A stretch of 64,000 nucleotides of DNA from Aliiroseovarius sp. PrR006. Its GTDB lineage: Bacteria > Pseudomonadota > Alphaproteobacteria > Rhodobacterales > Rhodobacteraceae. The stretch is taken from the NCBI RefSeq assembly GCF_010500215.1, contig NZ_JAAGOY010000004.1, positions 744,001-808,000 on the forward strand. Direction: 5' to 3'. Positions 1 to 64,000 of this stretch are shown in pieces. Each line of letters begins with the position of its first letter. The first letter of the stretch is position 1. The notes under the pieces are model-generated. The model saw nothing but the letters and a program-made list of their open reading frames with translations. It had not been told where the DNA came from and did no database searches. Position numbers and translations under genes: made by a program.

Positions 1-334
1 CGGTGGTGCCTTTGGCCGCGCCGGTGAAGATGTGGCACAGCGCTTCGAACGCCTCGTCCGAGGCGCGCTCGTCGATATAGGCCGCTGCTTTCCAGTTGCC
101 ACGCGCCATGCGACCCGGGATCTCCAGCAGCAGACCGACGTTCAGACCCGCAAGGTCCACGTCACCATACTGGCCACTGTCGATGCGAATGCCCGCCCAG
201 CCCATGCAGTAGCCTTCGGTCGGCGGGTGATCGCCCAGGCTGACCACGCAGGGGCAAAACACCGTACAGTTACAGTTGAGGATCAGCTCCCCTTTGATGG
301 TCCATTCGACCGTGCCAATTTGCGATCCGTCCAT
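1..334 (-). CDS. DUF1326 family protein (partial, C-terminus outside window)
   Basis: The minus-strand frame opens at an ATG preceded by an AGGGAGG ribosome binding site and runs off the window edge after 111 codons. The start of the protein carries a dense cysteine motif, NCNCTVFCPC at about residues 20-29, typical of DUF1326 proteins and suggestive of metal binding. It begins one base after the stop of the DUF2182 membrane protein, so the two are almost certainly cotranscribed; this pairing is common in proteobacteria. The function is unknown; a role in metal handling is inferred from the cysteines and the partner only. Confidence 0.85.
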   Translation of the reverse strand, partial: MDGSQIGTVEWTIKGELILNCNCTVFCPCVVSLGDHPPTEGYCMGWAGIRIDSGQYGDVDLAGLNVGLLLEIPGRMARGNWKAAAYIDERASDEAFEALCHIFTGAAKGTT

Positions 335-335
335 G

Positions 336-1115
336 TTATCCTCCCTGGACAAGCGCCACGATCCCGCCCGCGATCAGCGCCCAGCCCAAGGGGCGGGTCA
401 GATAGCGGCCCAGATCGGGCAGTTTTTCAAAAATCATGATGAGTGTGGCGAGCCCCATGAAGGCAAGGTTCATCACCCCGCCGACGAAGCCCAGAAGCAT
501 CAACGCCCAGCAGCAGCCAAGGCAGATTGCGCCCAGTCGCAGGCCCAGCGCGACCGCGTTCCAACGTGTTTCGCGCCAGTATTGCATGAAGAACGTCATC
601 GGCAGACGGCATTGGCTGAGGCAGCTGTCCTTCAGAGACGAGAATTGATACACCCCTGCCCCGATCAGCAATCCGCCCGTCAGCCACGGCGAAACACTCT
701 GGCCCAGCGGCGATAGAAGCCCAGCGCGGAACAGCACAAGCTGTCCGGCAGCGGCGATGGCTGCAAACCCCAGCCAGATGGCCAGATAGCCCGCGACCAA
801 TTCGGCAAACCCTTGGCGCGTTCCGGCGCCCGAGGCGATCATGTCGTCATAGGTGGCAAAGGTCGGCAGGGCCGTGGGGGCCATCATCGCGGCGGACATC
901 ACCGCCCACATGGCAAACAGCCCCAGGAACCCAGCCTTGTCAGGCTCCACCACGCAGAGCGAGCGCCAGAAGTCCGCGCCATAGATGCGCGACAGTTCCA
1001 ATGCGTCGGGCGGCAACGCCATCGTGTAAAGGGCAACCCATCCCACAAGGATCAGGGCAAACAGCGCCAGCCAATGTGGTGCCCCCATCGTTCTGATCCT
1101 TGACGCGACCGACAT
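336..1115 (-). CDS. DUF2182 integral membrane protein, putative metal-binding
   Basis: A 259-residue protein with about six hydrophobic helices. Visible family motifs are a Met-rich stretch (MWAVMSAAMMAPTALP), KDSCLSQCR near the middle, and a second Cys cluster AICLGCC in a later helix. These match the DUF2182 family of predicted metal-binding membrane proteins. I chose the ATG at 1115 because GGAGGCAAC lies directly before it; an upstream in-frame ATG at 1187 has no such site and would sit inside the operator repeats. The DUF1326 gene follows after one base. The pair is divergent from a GntR regulator and shares its promoter region, so that regulator is a candidate for control. Confidence 0.85.
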   Translation of the reverse strand: MSVASRIRTMGAPHWLALFALILVGWVALYTMALPPDALELSRIYGADFWRSLCVVEPDKAGFLGLFAMWAVMSAAMMAPTALPTFATYDDMIASGAGTRQGFAELVAGYLAIWLGFAAIAAAGQLVLFRAGLLSPLGQSVSPWLTGGLLIGAGVYQFSSLKDSCLSQCRLPMTFFMQYWRETRWNAVALGLRLGAICLGCCWALMLLGFVGGVMNLAFMGLATLIMIFEKLPDLGRYLTRPLGWALIAGGIVALVQGG

Positions 1116-1145
1116 GTTGCCTCCATCTTGCGAGTCGGGATTGAT

Positions 1146-1190
1146 AATGTCTGACAATTGCCGACAGGGCAAGTAAATGTCTGACAATTG
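1146..1190. promoter_or_regulatory. Two direct repeats, candidate GntR/FCD operators
   Basis: The 15-mer AATGTCTGACAATTG occurs at 1146-1160 and again, identically, at 1176-1190, 30 bases apart (about three helical turns). Each copy contains the palindrome TGTC-T-GACA, the form expected of FadR/FCD-type GntR operators (T.GT...AC.A). The repeats lie between the divergent DUF2182 gene and the GntR gene, 15 bases before the GntR start. Binding by that regulator is inferred. Confidence 0.65.
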
Positions 1191-1204
1191 GAAAGTGACG
1201 CGGC

Positions 1205-1927
1205 GTGAAAACAGACCTGAACGAAAACGAAGACCTCTCGACCCAGATCGCGGAAGCCATTCGCGATGCCATTATCGAAGGCAGCCTGATCGTCGATCAA
1301 CGCCTGCCGTCTGAGGCAGAACTGTGCGAGAAATTCGACGTGGGCCGGTCTACCGTACGTGAAGCCCTGAAACGACTGGCCGCGCAAAACCTGATCCGCA
1401 CCCAGCGCGGAGCGGCAGGCGGGGCGTTCGTCAACCGCATGTCCTTTGAAGAGGCCTATGATCAGCAGATCACCACCTCGACCCTGCTTCTGTCGATGAA
1501 CCGCGTGGATTTCGAGACGGCGTGCGAGGCCCGCTACGCCCTAGAACGCTCCTGCGCGCCACTCTCGGCCCAGCGCCGCACCCCCGACCAACTGGCCACC
1601 ATGCGGGCAGAAATCCACCGCCAATCGCAGCCCGGCCTGACCGACGAGGCATTCTGCGCCTCAGACGTGGCCTTCCACCGCGCGCTGGTCGATGGCGCGC
1701 GCAATCCGGTGCTGTCCTATCAGCTGGCGGGGGCCGTCGAGGCGATGCAGCCCTTGATGAACATGATCACCTATACGCAGAGGGATCGGGACAGGATCAT
1801 CGCGCTGCACAGTCAGATCGCAGATGCACTGGAAGCGAAGGACGCCGCAGCCGCCAATGCACGTCTGATCGATCTAGAAACCGAAACCTTAAAGCTTGCC
1901 AAAAGCGCCTTCGCGGCCCGCCGCTGA
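1205..1927 (+). CDS. GntR family transcriptional regulator, FCD (FadR-type) subfamily
   Basis: A 240-residue regulator. Residues about 10-75 form a GntR winged helix, with the recognition region SEAELCEKFDVGRSTVREAL and a wing GAAGGAFV. The rest is an all-helical FCD ligand-binding domain with metal-ligand-like residues (SDVAFHRALVDGARN and a later His in IIALHSQ). The start is a GTG; no ATG is available upstream in frame. FCD regulators usually sense small carboxylates or sugar acids, but the ligand here cannot be told. Its own promoter and that of the divergent DUF2182/DUF1326 operon share two identical palindromic repeats. Confidence 0.9.
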   Translation: MKTDLNENEDLSTQIAEAIRDAIIEGSLIVDQRLPSEAELCEKFDVGRSTVREALKRLAAQNLIRTQRGAAGGAFVNRMSFEEAYDQQITTSTLLLSMNRVDFETACEARYALERSCAPLSAQRRTPDQLATMRAEIHRQSQPGLTDEAFCASDVAFHRALVDGARNPVLSYQLAGAVEAMQPLMNMITYTQRDRDRIIALHSQIADALEAKDAAAANARLIDLETETLKLAKSAFAARR

Positions 1928-1998
1928 CCGACCTAACAGCATTTTGCGCGCATTTGTGATATGCTGACGGCATTACACAATATGCATTGCGAGGGATC

Positions 1999-2613
1999 AT
2001 GTCTTTGAAAGTCATTGGAACAGGTTTTGGCCGCACGGGAACAGATTCCATGCGCGAAGCTCTGAATATTCTGGGCTTTGGCCCGACCCACCACATGTTC
2101 GAAGTGCATGACAGCCCTCATCAGTCAGAGATATGGCGCGCGCTGGCAGAAGGCGGGACACCAGATTGGGACCAGTTGTTTAAGGGATATCACGCTTGTG
2201 TCGATTGGCCCTCGGCGCACTACTGGCGTGACCTGATAGACTACTACCCGGATGCCAAGGTTATTCTGACCCAGCGACCTGCCGACGCGTGGTGGCAAAG
2301 TTTCGAAAAAACCATTCTTGAGTTCACCAACGCCCCCGACCATCCGGATAGTTTTTTCTCGCAAAAGCTTGTCGGCGAGATCGTTTTTGGAGGACGGCCA
2401 GTGACACGGGATCATGCAATCTCGGTCTACGAGGCTCATAATCAGGGTGTAATAGACACAGTGCCAAAGGATCGTTTGCTGGTCTTCAATCTCGGTGACG
2501 GATGGGCACCTCTGTGCAAGCACCTTGAAGTCGAGATCCCATTGCAGGACTATCCCAACCGCAATGCCAAGGCAGCCTTCAACGATCGGATCGAAGCGCA
2601 GCGGCCTTCGTAG
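1999..2613 (+). CDS. Sulfotransferase family protein
   Basis: A 204-residue soluble protein. The N-terminus carries a P-loop-like phosphosulfate-binding motif, GTGFGRTGTDSMREAL, and a second PAPS-binding region is visible at VILTQRPADAWWQSF. This resembles the short bacterial sulfotransferases (Sulfotransfer_4-like) found widely in Roseobacters. The ATG at 1999 follows GAGGG; an in-frame TTG twelve bases upstream is less likely. The acceptor substrate is not predictable. The gene stands alone, followed by the tmRNA gene. Confidence 0.85.
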   Translation: MSLKVIGTGFGRTGTDSMREALNILGFGPTHHMFEVHDSPHQSEIWRALAEGGTPDWDQLFKGYHACVDWPSAHYWRDLIDYYPDAKVILTQRPADAWWQSFEKTILEFTNAPDHPDSFFSQKLVGEIVFGGRPVTRDHAISVYEAHNQGVIDTVPKDRLLVFNLGDGWAPLCKHLEVEIPLQDYPNRNAKAAFNDRIEAQRPS

Positions 2614-2654
2614 GCCAACTATAATAATTCGCATCAGAAATTCGTCGCAACCAT

Positions 2655-2683
2655 TTGCAACTACAGGCACCGCAAACTATATA
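2655..2683 (+). promoter_or_regulatory. Sigma-70 type promoter of ssrA
   Basis: TTGCAA at 2655-2660 and TATATA at 2678-2683 are separated by exactly 17 bases. Transcription would begin near 2690, at the first hairpin of the tmRNA precursor. Confidence 0.65.
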
Positions 2684-2689
2684 AGCAAT

Positions 2690-3031
2690 GTCCCTTCGGG
2701 GACTATGGACATAAACGCGCTCGTAATAAGCGGATCGGACCCGGGGGCGGTACCCGGCGCCTCCACCATAATGCACTCAGGGGCATCCTTCGTTTGAGGA
2801 CCACCTTGATATCGTGGGGGCGAAATAGGATCGACGGACGTCTAAAGGGGTTAGCTTTGTTTCGGTGAGATACCACCGTTATCGGTTCACTTAAGCTAGT
2901 TGCAAACGACAACAAAGCTCCGGCAATGGCTCTGGCTGCGTAAGCAGTTCGGGTCGCCGAAACTTAAGTCCTTACGCCTAGCCGCGTTTGGCGGGGTTCG
3001 CAGGTACCTGGCAACAGAAACCTGCACTTCC
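2690..3031 (+). ncRNA. ssrA: Two-piece, circularly permuted tmRNA precursor
   Basis: The order is permuted as in alphaproteobacteria. The acceptor piece comes first: a UUCG hairpin (2690-2703), a T-arm-like segment, and an encoded CCA ending at 2768. An intervening loop (2769-2815) is removed. The coding piece starts at 2816 with GGGGGCG, which pairs over 7 bp with CGCCTCC just before ACCA of the acceptor piece (one G-U). The tag reading frame, 2902-2943, starts with a GCA resume codon and encodes ANDNKAPAMALAA then TAA. A hairpin GCAGGT/ACCTGC (3000-3005, 3020-3025) closes the 3' region. Both outer ends are estimates. The RNA rescues stalled ribosomes and marks the product for ClpXP. Confidence 0.93.
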
Positions 3032-3084
3032 ACCCCCCATCATTTTCGCTTGCAATCGGACACGCTTCGCGCCCCTATCCGCGC

Positions 3085-4332
3085 ATGAACCCGTCACTGT
3101 CCGACCTCACCCGCGTTTTTACCCGCATTGGATTAATGTCCTTTGGCGGGCCGGCTGCACAGATCGCCGTGATGCACAAGGAATTGGTCGAAGACCGGCC
3201 GTGGCTGAGTGAGGATCAGTTCCTGCGCGCGCTGTCCTTTTGCATGCTACTGCCCGGCCCCGAGGCCATGCAGCTGTGCACCTATGCAGGCTGGCGGCTT
3301 CGCGGCACGTTGGGCGGGCTGATCGCTGGGCTTCTGTTCGTCCTGCCCGGAGCGGCCGTCATGTTCGCGCTGGTACTGGCCTATGCGAACTGGGGCAATG
3401 TCCCGGGAGTCGAGGCGCTGTTTCTGGGGATCAAGGCCACCGTAATTGTGGTGGTGTTGCAAGCACTATGGCGGCTGGGGCGTAAAACCCTGAAACGCCC
3501 GCTGCATTGGATCATCGCCCTTGTGGCCTTTGTGGCGCTCTATCTATTTGGACTGCCCTTCCCGCTGGTGATCGTCGCAGCCGCCCTGTTTGGTGCGCTG
3601 CGCCCCGTCACCGAAGGCACGATCCATCCCGCTCCGACACCACAGACCCGCACCACCCTCTCTACCATCGCCCTCTGGAGCGCACTCTGGGCGGCACCGA
3701 TCGCTCTGGCTGCCATGCTGGGCGCGGAGTTCCTTGTGGATGTAGGGCTCTTCTTCTCGAAGCTCGCGGTGGTCAGCTTTGGCGGCGCCTATGCCGTGCT
3801 CGCCTATATGGCGCAGGCGGCGGTAGAGGCCGAGGGTTGGATCAGCGCAGGTCAAATGGTCGACGGGCTGGGGCTGGCCGAGACGACGCCCGGCCCCCTG
3901 ATTCTTGTCACCCAATTTGTGGGCTTCATGGCGGGCTACAATCTTGCAGGCGCAGGACTGGCCTTCGCAGCTGGGCTGATGACCCTCTGGACCACCTTCG
4001 TGCCCTGCTTCCTGTGGATCTTCACCGCGGCCCCGCACGTAGAATGGCTGACCAGCCAACCCAGGCTGGTCGCCGCCCTGCGCGCCATCACCGCCGCAAT
4101 CGTCGGCGTCATCGCCAATCTGATGCTGTGGTTCGCCATGGCCGTGTTCTTTGCCCGAACTCTTCCGATCTGGAAGGGATTGCCCGGTGTACGTCCAGAC
4201 ATAAGCTCGGTCGATCTGACAGCCGTCGGCCTCTGCGCACTGTCGGCCCTACTGCTGACCCGTCTGTCGCTGCCCGTGACCCTGATCTGCATGGCGTTGG
4301 CCGGGCTAGGCAGCAATCTTCTGTTCACTTGA
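3085..4332 (+). CDS. chrA: Chromate transporter ChrA, two-domain (long) form
   Basis: A 415-residue inner-membrane protein with about ten hydrophobic helices in two homologous halves. Each half opens with the family signature: RIGLMSFGGPAAQIAVMH near residue 14 and KLAVVSFGGAYAVLAYM near residue 225. LPGPEAMQL and ETTPGPLILV are the paired conserved loops. The length fits the long-chain CHR family, which exports chromate using the proton gradient. The next gene, sspB, starts 68 bases after its stop; a functional link with the tmRNA upstream is not expected. Confidence 0.93.
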   Translation: MNPSLSDLTRVFTRIGLMSFGGPAAQIAVMHKELVEDRPWLSEDQFLRALSFCMLLPGPEAMQLCTYAGWRLRGTLGGLIAGLLFVLPGAAVMFALVLAYANWGNVPGVEALFLGIKATVIVVVLQALWRLGRKTLKRPLHWIIALVAFVALYLFGLPFPLVIVAAALFGALRPVTEGTIHPAPTPQTRTTLSTIALWSALWAAPIALAAMLGAEFLVDVGLFFSKLAVVSFGGAYAVLAYMAQAAVEAEGWISAGQMVDGLGLAETTPGPLILVTQFVGFMAGYNLAGAGLAFAAGLMTLWTTFVPCFLWIFTAAPHVEWLTSQPRLVAALRAITAAIVGVIANLMLWFAMAVFFARTLPIWKGLPGVRPDISSVDLTAVGLCALSALLLTRLSLPVTLICMALAGLGSNLLFT

Positions 4333-4400
4333 TCACTTCCTATCTTCCCTTCCCTGCGCCCTGCCCCTATTCTGACCCAAAGCGCAGGAGGTCCCGCCCG

Positions 4401-4931
4401 ATGTCAGACATGTCCGACCAGATCGACTATGGAAATCTGATGCATGACGCCATGCGCAGTTTGATCCGCAAAGTTCTGAGCGACGTGGCTAGTGATGGAT
4501 TACCGGGAGAGCACCATTTCTTCATCAATTTCGACACCCACCACGAAGATGTCGAGATCGCGGACTGGATGCATGACCGCTTTCCCGACGACATGACCAT
4601 CGTCCTGCAACACTGGTTCGAAAACCTCGAGGTTCGCCCCGATGGCTTCGCCGTGACCCTGAACTTTGGCGACGTGCCTGAACGGCTTTACGTGCCCTTT
4701 GATGCCATCCGCACATTTGTGGATCCCTCTGTCGAGTTTGGCCTGCGGTTCGAACTGCAGGAAGAGCATCATCCCGATCTGCACCTAGCGGGTGACGAGG
4801 ATCTTCTGGCCGAAGAAGAACAGCCCGTGTCTGATCCCGAACATGACGATGTGGAAGCAGGTTTTGCCGAGGATGTGGAAGAAGAGCATCACGACGCCGA
4901 GATTGTCAGCCTGGACAGTTTCCGCAAGTGA
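4401..4931 (+). CDS. sspB: SspB-type ClpXP adaptor (alphaproteobacterial)
   Basis: A 176-residue protein of the alphaproteobacterial SspB family. It starts at an ATG with GGAGG ten bases before it. The folded part (residues about 5-130) shows the substrate-binding core: HHFFINFDTHHEDVEI, MTIVLQHWFENLEV and LYVPFDAIRTFVDPS. An acidic linker follows, and the C-terminus AEIVSLDSFRK resembles the ClpX-binding tail. Family members recognise the AANDN part of the ssrA tag and deliver tagged proteins to ClpXP. The matching tmRNA gene lies 1.4 kb upstream and its tag keeps ANDN. Confidence 0.92.
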   Translation: MSDMSDQIDYGNLMHDAMRSLIRKVLSDVASDGLPGEHHFFINFDTHHEDVEIADWMHDRFPDDMTIVLQHWFENLEVRPDGFAVTLNFGDVPERLYVPFDAIRTFVDPSVEFGLRFELQEEHHPDLHLAGDEDLLAEEEQPVSDPEHDDVEAGFAEDVEEEHHDAEIVSLDSFRK

Positions 4932-4953
4932 TGCCCTGCCTCGCAGGGGCATC
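4930..4953 (+). terminator. Hairpin after sspB, possible terminator
   Basis: GATGCCCTG and CAGGGGCATC pair with one bulged base around the loop CCTCG, beginning at the last base of the sspB stop codon. There is no clear T-run, so its role as a terminator is uncertain. Confidence 0.35.
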
Positions 4954-4992
4954 CGTAGGATTTTCAGATATTGACAGAAAACCTGTTGCACT

Positions 4993-5571
4993 ATGCGCCA
5001 TTTCATTCAACTTTCGGCCTGCCTCTATTTTCTTGCAAGCAGTGGAAACGCATGGGCGGATGATAACCAAACCATCCCATTGGCCGCTGCCGGCGAAGGA
5101 CACTGTGCAACCGAATGGGCCGCATTGATGGGCCTAGGGGCTACGACGCAGCTTACAGACCCCGTGGAATACGATGGCACGCTTGACCCTGACACATCGG
5201 CCACCTTCGGAAAATATGCGGACGCAGTGGTCGCATTATCGGAATATGAATTTGCATTAATTGCGCTGATAAGAGAAGCACAGCAAAGCAAACAGCAGTT
5301 CGATCTGGTCCGCGCACGGTTCGATCTTGCGATGTGCCTGATGCCGTCTCAGACCGAGCGTGACCTCATCACCGCCGCCTCGATGCGCGTGACCGATCGC
5401 TCCGAGTCTGAAACGCGCGAACTCCTGTTCCGACCCTTTGACAGCTTCCTGTGCCTGAAAATGGGCACGGTCAGTAGAAAGATCTTCGCACTCGACCCAT
5501 TGGCCTCAGATTTTCGTGATCAGGCGATTGATATCTCCATTAGTACGATACGCCCGTGTGACGAGACCTGA
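4993..5571 (+). CDS. Secreted protein of unknown function
   Basis: A 192-residue protein with a Sec signal peptide: basic start, hydrophobic core and a likely cleavage after NAWA at residue 22. The mature part has four cysteines (at HCATEW, MCLMPS, FLCLKM and RPCDET), which could form two periplasmic disulfides. The middle is helical and charged. I recognise no domain. It lies alone between sspB and fumC on the same strand; A+T content is a little higher than in its neighbours. Confidence 0.75.
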   Translation: MRHFIQLSACLYFLASSGNAWADDNQTIPLAAAGEGHCATEWAALMGLGATTQLTDPVEYDGTLDPDTSATFGKYADAVVALSEYEFALIALIREAQQSKQQFDLVRARFDLAMCLMPSQTERDLITAASMRVTDRSESETRELLFRPFDSFLCLKMGTVSRKIFALDPLASDFRDQAIDISISTIRPCDET

Positions 5572-5669
5572 AAACCACCAACGTTAGCGGTATCCCACGG
5601 TATACAGGATTGAACTTTGCGCCGATTCCGCTATGAAGAACGCGGTATTTTTGACAAAGGCGCAAAGAC

Positions 5670-7064
<1,395 letters not shown>

Positions 7065-7083
7065 TCATCCCCCAATTCATGCG

Positions 7084-7117
7084 AATGGCGCGGTTGTCTT
7101 CAACCGCGCCATTTTTC
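7084..7117 (+). terminator. Rho-independent terminator of fumC
   Basis: A 13-bp perfect stem, 7084-7096 with 7101-7113, surrounds a TCTT loop and is followed by TTTTTC on the plus strand. The A-rich left side also allows use by the convergent gene at 7123-7437. Confidence 0.85.
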
Positions 7118-7122
7118 ATTTA

Positions 7123-7437
7123 TCAATCACGAACGCGAAGCACGTCCCATCTTGAGCTGCCAGAAACCACATAATCGGACATCTTTTTGCCCCACTCCGC
7201 GTGGATCTGCACCTTTCCGATCCGATCAAAGAAGTCATCCAGCTCGGCAAGGCTTTCAATCTCCATCTCGGTGACGATCAGGGCTTCTTCTGCCCCGATA
7301 TGCCCAGTCATGTAGCGGGCATTCTTCATGTCGAACCCGGATTGCTTCGCGACTTGTTCGTCCCACTCTTTCATCAAGTCCAAAACAGCCGACTGGTGGC
7401 CAAACTTACTTTTCACTTGCCATCTTGCAACAAACAT
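7123..7437 (-). CDS. Conserved hypothetical protein, antibiotic-monooxygenase-like fold possible
   Basis: A 104-residue soluble protein converging on fumC. It begins FVARWQVKSKFGHQSAVLDLMKEW and contains a mid-protein ITEME-like strand, a pattern that recalls small dimeric alpha+beta barrel (NIPSNAP/ABM-like) proteins, though this is only a resemblance. The ATG at 7437 follows AGGGG; a GTG codon precedes it directly. No catalytic residues can be named. Confidence 0.75.
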   Translation of the reverse strand: MFVARWQVKSKFGHQSAVLDLMKEWDEQVAKQSGFDMKNARYMTGHIGAEEALIVTEMEIESLAELDDFFDRIGKVQIHAEWGKKMSDYVVSGSSRWDVLRVRD

Positions 7438-7581
7438 CACGTCATCCCCTATTTGCTAAATTATCATTCGCTCGATAGGGTTCGTGCACAGCATACCGTG
7501 TAAACCAACCGCCTTCAGCATACAGGATATGCCCTGACCTCACAAATTCGCGCTGGCATTCAAGGAGCCGTCAGTAACCTG

Positions 7582-7767
7582 ATGACCAACAAAGTGATCA
7601 ACCTTCGTCAGTTTCGAAAGCAATCGGCCAGACAGCAACAGGCACAACAGGCCGACGAGAATGCGGTCAAGTTCGGTCGATCGAAAGCTCAGAAAAGCAT
7701 GGAGAGAACGCAGCTTGAAAAGATCAGGAAAGACCACGCGGCGCATGAACGGGAAGATGACGCATGA
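7582..7767 (+). CDS. DUF4169 family small protein
   Basis: A 61-residue, highly charged protein. It matches the short DUF4169 pattern: an N-terminal KVINLRQFRKQ, then a long helical Lys/Gln/Glu-rich region with NAVKFGRSKAQK. The stop overlaps the start of the next gene (7764-7767, ATGA), so the two are translationally coupled. Function unknown; the strong basic and coiled character suggests nucleic-acid or protein binding, which is inference. Confidence 0.85.
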   Translation: MTNKVINLRQFRKQSARQQQAQQADENAVKFGRSKAQKSMERTQLEKIRKDHAAHEREDDA

Positions 7768-7976
7768 GCCGGCCTGAGAAACATTCTCTTACCTTGCATG
7801 GTCACCGCACCTCCGTCTCTCTTGAACCCGAATTCTGGCAGGCGTTTCAAGACATCGCGAAGGCCCGCAGCCTACCCTTGAACGCCCTTGCTGCCGAGAT
7901 CGACAATGCGCGTGGAGTCGATCGTGGTTTGGCGTCGGCGATCCGGGTCTATGTGCTGGAGCATTATCGCGGTTAA
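7764..7976 (+). CDS. Ribbon-helix-helix domain protein
   Basis: A 70-residue protein of the RHH_4 type: GHRTSVSLEPEFWQAFQDIA gives the DNA-binding ribbon and first helix, and RSLPLNALAAEID the second helix. Such proteins usually dimerise and bind DNA as small repressors, but members of this group next to fumC and DUF4169 have no described target. The gene overlaps the DUF4169 stop by four bases. Confidence 0.88.
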   Translation: MSRPEKHSLTLHGHRTSVSLEPEFWQAFQDIAKARSLPLNALAAEIDNARGVDRGLASAIRVYVLEHYRG

Positions 7977-8010
7977 CGCAGGCTTAACCAAGCTGGCTTA
8001 GCGTGAGAGG

Positions 8011-8241
8011 ATGACCGAACAAGTCCGCCTTCTCCCTGCCCAGCTTTGGATGCAGCAGATCTTCGAAGCCAAAGCCGCTCGTGAAGGCGGTATCGTGCGG
8101 CGTAAACGCCGGGACATCGAGAGAACCATTGGATGGCAGGTTTTCGAAACCGAAATCCGTAGACGCGGCTATCATGTGGTCGAAAACTGCGGACAGATTG
8201 TCATCTTTTGCAACGACGCCCCAATCCGCCAAGTTATCTGA
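8011..8241 (+). CDS. Small conserved hypothetical protein
   Basis: A 76-residue basic protein starting TEQVRLLPAQLWMQQIFEAK, with a central run EGGIVRRKRRDIER and a C-terminal strand GQIVIFCNDAPIRQVI. I recall similar small Rhodobacterales proteins sometimes carrying unrelated enzyme names; nothing in this sequence supports an enzyme. It follows the RHH gene by 34 bases on the same strand and converges on the P450 gene. Confidence 0.7.
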   Translation: MTEQVRLLPAQLWMQQIFEAKAAREGGIVRRKRRDIERTIGWQVFETEIRRRGYHVVENCGQIVIFCNDAPIRQVI

Positions 8242-8246
8242 TGGAA

Positions 8247-8291
8247 CAAAGCTTTTAGAAAGCTTTGAAACAGGCTTTTCTGAAAAGCCTG
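8247..8291. terminator. Two tandem 9-bp hairpins, bidirectional terminator candidate
   Basis: Hairpin one pairs 8247-8255 with 8259-8267 (loop TAG). Hairpin two pairs 8271-8279 with 8283-8291 (loop CTG). Both arms are perfect and share the core GCTTT. They lie between convergent genes, with stops at 8241 (plus) and 8295 (minus). There is no T-run outside the stems in the plus direction; on the minus strand hairpin two is followed by TTTC. Confidence 0.5.
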
Positions 8292-8294
8292 ATG

Positions 8295-9665
8295 TCAGCG
8301 TTTCGTCAGCCGCAACCATATCCCGTCCTTCCCGCGCACCGTCAAATGTGCAACGGGCATGGCGGGACGATCCTTGACCAACTCAAACCGATAAGACCGC
8401 ACCAGCATCGACAGAATCAACGGCCCCTCGATCATCGCAAAACCTGATCCCGGACAAACCCGTTGCCCGGCCGAGAACGGGAGATAGGCGTCGCGCAAGC
8501 ACTCTTTCCCTTTGGGCGTCTGGAACCGCTCCGGATCGAAAGCGTCAGGCTGATCCCACAGGCGTTCGTGGCGATGCAGATGCCAAGGGCTAAGGACGAT
8601 CTGGCTGCCCACGGGCACCTTGCGGGCGCGGAAACGCTCGGGGCATGTGGTCTCGCGCACCATCATCGGAACCGGGGGATAAAGGCGCATGGTCTCGCGA
8701 AACACATCGCGCGACATGCGCAGCTTGGACATGACCGAGAAATAGGCCTTCTCGGGATCAATCTGCTCTTGCGCCTCTTGGGCCACCCGCTCCTGCCAGT
8801 CGGGATAGAGCGCCAGAAGATACAGTGCCCATGCCAAGGCCGAGGCGCTGGTTTCGTGCCCGGCCAGGAAGAAAATAGCGACCTGATCAACCATCTCATC
8901 CGTATCGAAACACACGCCCGTTTCCGGATCTGGCGTCGTCATAATCTTGGTGGCCAGATCATCCGGTGCGGTCCCCGCCTGAATGGCTTGCATCCGATCC
9001 TGCGTCAGCTGCTGGATCAACCCGCGAATGATTTTTGCGGTGCGCTTGGTGTCGCGCTTGTGGAACCGAGGGAACCACTTGGGCAGCGGCAAAAACGCCC
9101 CAAGGTTCAACACCGGTTGGGTACGTTGGTGGTTCTTGAACTCGTCAAACACACGTCCCGCAACTTCGTGCTCGATGGGGATCGAAAACAACGTGCGAAA
9201 GATGACATCTGCGGCGGCATGGCTAGTGTGGCTTTCGATCTCGACCGGTTTGCCGGTTGCAGGGGCTTCGAACCGCGCGACAGCCGCGTTGGCAGCGTCC
9301 CACATGGCTGGGAACACCTCGCGCAGGCGCCCTCCTTCAAAGGCCGGGTCAATAATACGCCGTTGGCGTTTCCACACCTCGCCGTTGGTCACAAAGACCG
9401 AGTTCCCCAGAAGCGGCGCCAGCCCCTCCCTGATCCGGTCGGACTTTGGGAAGTCATCAGGGCGCCCTTTCAACACCAGATCAATCAGCTCCGGATCATT
9501 GCACATATAGCTGCGGAAAAACGGGGTCCGGAACTCGGCCATCCAGGCGCGGTACAGTCGCGCGGGTTGGGCCGATAGGATGTCCTTGCGAAACAGCTTC
9601 GCATAGCGCCACAGCGATACCCGACCGGGGCGTGAAGGCGGCTTAGGGGGCAAAGGGCCCGTCAT
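8295..9665 (-). CDS. Cytochrome P450
   Basis: A 456-residue soluble P450 without a membrane anchor. Present are the I-helix oxygen-activation motif AGHETSAS, the K-helix ExxR in FRETMRLYPP, and the heme-cysteine loop FSAGQRVCPGSGFA. It would hydroxylate or epoxidise a hydrophobic substrate using an external ferredoxin/reductase; no redox partner is in the window. The start overlaps the stop of the upstream membrane hydrolase by four bases, so the two are cotranslated and probably work on the same or a related lipid-like substrate, which is inference. Confidence 0.95.
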   Translation of the reverse strand: MTGPLPPKPPSRPGRVSLWRYAKLFRKDILSAQPARLYRAWMAEFRTPFFRSYMCNDPELIDLVLKGRPDDFPKSDRIREGLAPLLGNSVFVTNGEVWKRQRRIIDPAFEGGRLREVFPAMWDAANAAVARFEAPATGKPVEIESHTSHAAADVIFRTLFSIPIEHEVAGRVFDEFKNHQRTQPVLNLGAFLPLPKWFPRFHKRDTKRTAKIIRGLIQQLTQDRMQAIQAGTAPDDLATKIMTTPDPETGVCFDTDEMVDQVAIFFLAGHETSASALAWALYLLALYPDWQERVAQEAQEQIDPEKAYFSVMSKLRMSRDVFRETMRLYPPVPMMVRETTCPERFRARKVPVGSQIVLSPWHLHRHERLWDQPDAFDPERFQTPKGKECLRDAYLPFSAGQRVCPGSGFAMIEGPLILSMLVRSYRFELVKDRPAMPVAHLTVRGKDGIWLRLTKR

Positions 9666-10906
9666 GGCACCATTGACCTGTATTTCGATGCTGGAACGTC
9701 AATACGGCTTTTCGACGGGCGACGGCCCCGATAGCGATCCCGAAGCGTTTTCGGACCCGCTGTGATCTGGAAATAGTCATAGTCCCGCGGGCGATCAAAG
9801 GCGCAGAGATACTGGAAATGAAGCCGGAAAAAGCGCCAGCGCAGCGCGGCCCAGCGTTCGGGCGACAGGGACTGTGTAAAAGCGGCCGAGAAGACCAATG
9901 GCCAGCGTTTGCCCCGCTCTGGTGCTACGCCCGACACCGAGACCGGGTCACACAGCGCAAAGGCACAGCCATCCCCCGGCGCGGTGACATCCACCCATGC
10001 GATCTGGTCCTGTTGGCAAAGTCGGTTCAAATCGCGCCGCAGTCGCCCCGCCTTGGGCAGGAAGCTGACCATCGGGACGACTTGGCCAAGCGTCAAGAAA
10101 TTCAGCTGAGGACCTCCTGCTGGCACCCGACACTGCGCCAAAAGGTCAGACAGGATCGACACGCCCAGATGCGCCCCCGAACTGTGCCCGATCACCAGAA
10201 CCTCGTCCACATCCGTGGCCAGCGCCTCGGCAATCTGATCGCCAAACTGCGCCATCCGCGCTTCCAGTTCAGGCGGGTTGGCTCCTTTCGTCGAGGCCGA
10301 ATAGCTGTAGTCATGCATCAGGTAGTAGATGAACAGTTTATTGTCGATCTTGCGAAACCAGATCAGCAATGCCGCAGCTACAGCCAGCATAACAGCCCAG
10401 CCCAGAATAGATCCCAGAAGCGGCGACAGCGCGCTGACAACCCAGTCAACAAGCCCGCCAAGAATCCCGCCTACAAGTAGTGCCAGGATCAGTTGCAAGA
10501 TCAGTGCAACAACTGGATAGAGCGCCGCAATCACCGGCCCTTTGCGTAGCCACATCAACCGTCGGAGCGCCCCCGTGCTGAGATAGGTCCACGCGGTGCG
10601 TGCCATCATCAGGTAGGTCTGCGCGATGTTCAGCTGCATGCTGTCGCGCACGATGTCGGACCAGACCAGCACGTCAAACTCGGCCTCGACCTCGTGACCG
10701 TCGATCCGGCCCAGCACTTGCCAACCATAGGTGGCCGCGCCTTGTCGTCCGATCAGATCAATCTCGTAGCCCGAGATTTCGGCCTGCGCGGCCCCTTCGG
10801 TGCGATACAGCTCGCGATAGCGGCGGGGATGAATCGGGTCGTAGCCGGGGATGTAAAACACCCGGCGACGGCGCACGATTTTCGATGTGTCGGCGTGGTT
10901 GCTCAT
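9662..10906 (-). CDS. Membrane-embedded alpha/beta hydrolase-like protein
   Basis: A 414-residue protein. The N-terminus RRRRVFYIPGYDP resembles the first strand of an alpha/beta hydrolase with an oxyanion loop. Two to three hydrophobic helices follow at about residues 125-190. A nucleophile-elbow motif GHSSGAHLG sits near residue 240, so Ser is the likely nucleophile. Substrate unknown. It is first in a two-gene unit with the P450 (ATGA overlap). Membrane insertion plus lipase motif suggests a lipid ester substrate; that is inference. Confidence 0.75.
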   Translation of the reverse strand: MSNHADTSKIVRRRRVFYIPGYDPIHPRRYRELYRTEGAAQAEISGYEIDLIGRQGAATYGWQVLGRIDGHEVEAEFDVLVWSDIVRDSMQLNIAQTYLMMARTAWTYLSTGALRRLMWLRKGPVIAALYPVVALILQLILALLVGGILGGLVDWVVSALSPLLGSILGWAVMLAVAAALLIWFRKIDNKLFIYYLMHDYSYSASTKGANPPELEARMAQFGDQIAEALATDVDEVLVIGHSSGAHLGVSILSDLLAQCRVPAGGPQLNFLTLGQVVPMVSFLPKAGRLRRDLNRLCQQDQIAWVDVTAPGDGCAFALCDPVSVSGVAPERGKRWPLVFSAAFTQSLSPERWAALRWRFFRLHFQYLCAFDRPRDYDYFQITAGPKTLRDRYRGRRPSKSRIDVPASKYRSMVP

Positions 10907-10987
10907 CTGCCCGGCCTGTAATTTCTGGCAGATTAAACCGGAATGGTTAAGGACATAACCCCCGGCATGCAGATTTCACGGGCCAAA

Positions 10988-11740
10988 TTAGCCCAGCGTC
11001 GCCATGGCCGGAAACATCTCGAGCAGCCAGTACGAGAAGCGCGAGAAACCGCCCGTCAGCATCAACAACCCGATGGTCCACAGCAACAGGCCCATGATCC
11101 GCTCGATCCGCTCCATGTGGCGTTTCATGAAGGCCATGAGCCCCCCGAGACGCGTAAAGAAGGCTGCAAACAGCAAAAAGGGAATACCAAGGCCAATAGC
11201 ATAGACGGCCAGCAAAACCGTGCCGCGTGCGACCGAGCCTTCGCTGGCGGCCAGCGCCAGAATGGCACCCAGCTGCGGCCCAATGCAGGGCGTCCAACCA
11301 AAGGCGAAGGCCAGACCCAGCAGATACGCTCCAAATGCGCTGCCACCTTGGTCGCCTGCATCAAGACGCGCTTCACGGTTCAGAAACGGGATCGAGATCA
11401 CACCCAAGAAATGCGCGCCAAACACCATGACGACCACGCCTGCGATGCCAGCAAAAAGCGTCTGGTTGGCCAAGAACATCGCCCCGAAGGCGGACGCTGC
11501 AAAGCCCAGAAACAGGAACACTGTCGACAGGCCCAATACGAAGAAGAGCGCCGTCAGAAATACTTTGCCCCGGCCCGAGTCCCCTTCGTTCATTTCCGAC
11601 ATGCTGATACCGGACATGTAGGCCAGATAGGGTGGTACGATGGGCAGCACGCAGGGGCTGAGGAAACTCAAGATGCCCGCGAAAAACGCGATGGTCAGGG
11701 CAGGCACAAGGCTTGCGTCGATCAGTTCAATTCCAAACAT
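10988..11740 (-). CDS. ccdA: Cytochrome c biogenesis protein CcdA
   Basis: A 250-residue inner-membrane protein with six helices that carries reducing power from cytosolic thioredoxin to the periplasm for heme attachment to apocytochrome c. The two redox cysteines lie in the conserved segments LSFLSPCVLPIVPPYLAY and FGWTPCIGPQLGAIL. The ATG at 11740 starts FGIELIDAS; the open frame extends 26 codons further but those residues are not family-like. It is divergent from tusA. Confidence 0.93.
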   Translation of the reverse strand: MFGIELIDASLVPALTIAFFAGILSFLSPCVLPIVPPYLAYMSGISMSEMNEGDSGRGKVFLTALFFVLGLSTVFLFLGFAASAFGAMFLANQTLFAGIAGVVVMVFGAHFLGVISIPFLNREARLDAGDQGGSAFGAYLLGLAFAFGWTPCIGPQLGAILALAASEGSVARGTVLLAVYAIGLGIPFLLFAAFFTRLGGLMAFMKRHMERIERIMGLLLWTIGLLMLTGGFSRFSYWLLEMFPAMATLG

Positions 11741-11856
11741 AAGCTTCACATAGCGCGGGTTTGGCGCGGCGTCACCTGCCGCTTTGTCACATCTGCGCGA
11801 CAAAGTGCGATCTCGCAACGGATGGACAGGGAAATCCGCAGGTATTAAGGAAAATC

Positions 11857-12093
11857 ATGACCTATGATGACGATCTAGATGCCATCGGGCTTTTGTGCCC
11901 TCTGCCTGTACTGAAAGCGCGCAAGCGGTTGAAATCGCTTGAATCGGGCCAAATTCTGCGACTTCAGGCCACCGACCCCGCCGCCGTGATCGACGTGCCG
12001 CATTTCTGCGCCGAACAGGGACACGAGCTTGTTGGGCAGGATGAGACATCCGGTCCGGATGGCGTGACCTATTACTTCATCAAACACGGGTAA
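11857..12093 (+). CDS. tusA: TusA/SirA-like sulfur carrier protein
   Basis: A 78-residue protein with the family motif LDAIGLLCPLPVLKARK near the N-terminus; Cys in CPLP is the persulfide-carrying residue. TusA-type proteins relay sulfur for tRNA thiolation or other sulfur transfer. The ATG at 11857 follows AAGGA. A longer frame upstream lacks family similarity. Convergent with rne and separated from it by a bidirectional terminator. Confidence 0.9.
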   Translation: MTYDDDLDAIGLLCPLPVLKARKRLKSLESGQILRLQATDPAAVIDVPHFCAEQGHELVGQDETSGPDGVTYYFIKHG

Positions 12094-12096
12094 ATG

Positions 12097-12127
12097 AAAA
12101 AAGCCGGGCGCGAAGCCCGGCTTTTTT
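12097..12127. terminator. Bidirectional terminator between tusA and rne
   Basis: AAGCCGGGC (12101-12109) pairs with GCCCGGCTT (12115-12123) around GCGAA, with A-run on the left and T-run on the right, so it can end both the plus-strand tusA and the minus-strand rne transcripts. Confidence 0.87.
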
Positions 12128-12142
12128 GTTCTGTACGTCTGA

Positions 12143-15127
12143 TCAGCGGTTCAGTGACCACCAGCCTTTGCGCTTGGGCTTGGGCGGCTCGTCTGACGCG
12201 ACTTCGGCCACAGGCGCAGATTCTGGTGCGGGCTCGGATGCGGCGGCGGGCGCTTCGGCGACGGCAACCTCAACCGGGGCCGGTGCAGGCTCTGCAGCGG
12301 GGGCCTCGGCTGGCTCAGGCGCGGGTGCCGCTTCTTCTGCTACCGGTTCCGCCTTCTTGCGCGGCGCGCGTTTGCGTGTGGGCTTCTTGGGCTTTTCTTC
12401 CTCAGCAGGCGCGTCTTCCGCCTTAACCTCGGCTTCCGCTTGCGCTTCCGCCGGAGCATCCTCTGCTTTCGGCTTTTTCGCACGGCTTGCACGCTTGCGC
12501 TTGGGCTTTTCTTCCTTTGCCTCTTCCGAAGCTTCAGATTTGACCTCTTCAGCCGCTTCTGCGGTTTCAGCCTCAGCCGCTTTCGCCTCTTCCTCGGCCT
12601 TCGCCTTCGAGGTCCGACGCTTGCGCGCGGGCTTCTTGGGCTTTTCATCCTCAGCAGGCGCTTCGGCCTCTACAGCCTCGGTCGCTACTGCGTCGGTGCC
12701 TTCAGCATCCGCTGCAACCTCGTCGGTCTTCTTCTTACGCGACCGGGTGGCGCGCTTGCGCTTGGGCTTCTCTTCGGTCGCCTCTTCAGCGGCTTCCTTG
12801 GGCGCCTCTTCAGCGTCCGAAGCGGCTTCGGCTTCGGCCTCACCTTCCGACGCGGCCTGTTCGGCTTCACCGTTCTCAGCCTGACCATTCTCTTGTTGAT
12901 CATCCCCACCGCGACCACGACGACGACGACGGCGGCGACGGCGCTTCTTGGGCTTATCCTCGCCTTCGGCCTCGGGCGTCTCTTCCGAGATCACTTCCGC
13001 CTCTTCGACCTCGTCGATATCGGCCATGATGGACGCATCGACCGACACCACGGGCGCCGCATCCGGCACCACGCGTGTGGCGGTCTTGAACTTCTCGATC
13101 GTGTAATCCGGCGAGATCAGGAACGGGTCAGCTTCGATCCGGACCGACATGCCATAGCGGGCTTCGATCTGCGCGATATGCTCGCGCTTGTTGTTCATCA
13201 GGAAGTTCACGATGCCGACAGGCGCCTTCACCAGAACCTCGCGCGAGCGACGGCGCACGCCCTCTTCTTCCAGCTGGCGCAGGATGTTCAGGGCAAGGTT
13301 ATCGTCCGAACGGATCAGGCCGGTACCGTGACAGTGGTTACAGGGCTGGGTCGTCGCCTCGATCATGCCCGGGCGCAGACGCTGACGGCTCATCTCCATC
13401 AGACCAAAGCCCGAGATGCGACCCACCTGAATGCGGGCGCGGTCGGTCTTCAGCTTGTCCTTCATCCGCTTTTCAACGGCATTGTTGTTGCGACGCTCGT
13501 CCATGTCGATGAAGTCGATCACGATCAGACCCGCAAGGTCGCGCAGACGCAGCTGACGTGCCACTTCTTCCGCGGCCTCAAGGTTGGTCTTCAGCGCGGT
13601 TTCCTCGATCGAGCCTTCCTTGGTGGCCCGGCCCGAGTTCACGTCGATCGCAACAAGCGCTTCGGTCACGCCAATCACGATATAGCCACCGGATTTCAGC
13701 TGAACGGTCGGGTTGAACATGCCCGACAGATAGCTTTCCACCTGATAGCGCGCGAACAGCGGCATTGCGTCTGTATAGTGCTTCACGTTCTTGGCGTGGG
13801 ACGGCATGATCATTTTCATGAAGTCCTTGGCCACACGATAGCCGGCCGCGCCTTCTACAAACACTTCGTCGATTTCGCGCGAATAGAGATCGCGGATCGT
13901 GCGTTTAATCAGGTTGCCTTCTTCGTAAATCTTGGCGGGCGCAATTGATTCCAGCGTCAGTTCGCGGACCTGCTCCCACAGGCGCTGAAGGTATTCATAG
14001 TCGCGCTTGATCTCGGTCTTGGTGCGTTTGGCACCCGCGGTCCGAACGATCAGACCGGCGCCCTTCGGCACGTCGATTTCAGCGGCGATTTCTTTCAGCT
14101 TTTTGCGGTCGGCGGCGTTGGTGATCTTGCGGCTGATCCCACCACCGCGCGCGGTGTTGGGCATAAGCACGCAGTAGCGACCGGCCAGCGACAGGTAAGT
14201 GGTCAGCGCTGCACCCTTGTTGCCGCGTTCTTCTTTCACGACCTGCACCAGAAGGATCTGACGCACCTTGATCACTTCCTGGATCTTGTAACGCTTCGGG
14301 CGCGGCTTGCGGCGCGGGCGGATTTCTTCGGTCGAGTCGTCGTCGGCAACGCGTTCGATCTGGTCATCCTTTTCGGACGCTTCCAGCGGCTCGTCTTCGT
14401 CGTCCTCGTCGTCGCTGTCATCACCGGTGTCATCGTCGCTGGCTTTATCAGCATCAGCATCCGCAGCAGGTGCGTCGTCAGCATCCGCTTTTTCGGCCAC
14501 GTTTTCTTCAGACGCTTCAGCTTCCGGTGCGGCCTCATCCGAGGTCACCTCGGCCTCAGCCGCAGGCGTTTCCGCCGCATCCGAGCCAGCTTCAACAGCC
14601 GCGTCTTCTACCGGCTCTTCAACCGGCGTTTCGGCGACCAGATCCATCGGCGAATGGCCTTCGTCGGCATCCGACCCGCCATCATCCAGATCAATCACGT
14701 CCATCCCGCTGGCAGACTGATCAATCTCTTTGGTGGCGACCGCATCATCCGACTTGGTCTCTTCCGCCTTCGAGCGCGACCGCGAGCGGCGGCGGCGGCG
14801 TGTCTTTGGCTTGTCATCTTCGGCGGCCATAGCTTCTGCATAGGCGCGCTCTTCTTCCAGCAGCGCTTCACGGTCGGCGACCGGGATCTGATAATAATCC
14901 GGGTGGATTTCCGAGAAGGCCAAGAACCCGTGGCGGTTTCCGCCGTAATCGACAAACGCCGCCTGAAGCGACGGTTCGACCCGTGTTACTTTTGCCAGAT
15001 AAATGTTGCCAGCGAGCTGGCGTTTGTTTTCGGATTCAAAGTCGAATTCTTCAACCTTGTTCCCGTCGACCACCACAACCCGAGTTTCCTCGGCGTGGGT
15101 GGCGTCGATAAGCATCTTCTTTGCCAT
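12143..15127 (-). CDS. rne: Ribonuclease E/G
   Basis: A 994-residue endoribonuclease that starts mRNA decay and processes stable RNAs. The start AKKMLIDATHAEETRV and GNIYLAKVTRVEPSLQAAFVDYG are the N-terminal S1 domain. That domain is interrupted at about residues 95-280 by a low-complexity acidic insert rich in Ala, Glu and Asp. The catalytic DNase-I-like part has AIDVNSGR and VIDFIDMDERRN with the metal-binding Asp residues, and CNHCHGTG is the zinc-link. From about residue 700 the protein is a disordered Ala/Glu/Lys/Arg scaffold with repeats of KPKRKR- or KPKKP.RKR-type. The ATG at 15127 was chosen for fit to the family. Confidence 0.95.
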   Translation of the reverse strand: MAKKMLIDATHAEETRVVVVDGNKVEEFDFESENKRQLAGNIYLAKVTRVEPSLQAAFVDYGGNRHGFLAFSEIHPDYYQIPVADREALLEEERAYAEAMAAEDDKPKTRRRRRSRSRSKAEETKSDDAVATKEIDQSASGMDVIDLDDGGSDADEGHSPMDLVAETPVEEPVEDAAVEAGSDAAETPAAEAEVTSDEAAPEAEASEENVAEKADADDAPAADADADKASDDDTGDDSDDEDDEDEPLEASEKDDQIERVADDDSTEEIRPRRKPRPKRYKIQEVIKVRQILLVQVVKEERGNKGAALTTYLSLAGRYCVLMPNTARGGGISRKITNAADRKKLKEIAAEIDVPKGAGLIVRTAGAKRTKTEIKRDYEYLQRLWEQVRELTLESIAPAKIYEEGNLIKRTIRDLYSREIDEVFVEGAAGYRVAKDFMKMIMPSHAKNVKHYTDAMPLFARYQVESYLSGMFNPTVQLKSGGYIVIGVTEALVAIDVNSGRATKEGSIEETALKTNLEAAEEVARQLRLRDLAGLIVIDFIDMDERRNNNAVEKRMKDKLKTDRARIQVGRISGFGLMEMSRQRLRPGMIEATTQPCNHCHGTGLIRSDDNLALNILRQLEEEGVRRRSREVLVKAPVGIVNFLMNNKREHIAQIEARYGMSVRIEADPFLISPDYTIEKFKTATRVVPDAAPVVSVDASIMADIDEVEEAEVISEETPEAEGEDKPKKRRRRRRRRRGRGGDDQQENGQAENGEAEQAASEGEAEAEAASDAEEAPKEAAEEATEEKPKRKRATRSRKKKTDEVAADAEGTDAVATEAVEAEAPAEDEKPKKPARKRRTSKAKAEEEAKAAEAETAEAAEEVKSEASEEAKEEKPKRKRASRAKKPKAEDAPAEAQAEAEVKAEDAPAEEEKPKKPTRKRAPRKKAEPVAEEAAPAPEPAEAPAAEPAPAPVEVAVAEAPAAASEPAPESAPVAEVASDEPPKPKRKGWWSLNR

Positions 15128-15705
15128 GTTGTCTTTCTGCACCCGGATCGCCGCGCTCGTCCCGGGGGACGCGCTTGGGGAATGGGGTGACTTGTCAGGG
15201 CGAGCAGATGCGGGGGATGGGACAACAGCTGAAGGGGCATACGCCCCACTGTCTGTCCTTGCTCGATCCTCGCACGCATCATCGCGTTTCTTCTCCGGTC
15301 TCGCCTATCCTGTCCGGTTAGCCCGGCGGTTCGTGCGAAACCCATTCATTTGCCCCCAATTGCTGCGCAAAGTGCGGGCGTATTTTCAGACATCGGGGCA
15401 AGTTTTTGTGAACTTACTGCCGGGTCATCAATTTCCGGCTTCGGCGGCCAGTCCGTCATGCGGACGCGTCCCGAAGCGCTTTTAGCCTGTCACGATGTGG
15501 TCTGCGGCATCCTTGGGCCGGCATCCGTCGCCATGACAGCGAAACTCTTTCGCGGGGTGCTATTGAAAACGCACCACCGTCCTCAGAACATAAGTGTTCG
15601 CACTATGAAAAGACAATGGGCAAAATGCTTTTCTGTGCAGAAGTTTTCAGCGGGGTCAGGCAAGACCGCGGCAAAAACATTCCACCTATAGGTGCTAAAC
15701 CCCAG
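15128..15705 (-). other. 578-bp non-coding gap: likely rne leader and promoter
   Basis: No convincing gene on either strand. On the minus strand this is the upstream region of rne; long leaders that mediate RNase E feedback control are known in other bacteria, and this could be one. A 12-bp palindrome CACCTATAGGTG lies at 15687-15698, just past the mrcA stop. No clear terminator for mrcA is visible, so readthrough into rne is possible. Confidence 0.4.
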
Positions 15706-18240
15706 TCAGTAGAGACCGCCAGAAGAAAGCGTTCCGAAATCCGCCTTGTCCGGCACGACGACCGTTTTGCCTGTCGAGGTCTGGACCTGCTCCCCCCCTG
15801 CCCCGTCGCGATCGAACAACGGCAGGTTCGACCCCATGGCAAAACCACCGTCGAACATCACGCCAAACAGCGGCTCTTCGCCATCACGGAAGTATTCGGC
15901 CACCACATACTCGCCGGTGGCATCAGCCGGCAGACGCGCGCCCGAGAACCGGTCGATCTTGATGAAGTGTCCACCTTCGGGCACCTTGAAATCGCCGCCG
16001 CCCAGCTCTTTCACCGCTTCCGTCATGAAGCGATTAAAGACGGGGCCACACATCCCCCCACCCGACGCGCCGGGCATATTGCGGGGACGGTCATAGCCGA
16101 TATAGCAGCCCGCCACGATGTTCGAGGTGAAGCCCACGAACCAGACGTCGCGCGAGTCATTGGTTGTCCCCGTCTTGCCCGCGGTGGGCACCGGCAAGTT
16201 TACAGTACGGCTGGCTGTTCCGCGCTGCACAACGCCGCGCATCATCGAGGTCAGCTGATAGGCCGTGATGGCGTCCATCACACGTTCCCGGTTACTTTTG
16301 ATCCAGGGCTCTGCCCCTGCAGCCAACACTGGATCAGCGCAATCCACGCAGTCGCGACGGTCGTGACGATAGATGGTGCGTCCCCAGCGATCCTGCACAC
16401 GATCAACCAGCGTGGGCTCTACCCGCTCGCCGCCATTGGCAAACATCGCGTAGGCCGCAACCATCTTGAACAGCGTCGTTTCCTCGGACCCAAGCGAGTT
16501 GGCAAGGAACGGATTCATCTGGTCATAGACGCCGAAGCGTTCGGCATAGCCCGCCACCGTGTCCATGCCGATTTCCTGTGCCAGACGCACAGTCATCAGG
16601 TTTCGCGATTGCTCGATCCCCGTACGCAGGGGCGTCGGGCCGTAAAACTCGTTCGAGGCATTCTTAGGCCGCCAGATCTTGCCGCCGCTCTCGACCTCGA
16701 TCGGTGCGTCGATCACGATGGTGGCCGGGGAAAACCCGCTGTCCAGCGCGGCCGCATAAACGAAGGGCTTGAAGCTCGACCCCGGCTGACGCTGTGCCTG
16801 TGTGGCGCGGTTATAAACCGAATGCTGATAGCTGAAGCCACCCTGCATCGCGATTACACGGCCGGTGTTGACGTCCATCGCCATGAAACCGCCCTGCACT
16901 TCCGGGATTTGGCGCAAGGTCCAGCGGACAAAGCTGCCATCATCATCTTTTACCAAACGCCGCACATGCACGACTTCGCCGACCTTAAGAAGATCACCCG
17001 CCACGCGCGCCTTGCGCCCCAGGCTGCCATCTTCGCCCAAGCGACGCGCCCAAGTTACATCCTTGGCCGGAATCCAGTGACCGTCCTCGTCATCCTCGAC
17101 ACCTTCTATGCCGATCCGGGCGTCATTGTTGCCAACTTCGAGCACAACGGCGGGATACCAGCCTTCGATGTCGCGCGAGAACTTGGTGTCGGCCAGCGCC
17201 TGTCGCCAGCTTGCTTCGTCCGACAGCGCGCCTTCCGGCAGTGTTACGCCGGTGGGGCGCCAGACGCCCCGGCCCCGGTCATATCCCTCGAGCCCTTCGC
17301 GCAGGCTGGCCGCAGCCACATCTTGGAGCTTGGGGTTTTCGGTCGCACGAATAGTCAGACCGCCCGTGAAAAACTCTTCTTCACCGAAATCGCGGCTCAG
17401 TTGGCGGCGGATCTCATCCGTGAAATAATCGCGATCGGGAAGCGCCGTGCGGAAGCCCTCGAAATCGCCATTCTGGACCGAGCGCAGCGGGAGCTCTTTC
17501 TCGGCCTCATAGACCGCCTGATCCAGATAGCCGTTCTGATTCATCTCGCGCAGAACATAGTTGCGGCGCCCCAACGCGGCCTCTTTGTTGCGCACGGGAT
17601 GCAGGCGCGCAGGCTTTTTCGGCAAGGTCGCCAGATAGGCAGCTTCATGCGGCTCCAACTGATCCAGCGTCTTGTTGAAATAGGTCTGGGCCGCGGCCGT
17701 CACACCGTACGAGTTCTGACCCAAAAAGATCTCGTTCAGATACAACGCCAGAATGTCATCCTTGGACAGGGTGTTTTCCAGACGCACCGACAAGATCAGT
17801 TCCTTGATCTTCCGCTCTGCAGACCGTTCCGAAGACAAAAGGAAGTTCTTCACCACCTGCTGCGGGATGGTCGAGGCCCCGCGCAGCGCCCCACCGCGCG
17901 CCGCTTCAAGCGCGGCCGCTGCGATCCCGCGTGGGTCAAAGCCTGCGTGATTGTAGAAGTTTTTATCCTCGGCCGAGATAAACGCGTGCTTCACAAGATC
18001 GGGAATTTCGTCGGCGGGCGTGAACAGACGACGCTCGCGCGCGAACTCGTCCATCAGTTGGCCCTCGCCCGAATAGACCCGGCTGATCGTTGCAGGCGTA
18101 TAGTTCGCCAGCTGCTCGTGGCTGGGCAAGTCCCTGGAATACATCCAGAAAACGCCCCCCACGACCAAAGCAGCCATGAAGATCGCAAGGGTGATGCCGG
18201 TAAACATCGCACCGAATATACCAAGGACGAATCTGATCAC
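15706..18240 (-). CDS. mrcA: Penicillin-binding protein 1A (bifunctional class A PBP)
   Basis: An 844-residue peptidoglycan synthase anchored by one N-terminal helix (residues about 8-35). The glycosyltransferase domain has EDKNFYNHAGFDPRG with its catalytic Glu, STIPQQVVKNFLL and the KELILSVRLE segment. The transpeptidase domain has the nucleophile motif SSFK, SRN and GKTGTTND. I use the GTG at 18240 (IRFVLGIFG) with GGGAG upstream; the frame extends five codons to another GTG at 18255. The next gene on the other strand, pepF, starts 197 bases away. Confidence 0.95.
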   Translation of the reverse strand: MIRFVLGIFGAMFTGITLAIFMAALVVGGVFWMYSRDLPSHEQLANYTPATISRVYSGEGQLMDEFARERRLFTPADEIPDLVKHAFISAEDKNFYNHAGFDPRGIAAAALEAARGGALRGASTIPQQVVKNFLLSSERSAERKIKELILSVRLENTLSKDDILALYLNEIFLGQNSYGVTAAAQTYFNKTLDQLEPHEAAYLATLPKKPARLHPVRNKEAALGRRNYVLREMNQNGYLDQAVYEAEKELPLRSVQNGDFEGFRTALPDRDYFTDEIRRQLSRDFGEEEFFTGGLTIRATENPKLQDVAAASLREGLEGYDRGRGVWRPTGVTLPEGALSDEASWRQALADTKFSRDIEGWYPAVVLEVGNNDARIGIEGVEDDEDGHWIPAKDVTWARRLGEDGSLGRKARVAGDLLKVGEVVHVRRLVKDDDGSFVRWTLRQIPEVQGGFMAMDVNTGRVIAMQGGFSYQHSVYNRATQAQRQPGSSFKPFVYAAALDSGFSPATIVIDAPIEVESGGKIWRPKNASNEFYGPTPLRTGIEQSRNLMTVRLAQEIGMDTVAGYAERFGVYDQMNPFLANSLGSEETTLFKMVAAYAMFANGGERVEPTLVDRVQDRWGRTIYRHDRRDCVDCADPVLAAGAEPWIKSNRERVMDAITAYQLTSMMRGVVQRGTASRTVNLPVPTAGKTGTTNDSRDVWFVGFTSNIVAGCYIGYDRPRNMPGASGGGMCGPVFNRFMTEAVKELGGGDFKVPEGGHFIKIDRFSGARLPADATGEYVVAEYFRDGEEPLFGVMFDGGFAMGSNLPLFDRDGAGGEQVQTSTGKTVVVPDKADFGTLSSGGLY

Positions 18241-18437
18241 GCCGCACGCTCCCACGGAAAGTTGCCCTTCCTATAAAGGGACCATGGGGCCGGGTCAAAA
18301 CCCCCTAGGGGGGAAAATCGGCCAATTCCCGCCCCTCCTCATGTCATGTCTCAGGGTTCAACAGAACCTCATACGCCCCGATTGCAACCCCGCGCCCCAC
18401 CGCCTATGTCTTGAGAAACCACATTTTCGGAGGTCTC

Positions 18438-20264
18438 ATGTTTTCCACCCTACCCCCTCAAATTCTGCGCGACGCCACTGCCGGTACGGGCGACAACCCA
18501 TTTGGGGATCTGCCGGAATGGGATCTGTCGGACCTATATCCCAGCGAAGACGCGCCCGAACTTGAGCGTGATCTGGGCTGGCTGGAAAATGCCTGTGCGG
18601 ACTTCGCCCAGACCTATCAGGGAAAACTGGGGGATCTGGATGCAGCAGGCATGCTGGATTGCGTGCTGGCCTATGAAAAGATCGAGATGATTGGCGGGCG
18701 CATCATGTCCTTTGCAGGCCTGCGCTATTACCAAGAAACAACCGACGCGGATCGCGCGCAGTTTTTCCAGAATTGCCAAGAGCAGATCACCGTGTTCACC
18801 GCGCCTTTGGTCTTCTTCTCGCTCGAAGTGAACCGTATTGACGATGCCGTGCTTGACGGTTGGTTCGCCGACAACACTGGTTTGGCCCGCTACAAACCAG
18901 TGTTCGACCGCCTGCGCGCCATGCGCCCTTATCAGCTGTCAGACGAGCTGGAGCAGTTCCTGCATGACAAGTCCTCGGTCGGCGCATCGGCGTGGAATAC
19001 GCTGTTTGACGAAACCGTCGCCGGGCTGATGTTCACGGTAAACGGCGAAGAGCGCGGGCTGGAAGCCACCGCCAACCTTCTGACCGAGCAAGACCGCGCC
19101 ACACGTCAGGCAGCCTCGGAAGAAATCGCCCGCGTATTGGGTGAAAACATCAAGATTTTCTCACGCGTTCACAACACGCTCGCCAAGGAAAAATCCATCG
19201 AGGATCAGTGGCGCAACATGCCTACCCCGCAGACCGGACGTCACCTGTCCAACCACGTGGAACCCGAAGTGGTCGAAGCCCTGCGCAACGCCGTGGTCGA
19301 CGCCTATCCGCGCCTATCGCACCGCTATTACGAGCTGAAGCGCAAATGGCTGGGATTGGACCGCATGCAGGTCTGGGACCGCAACGCACCACTTCCGATG
19401 GAAGACGACAAGCTGGTCAACTGGCCCGAGGCCGAAAAGATCGTCATGGACGCCTATGCCGCTTTCGACCCGCGCATGGCCGAGATCGCCAAACCCTTCT
19501 TCACTGATGGCTGGATTGATGCAGGCGTGAAACCCGGCAAAGCACCCGGCGCATTCGCCCACCCCACCGTCACCGACGCGCACCCTTACGTGATGCTGAA
19601 CTATCTGGGCAAACCCCGCGATGTGATGACTCTTGCCCACGAGCTGGGCCACGGCGTGCACCAAGTGCTGGCTGCCGATCAGGGCGAGATGCTATCCTCG
19701 ACCCCGCTGACCCTGGCCGAAACCGCTTCCGTCTTTGGCGAGATGCTGACCTTCCGCAAACTGCTATCCGAAGCCAAAACGCCGGAAGAAAAGAAGGTCA
19801 TGCTGGCGGGCAAAGTCGAGGACATGATCAACACGGTCGTGCGCCAGATCGCGTTCTATGACTTTGAATGCAAACTGCACGACGCCCGCGCTGAAGGCGA
19901 GCTGACACCGGATGACATCAACGCCCTGTGGATGTCGGTTCAGGCACAAAGCCTTGGCGAAGCCTTTGATTTCATGCCCGGATACGAGACCTTCTGGTCC
20001 TACATCCCCCACTTCGTCCACTCGCCCTTCTACGTCTACGCCTATGCGTTCGGCGACGGCTTGGTGAACGCGCTTTACGCCGTCTACGAAGAAGGCGACG
20101 CAGACTTCCAAGAGAAGTATTTCGAGATGCTGAAAGCTGGCGGGTCAAAACACCACAAAGAGCTTCTGGCCCCCTTCGGACTGGATGCCTCGGACCCGAA
20201 TTTCTGGGCCAAAGGTCTGTCGATGATCGAAGGCTTCATTGATGAGCTGGAAGCGATGGAGTGA
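18438..20264 (+). CDS. pepF: M3 family oligoendopeptidase F
   Basis: A 608-residue cytosolic zinc peptidase of the thimet/oligopeptidase family that cuts short peptides. The zinc site is LAHELGHGVHQ near residue 400 with the downstream Glu in LAETASVFGE. The C-terminal FVHSPFYVYAYAFGD is the usual substrate-binding Tyr region. Start is the ATG at 18438 with GGAGG seven bases before it; an in-frame ATG at 18411 is less supported. Confidence 0.95.
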   Translation: MFSTLPPQILRDATAGTGDNPFGDLPEWDLSDLYPSEDAPELERDLGWLENACADFAQTYQGKLGDLDAAGMLDCVLAYEKIEMIGGRIMSFAGLRYYQETTDADRAQFFQNCQEQITVFTAPLVFFSLEVNRIDDAVLDGWFADNTGLARYKPVFDRLRAMRPYQLSDELEQFLHDKSSVGASAWNTLFDETVAGLMFTVNGEERGLEATANLLTEQDRATRQAASEEIARVLGENIKIFSRVHNTLAKEKSIEDQWRNMPTPQTGRHLSNHVEPEVVEALRNAVVDAYPRLSHRYYELKRKWLGLDRMQVWDRNAPLPMEDDKLVNWPEAEKIVMDAYAAFDPRMAEIAKPFFTDGWIDAGVKPGKAPGAFAHPTVTDAHPYVMLNYLGKPRDVMTLAHELGHGVHQVLAADQGEMLSSTPLTLAETASVFGEMLTFRKLLSEAKTPEEKKVMLAGKVEDMINTVVRQIAFYDFECKLHDARAEGELTPDDINALWMSVQAQSLGEAFDFMPGYETFWSYIPHFVHSPFYVYAYAFGDGLVNALYAVYEEGDADFQEKYFEMLKAGGSKHHKELLAPFGLDASDPNFWAKGLSMIEGFIDELEAME

Positions 20265-20267
20265 GGC

Positions 20268-20302
20268 AGATCTGCTCTGACTCCGACTCAGATCTTATTT
20301 TC
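20268..20302 (+). terminator. Probable terminator of pepF
   Basis: AGATCTG (20268-20274) and CAGATCT (20289-20295) form a stem around a 14-base loop, followed by TATTTTCTT, four bases after the pepF stop. Confidence 0.5.
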
Positions 20303-20305
20303 TTG

Positions 20306-20360
20306 CCATAAATATCCCGGGGTGAATTGGCCAAAGGCCAAGAGGGGCAGAGCCCCTCCC
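20306..20360. repeat. Short intergenic element with two palindromes
   Basis: The unit reads CCCGGGGTGAATTGGCC, then two hairpins: TTGGCC/GGCCAA (20327-20341) and GAGGGGC/GCCCCTC (20342-20358). I recall similar CCCGGGG...GGGGCAGAGCCCC strings downstream of many Rhodobacterales genes, so this may be a family of dispersed elements. Only one copy is seen in this window. Confidence 0.4.
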
Positions 20361-20361
20361 C

Positions 20362-20398
20362 CACAAAAAACAAAACCCGCGCCGAAAAGCGCGGGTTT
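20362..20398 (-). terminator. Rho-independent terminator of the amidinotransferase gene
   Basis: AAACCCGCGC (20373-20382) pairs with GCGCGGGTTT (20389-20398) around CGAAAA. On the minus strand it is followed by TGTTTTTTG. It sits 22 bases past the stop of the gene ending at 20420. Confidence 0.82.
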
Positions 20399-20419
20399 CC
20401 TGTTTCCAAAGCACCAAGC

Positions 20420-21541
20420 TTACTGCTTCGGGAAGTAATCTTCGCAGTCGCCATCGCGATAAACGTCTGCCGTGCAACAGTGCAGACCGCCGCCAAACGC
20501 ATAGGCGTCGCGCAGCTCGACCTCGACCACTTCCATGCCCAGCTTGTCCATCTGCTCGGCCTGATAGACCTCGGACTTCTCGACACAGACGGTTTTTGGG
20601 TCCAGCACCAGCACGTTCATGGAAAGCCAAGTCGACGAGTAGCACAGCGGCGGCGGCGTGTTGTGCGCGGGTTGTGCGGCGTCCACGATCTCCCACCCGT
20701 TCTTTTCAAACATGCCGCGCTGCTCTTCCGGCAAGCGGCGCTGGGGGTTGTTTACGATCAGGCCCGGGCGCAGTGGCGTGAAGGTGGCATCGATGTGGAT
20801 CGGGTACGGGTCGCCAGGGAAGTTCACCGTGTGCACGCGGTGGTCGGGGAAGTGACGGCGCAGCCATTCGATGCCCTTCAGGTTCGTTGTGAACCCGTGC
20901 TGAACTACCAGATCCTTGCCAAAGCGCAAAACGTCGGCGGCGTCGAACAGCGGTTCTTCCTCGGTGGTGACAAAGAACTTCTCGGCGGCCCACTCCAGAC
21001 GCTGAGCGTCACCGATCTTCTCGGACAGATAATCCGGGTGGTAATCCGCATCGGTCAGGCGCGGCTTGGGGGCGGCTTCATGACGGAAGCGAGGGTCTTC
21101 TTCCCAATACTGCTTCAGAAGCGGACGATAGTTCAGATACTCGAACCAGCGGCAGCGATACGACATGGTCGCTTCCAGCATCTCGTGCCCAACGGTTAGC
21201 AGCACGTCACGCGGCGGCATGCAGCCGAACTGGCTCTCGGTGTGGAAATCCGGCGTGGTCACGGGCTGCGAATGATCAATCGAGACAGGACGGTCCACGC
21301 GCACACCGCGCTTGCGCAACAGGTCGGCGAAATTGTCCAACAGTTCGTTCGCGCGGTCGATGGTTTCCTGCGGACGACGGCCCCACTGGCCCCGCATGTC
21401 GCTATCTTCCGGAACCTTGGCGTCCAGCGCGGGCTCTTCCGGCGGGATGTGGCAATCATCGGCACGGCCCACGATCACATGGCGCAGCGTGTCCCATTCG
21501 TTCCAGCTTTTGACTTCAGTTTTGTCCGGCGACCAGGCCAT
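20420..21541 (-). CDS. Glycine amidinotransferase-like protein (AGAT family)
   Basis: A 373-residue enzyme of the amidinotransferase fold. It resembles vertebrate L-arginine:glycine amidinotransferase along its length: EPLFDAADVLRFGKDL (catalytic Asp region, about residue 200), NLKGIEWLRRHF, PIHIDATFTPL with catalytic His249, and GGLHCCTADVYR with the nucleophile Cys355. The family moves an amidino group from arginine to an amine, giving guanidinoacetate when the acceptor is glycine; the acceptor here is not certain. GGAGG lies five bases before the ATG but can be sequestered in a hairpin, and a 34-codon ORF ends nine bases upstream. Confidence 0.88.
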   Translation of the reverse strand: MAWSPDKTEVKSWNEWDTLRHVIVGRADDCHIPPEEPALDAKVPEDSDMRGQWGRRPQETIDRANELLDNFADLLRKRGVRVDRPVSIDHSQPVTTPDFHTESQFGCMPPRDVLLTVGHEMLEATMSYRCRWFEYLNYRPLLKQYWEEDPRFRHEAAPKPRLTDADYHPDYLSEKIGDAQRLEWAAEKFFVTTEEEPLFDAADVLRFGKDLVVQHGFTTNLKGIEWLRRHFPDHRVHTVNFPGDPYPIHIDATFTPLRPGLIVNNPQRRLPEEQRGMFEKNGWEIVDAAQPAHNTPPPLCYSSTWLSMNVLVLDPKTVCVEKSEVYQAEQMDKLGMEVVEVELRDAYAFGGGLHCCTADVYRDGDCEDYFPKQ

Positions 21542-21545
21542 GAAT

Positions 21546-21659
21546 GCCTCCTATCTGAGGGAGGCAAAGGCGGGGCCTTCAATCTCCCGATTGAAAGTCC
21601 CGGCGTACAGGAGCGTGGAAAAGGAACCGGGGAGGATGCCCCGCGGCGACGCCATCGCC
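21546..21659 (-). promoter_or_regulatory. Structured leader of the amidinotransferase gene, SD-sequestering hairpin
   Basis: Complementary segments on the minus-strand RNA: GCCTCC/GGAGGC (21560-21565 with 21546-21551), which buries the Shine-Dalgarno; TTCAATC/GATTGAA (21578-21584 with 21589-21595); a five-base CCCGG/CCGGG stem (21599-21603 with 21628-21632); a long-range 7-bp stem 21570-21576 with 21638-21644; and GGCGA/TCGCC (21645-21649 with 21655-21659). I do not recognise a known riboswitch class. The same stretch can be read as a small ORF, so translation of that ORF could open or close the SD hairpin. Confidence 0.5.
21551..21655 (-). CDS. 34-codon upstream ORF / leader peptide candidate
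   Basis: ATG at 21655 follows AGGA seven bases upstream, and the frame runs 34 sense codons to a TAG whose last bases form part of the GGAGG used by the amidinotransferase gene. The predicted peptide begins MASPRGILPGSF and ends GPAFASLR. Third positions are mostly G or C, as in real genes here. It could be a regulatory leader peptide that couples translation, or a short protein; no homolog is known to me. Confidence 0.45.
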   Translation of the reverse strand: MASPRGILPGSFSTLLYAGTFNREIEGPAFASLR

Positions 21660-21714
21660 GTGTCCTGAATGGCTTTTAGCACTCACAATGTTGGCCGAAA
21701 AGAGGGTTTCGCCC

Positions 21715-21984
21715 CTATTTCAACTGGCTGTCCTTGGATCCGCGCCGATTGATCCCCGGGCGCGTCTTGAAGGCCGCATCCCGGTCCTGCACGCAGTCGA
21801 TGCACAGCTTCACGCCCGGCAAGGCCTCGCGTCGGGCTTGGGGGATTTCTTCTTCGCATTCCGCGCAATGAGTGAAGCTCTCGCCCACAGGCTGCGCTTT
21901 GGACTTCATCCGCGCAAGTTCGTCCGAGACGGATGCTTCAATCTGTTCGCTTACTGCGCCGTCGCGCGCCCATCCACCAGCCAT
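21715..21984 (-). CDS. DksA/TraR-type C4 zinc finger protein
   Basis: An 89-residue protein with a C-x2-C...C-x2-C finger: CAECEEEIPQARRE followed by LCIDC, the DksA/TraR pattern. The helical N-terminus is much shorter than in true DksA (about 150 residues), so it is closer to TraR or YbiI-like small members. Such proteins can bind the RNA polymerase secondary channel, but this short form may not. Same strand as the small membrane gene upstream. Confidence 0.85.
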   Translation of the reverse strand: MAGGWARDGAVSEQIEASVSDELARMKSKAQPVGESFTHCAECEEEIPQARREALPGVKLCIDCVQDRDAAFKTRPGINRRGSKDSQLK

Positions 21985-22041
21985 GGGATCCCTTTCATTA
22001 CTGGGGGATCATTGCCGCAATCGGCCTGCCCTGCAAGAGCA

Positions 22042-22344
22042 TCAGCGGTTTGCGGCCACTTTTACGCGGGCAGGTTCGCCGGTGATCACCGGCTGGCGCT
22101 TGCCGCCTTTGGGCGTGTCGTCGCTGCTCTCCATGCGCATTATGACAAAGGCAAATTGGACACCTGCAAAGACGATGCCGTTGAACACGAACAGCATCAG
22201 GACCGCGATCCACCCGATGTCCGAGGTCGAGATCAGGTGCCACAAATTGCCAACATTCGTATAGAGCAACGCCGCGACAAAGGCAGCGGACAGCCCAAAT
22301 CCAATCAGGACGTTCTTGATATAGACGCGGACGAGTTGTGGCAT
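22042..22344 (-). CDS. Small conserved membrane protein
   Basis: A 100-residue protein with two hydrophobic helices (about residues 10-30 and 42-66) and a basic cytoplasmic-looking tail ending VKVAANR. N-terminal YIKNVLIGFGLSAAFVAALL is a sequence I associate with conserved hypothetical proteins of Rhodobacterales. No motif gives a function. A terminator after nusB (22393-22431) suggests it has its own promoter. Confidence 0.75.
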   Translation of the reverse strand: MPQLVRVYIKNVLIGFGLSAAFVAALLYTNVGNLWHLISTSDIGWIAVLMLFVFNGIVFAGVQFAFVIMRMESSDDTPKGGKRQPVITGEPARVKVAANR

Positions 22345-22392
22345 GTCACGCTCCCTTTGGTGAATAGGGTAAGTATGTGAGCCACTGCCCCA

Positions 22393-22431
22393 AATGAAAA
22401 GAGGCCAATGGGTCGCATCCCAATGGCCTCT
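22393..22431 (-). terminator. Terminator after nusB
   Basis: AGAGGCCA (22400-22407) and TGGCCTCT (22424-22431), extended by GGG/CCC with one mismatch, form the stem. On the minus strand TTTTCATTT follows. It closes the ribE-ribB-ribH-nusB direction. Confidence 0.75.
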
Positions 22432-22455
22432 GGAAGCTGTTGATCTCGCCGGAGC

Positions 22456-22923
22456 TTAAAACGCCTCGGGCTTTACCTCGCGGGCCATGTGATCCAGAAC
22501 CGCGTTGGTGAACTTCGCTTCGTCCCCTTCCGGGAAGAACGCACGCGCGACGTCCACGTACTCGGTGATCACCACTTTCGGCGGGGTGTCGCCCTCAACC
22601 ATTTCGGCACCAGCAGCGCGGAACAGTGCGCGCAAGGTCGGGTCGATCCGTGCGATCGGCCATTTGGCCACCAACGCGCGGTCGGTCAACTGGTCAATCT
22701 TGGCCTGATGGTTCACAGCGTCGCCCACCAGCTTGCGGAACAGGCGGCTATCGCCCTCGGCCATGGTGTAGTCGTCGAACTCTTCGCCAAAGCGGTGGTC
22801 TTCGAACTCGACCATCACGCGGTCCATGGTCTGGCCCGCGGCCTCCATCTGAAACAGCGCCTGCACCGCGAACAAGCGGGCGGCGGATTTCATCTTGCGT
22901 TTCTGGTTGCCGGAAAGCGTCAT
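22456..22923 (-). CDS. nusB: Transcription antitermination protein NusB
   Basis: A 155-residue all-helical protein that binds boxA RNA with NusE (S10) and helps antitermination in rRNA operons. Family segments seen are ARLFAVQALFQMEAAG, DPTLRALFRAAGAEM and VVITEYVDVARAFF, and the C-terminal FTNAVLDHMA. Start overlaps the ribH stop (ATGA), the conserved ribH-nusB arrangement. Confidence 0.96.
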   Translation of the reverse strand: MTLSGNQKRKMKSAARLFAVQALFQMEAAGQTMDRVMVEFEDHRFGEEFDDYTMAEGDSRLFRKLVGDAVNHQAKIDQLTDRALVAKWPIARIDPTLRALFRAAGAEMVEGDTPPKVVITEYVDVARAFFPEGDEAKFTNAVLDHMAREVKPEAF

Positions 22924-23471
22924 GCGGTTGGGGTATCCTTCGTATCACCAGCAAGCTTGATCGAATCCGAGATCGACTTGAAGCCGACCCCCTTGCTTGC
23001 GGAGGCCCATTTGCGCGAAAGCGCGACAAGATGCAAGGCCGCAGCGGCTGCTCCGCCACCTTTATTTTGGTCATTCACGTCGGCGCGCACTTCAGCCTGC
23101 GGGCGGTTTTCCACGGTCAGAATACCGTTACCGATGCACAGCCCATTGAGCCCCATCAGCTGAATGGCGCGCGAACTGTCGTTGCAGACGGTTTCATAAT
23201 GCGTGGTCTCGCCCCGGATCACGCAGCCCAGCGCAACGTAGCCGTCGAAATTCGACAGGCGGTCGGCCATCGAAATCGCCGTGGGCACTTCCAGCGCACC
23301 GGGCACTTCCACCAGATCCCACGTGCCACCAACCGCCTCGATCTCGGCCTTGGCGCCCGCGACCAGATTGTCGGCGATGTCCTTATAGTATGGCGCGACA
23401 ACGATCAGGATTTTCACCGGCTTGTCAAAGCTTGGGCGGTCCAGAATGTAATGCTGTTCTGCGGTGGCCAT
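22920..23471 (-). CDS. ribH: 6,7-dimethyl-8-ribityllumazine synthase
   Basis: A 183-residue enzyme condensing the ribityl-pyrimidine with 3,4-dihydroxy-2-butanone 4-phosphate, the penultimate riboflavin step. Signature regions are VPGALEVPTAI, GCVIRGETTHYE with the catalytic His, and GNGILTVEN. Three bases separate it from ribB and it overlaps nusB, forming one transcript. Confidence 0.96.
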   Translation of the reverse strand: MATAEQHYILDRPSFDKPVKILIVVAPYYKDIADNLVAGAKAEIEAVGGTWDLVEVPGALEVPTAISMADRLSNFDGYVALGCVIRGETTHYETVCNDSSRAIQLMGLNGLCIGNGILTVENRPQAEVRADVNDQNKGGGAAAAALHLVALSRKWASASKGVGFKSISDSIKLAGDTKDTPTA

Positions 23472-23474
23472 GTT

Positions 23475-24605
23475 TCAGTCCTTCTGAATGGGGCGGGTCG
23501 CGGTGATGGTCAGCCCATAAGCGTCCAGACCCACATAGCGGGTTTCGGGGCTGTCGGTCAAAAGAACCATCTCGTTCAGGCCCAAAGTCGACAGGATTTG
23601 CGAGCCAAGACCGATCTGGCGCACGGTCCGCGGGCCTTCTTCTTCGTCCGCGTGCAGCGTCTTGCGCGGTTCGCGGAAGAGGCAGACAACGCCCCGACCC
23701 TCATCCGCGATGATCTGCATTGCACGCGGCAGCTCGTCTGCAGGTTTCGGGCCAAGGCCCAGCACGTCCTGCGCTTCTTGCAGGGCATGGGTACGGACCA
23801 GCACCGGCTCGTCTGTGGTGATGTCGCCCTTGATCAGCACTACGTGCTCGATCTCGTGCGTCATATCGGTGAAGATGCGCATCTCCCATTCACCACCGAA
23901 TTCCGAGGTAATGGTCTCGCGACCTGTCTCACGCACAAGGTTGTCGTGGCGGCGGCGATAGGCGATCAGGTCCGAGATCGTGCCGATCTTGATCGCGTGT
24001 TTCTTGGCGATTTCAACCAGTTCCGGCAGGCGCGCCATGGTACCGTCTTCGTTCATAATCTCGCAAATCACGCCCGAGGGGTTGCGGCCCGCAAGGCGCG
24101 AGATGTCCACGGCAGCTTCGGTGTGACCGGCACGCACCAGCACACCACCGTTGCGCGCGCGCAGCGGGAAGACGTGTCCGGGGGTCGCGATCTCGGCCGG
24201 GCCGTTCTCGGGGTTGATCGCAGTCGCCACGGTCAGCGCGCGATCGGCGGCGGAAATGCCCGTTGACACGCCTTCACGCGCTTCAATCGACACGGTGAAC
24301 GCAGTTTCGTGACGCGAAGAGTTGTGCATCGCCATCATCGGCAGGCCCAGCTCGTCCACTCGCTTGGCTTCCATCGGCAGACAGATCAACCCGCGGCCAT
24401 GGGTGGCCATGAAATTCACAGCCGCCGCATCACAGGCATCGGCGGGAATGACGAAGTCACCTTCGTTTTCGCGGTCCTCATGGTCCACAAGAATATAGAT
24501 CCGACCCGCGCGGGCTTCGGCAATGATCTCTTCCGCCGAGGCGATGGCATCGGACAATCCGGCTTCGACCGGACCGGGTGTTTCGTATGTGGTGCTTTCA
24601 GACAT
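23475..24605 (-). CDS. ribB: 3,4-dihydroxy-2-butanone-4-phosphate synthase with degenerate RibA-like domain
   Basis: A 376-residue two-domain protein. The N-terminal RibB domain (about 1-205) has the acidic loop [27 protein letters not shown] and GHTEAAVDI, so it should convert ribulose 5-phosphate to the four-carbon riboflavin precursor. The C-terminal half aligns with GTP cyclohydrolase II, but the zinc-binding C-x10-C-x-C region is replaced by [17 protein letters not shown] with no cysteine. It therefore should lack GTP cyclohydrolase II activity, like RibBX-type proteins described in other bacteria. Confidence 0.93.
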
Positions 24606-24705
24606 GGCGCGTTCCCCTTCAGGCTCGGGGCTGAGTAGCGCAGGCGCGCGCTCAATGCCAGCCCAAAGGCGGCGGGAAACGGCACCAAGACGTCACGAAA
24701 ACGGT

Positions 24706-25671
24706 CTAGAACTGCCAAAGCGCCGGGACAAACTGATAGGCGTCCCCGTCGCGGCGCACATGACCCACACCGGGGAACGGGAAGTGATAGCCCAGAACCG
24801 CGATCCGGTCCGTGGCCGCCATATCAAGCAGGCGGTTACGTGTAACCCCGACCTGCGCCCCGTCTGAATCGCGGCCCGAGTACCATTCGGGATGCGCGAA
24901 GTTCAGGATGGCGTGGGTCATACAATCGCCAAGCGCGATTAGTTGCTGGCCGTCGCTTTCCACCGCCACCGACATGTGCCCCGGCGTATGGCCCGGCGTG
25001 TCGATCATACGGATGCCCGGCGCAATCTCGTGATCATTCGACGCTAGGGTCCATTCCAGACCCTCGGCATTGATCGAGTTCACCGCTCCCAGCACAAACT
25101 GTTGATCTTCCGGCGCCACACGATCGACCAGACCGTCTTGAAGCCAATGCGTATGCTCGGCCTGCCCCATCACGTATTCAGCGTCCGGGATGATCGGCTC
25201 GTCGAAATCGTCGCGAATACCCCAGATATGATCAGGATGTGCATGGGTGATGGCGACATGCGTAATCCCATAGGGGTCAATCCCGGCGGCCTCTAAGTTC
25301 TCCATTAGCCGTCCCGTTGTATCGAACCAGCGTGTGCCCGACCCGACGTCGACCAAAACCTTGGCGTCGCCCAGCTCGATATACATGTGGTTTGTGTGGG
25401 AGTAGCCGACCTCGGGGTCGATGTAGTGCTCTGCCATGAAGGCCAGCTTTTCTTCTTCCGGCGCATTCATCGCCTGCCCACCGAAGGGCAAGGTGAAATA
25501 GCCGTCCGAGACGATGGTGATTTTCGCCTGCCCCAGCGTGAAACTGAAATGTGCCGGATTTCCGTCCGTTGGCGCACCCAACATGGCCCGCGCGGCGGCA
25601 GGCATGGCGAAAGCAGGCGCAACCGAGGCCAAGCGCAAAAGGTCACGGCGAGTGGGGCGAATAAGGGACAT
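24706..25671 (-). CDS. Tat-exported metallo-beta-lactamase-fold hydrolase
   Basis: A 321-residue protein with a twin-arginine signal: RPTRRDLLRLAS then a hydrophobic stretch ending PAAARA at about residue 29. The MBL zinc motif HxHxDH is THAHPDHIWG, with DTPGHTPGHMSV and LGDCMTH providing further ligands. It should act in the periplasm. Resembles the broad lactonase/quorum-quenching-type MBL group, but substrate is unknown. It sits between ribE and ribB on the same strand; GGAGATCGCCC precedes its ATG. Confidence 0.9.
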   Translation of the reverse strand: MSLIRPTRRDLLRLASVAPAFAMPAAARAMLGAPTDGNPAHFSFTLGQAKITIVSDGYFTLPFGGQAMNAPEEEKLAFMAEHYIDPEVGYSHTNHMYIELGDAKVLVDVGSGTRWFDTTGRLMENLEAAGIDPYGITHVAITHAHPDHIWGIRDDFDEPIIPDAEYVMGQAEHTHWLQDGLVDRVAPEDQQFVLGAVNSINAEGLEWTLASNDHEIAPGIRMIDTPGHTPGHMSVAVESDGQQLIALGDCMTHAILNFAHPEWYSGRDSDGAQVGVTRNRLLDMAATDRIAVLGYHFPFPGVGHVRRDGDAYQFVPALWQF

Positions 25672-25753
25672 GGGCGATCTCCGTCAGAAGGGATTTTCGC
25701 CAATCATATGCCCATATACGAATATTTCAAACAAAGATCACGCCAAACGGAAT

Positions 25754-26347
25754 TCAAGACTGTCCGTAATCTGCCAGCCGGGCGACGTAACGTGCCAATG
25801 TATCGATCTCGAGGTTGATGCGATCCCCAACCTGCGCCTGCCCCCAATTCGTCACCTCTTTGGTGTGCGAAATCAGGTTCACGCCAAACTCGTCACCTTC
25901 GACCTCGTTCACGGTCAGCGAGGTGCCGTTCAGAGCCACCGAGCCTTTCGGCGCAATGAATCGTGCCAGTTCCGACGGTGCCCGGAAGCGTACGCGGGTG
26001 CTGTCGCCTTCAACATGCATTGACACGATCTCGGCCACGCCATCCACATGACCGGACACGATATGCCCGCCTAGCTCGTCCCCGACCTTCAGGGCACGCT
26101 CCAGATTCACACGACGGCCAACAGCCCAATCACCCAAATTGGTTTTCGAGACAGTTTCCGCCGAGATATCAACGTCATACCAATTGTCGCCCATTGCAAC
26201 GACCGTCAGGCACACGCCGTCCGAGGCAATCGACGCCCCCAGATCAATTCCAGCTGTATCATACGCGGTCACGATCCGTGCACGCATGTCGCCTGCTTGC
26301 TCCAGCGCCTCTACGCGCCCTACATCGGTGATGATCCCAGTGAACAT
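25754..26347 (-). CDS. ribE: Riboflavin synthase, alpha subunit
   Basis: A 197-residue enzyme dismutating two lumazine molecules to riboflavin. It starts MFTGIITDVG at 26347 with GGAGGCGAC before it; upstream in-frame codons are not family-like. Two lumazine-binding repeats are visible: the first with DGVCLTVV and the second with NGTSLTVNEVEG. First gene of the ribE - MBL - ribB - ribH - nusB run. No FMN riboswitch is apparent upstream. Confidence 0.95.
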   Translation of the reverse strand: MFTGIITDVGRVEALEQAGDMRARIVTAYDTAGIDLGASIASDGVCLTVVAMGDNWYDVDISAETVSKTNLGDWAVGRRVNLERALKVGDELGGHIVSGHVDGVAEIVSMHVEGDSTRVRFRAPSELARFIAPKGSVALNGTSLTVNEVEGDEFGVNLISHTKEVTNWGQAQVGDRINLEIDTLARYVARLADYGQS

Positions 26348-26558
26348 GTCGCCTCCTGCATCGGGTTGGTGGTTCTGCTGTAGCGGAAACGTGGCCCGGA
26401 TTGAAGCCAAGATACATCGCGCAGGCCAATCCTCATCGGTCGATAAATTTCCCTGCACGGCCCAAATTTTGCCGCAAGCCATTGTTAATTCCCCTGCAAC
26501 CCTATTTTGTAGGCCTATAAGGCGATTAACGCTCGAAATAATTTGGTGATTGGCAGGC

Positions 26559-27851
26559 ATGGCGCGCATCACAGGCGAAAACCGAAACTTCCTGTTCCTG
26601 CAAGGTCCGCACGGGCCTTTCTTCGGGCAATTGGCAAAGATGCTTGGGCGCTCTGGGGCGAAGGTGTGGCGCGTTGGGTTTAACCGTGGTGATCAGGCAT
26701 TCTGGTCTGACAAATCGACCTACATTCCGTTCACTGCGACGCACGACCAGTGGATCAACCAGTTCGATCAGATTGTTACGAAACACGGCATCACCGACAT
26801 CATACTTTACGGTGACACGCGCCCCATCCACGCCCAAGCCATTGAACGGGCGCACGAACAGGGGCTGACCATTCATGTCTTCGAAGAAGGCTATCTGCGT
26901 CCCTATTGGGTGACCTATGAACGGGACGGCTCTAACGGAAATTCGCGCCTGATGGACTACGATGTCCCTCAGATGCAGCGCATTCTTGAAGACGCCGAAC
27001 CGGATATGCCCGAAGCCCCTGCCCATTGGGGCGACATGCGCCATCACGTTTTCTATGGCGCGCTCTATCACTGGTTTGTCATGTTCCTGAACCAGCGCTA
27101 TCGCAATTTCAAACCCCACCGCTCAATCGGTGTTGGAAAAGAGTTTCTTTTGTATCTTCAGCGCCTTGTCTTAATGCCCGTCATCGCTGCAGATCGCATC
27201 TCGGCCACTTTTCGGATCCGCTATGGAGGCTTCCCGTACCATCTGGCCCTCCTGCAGCTGGAGCATGATTCAAGCTTCCAGATGCACAGTCCTTTCACCA
27301 CGATGACAGAGTTTCTTGAGCTGGTGATCGCAGGCTTTGCCGACGGGGCACCAACGCATCACCATCTGGTCTTCAAAGCGCATCCGCTGGAAGATGGGCG
27401 CGTTCCGCAACGGCGCGAAATTCGCAGGCTTGCGCAGGCCTATGGCATTAACGATCGCGTCCACTATGTACGTGGCGGCAAGCTAGCCAAGCTTCTGGAT
27501 CACGCACGTTCTGCCGTGACGATCAACTCGACCGCCGCCCAGCAAGTCCTGTGGCGCGGGCTGCCCCTGAAGCTGTTCGGAAACGCGGTCTACGCCAAGC
27601 CTGAATTCGTGTCGGAACAGCCGCTGCCCGAGTTCTTTGACATCCCCACCCGACCTGACAAACGCGCCTATCGCGACTACCGGCACTTCCTTCTCGAGAC
27701 CAGTCAGGTTGCAGGCGGTTTTTATTCTTCGCGCGGGCGGCGACAATTGTTGCGTCAGGTGGTTGATATGATGCTGGCACCTGACGCCCCCTATCAGGCG
27801 CTAGAGCGGGGAACAGCGGCACCTCGGCAACAGTTGAGCGTGGTCAAGTAA
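26559..27851 (+). CDS. kpsS: Capsular polysaccharide export protein KpsS (Kdo transferase)
   Basis: A 430-residue KpsS/LipB-type protein, normal length. Features are FLFLQGPHGPFFGQLA at the start, a retaining-type EEGYLRPYWVTYE motif near residue 115, and HLVFKAHPLEDGR near residue 275, both characteristic of the family. KpsS adds the first beta-Kdo to the lipid anchor of group 2 capsules. ATG at 26559 chosen; TTG three codons upstream is possible. Divergent from ribE across 211 bases; 86 bases ahead of the exporter gene. Confidence 0.92.
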   Translation: MARITGENRNFLFLQGPHGPFFGQLAKMLGRSGAKVWRVGFNRGDQAFWSDKSTYIPFTATHDQWINQFDQIVTKHGITDIILYGDTRPIHAQAIERAHEQGLTIHVFEEGYLRPYWVTYERDGSNGNSRLMDYDVPQMQRILEDAEPDMPEAPAHWGDMRHHVFYGALYHWFVMFLNQRYRNFKPHRSIGVGKEFLLYLQRLVLMPVIAADRISATFRIRYGGFPYHLALLQLEHDSSFQMHSPFTTMTEFLELVIAGFADGAPTHHHLVFKAHPLEDGRVPQRREIRRLAQAYGINDRVHYVRGGKLAKLLDHARSAVTINSTAAQQVLWRGLPLKLFGNAVYAKPEFVSEQPLPEFFDIPTRPDKRAYRDYRHFLLETSQVAGGFYSSRGRRQLLRQVVDMMLAPDAPYQALERGTAAPRQQLSVVK

Positions 27852-27937
27852 CCTAACGGTCCCTTTTCTGGAAAATTCATCCCAGTCACGCTAACTTTCG
27901 GAAAATGAATCATAATTCCATGTATGGTGGACGGGCA

Positions 27938-29077
27938 GTGACAGCAAAAATATCCAATTGGGCCAAGCACTTGATCTTGGCATCGGTCGTTATTGCGCTC
28001 GGCGCCTGTGGACTGCCCCGCACCGGCCCGACCAAGCAAGAGCTTTATGCTGGCTCGATCGAGAAGCAAGGCAATGCGCATGTCGTGGTCGTTACTGACC
28101 ACGTCACCCGTGCCACGGCCGTTGTTCCGCCCCTTGGATTCAGCCCGGAATTCCAGAACCGCGCGCTGGTTGGATCGGACACGATTCGGGCCGGCGACAC
28201 GCTGACCATCTCGATCTGGGAGAACGTTGAAGACGGTATCCTGACCACCGCAGGGGCCCCTGCCGCGCTTGAGCATGTGCAGGTCGACGGCGAAGGCTAT
28301 ATCTTCATTCCCTACGCAGGCCGTGTGAAAGCCGCTGGCAATTCTCCCGAGGCCATTCGCCGTATCATCACCCGCAAACTGGCCGAGCAAACGCCCGACC
28401 CGCAAGTCACCGTGCGTCGCACCGCCGGTGATGGGGCCACCGTGTCGGTCACCGGTTCGGTCGGCGGCCAAGGCGTCTATCCGATTGAACGCCCCACCCG
28501 CACGCTGAACGCCATGCTGGCGCGTGCCGGCGGTGTCTCGATCGAGCCTGAGATTGCCAAGGTCAAAGTGATCCGCGGCGCGAAAGTGGGCGAGATCTGG
28601 TTCGAAGACCTGTTCAAATACCCGCAGATGGACATTGCCCTGCGCGGTGGCGACCGCATCCTGGTCGAGGCCGACCCCCGCACCTTCACAGCCCTTGGCG
28701 CAACCGGCGCGCAAAAACGCGTCGGTTTTGCCAGCCAGACCCTGTCGGCTGTCGAGGCCATCGCGCAGGTCGGCGGCTTGTCCGGTGCTGCAGCTGATCC
28801 CAAGGGGGTGTTCGTGCTGCGTGATGAAAGCGCGGAGATCGCCAATTCGGTTCTGGGACGCACGGATCTGAGCGCGCCGCAGCGCATGATCTATGTTCTC
28901 GATCTGACCGGCACCAACGGCTTGTTCCTGGCCCGCGATTTCGGGATCCGCGACGGCGACACGGTGTATATCACCGATGCGCCCTATACCCAGTGGACCA
29001 AGGTCCTGTCGGCCCTGACCGGTTCGCTGTCCACGGCGGGGTCCATCGCGGCCCTGAACCAAAGCCTGACCGAGTAA
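27938..29077 (+). CDS. Polysaccharide export outer-membrane lipoprotein (Wza/KpsD type)
   Basis: A 379-residue lipoprotein with lipobox LGAC close to the N-terminus. It has a polysaccharide-export domain (RAGDTLTISIWENVEDG...DGEGYIFIPYAGRVKAAG) and later SLBB-like repeats (VSVTGSVGGQGVYPIE, VEAIAQVGGLSG). It should form the outer-membrane pore for the capsule. I favour the GTG at 27938, which gives a compact signal peptide and follows GGTGG; the frame also offers an ATG at 27905. kpsC begins 14 bases after the stop. Confidence 0.88.
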   Translation: MTAKISNWAKHLILASVVIALGACGLPRTGPTKQELYAGSIEKQGNAHVVVVTDHVTRATAVVPPLGFSPEFQNRALVGSDTIRAGDTLTISIWENVEDGILTTAGAPAALEHVQVDGEGYIFIPYAGRVKAAGNSPEAIRRIITRKLAEQTPDPQVTVRRTAGDGATVSVTGSVGGQGVYPIERPTRTLNAMLARAGGVSIEPEIAKVKVIRGAKVGEIWFEDLFKYPQMDIALRGGDRILVEADPRTFTALGATGAQKRVGFASQTLSAVEAIAQVGGLSGAAADPKGVFVLRDESAEIANSVLGRTDLSAPQRMIYVLDLTGTNGLFLARDFGIRDGDTVYITDAPYTQWTKVLSALTGSLSTAGSIAALNQSLTE

Positions 29078-29091
29078 TCGGGCCACAGCCC

Positions 29092-31152
29092 GTGACCGAC
29101 GACATCAAGACACAGACAGCCGCCGGGTCATCACAGCCCCGGCGGCTTTTCGTTTACAATGGCGGGTTCCTGACCCAACCGCGCGTGAAGCGTATCCTTG
29201 ATCTTGCAGGCTGGCAGATCCGGCTTGGCCTTCCGGGCGATGGAGATTGGGTTGGGACGTGGGGCAAAAGCCCGACCTCGGGACGGGGCGAGGCTGTGGC
29301 CGCCCGCAAGAAAAATCCAGTTCTCAGGGTCGAGGATGCCTTCCTGCGCTCAGTCCTCCCCGGCCGTTCCGGCGAGCCGCCCTTGGGGCTGATACTGGAC
29401 GATCTGGGGGTGCATTTCGACGGATCGGCGCCGTCACGGCTTGAGCAGATCCTGAAACACGACCCGCTGGATGACAGCGCCCTTCTGAACCGGGCGCGGA
29501 CGGCAATCACGCGAATTAAGTCCGGGCATCTATCGAAATACAACGCCTTCCACCCCGACCTGCCCGTACCCGATGCGCCCTATGTGTTGGTGCTTGATCA
29601 GACCGCGGGGGATGCCTCGATCCGCTATGGCGGCGCGACGGACGCAACCTTCCGCGACATGCTGGTCGCCGCGCGTCTGGAACATCCGCACGCCCGCATC
29701 CTGATCAAAACCCACCCCGAGACGCAGGCGGGGCATCGCTCTGGCCACTACGGGCCTGAGGACGAGAACGATCAGGTGAAGCTGATTTCGGCCCCCGTCA
29801 GTCCTTGGGCGCTGCTGGACGGCGCAATGGCCGTCTATACCGTCAGCTCAGGCATGGGGTTCGAGGCCATTCTGGCCGGGCATAAGCCCCACGTGTTTGG
29901 ACAGCCCTTTTACGCCGGCTGGGGTCTGACCGAGGATCGGCTTCCAGTAAACCGGCGCGGTCGCAATCTGACCCGTGCGCAGCTGTTTGCGGGTGCGATG
30001 ATGCTTTATCCCACGTGGTACGATCCCTATCGCGACAAATTGTGCGAGATCGAGCAGATGCTCGATACGCTCGATGCCCGCGCCCGCGCGTGGCGCGAGG
30101 ACCATCAGGGCTATGTCGCCAGCGGCATGCGCCTATGGAAGCGCCGCCCCTTGGCCGAGTTCTTCAAGGCCGACCCGGCGATGGTATTCGACGACAATGC
30201 CGCGCGCGCAGCGGACGGGGCCGAGACGCTGCAACGTCCCTTGATGGTCTGGGCCGGCAAGGAAGAGCCTGCCCACGGATCGCAGCGCCCACCGCTGCGC
30301 ATCGAGGATGGCTTCCTGCGCTCGCGCGGATTGGGGGCGGAACTTGTGCCGCCCCTGTCCTTGGTGCGCGATGATTTGGGCATCTACTACGACCCAACCC
30401 GCGAAAGCCGATTAGAGCACCACATCGCGGCAGCGACCGCGCTGCCTGACCATGCCCGCGACCGCGCTACGCGCCTGATCGCTCGGATCACAGAAAACCG
30501 GTTGGGGAAGTACAATCTGGATCGCCCCCTGCCCGCTGGTTTGGGCAACCTGCCCAAAGGCGTGCGCATTCTGGTGCCGGGTCAGGTCGAGGACGATGCC
30601 TCGATCAGGTTGGGCACGTCGGAGGTCTCGACCAATCTGGACCTGCTGAAACGCGCACGCGGGGACAATCCCGAGGCTGTGATCATCTATAAGCCGCACC
30701 CGGATGTGGAAGCAGGCCTGCGCGCCGGGCGCATTGCGCCGGACGAGGCTGTGCAATACGCCGACCTGATCGCCGATCAGGCCGACCCAATTGCACTTCT
30801 GGAGCATGTGGACGCGCTGTGGACCATGACCTCGACCATGGGGTTCGAAGCGTTGCTGCGCGGCGTGCCTGTCACCTGTCTGGGCGCACCGTTCTATGCA
30901 GGCTGGGGGCTGACCACGGATCTGGGACAGCTGCCAGAGCGGCGGACGGCCCGACCAGACCTGATCGCGCTGACCCACGCCGTCCTGATCGACTATCCGC
31001 GCTATTTCGATCCCATCACGAAAAGCGCCTGCCCGGTCGAGGTCGTGGTGGACCGGCTGGCCTCGGGCGAGGTCCCCAAAGGGCGACGTGGCACGCGGGT
31101 GTTGGCAAAGCTACAAGGAGTGTTCGCCAGCTACACCTATATGTGGCGCTAG
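29092..31152 (+). CDS. kpsC: Capsular polysaccharide biosynthesis protein KpsC (dual Kdo transferase)
   Basis: A 686-residue protein made of two homologous halves. Each half has an RVEDAFLRS / RIEDGFLRS segment, a D-D-LG block, a KTHPE or KPHPD motif, and a TVSSGMGFEA or TMTSTMGFEA motif with PFYAGWGLT after it. In group 2 capsules KpsC builds the poly-beta-Kdo linker on the lipid after KpsS. Start is the GTG at 29092. Its stop codon overlaps the ribD stop on the other strand. The ABC transporter genes kpsM/T are not in the window. Confidence 0.93.
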   Translation: MTDDIKTQTAAGSSQPRRLFVYNGGFLTQPRVKRILDLAGWQIRLGLPGDGDWVGTWGKSPTSGRGEAVAARKKNPVLRVEDAFLRSVLPGRSGEPPLGLILDDLGVHFDGSAPSRLEQILKHDPLDDSALLNRARTAITRIKSGHLSKYNAFHPDLPVPDAPYVLVLDQTAGDASIRYGGATDATFRDMLVAARLEHPHARILIKTHPETQAGHRSGHYGPEDENDQVKLISAPVSPWALLDGAMAVYTVSSGMGFEAILAGHKPHVFGQPFYAGWGLTEDRLPVNRRGRNLTRAQLFAGAMMLYPTWYDPYRDKLCEIEQMLDTLDARARAWREDHQGYVASGMRLWKRRPLAEFFKADPAMVFDDNAARAADGAETLQRPLMVWAGKEEPAHGSQRPPLRIEDGFLRSRGLGAELVPPLSLVRDDLGIYYDPTRESRLEHHIAAATALPDHARDRATRLIARITENRLGKYNLDRPLPAGLGNLPKGVRILVPGQVEDDASIRLGTSEVSTNLDLLKRARGDNPEAVIIYKPHPDVEAGLRAGRIAPDEAVQYADLIADQADPIALLEHVDALWTMTSTMGFEALLRGVPVTCLGAPFYAGWGLTTDLGQLPERRTARPDLIALTHAVLIDYPRYFDPITKSACPVEVVVDRLASGEVPKGRRGTRVLAKLQGVFASYTYMWR

Positions 31153-32258
31153 GCTTTCCGCCTCCAACGGTGCAGTACGTCACCACCAATATCGCGACAT
31201 TCCACCAAATCGAACCGGGGCGCTTCCGCCAGACGGCTTAGCCCCATCGCGGCCAGCGACGGGCGGCCCTCGGCCCCAATCGCCAGACCGGCCCCATAGC
31301 CCACAAGCTCATCGACCAAGCCCGCCACCAGAAGCGAGGCCGCAAGCCCCCCACCCCCTTCGCAATAGACGCGGGTCAACCCGCGGTCTCCTAGAGCCAG
31401 CAGAACCGAGGCCGGGTCGAGCGTCGCCTGAACCTCGTCCACCTCAATCAATTCGGCGCCCATCCCCTTCCACGCTGCAATCAACTCGGGCGCGGCACGG
31501 CGTCCGTGGCAGATCCAAACGGGCACCTCGCGTGCTGTACGGCCAAGCTGACTGTCCAAAGGCAAGTCCAAATGGCGGGACAGCACCACACGCACCGGCT
31601 GGTGATCCACGCCCAGCCCGCGCACCGTCAGCGAGGGATCATCATCACGCGCAGTCCCTGCCCCGACCATCACCGCATCATGGCTGGCACGCATGGCATG
31701 CACATGGCGCCGCGCCTCTGGCCCCGTGATCCACTGGCTTTCGCCGCTGGCCGTGGCGATCCGCCCGTCAAAGCTGCTGGCCAGTTTCAGGGTCAACATC
31801 GGACGGCCACGCGTGACACGGCTGAGGAACCCGGCCTGATCGGCACGTGCGTCGGCTTCGCACAACCCGGTGACGACCTCGATCCCAGCGGCGCGCAGCA
31901 TATCAAACCCGCCCCCATCCACGCGCGGATCAGGATCACCCAGCGCGCAGACCACGCGCACGATACCCGCGGCGATCAGAGCCGCGGCACAAGGCGGCGT
32001 TTTCCCGTGATGGGCGCAAGGCTCCAGCGTGACATAAGCGGTCGCGCCGCGGGCGGCATCGCCTGCCTGCGCCAGCGCCACGACCTCGGCATGGGGACGC
32101 CCGCCCGGCTGGGTCCAACCCCGCCCGACAATGCGTCCATCTCGCACAATCACACAGCCCACGGCAGGGTTCGGCCAAACGCGCCCAAGCCCGCGCCGCG
32201 CAAGCGACAGGGCCAGGCGCATATACCGGAGATCCGCGCCTGAATTCTGCGACATCAT
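31149..32258 (-). CDS. ribD: Bifunctional pyrimidine deaminase/reductase RibD
   Basis: A 369-residue enzyme for riboflavin steps two and three. The deaminase half has zinc ligands in GGRPHAEVVAL and TLEPCAHHGKTPPC. The reductase half starts near residue 145 with MLTLKLASSFDGRIAT and has VMVGAGTARDDDP. Two ATGs stand side by side at the start (32258 and 32255). Six bases separate it from nrdR, the usual nrdR-ribD pair. Its stop codon overlaps that of convergent kpsC. Confidence 0.95.
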   Translation of the reverse strand: MMSQNSGADLRYMRLALSLARRGLGRVWPNPAVGCVIVRDGRIVGRGWTQPGGRPHAEVVALAQAGDAARGATAYVTLEPCAHHGKTPPCAAALIAAGIVRVVCALGDPDPRVDGGGFDMLRAAGIEVVTGLCEADARADQAGFLSRVTRGRPMLTLKLASSFDGRIATASGESQWITGPEARRHVHAMRASHDAVMVGAGTARDDDPSLTVRGLGVDHQPVRVVLSRHLDLPLDSQLGRTAREVPVWICHGRRAAPELIAAWKGMGAELIEVDEVQATLDPASVLLALGDRGLTRVYCEGGGGLAASLLVAGLVDELVGYGAGLAIGAEGRPSLAAMGLSRLAEAPRFDLVECRDIGGDVLHRWRRKA

Positions 32259-32264
32259 CGACGG

Positions 32265-32735
32265 TTACTCGTCTTCTGTGGGGATATCCGGGCGCAGTTC
32301 GCTAACGAATTTGTCGAAATCATCTGCGGCCTGGAAGTTCTTGTAAACACTGGCAAACCGCACATAGGCGACGGTGTCGATCCGGGCCAGGGCCTCCATC
32401 ACGATCTCGCCAATAGTTTTCGACGGAATGTCCGTCTCGCCCATGCTTTCCAATCGGCGTACGATACCCGAGATCATCTGATCAATGCGTTCCGGTTCAA
32501 CAGGACGTTTCTGCATCGAAATGCGGATCGAACGCTCAAGCTTCTCGCGGTCGAAATCTTCGCGGCGACCGTTCGATTTGATCACCACCAGATCGCGTAG
32601 CTGCACGCGCTCGTAGGTCGTGAAGCGCCCTCCGCATGCCGGGCAAAACCGGCGACGCCGGATCGCCACGTGATCTTCGGCCGGTCGGCTGTCTTTCACC
32701 TGAGTGTCGATATTTCCGCAAAACGGACAGCGCAT
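32265..32735 (-). CDS. nrdR: Transcriptional repressor NrdR
   Basis: A 156-residue regulator of ribonucleotide reductase genes. The zinc ribbon is [16 protein letters not shown]...[13 protein letters not shown] and an ATP-cone follows ([16 protein letters not shown]). Start at the ATG giving MRCPFCG; the open frame extends 16 codons further but that is not family-like. First gene of nrdR-ribD. A DnaA-box-like TTATCCACA lies upstream at 32784-32792. Confidence 0.96.
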
Positions 32736-32783
32736 GGGCGCCCCCTTTTCTTCACTGTTCCCCGTTGGTGTGGCGGTGACCAC

Positions 32784-32792
32784 TTATCCACA
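32784..32792. promoter_or_regulatory. DnaA-box-like site upstream of nrdR
   Basis: TTATCCACA matches the consensus DnaA 9-mer exactly. DnaA can regulate genes of nucleotide metabolism; a single site can also arise by chance. Confidence 0.3.
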
Positions 32793-32869
32793 GGCACTAT
32801 AGGGCAGCCTCTAGGTCTTGTGTAGGGGTAAATCCCACGCCCCAAGATAAGGGCCTATATTGCCTGTCA

Positions 32870-33286
32870 TTACGACAGATGTGCCACGACTTGCCGCTGG
32901 TGTGATGCGTTGCGATGCTCGAACAGATAGATCCCTTGCCATGTTCCCAAGGCCAAGCGGCCATTGGTGACAGGGATCGACAAGCTGACGGGCATCATGG
33001 CTGCTTTAATATGCGCTGGCATGTCGTCCGGCCCTTCATATGTATGCGTCAGATAGGACATAGACGGATCCGTCGTCGGCGGAACCAATCGGTGAAAAAA
33101 ATTACGAAGGTCAGTCTGAACTTCAGGGTCTGCATTTTCTTGGATCAACAGCGAACACGAGGTGTGGCGCACAAACAGCGTCACCAGCCCCTCATCCGTC
33201 CCCTGCCCTCGCAGCCAGCCTTGCACCTGAGGGGTGAACTCGTAGAGGCCTTGCCCTTTGGTTGGAATCTCGAACAAACCGGCCAT
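32870..33286 (-). CDS. yjbQ: YjbQ family protein (secondary thiamine-phosphate synthase-like)
   Basis: A 138-residue protein of the UPF0047/YjbQ family. Motifs seen: FVRHTSCSLLIQENADPEV with the conserved His and Cys, DMPAHIKAAM, and a C-terminal EHRNASHQRQV. Homologs have weak thiamine-phosphate synthase activity, but the true role is unclear. Start ATG at 33286 after GGGGAC. A terminator lies just upstream, so it starts its own transcript. Confidence 0.9.
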   Translation of the reverse strand: MAGLFEIPTKGQGLYEFTPQVQGWLRGQGTDEGLVTLFVRHTSCSLLIQENADPEVQTDLRNFFHRLVPPTTDPSMSYLTHTYEGPDDMPAHIKAAMMPVSLSIPVTNGRLALGTWQGIYLFEHRNASHQRQVVAHLS

Positions 33287-33303
33287 GTGTCCCCGCAAAA
33301 CAG

Positions 33304-33336
33304 AAAAACCAGCGCCTAAAACGACGCTGGTTTTTT
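33304..33336. terminator. Bidirectional terminator-like hairpin
   Basis: An 11-bp stem pairs 33304-33314 with 33325-33335 around a 10-base loop, with A-run on one side and T-run on the other. On the minus strand it would end a transcript coming from the small ORF at 33418-33609, upstream of yjbQ. Confidence 0.6.
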
Positions 33337-33417
33337 CTTACCCGACCAAGCACCCACGTCACAACGCCCTAGCGCCATGTCCCATCTCTTGGTCGGTTTC
33401 AGAGCCGCCTGACCGGA

Positions 33418-33609
33418 CTACAAAGCCGAGTAGGACGGTCGCTTGACCGCCTGTCCGGCTTGCTTGCGTTTTTCCAGTTTTTTCAGCGCAAGTTTGCGCC
33501 CCAGACGCACTGATACTCGCGCCTGTTTCGCGAACTTCCACTTTGACGGCTCAGCGACTTGCCACTCAGGCACAAGGGCCAATGGTTTTTCCCTCACAAC
33601 ATAATTCAT
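33418..33609 (-). CDS. Possible small basic protein
   Basis: A 63-residue frame starting NYVVREKPLALVPEW, with ATG at 33609 preceded by GGGTGG. It is rich in Lys and Arg (GRKLALKKLEKRKQAG) and codon choice looks ordinary for this genome. It lies in the 614-base gap between yjbQ and rpoD, with a strong terminator 80 bases downstream, which supports a real transcript. No domain recognised. Confidence 0.4.
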   Translation of the reverse strand: MNYVVREKPLALVPEWQVAEPSKWKFAKQARVSVRLGRKLALKKLEKRKQAGQAVKRPSYSAL

Positions 33610-33618
33610 CAAATCCAC

Positions 33619-33845
33619 CCAGCGTTATGCCAGCAAAAATATACTGGCGAGAGTATTCCCCGCCACATTTGTGCCACAAAATGACCAAAATTCAAAACCG
33701 TTTAACGTGTTTTTCCAAAATCAAATGGAAACAATCTGTTCTATGGCGCGACCGGCGAAGGGAAAGAGGCACTATTTCGGCACTGCGTCGCAGGGACCGA
33801 GCTTAATTTCGGCCCTATACCGTGCACCTTTCCCTACCTCGAAAC
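33619..33845. other. AT-rich non-coding segment between small ORF and rpoD
   Basis: No gene found. The segment is clearly richer in A+T than its surroundings, and holds an 11-base inverted repeat TTGTG-C-CACAA at 33669-33679. It may carry the promoter for the small minus-strand ORF. Confidence 0.35.
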
Positions 33846-33876
33846 GAAAAACGCCCCGCATGACGCAGGGCGTTTC
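33846..33876 (-). terminator. Terminator of rpoD
   Basis: AAACGCCC (33849-33856) and GGGCGTTT (33868-33875) pair; on the minus strand the stem ends in a T-run. It is 25 bases past the rpoD stop. Confidence 0.8.
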
Positions 33877-33900
33877 CAATTAGATTTCAAGCTCGTGGCC

Positions 33901-35883
33901 TTACTGATCCAAGAATGACCGCAACTTGCGCGATCGGCTGGGGTGCTTCAGCTTGCGCAGCGCCTTCGCCTCGATCTGACGGATCCGTTCGCGGGTCACG
34001 CTGAACTGCTGGCCCACTTCTTCCAGCGTGTGATCAGTATTCATGCCGATGCCAAAACGCATCCGCAGAACACGTTCTTCACGCGGGGTGAGCGACGCCA
34101 AAACCCGAGTCGTGGTCTCTTTGAGGTTTTCCTGAATGGCGCTGTCCAGCGGTAGCACGGCATTCTTATCCTCGATGAAATCGCCCAACTGGCTATCTTC
34201 CTCGTCGCCAATTGGCGTCTCAAGAGAGATCGGTTCCTTGGCGATCTTCATCACCTTGCGGACCTTCTCAAGCGGCATCTGCAGCTTCTCGGCCAGTTCT
34301 TCCGGCGTCGGCTCGCGGCCGATCTCGTGCAGCATCTGGCGGCCGGTGCGGACCAGCTTGTTGATCGTTTCGATCATGTGGACCGGGATGCGGATCGTGC
34401 GGGCTTGGTCGGCAATCGAGCGCGTGATCGCCTGACGGATCCACCACGTCGCATAGGTCGAGAACTTATAACCGCGACGATATTCGAATTTGTCCACCGC
34501 CTTCATCAGGCCGATGTTACCTTCCTGAATAAGGTCAAGGAATTGCAGGCCACGGTTGGTGTATTTCTTCGCAATCGAGATCACCAGACGCAGGTTGGCT
34601 TCCACCATTTCCTTCTTGGCCTGACGCGCTTCTTTTTCACCCTTTTGAACCTGCTGCACGATGCGGCGGAATTCGGGGATGTCGACGCCGACATATTGAC
34701 CAACTTGGGCCATGTCACCGCGCAGTTTTTCAACCTTGTCGGTCGAGCGTTCAATGAAGCTTTGCCATGCACGGCCAGTCTTCTCGCCCATCTCGTCCAG
34801 CCATGTCGGGTCCAGCTCGCGACCACGATAGGCTTCGATGAACTCGCGGCGGTTAATGCGGGCTTGGTCAGCCAGTTTCACCATCGACGAGTCGATCGAC
34901 ATGATGCGGCGGTTGATACCGTAAAGCTGGTCGACCAGTGCTTCGATACGGTTGTTGTGCAGGTGAAGCTCGTTCACCAGCTCGACGATTTCCGAGCGCA
35001 GCTTCTGATAAGCACCCTCTTCCTTCTTCGAGAAGCTGTCGTCTTCGTTCAGGGTCGCGGACATCCGCAGATCCTGCATTTCCGACAGCATCTCGTAATC
35101 ACGCGCAATCAGTTCAAGGGTCTCAAGCACGCGCGGCTTCAGCGCGGCTTCCATTGCTGCCAGCGACATGTTGGCGGCTTCATCCTCGTCATCATCGTCG
35201 TCGTCGTTGTTGATCGGATTGCCGTCGGCGTCGAGTTCCTGCGCCTTCTCTTTCTTCTCGGCACTCGGTGCGGCACCGTTGGCAGCTGGAGTGACCTCTT
35301 CTTCCTCGTCGTCGTCCAGCTGATTGCCAAAGGTCGCATCAAGGTCGATCACGTCGCGCAGCAGAATATCTTCGTTCAGAAGTTCTTCGCGCCAGATGGT
35401 GATGGCCTGGAAGGTCAGCGGACTTTCACACAGACCGGCGATCATCGTATTGCGGCCAGCCTCGATCCGCTTGGCAATCGCGATCTCGCCTTCACGGCTG
35501 AGCAATTCGACCGAGCCCATTTCGCGCAGATACATGCGGACCGGGTCGTCGGTGCGGTCAAGCTTTTCGGTCTCGGCGCCCGCAACGGCCACTTCGCCGC
35601 CCGCGTTTTTCACGACGACTTCGGTCGAGCCCTTCTCTTCCTCTTCCGCCTCTTCATCTTCGATGATGTTGATGCCCATCTCGGACAGCATCGACATCAC
35701 GTCTTCGATCTGTTCCGAGCTGACCTGTTCAGGCGGAAGCACCTGATTAAGCTGATCATAGGTGATGTAGCCACGCTCGCGCGCTTCGGCGATCATTTTT
35801 TTGACCGCAGCTTGCGACATGTCCGTCATTGGCTCGGCGTGCTGCTCGTCTTTTTGATCGTTGGCGGTGTCTTTGGCAGCCAT
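33901..35883 (-). CDS. rpoD: RNA polymerase sigma factor RpoD (sigma-70)
   Basis: A 660-residue primary sigma factor. Region 1.1 is at the start ([21 protein letters not shown]), then an acidic non-conserved region with poly-Asp (about residues 230-270). Region 1.2 is [11 protein letters not shown]; region 2 includes [19 protein letters not shown] and [12 protein letters not shown]; region 4 ends with [20 protein letters not shown]. Start at ATG 35883 after AGGAG. Follows dnaG on the same strand (dnaG-rpoD, the macromolecular synthesis order). Confidence 0.97.
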
Positions 35884-36072
35884 GGGCTCTCCTTGCACGA
35901 AAGGCGCGGGTTGGGACCGATTTATCCTGACAGAGCGTCCCCTGTCATCGGCCACCCGCGCTTGGGTGATTCGGGTTGAACGGTCCTGATTCGAATCAGT
36001 GATTCGTCCACAGATGTAAGGTGGGTGCTTTATGCGGTGTTTGCAAGCAGACGGCAGGGCCTGTCGTGCGCT

Positions 36073-38040
36073 TCAGTGACTTTTTCCCTTGGTGGGGTCG
36101 ATCTGCGCCAGCAATGCATCCAAGGCATCGCGTTCTTCGCGGTCCATCAGCGACCCATTGTCGGCCACTTCATAGGTGGTTTTGTCTTCTGTCTGGCTGC
36201 GCAGCGCGTTGTTTCGCGCCTCGGCCGCCTGCCCCAGACGCCATGTGACGCCCTCGTCCGGCAACGCATCCATATCAGCTTCGGCATCGCGAATTTCACG
36301 CGCCACGCCGCGCTTGGCTTCCAGTTTCGTCAGCTCTTCTTTCAGGCAAGCCAAGACAATTTCGTCGTCATCGCTCATCCGAATAGCTGGCGTGATCCGC
36401 ACGTGACTAAGCGAAAACAGATGGTCCAGCACATCGCCCCCAACGCTGTTCAGCAGCCGTTCTTCCAACGCCTCCGCGCCATGATGCGCCGAGGTCAGCA
36501 CACAGCGTAGCAGCGTGTCGTGATCCGGGCCGACCATATCCAAACGCTCCATCCGGCTTTCGACCTGATCCAGCATGTCGGGACGACGGATCAAGATGGC
36601 GAGAATAACCGCCTCGCGCAGGGCATCCTGCGCGCGCTCATCGGCATTGGCCAGCACAGAACCTTTAGTCGAGGCCAAGACGGGCGGCGTTGCCTGCCAC
36701 CCACGTTTCCCGCCGGGCTGCCACGGGCGTTTACCCCCGCCTTGCCCTGACGGGCGGGCGCGGAATAGCTCCCACCGTTTGTCTTTGATCGCTTGACCAT
36801 AATGGTTGCGGATCGACGGATCCTGAATACGGGCGATGGCGACGCGCAGATCCTTGTCCAGCGCCGCCTTGCGTTCGGGGCTGTCGAAGACTTTGCCCTC
36901 GGTTTCCCGCCGCCACAGAAGATCGACCATGGGAATGGCCCCGTCGATCAGATCTTGCATCGCACTTGTCCCGCTTTCCTTCAGCAGGTCATCCGGGTCT
37001 TTTCCCTCAGGCATGATCGAGAAACGCAGGCTTTGCCCGGCCTCTAGCATCGGCAGAGCGTTGTCGATGACGCGCATCGCGGCGCGCAGGCCCGCCGTGT
37101 CGCCATCCAGCGCAATGATCGGCTCGGGCGCGATGCGCCAAAGCAGACGCAGCTGATCCTCGGTGATCGCCGTGCCAAGGGGCGCGACTGTGGCGCTGAA
37201 CCCGGCCTCGGACAGGGCGATGACATCCATATAGCCCTCGGCCACGATCAGCGGCCGGCCCTTGCCAGCGGCTTCGCGGGCGGGGCCGTGGTTATAGAGG
37301 TTGCGGCCTTTGTCGAACAGCTCGGTCTCGGGCGAGTTCAGGTATTTCGCGTTGTCATTCGGATCCATCGCGCGGCCGCCAAAGGCAATCGCCCGACCAC
37401 GCGCATCTCGGATCGGGAACATGATGCGGCCCCGGAACGTGTCATAGGGATTGCCACCCTTCTGACTGGGTTTGGCCAGCCCTGCCCCAAGGATCAGATC
37501 ATCCTCGACATTCTTGGCTTTTAGGTGATCCCACAGCCCTTGCCACGCATCCGGCGCAAAACCGATTTCCCAGCGGTCCAGCGCGGCTTCATCCAGCCCA
37601 CGTTGGGTCAGGTAGTTCCGCGCCTCGGCCCCTGCTCCGGTCTTCAGCATCAGGCGGAAATGGTTGACCGCCATCTCCATCACCTCGACCAGTTGCGTAC
37701 GTCGATCTGCCTTTTCCTGCGCCTTGGGATCGCGGGCGGGCATTTTCATCCCGGCCTCGCCCGCAAGGATTTCGACCGCTTCGATGAACGAGACATTCTC
37801 GGTCTCTTTCACGAAGCTGATCGCGTCGCCCTTCGCGTGGCAGCCAAAGCAATAGTAAAACCCTTTTCGGTCATCCACATGAAAAGACGCGGTTTTTTCC
37901 TGATGAAAGGGGCATGGCGCCCACATATCACCCTTTGCCTGATTGGACTTGCGCTGATCCCACATGACCTTGCGCCCAACAACCTGTGTCAGGCTGAGGC
38001 GGGTACGCAACTCATCTAAGAAACCGGGTGGCAGAGACAT
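36073..38040 (-). CDS. dnaG: DNA primase
   Basis: A 655-residue primase that makes RNA primers at the replication fork. The CHC2 zinc domain is WAPCPFHQEKTASFHV followed by YYCFGCHAKGD. Toprim motifs include LIVAEGYMDVIAL and EPIIALDGDTAGLRAA. A Gly/Lys-rich linker leads to a C-terminal DnaB-binding region. It is upstream of rpoD with a 189-base gap. A separate TetR gene lies upstream. Confidence 0.96.
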   Translation of the reverse strand: MSLPPGFLDELRTRLSLTQVVGRKVMWDQRKSNQAKGDMWAPCPFHQEKTASFHVDDRKGFYYCFGCHAKGDAISFVKETENVSFIEAVEILAGEAGMKMPARDPKAQEKADRRTQLVEVMEMAVNHFRLMLKTGAGAEARNYLTQRGLDEAALDRWEIGFAPDAWQGLWDHLKAKNVEDDLILGAGLAKPSQKGGNPYDTFRGRIMFPIRDARGRAIAFGGRAMDPNDNAKYLNSPETELFDKGRNLYNHGPAREAAGKGRPLIVAEGYMDVIALSEAGFSATVAPLGTAITEDQLRLLWRIAPEPIIALDGDTAGLRAAMRVIDNALPMLEAGQSLRFSIMPEGKDPDDLLKESGTSAMQDLIDGAIPMVDLLWRRETEGKVFDSPERKAALDKDLRVAIARIQDPSIRNHYGQAIKDKRWELFRARPSGQGGGKRPWQPGGKRGWQATPPVLASTKGSVLANADERAQDALREAVILAILIRRPDMLDQVESRMERLDMVGPDHDTLLRCVLTSAHHGAEALEERLLNSVGGDVLDHLFSLSHVRITPAIRMSDDDEIVLACLKEELTKLEAKRGVAREIRDAEADMDALPDEGVTWRLGQAAEARNNALRSQTEDKTTYEVADNGSLMDREERDALDALLAQIDPTKGKSH

Positions 38041-38077
38041 GTTCTATATATCGGGTCGTTCGCGGGCAGAGTCCAGT

Positions 38078-38665
38078 CTATGCGCCAACCGCCCCGCGCA
38101 CCATATCCCAATAGCGATCCGCCACCGCTTCGCGCGACAGACGACCACCTTCGCGATACCAGGTGTTTACCCCGGTCAGCATGGCAATGATCGCCATGGA
38201 ACTCAGGCGGATATCCGAGAGATCCAGCTCGCCCGTCTCTTGACCAGCGCGCAGGATCGCCTCCAGCTCGCCCTCATACTGACGGCGCAACGCCTCGATC
38301 GCGGCGAAGTTTTCGTCGGTCAGGTTGCGTAGTTCCATATAGGCGATGAAAACGGCATCGGGGCGTTCGAGGTGAAAGCGGATGTGGAACCGCGAGAAGG
38401 CCTCAAGCGCATCTAGCGCCGTTTCCCCCTTGGGTTCGTCCGCCCAAGCGGCCAAAAGCTCGTCCATATGGGTGCGCATAAGGTCAAACAGCAGGCTTTG
38501 CTTGTCCTTCGTATAAAGGTACAAGGCTCCAGCCTGCACGCCTACTTCGCGTGCGATTTGGCGCATCGACACGGCCGCAAAACCGTGGCGGGCAAACAAG
38601 GTTAGCGCCGCCGCGCGCACGCGGGGCCCTGTGATTTCGCTGTGTGATCCGGTTTTACGCGCCAT
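38078..38665 (-). CDS. TetR/AcrR family transcriptional regulator
   Basis: A 195-residue repressor-type protein. The HTH is RVRAAALTLFARHGFAAVSM followed by RQIAREVGVQAGALYLYTKD. The C-terminal ligand domain is unrecognised, with REGGRLSREAVADRYWDMV near the end. ATG at 38665. A palindrome TGAAC-N4-GTTCA lies 15 bases upstream, fitting autoregulation and possible control of the divergent lipoprotein gene. Confidence 0.92.
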   Translation of the reverse strand: MARKTGSHSEITGPRVRAAALTLFARHGFAAVSMRQIAREVGVQAGALYLYTKDKQSLLFDLMRTHMDELLAAWADEPKGETALDALEAFSRFHIRFHLERPDAVFIAYMELRNLTDENFAAIEALRRQYEGELEAILRAGQETGELDLSDIRLSSMAIIAMLTGVNTWYREGGRLSREAVADRYWDMVRGAVGA

Positions 38666-38679
38666 GGGAAATTGGTAAC

Positions 38680-38693
38680 TGAACAATCGTTCA
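38680..38693. promoter_or_regulatory. Palindromic operator candidate for the TetR regulator
   Basis: TGAACAATCGTTCA is an inverted repeat with 5-base arms TGAAC/GTTCA around four bases, placed 15 bases upstream of the TetR start in the divergent promoter region. This size and position fit TetR-family operators. Confidence 0.6.
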
Positions 38694-38809
38694 TATCCAA
38701 GCGTTTCGCGACGTCTTGCCACCAAATACTGGGAACGCCATGCTGCCTTGCAGCGCAAGCCCACGCTGTCTATGGTCGCCGTGACGTTAGCATTAAGGAC
38801 CGCCATCGC

Positions 38810-39097
38810 ATGACATGCCCGCTTAAGATCTGCTTGTTTCTTGGGTTCGGCGTTCTGGTGGCCTGTTCTGACATTCCGGATTTTGCAGACGGAGCAGCGG
38901 CAAGCGCCCCCTATCCACAGATCGTGTCGATGGGCGAGATCCTTGGACAACTTCCAACGGATCAAAGCGACTATGGCACCGGATCTCTGGCCAGCCGTGC
39001 AGCAGCCTTGCGCGCACGCGCCAACCGCTTGCGCCGAACATCAGTCGTGGATGGAAAAACGCGCGGACAAATGCAGGCCGCCTTGGCCCGGCGCTAA
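38810..39097 (+). CDS. Small lipoprotein of unknown function
   Basis: A 95-residue protein. The N-terminus CPLKICLFLGFGVLVAC is a lipoprotein signal with lipobox LVAC, so the Cys after 15 residues would be lipid-modified. The rest is Ala/Arg-rich with a helical stretch ASRAAALRARANRLRR. ATG at 38810 has AAGGA upstream. Divergent from the TetR gene; possibly its target. Confidence 0.75.
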   Translation: MTCPLKICLFLGFGVLVACSDIPDFADGAAASAPYPQIVSMGEILGQLPTDQSDYGTGSLASRAAALRARANRLRRTSVVDGKTRGQMQAALARR

Positions 39098-39203
39098 ACA
39101 CCACCACCCAATAAATTAGGCCACTCCCGCAAGCCGTGGATTGCACAGCGTTGCTGCTTTGGATACACGTCGCTGGACGATATTACAGCCGACGGAGACC
39201 GAC

Positions 39204-40496
39204 ATGACAGATACCGCCCCCCTGCGCCTTGGAATTGCAGGTCTTGGCACCGTCGGCATCGGCGTCGTGAAGATCATCCGCCGTCAGGCCGCGCTTCTGC
39301 AAGACCGCGCCGGACGCCCTGTGGTGATCTCTGCCGTTTCGGCCCGTTCGAAAGACAAGGATCGTGGCGTGGACCTGTCGGACTACGGCTGGGAAGATGA
39401 TCCTGTCGCGCTGGCGAAACGCGATGATGTGGACGTGTTTGTCGAACTTATGGGCGGCGATGAAGGCCCGGCGAAAGACTCGGTCGAAGCTGCAATTGCC
39501 GCAGGCAAAGACATTGTCACCGCGAACAAAGCCCTTCTGGCCCATCACGGACAGGAACTGGCGTTGGCCGCCGAGGCCGCAGACGTGCGCATCCGTTATG
39601 AGGCCGCCGTCGCCGGGGGCATCCCGATCATCAAGTCGCTGCTGGAGGGTCTGGCAGGCAACGAAATCACCCGCGTCATGGGCGTGATGAACGGCACCTG
39701 CAACTACATTCTGACCCAGATGCAGGCCACGGGCCGCGGCTATAACGCGCTGTTCGATGAATGCGCCGAGCTGGGCTATCTGGAAGCAGACCCGAACCTT
39801 GACGTGGGTGGCATCGACGCTGGCCACAAGCTGTCGATCTTGTCCTCGATCGCCTTTGGTACACAGGTCAATTTCGACGCGGTCGAGCTGGAAGGCATTC
39901 AACGCATTCAGCTGGAAGACATTGAACACGCTGCCGAAATGGGCTTCCGCATCAAGCTTCTGGGTGTGGCCCAGATGACCGGGCGTGGGCTGGAGCAGCG
40001 CATGTCGCCCTGCCTAGTACCGGCAACCTCTCCGCTGGGTCAGTTGGAAGGCGGCACCAATATGGTGGTCGTGGAAGGCGACGCGGTCGAGCAGGTTGTT
40101 CTGCGCGGCCCCGGTGCGGGCGAAGGCCCGACCGCCAGCGCGGTGATGGGTGACGTGATGGACATTGCGCGCGGCATCCGGGTTCCAACATTCGGACAAC
40201 CGGCGACGACCCTGCGCCCCGTGACCGGCGCAAAGGCCGCAAAGCCCGCGCCCTATTACCTACGCATGTCGCTGCTTGATAAGCCCGGTGCGATGGCGAA
40301 AGTGGCCGCAGTTCTGGGTGATGCTGGTCTTTCGATCAATCGGATGCGCCAGACCAGCCATGACGAGAAACTTGCCCCGGTATTGATCGTCACCCATAAA
40401 TGTACCCGCGACGCACTGGACGCTGCGATCAAGGGCTTCGCTGAAACCGGCGTGGTTGATGGCGAACCAATCGCCATCCGCATCGAAGAGCTGTAA
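39204..40496 (+). CDS. hom: Homoserine dehydrogenase
   Basis: A 430-residue enzyme reducing aspartate semialdehyde to homoserine for Thr, Met and Ile synthesis. N-terminal Rossmann motif GIAGLGTVGIGVV, catalytic-region VMGVMNGTCNYIL and EAELGYLEADP-like CAELGYLEADPNLDV, and a C-terminal ACT domain starting YYLRMSLLDKPGAMAKV for feedback control. ATG at 39204 follows GGAGACC. Confidence 0.96.
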   Translation: MTDTAPLRLGIAGLGTVGIGVVKIIRRQAALLQDRAGRPVVISAVSARSKDKDRGVDLSDYGWEDDPVALAKRDDVDVFVELMGGDEGPAKDSVEAAIAAGKDIVTANKALLAHHGQELALAAEAADVRIRYEAAVAGGIPIIKSLLEGLAGNEITRVMGVMNGTCNYILTQMQATGRGYNALFDECAELGYLEADPNLDVGGIDAGHKLSILSSIAFGTQVNFDAVELEGIQRIQLEDIEHAAEMGFRIKLLGVAQMTGRGLEQRMSPCLVPATSPLGQLEGGTNMVVVEGDAVEQVVLRGPGAGEGPTASAVMGDVMDIARGIRVPTFGQPATTLRPVTGAKAAKPAPYYLRMSLLDKPGAMAKVAAVLGDAGLSINRMRQTSHDEKLAPVLIVTHKCTRDALDAAIKGFAETGVVDGEPIAIRIEEL

Positions 40497-40580
40497 GGCG
40501 CCTCGCGCGACGTCAGCTTTCTTGGCACTGGACCGGCCCCGCCGGTCCGGCCAGAGTGACCTCATCGATAAGAGGCGCTC

Positions 40581-41342
40581 CTGGACTGGTTCACCCCCAT
40601 CGACATCTATTGCAAACGTGTCAGCGCCGCGTTCTGGGCCGAGCCGCTGAATGCTGTCTCGAATCTCGCGTTCATCCTCGCGGCCCTTTGGGGTTGGATC
40701 GAGGCCAAGCGCCGGGATCGGCTGGACCCGATGACGATGGCTCTGATCCTGTTGGCGGGAATGATCGGCATCGGCAGCTTTCTGTTCCATACCTTTGCGA
40801 ATGCATGGTCCAGTCTGGCGGATGTGATTCCCATTTGGACCTTCGTTCTGCTGTTCGTTCTGGTCGCCCTGCGCCGAGTAGCAGGTATTCGCCCCGGACG
40901 TATCGGGATTGGGGTGGCCGTCGTGGCCGCTGTCATCGCGGTGCTGTTCGCCTTCGGTGGCGATGGCTCTGGAAACCAAACCAGCGACAGCGTTGCGACC
41001 GCAGAGGTTGCGCCCGTTGCCTCCCCGCCAACAGACGAGGACACCCATGATTACGCCGGAGAAAACAGCCTTCTAAACGGGTCCGAGCAGTACCTGCCCG
41101 CCGTTCTGGCCTTTCTGGCCTTCACCTTCCTGAACCGCCGCAACGGACACCAAATCGCCCCGTGGATCACCGCCGCCTCGGTGATCTTCATAGTCTCGCT
41201 TACCGTCCGCACACTCGACATGCATCTGTGCGAGATTTGGCCCATCGGCACGCATTTCATCTGGCACATATTGAACGGCGCAATGATTGCCCTGCTGTTT
41301 CAGGGGCTCATCCGCAGCCCGGACCTGCGCTTTGCCACCTGA
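40581..41342 (+). CDS. Alkaline-ceramidase-like membrane protein (CTG start)
   Basis: A 253-residue protein with about seven hydrophobic helices of the ceramidase/CREST superfamily. The zinc-site pattern is visible: SFLFHTFANAWSSLADVIPIW in the second helix pair and THFIWHILN near the end. The homologous N-terminus begins DWFTPIDIYC, before which the only candidate start is CTG at 40581, with AGAGG five to nine bases upstream and an in-frame stop at 40569. The first ATG, at 40731, would lose the first helix. Either a CTG start or a substitution. Confidence 0.8.
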   Translation: MDWFTPIDIYCKRVSAAFWAEPLNAVSNLAFILAALWGWIEAKRRDRLDPMTMALILLAGMIGIGSFLFHTFANAWSSLADVIPIWTFVLLFVLVALRRVAGIRPGRIGIGVAVVAAVIAVLFAFGGDGSGNQTSDSVATAEVAPVASPPTDEDTHDYAGENSLLNGSEQYLPAVLAFLAFTFLNRRNGHQIAPWITAASVIFIVSLTVRTLDMHLCEIWPIGTHFIWHILNGAMIALLFQGLIRSPDLRFAT

Positions 41343-41442
41343 ATCCTACGCAACCGCGCCTTTTCGTCTCGTAATGCCCTTGCCCCTGTCCCCACCGGCC
41401 CTTAAACCGGAAAGCAACTAGAGACAGTGAGGATTGCCCCTT

Positions 41443-42408
41443 ATGGCCGATAAAGTCGTTTTCGCCGACCGTATGCTTTCGCTTGGTTTGGCTCGTGTTT
41501 CCGAAGCCGCCGCCACGGCCAGTGCCGACTTGGTCGGCCGCGGGGACGAAAAAGCCGCAGACCAAGCCGCGGTGAACGCCATGCGTGACCAGCTGAACCT
41601 GCTGGAAATTCAAGGTACCGTTGTGATCGGTGAAGGCGAGCGGGACGAAGCCCCGATGCTGTATATCGGCGAAGAAGTCGGTACCGGTGAAGGCCCTGCC
41701 GTGGACATCGCGCTTGATCCGCTGGAAGGCACCACACTGACCGCCAAGGACATGCCGAACGCGCTGACCGTGATCGCCATGGCGCCGCGCGGAACTCTGC
41801 TGCACGCCCCCGACGTGTATATGGAAAAACTGGCCATCGGCCCGGGCTATCCCACAGACGTCGTATCGCTGGGCATGTCGCCGAAAGAGCGCGTCGAAGC
41901 GCTGGCCAAAGCCAAAGGCTGCGACACCAAGGACATCACCGTCTGCGTTCTGGAACGCCCGCGCCACGAAGAAATGATCGAAGGCATCCGCTCGACCGGA
42001 GCCGCCATCCGCCTGATCACCGATGGTGACGTGGCTGGTGTCATCCACTGCGCCGAAGCCGACATCACCGGCATCGACATGTATATGGGTCGCGGCGGTG
42101 CGCCCGAGGGCGTTCTGGCAGCCTCGGCGCTGAAATGCATGGGTGGTCAGATGTGGGGTCAGCTGACCTTCCGCAACGATGACGAGCGTGGCCGCGCCGC
42201 CAAAGCTGGCATCACCGATCTGGACCGCATCTATTCGCGCGACGAAATGGTGACCGCAGACGTGATCTTTGCCGCCACCGGCGTCACTGATGGCTCGATC
42301 GTTTCGGGCATCAAGCGCGAGCCCGGCTGGTTGACCACCGAAACGCTGCTGATGCGCTCGAAGACTGGTTCGGTCCGTCGCATGATCTATCGCAACCCGG
42401 TCGCTTGA
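41443..42408 (+). CDS. glpX: Class II fructose-1,6-bisphosphatase GlpX
   Basis: A 321-residue gluconeogenic phosphatase. Family motifs are VVIGEGERDEAPML, VDIALDPLEGTTLTA with the metal-binding Asp residues, and GRGGAPEGVLAASAL. Catalyses hydrolysis of fructose 1,6-bisphosphate in a metal- and lithium-sensitive way. GAGG lies ten bases before the ATG. It begins a run of three overlapping genes with the hydrolase and recJ. Confidence 0.96.
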   Translation: MADKVVFADRMLSLGLARVSEAAATASADLVGRGDEKAADQAAVNAMRDQLNLLEIQGTVVIGEGERDEAPMLYIGEEVGTGEGPAVDIALDPLEGTTLTAKDMPNALTVIAMAPRGTLLHAPDVYMEKLAIGPGYPTDVVSLGMSPKERVEALAKAKGCDTKDITVCVLERPRHEEMIEGIRSTGAAIRLITDGDVAGVIHCAEADITGIDMYMGRGGAPEGVLAASALKCMGGQMWGQLTFRNDDERGRAAKAGITDLDRIYSRDEMVTADVIFAATGVTDGSIVSGIKREPGWLTTETLLMRSKTGSVRRMIYRNPVA

Positions 42409-42959
42409 TGCTGGGCGCCCTGATCCTGATCGACATTCAGGAAGGGTTTGACGACCCGTTCTGGGGCACGCGCAACAATCCGAATGCCGAGGCAAATGCA
42501 GCCCGGCTTCTCACCCATTGGCGGGCGCATAATGCGCCCGTCTTTCATATCCAGCATCTGTCGACGACCCCGGGCAGCCCGCTGAACCCGGATGGCGGCC
42601 TTGTGGCGCTGAAATCGATGGTCGCCCCACATGAGGGCGAACCCGTGCTACCCAAGCATGTGAACTCAGCCTTCATTGGCACAGATCTCGAGAAAACACT
42701 TCGAAAGCAAGGTGTTGAAGACCTCACAATCTGCGGCCTGACGACCCCCCATTGTATCTCGACCACTACCCGCATGGCGGCCAATCTGGGCTTCGACGTC
42801 ACGCTGGTGCATGACGCCTGCGCGGCCTTCACAGGCAATGCGGACGGCAGCTGGCGCGATGGTCCGGCCATGACGGCCGAGGACATCCACGTTTCGGCTT
42901 TGGATCAACTGAACGGAGAATTCGCCACCGTTGTTGCGACCGACCAGGTGCTTGCATGA
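42408..42959 (+). CDS. Isochorismatase-family cysteine hydrolase
   Basis: A 183-residue hydrolase of the isochorismatase/nicotinamidase fold. The catalytic triad is visible as Asp in LILIDIQEGF, Lys in LPKHVNSAF and Cys in TTPHCISTTT. Amide substrates are common for this fold, but none can be chosen here. Its ATG overlaps the glpX stop (TGATG) and its stop overlaps the recJ start (ATGA), so translation is coupled across all three. Confidence 0.9.
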   Translation: MLGALILIDIQEGFDDPFWGTRNNPNAEANAARLLTHWRAHNAPVFHIQHLSTTPGSPLNPDGGLVALKSMVAPHEGEPVLPKHVNSAFIGTDLEKTLRKQGVEDLTICGLTTPHCISTTTRMAANLGFDVTLVHDACAAFTGNADGSWRDGPAMTAEDIHVSALDQLNGEFATVVATDQVLA

Positions 42960-44704
42960 GCGCTTTTCTCGGGGTCGAAAGCTCTCTGACCGGGCGCAAA
43001 TGGCTTGGCCCCACGACTGAGGTCGAACGCCAGGCCGAGGCCATTGGCCAGCAGACCCAGCTGCCCGCAGCTCTCTGCACGCTTCTGGCCCAACGCGGCA
43101 TCCCCCCGCACGAGGCCACCGGATTTCTGGACCCCACCTTGCGCGATCTTCTGCCCGATCCCCGCAAGCTGAAAGACATGGAGAAGGCCGCGGGGCGCAT
43201 CCTGTCCGCGCTGGACCGATCTGAACGGGTCGCCATTTTCGCCGACTATGACGTCGACGGCGCAACCTCGGCCACGTTGCTGATCGACTGGTTTCGGCAG
43301 ATGGGTCGGCAGGTCACGCTGTATATCCCCGACCGGATTGAAGAAGGCTATGGTCCGAACACGCCCGCGATGGAGAAACTGGCCGCCGATCACAGCCTGA
43401 TCATCTGCGTGGATTGCGGCACGCTCAGCTTTGAACCCATCGCCGCTGCCAGGGCCAAAGGTGCGGATGTCATCGTATTGGACCACCACCTTGGTGGCGA
43501 AACTCTGCCCGATGCCATCGCCGTGGTGAATCCAAATCGACAGGACGAGGCTGACGCCCCGGGGTACCTCTGCGCCGCCGGTGTTGTGTTCCTTGTGCTG
43601 GTCGAACTGGGTCGGCTGCTGCGCGAGGCTGGACGATCTGGGCCGGACTTGATCTCGATGCTGGACCTTGTGGCGCTTGGTACCGTGGCAGATGTCGCCC
43701 CTCTGATCGACGCCAACCGCGCCCTTGTCCGGCAAGGGCTGAAAATCATGGCCCGCCGCGCACGACCCGGCATGGTGGCACTGGCGGATGTGGCGGGTCT
43801 GAATGAAGCACCGCGCGCGTATCACCTGGGATACCTCTTGGGACCACGTGTGAATGCGGGCGGGCGAATTGGAAAGGCTGATCTAGGCGCGCGCCTGCTG
43901 TCCACAACCGACTCGAACGAAGCCCACTCGATCGCTGAAAAACTGAATGAGCTCAACGCGGAACGTCGCGAGATCGAAGCCCGCGTGCAAGAACTAGCAA
44001 TGGATCAGGCCGAGAACCGCGGGCTGGATGCGCCGCTTGTTTGGGCTGCAGGAGACGGCTGGCACCCCGGTGTCGTTGGCATTGTCGCCAGCCGCCTGAA
44101 AGAAGCCACCAATCGCCCCGCGATTGTCATTGGCTTCGACGGGCAAGACGGCAAGGGGTCGGGTCGATCCGTCACTGGTATCGATCTTGGTGCGGCCATT
44201 CAAAGGTTGGCGGCAGACGGGCTGATCGAGAAAGGCGGCGGTCATAAAATGGCTGCGGGCCTCAGCCTGAACGGCGACCAGTTGGAACCTGCAATGGCCC
44301 GCCTAACCGAGTTAATGGAAAAGCAGGGCGCCGGAGACCTCGGCGCTGCTGACTTGAAACTGGATGGCATCCTTATGCCATCCGCGGCCACGGTCGACCT
44401 GATCGAGCAGCTCGAAGAGGCCGGCCCCTTCGGAGCCTCGGCCCCTGCTCCACGTTTCGCCTTTCCGGACGTTCAGATATTGTTCGCCAAACGTGTCGGT
44501 CAAAACCATCTGAAAATCAGTTTCGGAGATGGGCTGGGCACGCGGATCGATACGATTGCCTTTGGCGCCTTCGATGGCCCGCTGGGTCCCATGCTGGAAC
44601 AACATGGCGGTGCCAGATTCCATCTGGCGGGGCGACTCGAAGTTAATCAATGGCAAGGCCGACTTAGCCCACAATTACGCCTGGAAGACGCCGCAAGAGC
44701 CTGA
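42956..44704 (+). CDS. recJ: Single-stranded-DNA-specific exonuclease RecJ
   Basis: A 582-residue 5'-3' exonuclease acting in recombination and mismatch repair. The DHH motifs are ADYDVDGATSA, VCVDCGT with IVLDHHL, and the DHHA1 part has ARRPVGIV-like GVVGIVASRL and GSGRSV, plus GGGHKMAAGL. Normal length. Last gene of glpX-hydrolase-recJ. A 7-bp AT-rich hairpin follows the stop. Confidence 0.95.
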   Translation: MSAFLGVESSLTGRKWLGPTTEVERQAEAIGQQTQLPAALCTLLAQRGIPPHEATGFLDPTLRDLLPDPRKLKDMEKAAGRILSALDRSERVAIFADYDVDGATSATLLIDWFRQMGRQVTLYIPDRIEEGYGPNTPAMEKLAADHSLIICVDCGTLSFEPIAAARAKGADVIVLDHHLGGETLPDAIAVVNPNRQDEADAPGYLCAAGVVFLVLVELGRLLREAGRSGPDLISMLDLVALGTVADVAPLIDANRALVRQGLKIMARRARPGMVALADVAGLNEAPRAYHLGYLLGPRVNAGGRIGKADLGARLLSTTDSNEAHSIAEKLNELNAERREIEARVQELAMDQAENRGLDAPLVWAAGDGWHPGVVGIVASRLKEATNRPAIVIGFDGQDGKGSGRSVTGIDLGAAIQRLAADGLIEKGGGHKMAAGLSLNGDQLEPAMARLTELMEKQGAGDLGAADLKLDGILMPSAATVDLIEQLEEAGPFGASAPAPRFAFPDVQILFAKRVGQNHLKISFGDGLGTRIDTIAFGAFDGPLGPMLEQHGGARFHLAGRLEVNQWQGRLSPQLRLEDAARA

Positions 44705-44719
44705 AAGTAATATACTTTC
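44703..44719 (+). terminator. Weak hairpin after recJ
   Basis: GAAAGTA (44703-44709) and TACTTTC (44713-44719) pair around ATA; a third GAAAGTA follows at once. The stem is AT-rich with no T-run, so termination is uncertain. Confidence 0.3.
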
Positions 44720-44747
44720 CGAAAGTAGAAAAAAGTGAAAATGCCTC

Positions 44748-44776
44748 TTGCACGACTTGGGGCTTTGACATAGAAA
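44748..44776 (+). promoter_or_regulatory. Promoter of first tRNA-Glu
   Basis: TTGCAC (44748-44753) and TAGAAA (44771-44776) with a 17-base spacer stand 16 bases before the tRNA. Confidence 0.5.
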
Positions 44777-44792
44777 CCCCTCACCACAGAGT

Positions 44793-44867
44793 GGCCCGTT
44801 CGTCTATCGGTTAGGACGCCAGGTTTTCAACCTGGAAAGAGGGGTTCGATTCCCCTACGGGCTGCCA
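44793..44867 (+). tRNA. tRNA-Glu (TTC), copy 1
   Basis: A 75-base cloverleaf with encoded CCA. The acceptor stem pairs GGCCCGT with ACGGGCT (one G-U pair), the anticodon stem is CCAGG/CCTGG with loop TTTTCAA giving anticodon TTC, and the T-arm is GGGG/CCCC around TTCGATT. Identical to the copy at 45021. Confidence 0.97.
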
Positions 44868-44973
44868 CTTTTCCCAAAATCCGGACACAAACTTTTGCTG
44901 ACGCGGTCATCCATATTGGCACGGCCTATATTGCGCTTTGAGAAACTTTTTCACCTTTCGCGCATTTCAGCTC

Positions 44974-45003
44974 TTGCGCTTACAAATCGGCTCGCCTTAT
45001 AAG
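44974..45003 (+). promoter_or_regulatory. Promoter of second tRNA-Glu
   Basis: TTGCGC (44974-44979) and TATAAG (44998-45003) are 18 bases apart, 17 bases before the second tRNA, so this copy is probably transcribed independently. Confidence 0.5.
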
Positions 45004-45020
45004 CCGCCTACCAACAGAGT

Positions 45021-45095
45021 GGCCCGTTCGTCTATCGGTTAGGACGCCAGGTTTTCAACCTGGAAAGAGGGGTTCGATTCCCCTACGGGCTGCCA
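45021..45095 (+). tRNA. tRNA-Glu (TTC), copy 2
   Basis: Base-for-base identical to the first copy, including CCA and the preceding ACAGAGT. The intervening 153 bases are unlike each other, so this is a tandem gene duplication with separate promoters. Confidence 0.97.
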
Positions 45096-45175
45096 GTTGG
45101 AAACTCCCCAAAAGTTCAGTGGCCAGATAGACGCAAGACTAAGGCATTGGACTGCAGTTGATGCAGCCAGTCGGC

Positions 45176-45544
45176 TTATTGTCCGACCACAAATCTCGCG
45201 CGGCCGCCCGGCCCCGCGAAGATCACAGCGCGGACCGCGCCATTTGGAGCATACTCTGCGGTCACGGTCATGCAAATCGGTGCCCCGGTCAAACCGCGAG
45301 TAAATTTGCGGCAATACTTGCCGTCCTCCAACGTCCAGGTACCTGCAAATGAGATTCCATTAAACACCCCCTCAAGCGATCCATCTGCATGGATATACGC
45401 TTGAGATACCTGAGCACTTTGCAGGGGACGCCCAAGGATCGACTGGATGATTTCCCCGGTCTGAGCTGCCCCATTATTCGGCAGCGCCAACATGCCGATC
45501 ATTTGGGACAAAGAAAGGATTATTGCACGAGATAGCAATGGCAT
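45176..45544 (-). CDS. Secreted protein of unknown function
   Basis: A 122-residue protein with a Sec signal peptide (hydrophobic stretch ILSLSQMIGMLAL, cleavage probably after NGAAQ-like site near residue 28). The mature part has FAGTWTLEDGKYCRKF and GAPICMTVTAEYAP, giving two cysteines able to form a disulfide, and a beta-rich pattern like small lipid-binding or regulator folds. ATG at 45544 chosen over an upstream start at 45559. Confidence 0.72.
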   Translation of the reverse strand: MPLLSRAIILSLSQMIGMLALPNNGAAQTGEIIQSILGRPLQSAQVSQAYIHADGSLEGVFNGISFAGTWTLEDGKYCRKFTRGLTGAPICMTVTAEYAPNGAVRAVIFAGPGGRARFVVGQ

Positions 45545-45603
45545 AGGGGCCTCTGACACACGGGGATTGATGTTGTGCTAAGGTCTGCCCAAGCACCTGT
45601 CAA

Positions 45604-46614
45604 TCAATCAGAGAATTCCCTTTCCTTTCCTGGGCGTTCCGCAATTGTAAACGCAGACCGCCCTGCGTGTTTTGACGCATACAGTGCCCTATCCGCATCT
45701 TCAGCCATCACCGTCAGATCCGGTTTCACATAGTTGGTCGACGGCACAACACCAATGCTGGCCGAAACCCTGCATTCGCGATCTTGAAACGTAATCGGAG
45801 CTTCGATCCTCCTGATCAAGCGGGCTGATATCTTTTCCAGTCGCGAGGGATAGACCTGATTGTCCAGGACAATCACGAATTCGTCCCCCCCTACGCGCGC
45901 TACCAGATCCTCTTCGCGCGTTTCTTCCCGCAGGATCTGAGCGACGGCTTCAAGCACTGCGTCCCCCGCCGCATGGCCGTGTGTGTCATTGACCGATTTG
46001 AAGAAATCCAGGTCGAGATGCATCAACGAAAACGGAACCCGGCGCAGAAACTGTCGCTCTAGCCGCGTCTCAAGCGCGCGCCTGTTGGCTAGACCGGTTA
46101 GCCCATCCGTTAAAGCTTGAGTCTGGGCAACCTCTTTTTCATCCTGAAGACGGTGTGCCAACTGGCTTGCGATGTCCATCACCGCTGATTTCGCTTCCAC
46201 CAAATACAACATCTCGACCGCCAAATCGGTTGGTGCAAAATCTGATCCGGTCAATTCATAGCGCGCCACCGCTTCGGAAATTGAGTAGCCAAAGGACAGG
46301 TTGAGCAGCACGCTGTCCATATCAGGCATCACGGTCAACGCTCCGGTCAATGATGTGCGGTATGGATCGCGGATCTTCAGCTGCACGCGCCGGGTATCAA
46401 TTTTGGCGACATCCTCGATCCGCGCGATACTTCTGGGCCGCCGAAGCTCAAGCAAGCCAAACACATTGCGCCCGATGACCCTGCGGTTGTTGAAAACCTT
46501 TTGGATCGTTGGCCCCGCATGTAGCACCACACCGGACCCGTCAATGATCATGTGCATCGGAAGAACGTGATCCAAAGCACCGCAAGTAAAGGGAATTGGG
46601 CGTTCAATGTTCAT
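45604..46614 (-). CDS. HNOBA-GGDEF diguanylate cyclase
   Basis: A 336-residue protein. Residues about 8-115 are an HNOBA (H-NOX-associated, PAS-like) domain: LPMHMIIDGSGVVLHAGPTI and NVFGLLELRRP match the pattern seen in soluble guanylate cyclases. A helical linker (about 135-165) joins a GGDEF domain with an intact GGDEF at 242-246 and an RxxD inhibitory site (REED, 233-236). It should make cyclic di-GMP. Start overlaps the H-NOX stop by four bases, so the pair is one signalling unit. Confidence 0.9.
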   Translation of the reverse strand: MNIERPIPFTCGALDHVLPMHMIIDGSGVVLHAGPTIQKVFNNRRVIGRNVFGLLELRRPRSIARIEDVAKIDTRRVQLKIRDPYRTSLTGALTVMPDMDSVLLNLSFGYSISEAVARYELTGSDFAPTDLAVEMLYLVEAKSAVMDIASQLAHRLQDEKEVAQTQALTDGLTGLANRRALETRLERQFLRRVPFSLMHLDLDFFKSVNDTHGHAAGDAVLEAVAQILREETREEDLVARVGGDEFVIVLDNQVYPSRLEKISARLIRRIEAPITFQDRECRVSASIGVVPSTNYVKPDLTVMAEDADRALYASKHAGRSAFTIAERPGKEREFSD

Positions 46615-47207
46615 AGAGCACCATCCGTTGCCCAAAGAAATTCTCGCCCTTGGGCATGTTCGCGCTCCAACAGGCTTACCGAGATGACGGCGCTGTCCTG
46701 TTGCTCGCAACACACTTCGAGAAATGCAAGCGAGCCATAATCATCCGCCAATGCACGCAATGCACCCAAAAGCACGTATGGCGCACCCTTGGGGTTGTTT
46801 TCACACGTAACTTCAAAATCATGCGGCCCGACTTCGTCCACTTGTATATCCGGCAGTGTCAAGTCAGACACGGCCAAGCGCGCCCGTCCCTTAAGATCCT
46901 CTAAAGAATGTAAAAAATCGGTGTATTCAACTCCGCCGAACCGGAGCAACCGCCGCACCCGTTCGACACGCGGATCGGTCACGAGAAATGTACCGAAGTC
47001 TTCGAGCAATGAATTCCGGTCGCGCCCTTGCTCGATCGACAGCTGCCTTAAAATTGAAAGGCCGATCTGGACATCATAGTGAAACATAGGTTCGACGGAT
47101 TGTACGGGCAGGTCCAATTCCGTCAGCACCTTCTCCCACACCTGATCTCCATAGGTCAGGCGTACAAATGCTTCGAATATCCACAGAATTAGGCCATGCA
47201 TCATCAT
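46611..47207 (-). CDS. H-NOX (heme-NO-binding) family protein, degenerate heme site
   Basis: A 198-residue protein starting MHGLILWIFEAFVRLTYGDQ, with LLEDFGTFLV and DLTLPDI, all H-NOX landmarks. Aligned by eye to known H-NOX proteins, the proximal heme His position appears to be Lys106, although a His lies six residues before; the YxSxR heme-propionate motif is absent (EVTCENN in its place). Thus it may not bind heme in the usual way. It is coupled to an HNOBA-GGDEF cyclase. Several starts are possible; I use ATG 47207. Confidence 0.82.
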   Translation of the reverse strand: MMMHGLILWIFEAFVRLTYGDQVWEKVLTELDLPVQSVEPMFHYDVQIGLSILRQLSIEQGRDRNSLLEDFGTFLVTDPRVERVRRLLRFGGVEYTDFLHSLEDLKGRARLAVSDLTLPDIQVDEVGPHDFEVTCENNPKGAPYVLLGALRALADDYGSLAFLEVCCEQQDSAVISVSLLEREHAQGREFLWATDGAL

Positions 47208-47277
47208 CACACGCGTCACTTCACGGTGATGTTCTAGAGCTCAATTCTTAACATTTCGAAAAAAGTGTATGTGTCTA

Positions 47278-47970
47278 CTAAGCCTGTTTATCCAACCAAG
47301 CCGGAATTTGTCCGATATTGTCCAGCACCACATCCGCATATGGCGACAGCTCACCTTGGGTCGCCAACCCCGTCAGCACACCGATCGTCCGCATCCCTGC
47401 AGCGCGTCCGGCTTTCAGATCGTGCAGACTGTCCCCCACCATGGCGACCTGCTCTGACCGCACATCCACTTTTCGCGCGAACGCCAGACAGGGTGCCGCG
47501 TCGGGTTTGACGCCATTTCCGCTGTCATAGCCCGAGATGAAATCGAACAATTCCGACACACCGGCGCCTTCCAGATGCTGCCGCGCCGGGCGCTCCGCAT
47601 CGTTAGTTGCAACACCCAAAGCGAGCCCGCGCGCGCGCAGGCTTTCCATCAACGGCACCAGCGCAACGGCCTCGACCTGAGGTGCGGTTTCAGCTTCATC
47701 GTTAAGAATGGTTTCCAGCGCGTTAGACGACATCCCAAAGTGTTTTTGCAGCGCCGTGACAATCTCGGCTGGCGTTCCGGCAATCACAACACTGTCACGC
47801 TTGAACGTCTGCGTGTCCATGTCGAACCCGATGTCCTGTCCAACTTCCGCGGCACGCTCTCTATCACCATCCGTCAGGCGCAAAAGCACCGCGTGCGCCC
47901 AAGCCTCCCACGTGGCCTTGAACTGGAAAAGCGTGCCGTCCTTATCAAAGAGAAGGGCCTTGATCATCAT
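47278..47970 (-). CDS. HAD family hydrolase, phosphoglycolate-phosphatase-like
   Basis: A 230-residue phosphatase with the HAD nucleophile motif LLFDKDGTLF at residues 6-15, motif II GVATND, the conserved Lys in NGVKPDAAP and motif IV MVGDSLHDL. Length and cap fit phosphoglycolate phosphatase relatives. AGGAG precedes the ATG. Follows the DUF3572 gene on the same strand after 47 bases. Confidence 0.9.
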   Translation of the reverse strand: MMIKALLFDKDGTLFQFKATWEAWAHAVLLRLTDGDRERAAEVGQDIGFDMDTQTFKRDSVVIAGTPAEIVTALQKHFGMSSNALETILNDEAETAPQVEAVALVPLMESLRARGLALGVATNDAERPARQHLEGAGVSELFDFISGYDSGNGVKPDAAPCLAFARKVDVRSEQVAMVGDSLHDLKAGRAAGMRTIGVLTGLATQGELSPYADVVLDNIGQIPAWLDKQA

Positions 47971-48017
47971 GGGTGCTCCTAGCTGCGTTTCAACGCCACA
48001 CTGCCCATATCGGCCCA

Positions 48018-48296
48018 TCAGGTCCAGTGCATTTGTGACCCGCCGGGCAATCCGTGCCGAACCTGCCCAACCTGATCATAGGACAGCCCTTGGGCATCAC
48101 AGGCCTGTATGACCCACTGATCATCCATCATGAGGAAATCCAGCATCGCAGCAAGAAATTCTGGGTCGCCTGCATTGTCGCGCAACGTGTCCTGCCCTGC
48201 CCCGGTCGCCCCCATGAAAATCGGCAGAAGTTCGTCATTTGACACCAGCCAGGCCAGCATATTCAACGCAATCCGTTCGGCTTGATCTGACGTCAA
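48018..48296 (-). CDS. DUF3572 family protein (TTG start)
   Basis: A 92-residue helical protein matching DUF3572: AERIALNMLAWLVSNDELLPIFMG and DPEFLAAMLDFLMMDDQWVI. A TTG at 48296 preceded by AGGAG at seven bases gives the family-like length; the open frame continues upstream without resemblance. Divergent from the PleD-like gene, sharing a 91-base promoter region. Function unknown. Confidence 0.85.
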   Translation of the reverse strand: MTSDQAERIALNMLAWLVSNDELLPIFMGATGAGQDTLRDNAGDPEFLAAMLDFLMMDDQWVIQACDAQGLSYDQVGQVRHGLPGGSQMHWT

Positions 48297-48387
48297 CTTA
48301 ACACTCCTTATCAGTTGGAAAGGATTTATTAACCAATCGACTGCAGGATGTCTGCAACTTAGATTCAACTTTTAACGAAATGGTCAG

Positions 48388-49773
48388 ATGAGCGGAAGGA
48401 TATTGATAGCAGATGATCTTGCGACCAATCGCATTGTTCTGAAGGTGAAATTCACCGTATCAGGATATGACGTGATTCAGGTCGAGCGGATTGATGACGT
48501 GCTGGAAACAGCGCGGCGTGCGCAGCCTGACCTGATTATCTTGGGGCGGGGGCAATCTGGTCAAAGTCTGACCGCTTGCCGCGCTCTGAAAAACGATGCG
48601 AACCTACATACAATTCCAGTCATCCTGTTCGCCGATAAGGACAGCCACCATACCCGAATTGCCGCCTTGGAATCGGGGGCCGACGATGTCTATTCCCCGG
48701 AAGTGAAAGAAAGCACACTGTCCGCGATGGTCCGCAATCTGATCCGCATGCGCGGAACATATGACGAAATCATGCGTCATCGCGACATCTCGGCCGAATT
48801 CGGATGCGCCGAGGATGCAGCAAGTTTTGTTCCTGCGGCCCATGTCGCGCTTGTTGCACCAGAACCGGAACATGGGCTTCTGTGGCGTCGCAAGCTTGGG
48901 CTCGAGCTTCCGCACCGTCTAGATGTCATGTCCAAATCACAAGCGCTGAGCGAAGTGAACACGAACAGCAATACCCCCGACGCCTTTGTTATCAACGCAT
49001 CACTGGCAGGGGAGGCAGACGGTCTGCGATTGGTCAGCGAGCTGCGCTCGCGCATACACACCCGCAACGCGATCATCGTGGTCATCCATGACCGTGATCG
49101 CCCCCATGACGGTGCAATGGCGCTGGATCTGGGGGCGGATGCGATCCTGCATTGTGGGTTCGACGCGACCGAGCTTGCCGTACGCCTGAAGACCCTTCTG
49201 GCGCGCAAGCTGGAACTGGACGCCCTGCGCAAACGCTTCGATCTCAACCTGTCGCTGGCGGTACAGGATCCTCTGACAGGGCTGCACAATCGCCGTTATG
49301 CGCAAAGCTATTTGAACCGGCTAGAGCAAGAGGCCCTGACCAACGGGCAGCCCTACGCGATCATGGTGCTGGATCTGGATCACTTCAAATCCATCAATGA
49401 CCGGTTTGGGCATGGTGTTGGTGATCAGGTACTGATCGAGGTCGCAAATCGCTTGCGAGACAATCTGCGCGCATTCGACCTGCTTGCGCGGTTTGGTGGA
49501 GAGGAGTTCATGGTCGCCTTGCCCGATGTTAGCCAAAAGGACGTGATGTCCATGGCAGAACGTCTGCGCCAAGCCATCGGCGATCGGCCGATCTACGTTG
49601 CCGAGACCGCATTCCCGATCCCTGTTACAGTCTCGGTCGGGGTGGCCGTTTGGGGGGATCAGCCAAACGACACGCGCAGCGCGCATGAGCTGACACAGGC
49701 TGCGGATCAAGCGCTGTATGCATCGAAATCCGATGGCCGCAACGTGGTCACATTCGGGCGGTCTGCGGCCTAA
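48388..49773 (+). CDS. PleD-like response regulator diguanylate cyclase (REC-REC-GGDEF)
   Basis: A 461-residue protein laid out as PleD. The first receiver keeps the acidic pair ADD (8-10), but the phosphoacceptor position is Gly53 (LIILGRG). The second receiver has Asn203 at that place (FVINASL). The GGDEF domain is intact: GGEEF at 370-374, RxxD inhibitory site RAFD at 361-364, and DPLTGLHNRRY before it. It should make cyclic di-GMP, but control by phosphorylation of either receiver looks impossible. Confidence 0.93.
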   Translation: MSGRILIADDLATNRIVLKVKFTVSGYDVIQVERIDDVLETARRAQPDLIILGRGQSGQSLTACRALKNDANLHTIPVILFADKDSHHTRIAALESGADDVYSPEVKESTLSAMVRNLIRMRGTYDEIMRHRDISAEFGCAEDAASFVPAAHVALVAPEPEHGLLWRRKLGLELPHRLDVMSKSQALSEVNTNSNTPDAFVINASLAGEADGLRLVSELRSRIHTRNAIIVVIHDRDRPHDGAMALDLGADAILHCGFDATELAVRLKTLLARKLELDALRKRFDLNLSLAVQDPLTGLHNRRYAQSYLNRLEQEALTNGQPYAIMVLDLDHFKSINDRFGHGVGDQVLIEVANRLRDNLRAFDLLARFGGEEFMVALPDVSQKDVMSMAERLRQAIGDRPIYVAETAFPIPVTVSVGVAVWGDQPNDTRSAHELTQAADQALYASKSDGRNVVTFGRSAA

Positions 49774-49809
49774 ACAGACGGGCCACATACAGACGCAGCC
49801 CACCCGAGA

Positions 49810-50334
49810 TCAACGATCCTTGGGCCTCGCCCCGCGATCCACGGCGCGTTCCAAACGATTGGCAAATGCTTTGCGGTCTTCTACAGACATCCCGTCGATC
49901 CGTTCGACCAGCAGATGCCGCAAGGTCTCGCCGCGCAGACGCAGACGCTCGGCCTGCTGGGCCAAGGTGGCTTCAAAAGCGGCCGCGTCGAAACTGTCAC
50001 TGCGCAGGATCTGCAGAAGCATCACAAAATCCCGCTCGAGCTCCGCGCGATTGTCCTTGAACGATCCGCTTTCACGCCGAAACGCGCGGCCGATCTCGCG
50101 CCGATCCTTGAGGTCCAGAGCCTTGGCGATCGGGCCAAACCCCAGATCACGGATCGCGCCGCGCTCGGGTCCGCGGTGATCAAAATCATCCCCGCGATGG
50201 CCCGAAACCTTGGCCCCTACGATTAATCCCAGAACCAGAAGGTTCAGCGTCAACGAGACCACCAGCACAACACGCGTCCAGCGTCGTGGCGCGCGCGGAT
50301 CCGAGGTCGGTGTCTGCGGTGTCTGATCTGACAT
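49810..50334 (-). CDS. Periplasmic heavy-metal-sensor-like protein
   Basis: A 174-residue protein with one N-terminal membrane helix (WTRVVLVVSLTLNLLVLGL) and a long charged helical periplasmic part, with LRRSDSF-type and ERIDGMSVEDRKAFANRLE segments typical of the CnrX/Metal_resist group. Such proteins sense stress or metals for an ECF sigma/anti-sigma pair. It lies two bases after the anti-sigma gene, supporting that role. Confidence 0.82.
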   Translation of the reverse strand: MSDQTPQTPTSDPRAPRRWTRVVLVVSLTLNLLVLGLIVGAKVSGHRGDDFDHRGPERGAIRDLGFGPIAKALDLKDRREIGRAFRRESGSFKDNRAELERDFVMLLQILRSDSFDAAAFEATLAQQAERLRLRGETLRHLLVERIDGMSVEDRKAFANRLERAVDRGARPKDR

Positions 50335-50336
50335 GA

Positions 50337-50744
50337 TTATCCCTCATCCTCAGCAAAGAGTGTCGTTCCCAAGTACCCGGGTGCAAGGTCTTCCAGTGCG
50401 TATGACGTGTCCGTGGTGACATAATCGCCCGCCAGAACCAACCCGCCGGACAGCGTTTCAAGCTGCACGGGCTGCGTGAACCCGATCCAGACGCCAGCCA
50501 CAGTCGCCGTTGCCAAGCTGGCAGCAGCAGGCAACCCGCCAATCGCGCTCCAGATGGATGCGATCCACCCTTGTTGACATGCCTGAGGGACGGGCAGCGG
50601 ATCGATTGCGGGCATATGTGCCTGCGCATCGGCCATGATCGCCGCCATCAATGTGTCAGACGGCGCGGCCACGTCCTGCCGGGCCGCCTCAAAGAACAGG
50701 TCCAGCTCGTCGTCATGCATCGGCTGATTATCAGTCTTCGCCAT
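50337..50744 (-). CDS. Anti-sigma factor-like membrane protein
   Basis: A 135-residue protein with a cytosolic acidic N-terminus (HDDELDLFFEAARQ) and one membrane helix around residues 72-90. It overlaps the ECF sigma stop by 14 bases, the standard sigma/anti-sigma arrangement. No zinc HxxxCxxC motif is visible, so it would be a non-zinc anti-sigma. The name is inferred from context. Confidence 0.75.
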   Translation of the reverse strand: MAKTDNQPMHDDELDLFFEAARQDVAAPSDTLMAAIMADAQAHMPAIDPLPVPQACQQGWIASIWSAIGGLPAAASLATATVAGVWIGFTQPVQLETLSGGLVLAGDYVTTDTSYALEDLAPGYLGTTLFAEDEG

Positions 50745-51312
50745 ATCCCAACTCCTCTCGTCGCCCGACCAAATCTTTGGCCAGTGCCCTTTTTCCCCGC
50801 GCGGTCAAACTTTCCACCGCTTCAACGCTGATGCCCATGATCTGGGCAATCTCGGGGTTCGTTGCCCCTTCGATATGTCGAAGCGTCACCGCTATCCGTT
50901 GACGTTCTGGCAACCGGTCCAACGCGCCCTGCAAGGCCGTGGCCCGGTCAACATCCATCATGGTTTCGACTGCCGATGGCTGACCGTCTTCCGGGTCACC
51001 CGCCGCATCCAGATCAACGGTCCGTCGTTTCCGCAGCCGGTCGGTGCATAGGTTCGACACCACCCGATAGAGCCAGGTCGAGACCTGAGCTTCGCCGCTC
51101 CGCCAGCTTGCGGCCTGTTTCCACAGACGCAACATCGCTTCCTGCGTGACGTCCTCGGCCTCGGCGCGATCACCGCCCAGAAGGCGCGTCGCGAAACCCA
51201 GGACGCGCGGCGCAAGCCGGTGGGTCAGCAGCTGAGCTGCCATAGGGTCGCCATTGCCGTAAAGCACCAGCAATGCCTCGTCCGAAGCACCCTCATACGC
51301 ATCCAAGGCCAT
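50731..51312 (-). CDS. ECF-type RNA polymerase sigma factor
   Basis: A 193-residue sigma-70 family factor with regions 2 and 4 only. Region 2 is FATRLLGGDRAEAEDVTQEAMLRLWKQ and TWLYRVVSNLCTDRLRKRR; region 4 is RLPERQRIAVTLRHIEGATNPEIAQIMGISVEAVESL. Two ATGs are possible (51318 and 51312); AGGA spacing favours the second. Followed by an anti-sigma gene that overlaps it and a metal-sensor-like gene. Confidence 0.92.
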   Translation of the reverse strand: MALDAYEGASDEALLVLYGNGDPMAAQLLTHRLAPRVLGFATRLLGGDRAEAEDVTQEAMLRLWKQAASWRSGEAQVSTWLYRVVSNLCTDRLRKRRTVDLDAAGDPEDGQPSAVETMMDVDRATALQGALDRLPERQRIAVTLRHIEGATNPEIAQIMGISVEAVESLTARGKRALAKDLVGRREELGYGED

Positions 51313-51396
51313 ATTCATATGTCCTGCCTAGCCCGTTCCCTGACTTATGACAATCTGCGGGCACCCCCCCCGTCAGGCGGAGCACCCTTGTTAGTT

Positions 51397-51978
51397 TTAG
51401 CCCTTACGGTCGCGATCCTTGCCACCATGACGCATGAACATCTCTTTCTGCGCCGCATCGAATTCGGCTGCCGAAATCGCATTATCATCGTCCGTATCGA
51501 ACCGGTCGATCATGCGCTCAAGCTTGGCCTGCTCGGGCGAGACCTCTTCAAAGCTCAGGCTGCCGTTGCCGTCCGCATCTTTCTTGGCCAGCATGTCTTC
51601 CAGCTTCCACCCCATACGCTTTTGGAACATCTTGCCCTTACGCTCGCCTTTGCCATCGCCTTTTGCGGCCATGCGATCCGCCATGCGTTTTTCGGCCTGC
51701 GCTTTCAACTCGTCCAGCGACAGCGCGCCGTCGCCATTGGCGTCTGCCGTGTCGAACCGAGCCTTGGCTGCGGCCTGCAGATCTTCAACAGTGATCTGTC
51801 CGTTTTTATCCAGATCCACATCGACGAATTCCATCTGCATGAACCCGCCTTTACGCCCCATCGCACCACGGTCACCGTCTTTGCCGCCGAACGCCATTGC
51901 AGCGGTCGAGGTCAGCGTCAAAGCAGCCCCAAGACCCAGAGCAATGGCAGTCGCAGCAGTTTTCTTATTGAGTTTCAT
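51397..51978 (-). CDS. Periplasmic EF-hand calcium-binding protein
   Basis: A 193-residue secreted protein. Signal peptide with cleavage near MAFGG at residue 30. Four EF-hand loops are visible near residues 53, 76, 134 and 161, for example DLDKNGQITVEDL and DADGNGSLSFEEV; the last, DTDDDNAIS, has an Asn instead of the usual Gly. Lys/Gly/Arg-rich spacers lie between. It is 84 bases upstream of the ECF sigma gene on the same strand, so they may share a transcript. Confidence 0.9.
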   Translation of the reverse strand: MKLNKKTAATAIALGLGAALTLTSTAAMAFGGKDGDRGAMGRKGGFMQMEFVDVDLDKNGQITVEDLQAAAKARFDTADANGDGALSLDELKAQAEKRMADRMAAKGDGKGERKGKMFQKRMGWKLEDMLAKKDADGNGSLSFEEVSPEQAKLERMIDRFDTDDDNAISAAEFDAAQKEMFMRHGGKDRDRKG

Positions 51979-52172
51979 AACGATCTCCTATGGTTACTTG
52001 CCTCTTGCGACACCGTGTTTCTGCGTCGCTATGTATCTTCAACGCGCGGGCCCCAGGTTTCCGTCGCAGCTCTGCGCATTTTTCCGCGACATCCCGACGC
52101 AAGCGCATTTCTGGGCCTGTTTTACATGTGAAGTTCTGTATGATGGTCTGACGCGCGATAAAGGAATCCCCG

Positions 52173-52592
52173 ATGACCGAGACCGCTCAAATGACCGTGG
52201 AAGAGGTGATGCCGACCTTGGCTGAACCCGAACGCGAGATGAAACCCGCCTTGCGCAAGGGCTGGGCGAAGCGGTGCCCGAGCTGTGGCACCGGAAAGCT
52301 GTTTCAGGGATACCTGAAGGTCCATCACGATTGCACGGTCTGCGGGGAAGAGCTGCACCACCAGCGCGCGGATGATGGCCCGGCCTATCTGACCATCATT
52401 CTGGTCGGCCACGTCATGGCCCCGCTGCTGCACATCTTCTATGTGCACATCGTGCAGGACCCTCTGATCTTGGCCACCATCTTTACCGTCGGGACTGTCG
52501 CTGCGTCACTTTACCTTCTGCCCCGTTTCAAAGGCTTTATGATTGCCTTTCAGTGGGCGAAACGTATGCATGGGTTTGCCGGAAAGAAATAA
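52173..52592 (+). CDS. DUF983 family membrane protein
   Basis: A 139-residue protein with two helices (about residues 70-90 and 95-115) and the DUF983 motif KRCPSCGTGKLFQGYL followed by CTVCGEELHHQRADDGP, a four-Cys zinc-ribbon. Often found near cytochrome oxidase genes, but not here. The NUDIX gene follows after 21 bases. Confidence 0.9.
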   Translation: MTETAQMTVEEVMPTLAEPEREMKPALRKGWAKRCPSCGTGKLFQGYLKVHHDCTVCGEELHHQRADDGPAYLTIILVGHVMAPLLHIFYVHIVQDPLILATIFTVGTVAASLYLLPRFKGFMIAFQWAKRMHGFAGKK

Positions 52593-52613
52593 CAGAACGC
52601 ATAAGGGGCCGAC

Positions 52614-53315
52614 ATGGACAAATCCAAGATCATCCGCGACGCAGCAACCGTCATTCTGATCCGGGACAAGACCACCCGCCCCCAAGTTCTGATGGGTCAG
52701 CGCGGCGCCAAGGCCGCCTTCATGCCCAACAAGTTCGTCTTTCCGGGCGGCGCTCTGGACACCACTGACGCTCAGGTGCCATTGGCGGACGCCGGTGCAG
52801 AACCTTGCCTGACCCGTCTGGGCGAACAGGCGGATGCCTCGAAAGCGCAAGCGCTTTTGGTCGCCGCCATTCGCGAACTTTGGGAAGAAACCGGCCAGAT
52901 TCTGGGTGAGGCTGGCACGTGGTCCGACGAGGTGCCCGGCGACTGGCAGAGTTTTGCAGATGCGGGGTTCATCCCGTCCGCCAAGGGCATGTCTTTTGTC
53001 TTCCGCGCCATCACGCCCAAAGGCCGTCCGCGCCGCTTTGATGCGCGCTTCTTTGCGGTGGATGCGGACGAGCTTAAAACAGATGTCGACGACTTCTCGC
53101 GCGCCTCGGACGAGCTAAGCCACCTGCAATGGATCCCGCTCGATGACGTCCGCCGCTTTGACTTGCCCTTCATCACCGAAGTTGTGCTGGCCGAGATCGT
53201 GGGCAACCTGCCCAACTTGGGCGCCCCCGCGCAGGTGCCGTTCTTCAACAACTCGGACGAAGAAAGCCTGTTCGAACGTCTGGGTGGGGTCGGCCCGCTG
53301 TCCGCCGCCTTGTAA
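52614..53315 (+). CDS. NUDIX hydrolase
   Basis: A 233-residue hydrolase. The Nudix box is split as FVFPGGALD and AAIRELWEETGQ, giving the REXXEEXG catalytic core. The first strand VILIRDKTTRPQVLMGQRGA fits the fold. Acts on nucleoside diphosphate-linked compounds; substrate unknown. Convergent with the EamA gene, only five bases between stops. Confidence 0.92.
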   Translation: MDKSKIIRDAATVILIRDKTTRPQVLMGQRGAKAAFMPNKFVFPGGALDTTDAQVPLADAGAEPCLTRLGEQADASKAQALLVAAIRELWEETGQILGEAGTWSDEVPGDWQSFADAGFIPSAKGMSFVFRAITPKGRPRRFDARFFAVDADELKTDVDDFSRASDELSHLQWIPLDDVRRFDLPFITEVVLAEIVGNLPNLGAPAQVPFFNNSDEESLFERLGGVGPLSAAL

Positions 53316-53320
53316 CGGCG

Positions 53321-54223
53321 TTATTTCAAATACAGAACCAGCACCAGAACTGAGGCGAGGATCAGCGCGGTTCCCGCATATTCACGCCCGCTGACTTTTT
53401 CGCGGAACACAAACAGCGTAGCGGCATAGGAAAACAGCAGCTCGATCTGACCAAGCGCTTTCACCAGCGCTGCGTTTTGCAGCGTAAAGGCTGTGAACCA
53501 GCAGAAGCTCCCGATCATCGAGCTTAGCCCAACCAGCACGCCCACGCGCCATGCTTTGAACACGCGGGTGACCTCGCCTTTCTCACGCAGGACCATCCAA
53601 CCAGCCATGACCAGCGACTGAAATGCGGTGACCACGGCCAAGGTGAAGCCTGCACGCGCCACAACATCTTCGACACCCAACGACAGGGACGCGCCGCGAT
53701 ACCCAATGGCTGAAAAAGAAAAGAGGAGCCCTGCCCCCAACCCTAGCGTGGCCGCCTTGTTAAAGAAGCGGCGCCAGCCCTGCCCACCCTCCGGCGGGTC
53801 CGACAGCAAGATCAGCCCGAAGAACCCGATACCGATCGCCAGCGCCCCGGCAATGCCGACGCCCTCGCCCAAGACCAGAAGTCCGGTCAGTGCGGTCAGC
53901 ACAACTTCGGTTTTCTTGAAGGTGATCCCAACGGCAAAATTGCGTTCGGCAAACAGGGCGACCACACAAATCGTCGCCAAAATTTGGGCAATCCCGCCGA
54001 TAAAGGCAAAGGCGAAGAAGCGCGCGTCAGGGCGTGGAACTTCCAGCCCCGTGACAGTGAAATAGATTGCCATCAACACCGCAACCAGCGGCGCCGAATA
54101 GATGAACCGCGCAAAAGTGGCCCCGGTCGCGCTTAAGCGCGTGTCCTTCAGCCGCTTTTGCAGCATGAACCGCAGGTTTTGCGAAAACGCGGCCAGAATG
54201 GTGATGGGGATCCAAGCTTGCAT
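53321..54223 (-). CDS. EamA/DMT family transporter
   Basis: A 300-residue inner-membrane protein with about ten helices in two EamA-like halves: ARFIYSAPLVAVLMAI with ITFKKTEVVLTALTGLLVLGE, and later SMIGSFCWFTAF with LGQIELLFSYAATLFVFREK. ATG at 54223; a GTG at 54229 is possible. Substrate unknown. Confidence 0.9.
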   Translation of the reverse strand: MQAWIPITILAAFSQNLRFMLQKRLKDTRLSATGATFARFIYSAPLVAVLMAIYFTVTGLEVPRPDARFFAFAFIGGIAQILATICVVALFAERNFAVGITFKKTEVVLTALTGLLVLGEGVGIAGALAIGIGFFGLILLSDPPEGGQGWRRFFNKAATLGLGAGLLFSFSAIGYRGASLSLGVEDVVARAGFTLAVVTAFQSLVMAGWMVLREKGEVTRVFKAWRVGVLVGLSSMIGSFCWFTAFTLQNAALVKALGQIELLFSYAATLFVFREKVSGREYAGTALILASVLVLVLYLK

Positions 54224-54267
54224 GCTCACGGATTCGCATGTCCTGCGGCCCTTCGCAAGCTTAGGGC

Positions 54268-54789
54268 TTACCGCGTTTGCAAACGATCCTTTGTGTATCC
54301 GTTGAAAGCCAGCATATCCGCGGCCGCCTTGATCCGATCCGCACCTCCAGTGCGCTTCCGGTCGATGATCCAGCCAAAGCTGCCTGACGGCGTGCCGATC
54401 GCCGCAGTGCGATAGTCTGCATCGACCCACAGAACCCAGTATTCGGTCCCAAAGGGCGGTGTGCCCACGATGATCCGGCCGGGAGTTTTCATCTGCGCGT
54501 CATAGCGTTCGCGTCCACCGGCAGCATTGCTTAGCGTGATCCCGGTGATGCCACCCGCGCCATGTTCGATCGAGACTTTCCCGTAGAGAGGCGCATGCCC
54601 GGGATGCACAAATTCGCCCCGGATCACCCAGTTTCCGGAAAAACGCTTGGCATCAAATCGGGTGGTTGAACTGATAGGGCGTCTGGTATTGCGGTGAAAC
54701 TCGACCGTGCCGTTACTGACGCAGGCCGCGACCAAGGACGGCGCAGCAGCCGCCATCCCCAGTTTCAACACAGTTCGTCGATCTATCAT
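54268..54789 (-). CDS. Lipocalin family lipoprotein (Blc-like)
   Basis: A 173-residue lipocalin. It begins with a twin-arginine-containing signal (IDRRTVLKLGMAAAAPSLV) and lipobox VAAC, so it is probably a Tat- or Sec-exported lipoprotein. FDAKRFSGNWVIRGEF is the lipocalin N-terminal motif, and YWVLWVDADYRTAAIGTPSG with GWIIDR is the Blc-type C-terminal strand pair. Binds hydrophobic ligands in the envelope. Confidence 0.88.
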   Translation of the reverse strand: MIDRRTVLKLGMAAAAPSLVAACVSNGTVEFHRNTRRPISSTTRFDAKRFSGNWVIRGEFVHPGHAPLYGKVSIEHGAGGITGITLSNAAGGRERYDAQMKTPGRIIVGTPPFGTEYWVLWVDADYRTAAIGTPSGSFGWIIDRKRTGGADRIKAAADMLAFNGYTKDRLQTR

Positions 54790-54844
54790 CCCTAGCTCCG
54801 CACGTCATCTCGACCCCGTTGGGCCATTAGATATGACACCCCAT

Positions 54845-55888
54845 TTAGTAAGGCATAGGGTGCGCGCGATGTGCCGCGTCGATGTCGGCCAATACGTCGT
54901 CCGACAATAGCAGATCTTTGCCCTTCAGAATACGCCCCAACTGCTCCATCGAGGAAGCGCCGAAAATCGTCGAGCCCATGAAAGGCCGCCCGACCGAGAA
55001 CGCCAACGCCATTTGGACCAGATCAAGACCATGCTTTTCCGCAACCGCCTGATAGGCATCAACTGCAGGGAATGCGCGTTCAGTGGCACGCCCACCCAGC
55101 CCAGGGGCGAGCGACATGCGTGAGCCTTCAGGAACGGCACCTTTCTGATACTTCCCGGTCAGAAGTCCGGTTGCCAAGGGCGAATAGGACAAAACGCGCG
55201 GGCCTTCCTGCATGCACATCTCGGCCAGATCTGTGTCAGCCAGCCGGCACATCAGGCTATACTCATTCTGAACCGAGATCACTTCGGGCGCCCCCATCTC
55301 TCGGGCCATGCGCAACCACTGCGCGGTGCCCCACGCGCTCTCATTCGACAATCCAAAGTAGCGCACCTTACCGGCGGCCACGACCTCGGCCATGGCGGTC
55401 AGCACGTCGCGCATATGCGCTTCGGTTTCTTCGCGGTTCTGTTTCGACGGGTCGAACGTCCAGTTCTGACGGAAGGCATAGCTTCCGCGCAGGGGCCAGT
55501 GGGTCTGATAGATGTCGATATAGTCGGTCTGCAGCTTCTCCAGTGACTCGTCCACCGCCTGATGGATGATCGCACTGTCATAGCCCTTGCCACCGCGTTT
55601 CCAGCCCGGGTTGTCACCGGACACTTTGGTGGCAATGACCACATCGTCACGCCGCCCGGTCTTGGCCAACCAGCTTCCGATCACCGCTTCCGACGCGCCA
55701 CAACGCTCGGCCTTGATCGGGTTTACCGGGTACATTTCGGCGGTATCAATGAAGTTGCCGCCGTGATCCAGAAACATGTCGATCTGCGCGTGGCCCTCGG
55801 CCTCGGTGTTTGTGGACCCCCACAGCATCGAGCCAAGAGAAAGCGCGCTGACCTCAAGTGCGCCATCGGCAAGCTTATTCATACGCAT
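54845..55888 (-). CDS. Aldo/keto reductase
   Basis: A 347-residue NADPH-dependent oxidoreductase with a TIM-barrel pattern. The catalytic Asp/Tyr are in NFIDTAEMYPV, Lys in VIATKVSG and His in YIDIYQTHWPL. Resembles the Tas/general aldo-keto reductase group. ATG at 55888 (RMNKLADG) with GGGAG upstream. Substrate unknown. Confidence 0.93.
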   Translation of the reverse strand: MRMNKLADGALEVSALSLGSMLWGSTNTEAEGHAQIDMFLDHGGNFIDTAEMYPVNPIKAERCGASEAVIGSWLAKTGRRDDVVIATKVSGDNPGWKRGGKGYDSAIIHQAVDESLEKLQTDYIDIYQTHWPLRGSYAFRQNWTFDPSKQNREETEAHMRDVLTAMAEVVAAGKVRYFGLSNESAWGTAQWLRMAREMGAPEVISVQNEYSLMCRLADTDLAEMCMQEGPRVLSYSPLATGLLTGKYQKGAVPEGSRMSLAPGLGGRATERAFPAVDAYQAVAEKHGLDLVQMALAFSVGRPFMGSTIFGASSMEQLGRILKGKDLLLSDDVLADIDAAHRAHPMPY

Positions 55889-55993
55889 CCTGTGTCTCCC
55901 TCGTCGGACGGTCAAACTGGTGTGACGGCAAAGTTATGCACGCAGATGAAAACCACAAGTCATCACCCTTGCCGCCAAGCTTTTTTGTTTATT

Positions 55994-56773
55994 TCAAAGC
56001 GTAGTGTTCGTAGCCCCGCCATCCAGCAGCACATTCTGCCCCACCATGAACCCCGCGTGCTGCGAGCACATGAAGGCGCAGGTGGCGCCGAATTCTTCCT
56101 TGGTGCCATAGCGCCCGCTGGGAATGGTCGCCATACGCTGCGCACGTGCTTCGTCCAGCGTGATCCCCTGTGCCTCGGTCGCCCCTTTATCCAGAGCTGC
56201 CGCGCGATCTGTGTCATGCAGCCCGGGCAACAGATTGTTGATGATCACCCCCTGCCCTGCCACTTGGCGCGCAGTTCCCGCAACAAATCCAGTCAACCCG
56301 GTTCGCGCTGTGTTGGACAATCCAAGAACCGCAATCGGCGCTTTTACTGATACACTGGTGATGTTCACCACACGCCCCCAGCCGCGCTCCATCATGCCCG
56401 GCATCAGCGCTTGCATCAGCGCGATCGGAGTCAGCAAATTTGCATCAAAGGCGTCGATGAAATCATCACGGCTCCAATCAGACCACATGCCAGGGGGCGG
56501 ACCGCCAGCATTGGTCACAAGGATATCCACCTCGCCCGTCGCCTTAAGGACCTCCGCGCGGCCTTCTTCCGAAGTAATGTCAGCGGCGACGGTCACCACG
56601 TCGACACCAGTTTCCGCCCGGATTACCTCGGCCGCGTCTAACAGCGGCCCTTCGGTCCGCGCATTCATCACCAAAGACACGCCTTCGCGCGCCAGCGCTT
56701 GCGCACAACCAAAGCCCAATCCTTTGGACGACGCACACACCAAGGCACGTTTGCCAGAAATTCCCAGATCCAT
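55994..56773 (-). CDS. Divergent short-chain dehydrogenase/reductase lacking the YxxxK pair
   Basis: A 259-residue SDR. The cofactor motif ASSKGLGFG and NAGGPPPG are in place, and Ser in NITSVSV is the usual catalytic Ser. The catalytic Tyr and Lys are replaced: LSNTARTGL has Ser and Arg where YxxxK should be. Some BKR-like SDRs share this; activity as a dehydrogenase is doubtful. GGAGG lies five bases before the ATG. Confidence 0.9.
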   Translation of the reverse strand: MDLGISGKRALVCASSKGLGFGCAQALAREGVSLVMNARTEGPLLDAAEVIRAETGVDVVTVAADITSEEGRAEVLKATGEVDILVTNAGGPPPGMWSDWSRDDFIDAFDANLLTPIALMQALMPGMMERGWGRVVNITSVSVKAPIAVLGLSNTARTGLTGFVAGTARQVAGQGVIINNLLPGLHDTDRAAALDKGATEAQGITLDEARAQRMATIPSGRYGTKEEFGATCAFMCSQHAGFMVGQNVLLDGGATNTTL

Positions 56774-56875
56774 CTTAACCTCCACCGTTTCTGATCAAGA
56801 CCTAGCAGCGCACCGAAGGTGATGGAAGCGTCTATGGTTATTGCGCCGCCCTGCCCCCGTCGCTATATGCGACCC

Positions 56876-58483
56876 ATGTTGGATACGAACACAAACCGCC
56901 CCGAATTGCCGCCCGAGATTGCGCGCCGTCGCACCTTTGCGATCATCAGCCACCCGGACGCTGGCAAGACGACCCTGACCGAGAAATTCCTTCTGTATGG
57001 TGGCGCCATTCAGATGGCCGGTCAGGTGCGCGCCAAGGGCGAGGCACGACGCACGCGCTCCGACTTCATGAAGATGGAACAAGATCGGGGGATCTCGGTC
57101 TCGGCATCCGCCATGTCGTTTGATTTCGGCAAGTATCGCTTCAACCTTGTCGACACGCCCGGCCACTCGGATTTCTCGGAAGACACCTATCGCACGCTGA
57201 CCGCTGTAGACGCGGCCGTCATGGTGATCGACGGGGCGAAAGGGGTGGAAAGCCAGACGCAGAAACTGTTCGAGGTCTGCCGCCTGCGCGATCTGCCGAT
57301 CCTGACATTCTGTAACAAGATGGACCGGGAAAGCCGAGATACGTTTGATATCATCGATGAAATTCAAGAAAACCTCGCCATCGACGTGACGCCCGCAAGT
57401 TGGCCCATCGGGATGGGTCGTGACTTTTTGGGGTGCTATGACCTGCTGAATGACCGGCTGGAGCTGATGGACCGCGCCGATCGGAACGTCGTCGCCGAGA
57501 CCATCGAGATCAACGGGTTGGATGATCCAAAACTGGCCGAACATGTGCCAGAACACCTGCTTGAGAAGTTTCTGGAAGAGGTCGAAATGGCGAAGGAGCT
57601 CCTTCCCGCGCTCGACCCGCAATCCGTACTGGAAGGCCACATGACGCCGATCTGGTTCGGCTCGGCCATCAACTCGTTCGGCGTGCAGGAACTGATGCAG
57701 GGCATCGCGAACTACGGCCCGGAACCGCAGCCCCAGCAGGCTGATCCCCGCGCCATCGCGCCCGAGGAAAAGAAGGTCGCTGGCTTTGTGTTCAAAGTGC
57801 AGGCCAACATGGACCCGAAACACCGCGACCGCGTGGCGTTCATGCGTCTGGCCTCGGGCCACTTCAAGCGCGGCATGAAACTGACCCATGTGCGCTCGAA
57901 AAAGCCGATGGCCGTGTCGAACCCGGTTCTGTTCCTTGCCTCGGACCGCGAACTGGCGGAAGAGGCTTGGGCGGGCGACATCATCGGCATTCCGAACCAC
58001 GGACAGCTGCGCATCGGAGACACGCTGACCGAAGGCGAGATGATCCGCGCCACCGGTATTCCGTCCTTCGCGCCGGAACTTCTGCAAGGTGTGCGTGCGG
58101 GCGACCCAATGAAAGCCAAGCACCTTGAAAAGGCGCTGATGCAATTTGCCGAAGAAGGTGCTGCCAAGGTCTTCAAACCGAATATCGGTTCAGGCTTCAT
58201 CGTCGGTGTGGTCGGCGCGCTGCAGTTCGAAGTGCTCGCCAGCCGGATCGAACTAGAATACGGCCTTCCGGTCCGCTTTGAGCAGTCGCAGTTCACCTCG
58301 GCCCGCTGGATCATCGGCGATAAGGACGAGGTCGAAAAGCTGGTGAATGCCAACAAGCAGCACATCGCGCACGACAATGACGGCGATCCGGTGTTTTTGA
58401 CGCGTCTTCAATGGGATATCGACCGTGTTGAACGCGACTATCCTGATCTGAGACTGTCCGCCACCAAGGAAATGATGGTCTAA
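56876..58483 (+). CDS. prfC: Peptide chain release factor 3
   Basis: A 535-residue GTPase that recycles RF1/RF2 after termination. G1 is SHPDAGKTT, G2 region MEQDRGISVSASAM, G3 DTPGHSDFSEDTYR, G4 NKMDRESRD. Domains II and III follow (FVFKVQANMDPKHRDRVAFM, GVVGALQFEVLASRIE). Start at ATG 56876; the frame extends upstream to 56819 with no family fit. The next gene starts three bases after its stop. Confidence 0.95.
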   Translation: MLDTNTNRPELPPEIARRRTFAIISHPDAGKTTLTEKFLLYGGAIQMAGQVRAKGEARRTRSDFMKMEQDRGISVSASAMSFDFGKYRFNLVDTPGHSDFSEDTYRTLTAVDAAVMVIDGAKGVESQTQKLFEVCRLRDLPILTFCNKMDRESRDTFDIIDEIQENLAIDVTPASWPIGMGRDFLGCYDLLNDRLELMDRADRNVVAETIEINGLDDPKLAEHVPEHLLEKFLEEVEMAKELLPALDPQSVLEGHMTPIWFGSAINSFGVQELMQGIANYGPEPQPQQADPRAIAPEEKKVAGFVFKVQANMDPKHRDRVAFMRLASGHFKRGMKLTHVRSKKPMAVSNPVLFLASDRELAEEAWAGDIIGIPNHGQLRIGDTLTEGEMIRATGIPSFAPELLQGVRAGDPMKAKHLEKALMQFAEEGAAKVFKPNIGSGFIVGVVGALQFEVLASRIELEYGLPVRFEQSQFTSARWIIGDKDEVEKLVNANKQHIAHDNDGDPVFLTRLQWDIDRVERDYPDLRLSATKEMMV

Positions 58484-58486
58484 TCC

Positions 58487-59110
58487 ATGTGCACGCCACG
58501 CCCCTCGCCCCTGCAAAACCGCGTTTTGCCAACGGGCGAGATCGTGGCGGATCCCGCACGTGGAATGTTCACCGGAAATCGCGGCATCCTGCCCTTCACC
58601 AAGGGGGGACTCGGCGTTTCACGTTGGAAACACCCGCACTGGATCATCTGTGACTTGACGCATCCCAAGGGCCGTTATCACGGACCGATGCCAGCCCGTG
58701 CTTGGACCCCGTTGTTCTTCTTGGATGAGGCTGTCGGACTGGCTGCAGGCCATCGTCCCTGCGCCTATTGCCGCCCCGACGCCTATCGCGCTTTCAAGTC
58801 GGCCTGGGCAAAGGCACACGCACCAATGGGCCACCAACAGATCGACCAGATGCTACACAAAGCCCGCGTGACCCGCAGCAGACAGCAGGTTCGACATATG
58901 GCTGATTGCTCTGGCCTGCCTGACGGAACGTTCATTCTGCTGAACCAGAAACCGCATCTATTGCGTGGGGCCCGCGCCCGCTGCTTTTCCAAACACGAAT
59001 ACAGCACATCCACCGCCCGCCCGAATGCCGAAGTCCAGGTTCTAACCCCTGCTCCGACCGTCGCAGCATTGCGCGCCGGGTTCTCGCCAAAGCTGCATTC
59101 AAGCGCGTGA
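58487..59110 (+). CDS. Conserved hypothetical protein with Ada-like Cys motif
   Basis: A 207-residue protein. GHRPCAYCRPDAYRAFKSAW recalls the zinc site of the Ada N-terminal domain (GFRPCKRCRP), with two of the cysteines. SRQQVRHMADC and the Cys in ARCFSKHEY are further along. N-terminal half has KGGLGVSRWKHPHWIICD. It may handle DNA or a metal, but no enzyme can be named. Starts three bases after prfC stop, so likely cotranscribed. Confidence 0.8.
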   Translation: MCTPRPSPLQNRVLPTGEIVADPARGMFTGNRGILPFTKGGLGVSRWKHPHWIICDLTHPKGRYHGPMPARAWTPLFFLDEAVGLAAGHRPCAYCRPDAYRAFKSAWAKAHAPMGHQQIDQMLHKARVTRSRQQVRHMADCSGLPDGTFILLNQKPHLLRGARARCFSKHEYSTSTARPNAEVQVLTPAPTVAALRAGFSPKLHSSA

Positions 59111-59287
59111 TCCGTGCAACAGCGGCACGTTTTCAGCCGCGATTCACGCAAACTGACCCATGTCATTGACCCTAGCTCCTTTTTTCTTTAGGCACTTCGT
59201 CATCAGAGAGGGACGCGAAAGCGCACGCCATACGGGCCTCCCTCGTTCAGCCGCACGGGCGTAAGATGTCCGTGATACAGGACATAC

Positions 59288-60706
59288 ATGACCAAATTCT
59301 CTGACTTGAAACTCAGCCCCAAGGTGCTGAAAGCCATCGACGAAGCGGGCTATGAAAGCCCCACCCCAATTCAGGCGGGTGCAATCCCCCCTGCCCTTGA
59401 AGGCCGCGACGTACTGGGCATCGCCCAGACCGGCACCGGCAAGACAGCCTCATTCACGCTGCCCATGATTTCCGCTCTGGCCCGTGGCCGCGCCCGCGCA
59501 CGGATGCCGCGTTCGTTGGTGCTGTGCCCCACACGCGAGCTGGCCGCACAGGTCGCCGAGAACTTCGACGTTTACGCAAAGCACGTGAAACTGACCAAAG
59601 CCCTTCTGATCGGCGGCGTCAGCTTCAAAGAGCAAGATCAACTGATTGACCGTGGCGTTGATGTTCTGATTGCAACCCCGGGCCGCCTTCTGGACCATTT
59701 CGAGCGCGGGAAGCTGCTGCTTACTGGCGTCCAGATCATGGTGGTGGATGAAGCCGACCGGATGCTCGACATGGGGTTCATCCCCGACATCGAACGCATT
59801 TTCGGCCTGACACCGTTCACTCGCCAGACGCTGTTCTTCTCGGCCACGATGGCACCCGAGATCGAGCGTATCACTAACACCTTCCTGTCGAACCCGGAAC
59901 GGATCGAGGTCGCCCGCCAGGCAACCACGTCCGAGACGATCACGCAGGAACTGTGCATGTTCAAGGCCTCGCGCCGCGATCGTGCCGCCAGCGAGAAACG
60001 CAAGCTTCTGCGCGCGCTGATTGACCGCGAGGGCGAGAAATGCACCAACGCGATCATCTTCTGCAACCGCAAGACGGACGTAGATATCTGCGCGAAATCG
60101 CTAAAGAAATACGGCTATAACGCGGCCCCGATCCACGGCGATCTGGAGCAATCCAAGCGCATGGAAGTTCTGGACGGGTTCCGCGCTGGTACGCTTCAAT
60201 TCCTCTGCGCCTCGGACGTGGCTGCACGCGGGCTGGATATCCCGAACGTAAGTCACGTGTTCAACTATGATGTGCCGGGGCATGCGGAAGACTATGTTCA
60301 CCGCATCGGGCGCACCGGACGTGCCGGGCGTGAGGGCAAGGCCATCATGATCTGCGAGCCGCGTGACGAAAAGAATTTGGATGCCGTTGAGCGTCTGATC
60401 GAAAAAGAAGTCCCGCGGGTCGACAATCCGCTGAAAGATGAAAAGCCCAAGCGCAGCCGTGCGAAACCGGACGAGGAGAAGGTCGAAAAGCCTGCCCGTC
60501 AGCGCAAGAGCGCTAAGCCGAAGGAAGACGTTTCCGAGGTCGTCCCTGCCGAGCAGCCGAAACCCGAAACCAAGCCCGAACGCAACGACCGCAACAAGTC
60601 ACGTGGCCGTGGCAACAATCGCGGTGGCGGCAACAAGGTTGTGGGCATGGGCGATCACCTGCCCGAGTTCATCGCCAAAAGCTTTGACGAGCGTCGCGCA
60701 GGCTAA
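59288..60706 (+). CDS. DEAD-box RNA helicase (RhlE-like)
   Basis: A 472-residue ATP-dependent RNA helicase. Q motif FSDLKLSPKVLKAIDEAG...SPTPIQ, Walker A AQTGTGKT, motif Ib TPGR, DEAD in MVVDEADRM, SAT in FFSATMAPE, and motif VI HRIGRTGRAGR. The C-terminal 85 residues are basic and Glu/Pro-rich with an RGRGNNRGGGN patch, usual in RhlE/DeaD tails. Often acts with RNase E in RNA degradosomes; here that is inference. The next gene begins at the base after its stop. Confidence 0.95.
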   Translation: MTKFSDLKLSPKVLKAIDEAGYESPTPIQAGAIPPALEGRDVLGIAQTGTGKTASFTLPMISALARGRARARMPRSLVLCPTRELAAQVAENFDVYAKHVKLTKALLIGGVSFKEQDQLIDRGVDVLIATPGRLLDHFERGKLLLTGVQIMVVDEADRMLDMGFIPDIERIFGLTPFTRQTLFFSATMAPEIERITNTFLSNPERIEVARQATTSETITQELCMFKASRRDRAASEKRKLLRALIDREGEKCTNAIIFCNRKTDVDICAKSLKKYGYNAAPIHGDLEQSKRMEVLDGFRAGTLQFLCASDVAARGLDIPNVSHVFNYDVPGHAEDYVHRIGRTGRAGREGKAIMICEPRDEKNLDAVERLIEKEVPRVDNPLKDEKPKRSRAKPDEEKVEKPARQRKSAKPKEDVSEVVPAEQPKPETKPERNDRNKSRGRGNNRGGGNKVVGMGDHLPEFIAKSFDERRAG

Positions 60707-61378
60707 ATGGCGCGGCGGATCGCGATCCCGACGGGGCTTCAGCCCGAAGATGCTGAAGCCTCTCTGGCGCTGACCCATGATGCGCTTCCCTTTCCGCAGT
60801 CCGAGATCAACCGTCTAAAAAGGCGCCGCTACATCCTTGATATGCTGCCAAAAAACTCGGTCGGTGCAGAGATTGGCGTGTTTCGTGGCCATTTCTCTGC
60901 GCTGATCTGTGAACACGTCCGGCCGCGGAGGCTTTTTCTGATCGATCCTTGGACCCAACTGGGCGAGACCTTCGGCTGGGGAAAAGGACCCTATGTGAAC
61001 GGGGGTGAGCTTACCACCGAACTGGCGCAACAGGAAACTATCCTCCGCTGCACGCTCTACCCGGACATTGAATGCCACGTGATCGAAGGGTTCTATCCGG
61101 ACTGCGCTAATATGATCGATGAGCCACTGGACTGGGCCTATCTGGATGCAAGCCACACGTATGAGGACACCTATCGCGAGGTTCAGGCCCTGTCACAGCA
61201 GGTCAAACCGGGGGGCTTCATCCTTGGCGACGACTGGCGGCCAGATCCGAACAGCTCTCAGCACGGCGTTTATCGCGCCGTGCAGAAGTTTACGTCCGAG
61301 ACCGAGTGGGAAATCGTGATGTGCGGTCCTGCGGGACAGTGGTTGATCCGCCGCAGCCCGAACTATGGCGACATCTAA
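60707..61378 (+). CDS. Class I SAM-dependent methyltransferase (Methyltransf_24-like)
   Basis: A 223-residue protein beginning one base after the helicase stop. VGAEIGVFRGHFSALIC is the SAM-binding loop; later LDWAYLDASHTYEDT and KPGGFILGDDW fit the Rossmann-fold methyltransferase family. Substrate unknown. Confidence 0.82.
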   Translation: MARRIAIPTGLQPEDAEASLALTHDALPFPQSEINRLKRRRYILDMLPKNSVGAEIGVFRGHFSALICEHVRPRRLFLIDPWTQLGETFGWGKGPYVNGGELTTELAQQETILRCTLYPDIECHVIEGFYPDCANMIDEPLDWAYLDASHTYEDTYREVQALSQQVKPGGFILGDDWRPDPNSSQHGVYRAVQKFTSETEWEIVMCGPAGQWLIRRSPNYGDI

Positions 61379-61380
61379 GT

Positions 61381-61403
61381 AAGAAAAGGGGCCCAAAGGC
61401 CCC
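61381..61403 (-). terminator. Terminator of rnj
   Basis: GGGGCC (61388-61393) and GGCCCC (61398-61403) pair around CAAA; on the minus strand TTTTCTT follows. Four bases past the rnj stop. Confidence 0.78.
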
Positions 61404-61407
61404 CCGC

Positions 61408-63069
61408 TTATTCCAACCGGCTGACGACAACCGTGACTTCCGGCTTTCGCCCAATCTCGTCATTGGTGGACTTGCGCGCGATGCGTTTTAGCTCGTCCCC
61501 CAGCTTGTCCTCGTCGCGCAACGTCTTGTTGGACGCACGCATCAGGAACTGGCCCAGATCCTCTTCCAACACATCCACAAGCGGCGCGTTTGAGTGACCA
61601 ACCTCGGGCAGGCCCATCAGTTCGACCCAGGGTTCGCCCAGAGGTTCGTTGCCGTCTAGGATCACGTTTACAATCACGTGCCCGTTCAGGGCCAATCGGA
61701 TCCGGTCGCGGACGATCCCGTCCAGCGCGCCAATCAAGATGTCGCCATCCAGATAAATCCGATCCGTTTCAACATGCTCCACCACATGCGGCACGTCACT
61801 GGTCAGGTCACAGACAGCGCCGTTCACCACGACCATCGAAGGACGTCCTCCCTTCTCGGCCAGTTTGGCATGTTCGCGCAAATGGCGGTGTTCGCCGTGC
61901 ATGGGAATGACCATTTGCGGGTTGATGATCTCGTGTACGCGTTGCAAATCGGGGCGGTTCGCGTGGCCCGAGACGTGATAGCGGTCATTTTCAGCGACCA
62001 GCTCCACGCCCATTTCCGAGAACGCGTTCATGATGCGGATCACACCGCGCTCGTTGCCCGGAATGGTCTTGGACGAGAACAGGAACATGTCCCCTTCCGC
62101 CATGGACAGCCCCATATATTTGCCTCTCGCCAGCTGCGCCGAGGCCGCACGGCGTTCGCCCTGCGATCCGGTTACGATCAGCATCAGGTTTTCACGCGGG
62201 ATGTCGCGGGCATCTTCTGGCGTTACGGTTGTCGGGAAGTCGTGCAGGACCGATGTTTCGATCCCCGCCTGAATCATCCGACGCATCGCTCGGCCCAGCA
62301 AACAAACCGAACGACCCGCTGCTTTGCCCGCGTCCGCCAACTGCTTCACCCGTGCGACGTTCGAGGCAAAGGTGGTTGCCACGACCATATGTGGCGCATC
62401 TTTCAGCAGTTCGACCAGTTCAGGACCAACTTCGGCTTCGGACCGGCCCGGTGCAGGCGAGAACACGTTGGTTGAATCGCACACCAGCGCTTTCACGCCC
62501 GGCTTTGCCACCTCGCGCCACAATTCTTCATCAAACGCGTCGCCCAGCACCGGGGTCTCGTCCAGTTTGAAGTCGCCTGTATGCACGATGCGACCAGCAG
62601 GCGTGTCGATGATCAGACCCGCGCTTTCTGGGATCGAGTGGCTGAGCGGCAGATAGCTGACCTTGAACGGTCCGGCCTCGATCACCTGCGGATAAACATC
62701 GGCGGTGATCACGACCTCGGGCACCTGCCCCGCTTCCTCCAGCTTGCGTTGCGCATGATAGCGTGTGAAGGGGCGCGCGTGGATCGGCGCCTTTAGTTTC
62801 GAATACAGACGGCCCACCGCGCCCACGTGATCCTCGTGCGCGTGGGTGATGAAGATGGCTTCCAGGCGATCGACGTTTTCAACCAACCACGAGATATCGG
62901 GCATGATCAGGTTCACGCCCGGCGTCGTGTCCATATCCGGGAAGGTCACGCCCAGATCCACAAGGATCAGGCGTTCTTTACCGGGCTTGCCATAGCCATA
63001 GACATAGGCGTTCATGCCGATCTCGCCGGCGCCCCCCAGCGGGAGGTAAATCAGACGGTCAGCACTCAT
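61408..63069 (-). CDS. rnj: Ribonuclease J
   Basis: A 553-residue metallo-beta-lactamase/beta-CASP nuclease with 5'-3' exo- and endonuclease action. Zinc motif THAHEDHVGAV, then SHSIPES, HTGDFKLDE; beta-CASP segments include VATTFASNVAR and VTGSQGERRAA; HVSGHANRPDLQ is the last metal motif. With RNase E in the same genome it shares RNA decay and rRNA maturation. It overlaps coaX by four bases (63066-63069). Confidence 0.96.
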   Translation of the reverse strand: MSADRLIYLPLGGAGEIGMNAYVYGYGKPGKERLILVDLGVTFPDMDTTPGVNLIMPDISWLVENVDRLEAIFITHAHEDHVGAVGRLYSKLKAPIHARPFTRYHAQRKLEEAGQVPEVVITADVYPQVIEAGPFKVSYLPLSHSIPESAGLIIDTPAGRIVHTGDFKLDETPVLGDAFDEELWREVAKPGVKALVCDSTNVFSPAPGRSEAEVGPELVELLKDAPHMVVATTFASNVARVKQLADAGKAAGRSVCLLGRAMRRMIQAGIETSVLHDFPTTVTPEDARDIPRENLMLIVTGSQGERRAASAQLARGKYMGLSMAEGDMFLFSSKTIPGNERGVIRIMNAFSEMGVELVAENDRYHVSGHANRPDLQRVHEIINPQMVIPMHGEHRHLREHAKLAEKGGRPSMVVVNGAVCDLTSDVPHVVEHVETDRIYLDGDILIGALDGIVRDRIRLALNGHVIVNVILDGNEPLGEPWVELMGLPEVGHSNAPLVDVLEEDLGQFLMRASNKTLRDEDKLGDELKRIARKSTNDEIGRKPEVTVVVSRLE

Positions 63070-63845
63070 ATGTTGCCCTGTTCCTTGTTGTAATCATAGA
63101 TGCGCACAAGCCCGTGCATGGTTAGATCTTCATCGATCTCGTCGTATAGATGCGCGCCTTGTTCAAAGAGCGGCGCCAGCCCTCCTGTTCCGATGACCTT
63201 CATGGGAAGGCCGTATTCGTCTTTCACCTTCTGCACCAGCCCTTGCACAAGGCCAACATAGCCCCAGAAGATGCCAGACTGGATGCAGCCCACGGTGTTG
63301 GTGCCGATAACCTTGTCAGGCTGGGTGACGTCCACATGCGGCAGCGCGGCGGCCCCTTGGTGCAGCGCTTCCAGCGACAGGTTTACACCGGGCGCGATCA
63401 CGCCGCCGATATAGGCCCCGTCATGCGCGACCACGTCGATATTCGTGGCTGTCCCAAAATCGACAACCATGCAATCGCCACCATAACGCTCGAACCCGGC
63501 CACGGCGTTGGCCAGACGGTCAGGGCCGGGCGTAGTCCCCTGATCCACGCGCGGTGCAACCGGCAGCAGGCAGTCAGGTTTGCCGACAACCAGCGGCCGC
63601 AAGCCAAAGAAACGATCTGCAAACACGCGCAGGTTCCACACCACGCGCGGCACGGTCGAGCTGATCACCACGCCCGAAATCTGTGGATCAATCTTGTAGT
63701 GATTGATCAGCGTCGAGAACCACGTGAAATAGGCATCCGCCGTGCGCGAATGGTGGGTCGATGTTCTGAGCGTGCACAGGAATTTTTCGCCATCCCAGAT
63801 CGAGAAAACGGTGTTCGTGTTGCCGCAGTCAATGGCCAGAAGCAT
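63066..63845 (-). CDS. coaX: Type III pantothenate kinase
   Basis: A 259-residue kinase of the first coenzyme A step. Phosphate loop AIDCGNTNTVFSIW, GPDRLANAVAGFE and VDFGTATNIDVV, and GGVIAPGVNLSLEAL are all present. AAGGAG precedes its ATG, which is 11 bases after the birA stop. Typical birA-coaX-rnj order. Confidence 0.96.
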   Translation of the reverse strand: MLLAIDCGNTNTVFSIWDGEKFLCTLRTSTHHSRTADAYFTWFSTLINHYKIDPQISGVVISSTVPRVVWNLRVFADRFFGLRPLVVGKPDCLLPVAPRVDQGTTPGPDRLANAVAGFERYGGDCMVVDFGTATNIDVVAHDGAYIGGVIAPGVNLSLEALHQGAAALPHVDVTQPDKVIGTNTVGCIQSGIFWGYVGLVQGLVQKVKDEYGLPMKVIGTGGLAPLFEQGAHLYDEIDEDLTMHGLVRIYDYNKEQGNI

Positions 63846-63856
63846 GGGCCACTCCT

Positions 63857-64000
63857 TCAGAAAAAGATCTCGGCCGCGGGGATGACCTCGCGGGATTTTG
63901 CTGTTGATAGGACAAGGTTGCCCTGCGCGTCCACTGTTTCAAATCGTCCCACGTATTCGTCGCGCGTCGTGCGGGCGGTAATGACTTCCCCAAGACGGGC
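63857..64000 (-). CDS. birA: Biotin--[acetyl-CoA-carboxylase] ligase, C-terminal end
   Basis: The frame enters from beyond the window and stops at TGA (63857-63859). The 47 residues visible include LGEVITARTTRDEYVGRFET and VIPAAEIFF at the end, the BirA C-terminal domain. Biotinylates the carboxyl carrier protein. The catalytic part lies outside. Confidence 0.88.
   Translation of the reverse strand, partial: ARLGEVITARTTRDEYVGRFETVDAQGNLVLSTAKSREVIPAAEIFF

Follow-up and report, generated by a model that had tools for sequence, protein, structure and literature searches.

A candidate riboswitch in the leaders of creatinase and amidinotransferase genes of Alphaproteobacteria

Described systems and the leader in the window

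The guanidine-II riboswitch (mini-ykkC) is built of two small hairpins with ACGR loops, the CG-containing loops being in contact, and binds a guanidinium group. Glycine and other amino-acid related riboswitches occur in the leaders of genes that deal with small nitrogen compounds. The leader RNA considered here, which precedes genes for creatinase and for an AGAT-type amidinotransferase, too has two small hairpins with complementary loops, but these read UGGCG and NACGC instead of ACGR twice (in 145 of 150 creatinase leaders, and also in AGAT leaders), the linker between them is long and variable, and the regulated genes are creatinase and AGAT. The Rfam model of guanidine-II gave no match in the leaders scanned, nor did any glycine or other amino-acid related family despite the similar gene area. 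Indeed, Rfam 15 at the gathering cut-off assigned no family at all to the leaders scanned, its matches lying elsewhere (tmRNA, tRNA, TPP), and looser scans of the leaders returned only snoRNA and sRNA matches below the cut-off. The first-pass annotation of this locus had recognized no riboswitch family, and in this it is borne out. A TPP riboswitch (RF00059, 74.9 bits) was found near the creatinase leader of one genome (G199), at 1716-1822 of locus L103.

Creatine utilization is also regulated in Corynebacterium glutamicum, a bacterium of another phylum, where control of the creatine-use genes is attributed to AmtR (accessible part of PMC8864220), a protein transcription factor and not a leader RNA as here. 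Within the same order, the Rhodobacterales RNA motifs HRC-8-4 and uORFC-8-2 were likewise found by comparison, but at other genes than creatinase and AGAT, namely cbb3 oxidase operons and cysS (main text of PMC8632094). The main text of that paper contains "creatin" and "amidino" 0 times, and the main texts of PMC11109978 and PMC9971707 contain "creatin" 0 times; the accessible part of PMC12335538 names creatine solely as a guanidino compound. A literature search on creatine, creatinase, amidinotransferase and guanidinoacetate riboswitches, with supplements and most subscription papers outside its scope, yielded no description of such an RNA. Within the literature and Rfam searched, the RNA class is undescribed.

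The window analysed is a stretch of 64,000 nt from Aliiroseovarius sp. PrR006 (contig NZ_JAAGOY010000004.1, positions 744,001 to 808,000), and all features below lie on its minus strand. The presumed regulated gene (20420..21541) encodes an amidinotransferase of 373 aa according to phmmer and Pfam. Its best phmmer matches are L-arginine:glycine amidinotransferase (AGAT; 1jdx, E 1.7e-84, and 1jdw, E 2.3e-84), with HsvA, SxtG and inosamine-phosphate amidinotransferase scoring below these entries, and Pfam ADI matches the product at 26.7 bits. In the leader, hairpin P1 (21644..21660) carries box 1, GATGGCGTC, at 21656-21648 and has the loop UGGCG; P2 (21628..21643) lies in the variable linker; P3 (21598..21612) carries box 2, here CTGTACGCC, at 21610-21602 and has the loop UACGC; and P4 (21576..21597) has the loop GGGA and an extension, GGG/CCC, that competes with the 3' strand of P3. 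A last hairpin, TGCCTCC/GGAGGCA (21545..21566), sequesters the Shine-Dalgarno sequence (SD). This SD-closing hairpin and further stems had been proposed from the window alone, as had an ORF of 34 codons with an AGGA 5' of its ATG, and hairpin, P1 to P4 and ORF are indeed present; the proposal also named a long-range 7-bp stem, for which it gave no coordinates. The ORF (21551..21655) runs from the ATG at 21655 to a TAG at 21553-21551 that leads into the AGGAGG at 21552-21547; we judge it incidental, since its frame is not conserved.

Upstream of P1, the sequence TGCTAA (21676..21681) resembles a -10 element. The pattern TGNTAW, picked only after inspecting the sequences, stands 25-30 nt 5' of box 1 in 36 of 36 AGAT leaders versus 3 of 108 control windows, and its position suggests that transcription probably starts just 5' of P1. 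A sigma-70 scan found no promoter. Directly 3' of a DksA/TraR-type zinc-finger gene we noticed by eye a terminator-like GGGGCGAAACCC followed by TCTTTT (21695-21720), which may insulate the leader from this upstream gene and is absent from the output of the terminator scan. The sole match of that scan is the P2 hairpin (21628-21643) followed by GTTCCTTTTC, and P2 could be a weak terminator in the window. The folding energy of the window leader is unremarkable (z -1.52; 12 of 200 shuffles fold equally well). Taken from the window sequence alone, the stems would be weak evidence; the comparison with relatives makes them strong.

Downstream genes and range of the RNA

The comparison started from 88 AGAT loci, comprising the best 80 of 382 relatives and 8 from the genome and genus of the window (one a fragment match only); several loci with a 97-99% identical protein belong to the genus Aliiroseovarius. 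A 33-nt box, TCCTGTACGCCGGGACTTTCAATCGGGAGATTG, was found 70-75 nt upstream of the aligned start, with 3 changes or fewer, in 40 of the 88 loci and is missing from the other 48, which include Sulfitobacter, Marivita, Planktotalea, Tateyamaria and Octadecabacter. Removal of duplicates left 36 distinct leaders, whose alignment has 42 invariant columns. P4 is nearly invariant across these AGAT leaders, and four pairs of P2 show changes on both sides.

A covariance model built solely from AGAT leaders (R1) matched 206 of 394 Rhodobacteraceae genomes (393 genera) at E 0.01. Four matches away from AGAT (loci L102, L104, L115 and L119; 42.9 to 94.3 bits) precede another gene. The product of that gene in L119 matches creatine amidinohydrolase (PDB 1chm, E 8e-163), and those of the other three match the L119 creatinase at 72-83%; the creatinase copy in the genome of the window matches PDB 7yto (E 7.4e-162), so that the identification rests on 1chm and 7yto at E 1e-159 or lower. 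DddP is a DMSP lyase in the superfamily of creatinase. We considered it as a mistaken identity and rejected it, as creatine amidinohydrolases rank top and no chain listed is named DddP.

Creatinase occurs in 260 of the 394 genomes searched with R1. Among the 150 R1 matches listed, 123 were placed: 110 precede creatinase, 13 precede AGAT and 0 precede a third gene. Genomes with a listed creatinase place account for 95 of these matches, 84 of which lie directly upstream of the gene and on its strand; of the other 11, ten precede AGAT by their coordinates and one (G386:C16) precedes a second full creatinase copy. Among the remaining 55, three precede AGAT (genomes G393, G154 and G348), six precede creatinase (L106, L110, L114, L116, L118 and L120), and 19 more that were fetched all precede creatinase sequence (19/19), two of them remnants. 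Matches of 30-50 bits might have been noise, a reading that we discarded, as their positions relative to creatinase show them to be creatinase leaders. Because R1 had no creatinase leader in its training set, we regard the matches before creatinase as independent confirmation of the association. Two genomes with R1 matches (G068 and G127) have, by eye, no creatinase at E 1e-100, their match places not being among those listed. In the two remnant cases, L330 (G205, 558-960) and L331 (G100, 1698-1961), both boxes of the RNA are exact and 89 and 72 aligned creatinase residues follow, respectively, as if the creatinase gene had been lost after the leader.

AGAT is present in 70 of the 394 Rhodobacteraceae genomes. 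The RNA precedes it in 13 of these 70, and 54 of them also carry creatinase (by eye). In G154 and G348 the RNA precedes AGAT, yet no creatinase is found at E 1e-100; these genomes could be useful for telling the ligand apart. AGAT and creatinase are near neighbours, in convergent or divergent order, in G093, G220, G390 and G789.

We then have the creatinase leaders themselves, the best 150 of the 260 creatinase matches, or about one per genus. Both exact boxes, GATGGCGTC and CTGNACGCC, lie upstream of 145 of these 150 genes; in the other five the boxes are altered (L151, L166, L221 and L230) or at best a remnant (L248). The distance between box 1 and box 2 in the 145 leaders is 31-140 nt with a median of 46, and box 1 is flanked by at least three pairs in 136 of them. 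A P4 of the AGAT type also occurs in the creatinase leaders L119 and L102/L125, from which it appears that one leader type has probably moved between AGAT and creatinase genes. As judged from these sequences, the RNA belongs to the 5' leaders of two kinds of alphaproteobacterial genes, those for creatinase and, in a minority of cases, those for AGAT-type enzymes.

In the 3.2-Mb genome of the window the exact two-box pattern has two matches, one upstream of AGAT and the other upstream of creatinase; the reversed control pattern has 0. A search of 385 Alphaproteobacteria genomes with model R2 gave 13 matches, spread over 12 genomes; creatinase follows 12 of the matches and AGAT the remaining one. 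Seven of the 12 genomes belong to families other than Rhodobacteraceae, which in this sample makes the RNA rare outside that family. In a sample of the phylum, 25 of 398 genomes match, all of them Alphaproteobacteria, as are 45 of 45 rows listed, though the share of other classes in the sample is not given and the figure is therefore no evidence of absence beyond the class. All 16 loci newly fetched from this sample are creatinase leaders, some in genomes already covered; one match is weak (G1014, 32.5 bits). Every placed match (123 of 150 listed for R1, 13 of 13 for R2 and 16 of 16 phylum loci) has creatinase or AGAT downstream. As is general for riboswitches, the genes linked to the RNA among placed matches belong to one metabolic area.

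In the genome of the window, the creatinase gene that carries the RNA has four ABC transporter genes downstream of it in the same orientation (L289, that is G000:C7:66000-83000, at 2690-8819) with Pfam BPD_transp_1 twice, SBP_bac_8, and ABC_tran with TOBE_2. This set is a candidate creatine importer. A general creatine-transport operon was considered and rejected: as a whole the set is absent from the other 25 of 26 creatinase regions compared, where its ATPase alone matches once (L310). In 8 of the 26 regions, counting the source of the query (L288), the fetched sequence contains an aldehyde dehydrogenase.

Covariation, SD pairing and rival readings

Alignment A2 combines 22 AGAT leaders, chosen for diversity, with 112 creatinase leaders, the first of 138 (out of 145) within the linker limit, for a total of 134 of the 181 available. 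All rows were selected for exact boxes, a choice that by itself makes the box columns invariant (before selection the figure was 145/150); no selection applied to the arms of P1 and P3. P1 is 93.7% paired, with double changes at 4 of 6 pairs; for P3 the figures are 85.1% and four pairs. Individual positions are weaker: 98 of 133 rows have no pair at the outermost P3 column (83/101), which hardly belongs to the hairpin, and 40 of 133 have none at column 4/20 of P1. Double-change cells number 130 compared with a shuffled mean of 45.7, and 0 of 500 shuffles reached that value; slid registers were 31.8-50.8% paired versus 91.1%, with 2-79 double-change cells.

These controls leave relatedness in, and for this reason the pair states were additionally placed by parsimony on a creatinase tree (81 distinct of 100 proteins), using our own script with a cost of 1.5 for a double change. 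Pairs 1-4 of P1 beyond the box acquired an inferred 3, 6, 9 and 15 pairing-keeping double changes (33 in total), and the outer pairs of P3 1, 9 and 5 (15 in total), compared with 0, 1, 0 and 4 in a shifted register. Changes to or from the unpaired state amount to 1, 1, 4 and 20 at the P1 pairs and 0, 2 and 8 at the P3 pairs. The 5' leader thereby shows an aptamer-like fold with compensatory changes, a general mark of riboswitches. The first-pass annotation had proposed conservation of stems or frame in relatives with the same gene as the deciding comparison: the stems are kept, with compensatory changes, and the reading frame is not.

The P1 loop UGGCG is complementary to the P3 loop NACGC through GCG/CGC, extendable by a U-A pair. 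These loop-loop pairs are invariant and as such outside the reach of covariation, and we infer from complementarity a possible kissing contact. Beside the closing G-C of P3, the pair at A2 columns 88/96 is U-G in 127 of 133 rows, is never Watson-Crick in the alignment, and reads U-A in two other leaders (L256 and L264); the retained wobble suggests a special role. The linker between the boxes varies in length and sequence. The P4 loop GGGA was also considered as an SD mimic, a reading we set aside in favour of what we take to be a GNRA-type cap (GGGAG in 35 of the 36 AGAT leaders, AGGAG in 1).

A helix of at least 7 bp covers the SD in 25 of 36 AGAT leaders (69%) versus 32% in dinucleotide shuffles, and in 70 of 105 creatinase leaders versus 43%. 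The 145 creatinase leaders shrank to these 105 by way of 124 and 118, as rows lacking an unambiguous start, an SD or enough room were dropped. In AGAT leaders the two arms of this helix change together, as in CCGUCUCU/GGAGACGG in L025 and UGAUCUCC/GGAGAUCG in L036. In 56 of the 105 creatinase leaders the best SD helix, of at least 6 bp, starts inside the 3' strand of P3, the usual pairing being GACCUUU with GGAGGUC or a longer version of it, compared with 8.2% in a control in which shuffling was confined to the sequence separating P3 from the SD; in the other 49 the shared-strand helix is absent. Where the strand is shared, P3 and the SD helix would be mutually exclusive, so a stabilized P3 should expose the SD. 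In ensemble folds with P3 enforced, SD exposure rose by more than 0.2 in 23 of 118 creatinase leaders and fell by more than 0.2 in 9, and in the 36 AGAT leaders its mean went from 0.164 to 0.192, with a gain in 2. The folds of the AGAT leaders have P3 competing with the extended P4. By this strand sharing, the creatinase leaders concerned would have the design of an ON-switch, although the ensemble effects are small in creatinase leaders and almost nil in AGAT leaders.

Could something other than a small molecule read these hairpins? A regulatory protein that senses creatine or nitrogen status might bind the conserved P1 and P3 loops, and their very strict sequence, the small size of the RNA and a linker of 31-140 nt would all be in keeping with a protein that spans both hairpins. 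We consider this unlikely: a kissing pair is also compatible with a variable linker, and the five recurring neighbour clusters in the 26 creatinase regions (an AAA ATPase, an alpha/beta hydrolase, an M20 peptidase and two without a Pfam family) include no recognized RNA-binding protein, the latter being a weak argument because a regulator need not be encoded nearby. Short, strictly conserved boxes between a probable transcription start and the SD would also be expected if a trans-acting sRNA paired with GATGGCGTC or CTGNACGCC; the boxes are, however, complementary to each other and each sits in a covarying hairpin, neither of which a plain sRNA site would need, and we give this reading very little weight. 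Even less probable are half-sites of a transcription factor on the DNA. GGCGT and ACGCC do form an inverted repeat, but their distance ranges from 31 to 140 nt, the arms covary, the boxes lie 3' of the -10-like element, placed R1 matches are on the strand of the gene, and the box hairpin is coupled to the SD helix.

The reading frame itself can be followed across the leaders. Read from the conserved ATG, it has its stop within the SD in two AGAT leaders out of 36 (that of the window and L003); 13 others keep it open beyond the main start, and the remainder close it early. In the 145 creatinase leaders it spans 3 to 73 codons, some clipped by the end of the stretch, and the box distance takes all values modulo 3 (0, 1 and 2 in 49, 36 and 60 leaders). 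Its place inside box 1 accounts for the conservation of the ATG, which does not extend to the frame behind it; neither a conserved frame nor a conserved end, as expected of a leader peptide, was found. The fit between ORF end and SD is real in the window and looks like chance: of the 35 other leaders one shows it too, L003, where the conserved box is read in a different frame. A leader peptide or attenuation through the 34-codon ORF, for which the window offers an ATG with AGGA upstream, is accordingly rejected on the frame comparison and the modulo-3 spacing. Of the double use suggested by the first-pass annotation, the structured and probably ligand-controlled cis-regulatory leader stands, and the peptide role falls.

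A probable ligand and its meaning for creatine turnover

We return to the RNA itself, which we consider likely to be a structured element acting in cis and, most probably, a riboswitch whose class is undescribed in what was searched. From the functions of its genes, it probably controls creatinase and AGAT in response to creatine or a closely related compound. Creatinase converts creatine to sarcosine and urea, and AGAT transfers the amidino group of arginine to glycine in a reversible reaction that yields guanidinoacetate. Creatine and guanidinoacetate are the compounds that link the two enzymes, and because most copies found precede creatinase, they are preferable to arginine or glycine, which had been guessed when ligand control was first proposed. 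Creatine fits as an inducer of creatinase; guanidinoacetate would fit both genes if creatinases accept it or if AGAT runs backwards. We rank creatine slightly ahead, and arginine, glycine, guanidine, urea and sarcosine are possible. Against a common ligand, the substrates of AGAT and creatinase are related and not identical, and control of AGAT by creatine needs a methyltransferase or some other rationale.

In the mechanism that we envisage, a kissing contact between the P1 and P3 loops would create the binding pocket for creatine or guanidinoacetate. A bound ligand would stabilize P3 in creatinase leaders, break the SD-hiding helix and turn translation ON, a polarity expected for a catabolic enzyme such as creatinase. 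In the AGAT leader of the window, with the SD in its own hairpin and P3 facing the extended P4, switching of either polarity is a candidate. We lean, by a narrow measure, towards the full proposal: a natural RNA, the first of its kind, that senses creatine or guanidinoacetate, is made of loop-joined hairpins, and would turn creatine breakdown ON and act on the amidinotransferase through a swapped platform.

If this is correct, the RNA would be a new riboswitch class for a ligand that the main text of the review PMC9971707 does not name. Its architecture could be compared with those of the guanidine riboswitches, as an independent RNA solution for recognizing a guanidino acid. AGAT-type enzymes are best known from animals, and why they share a switch with creatinase in bacteria would become a question. 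Moreover, the class would be present in nearly all creatinase-bearing Rhodobacteraceae genomes read (145 of 150 with exact boxes, among the best 150 of 260). Bacterial creatine turnover would then be open to direct tests, and a simple creatine biosensor might follow.
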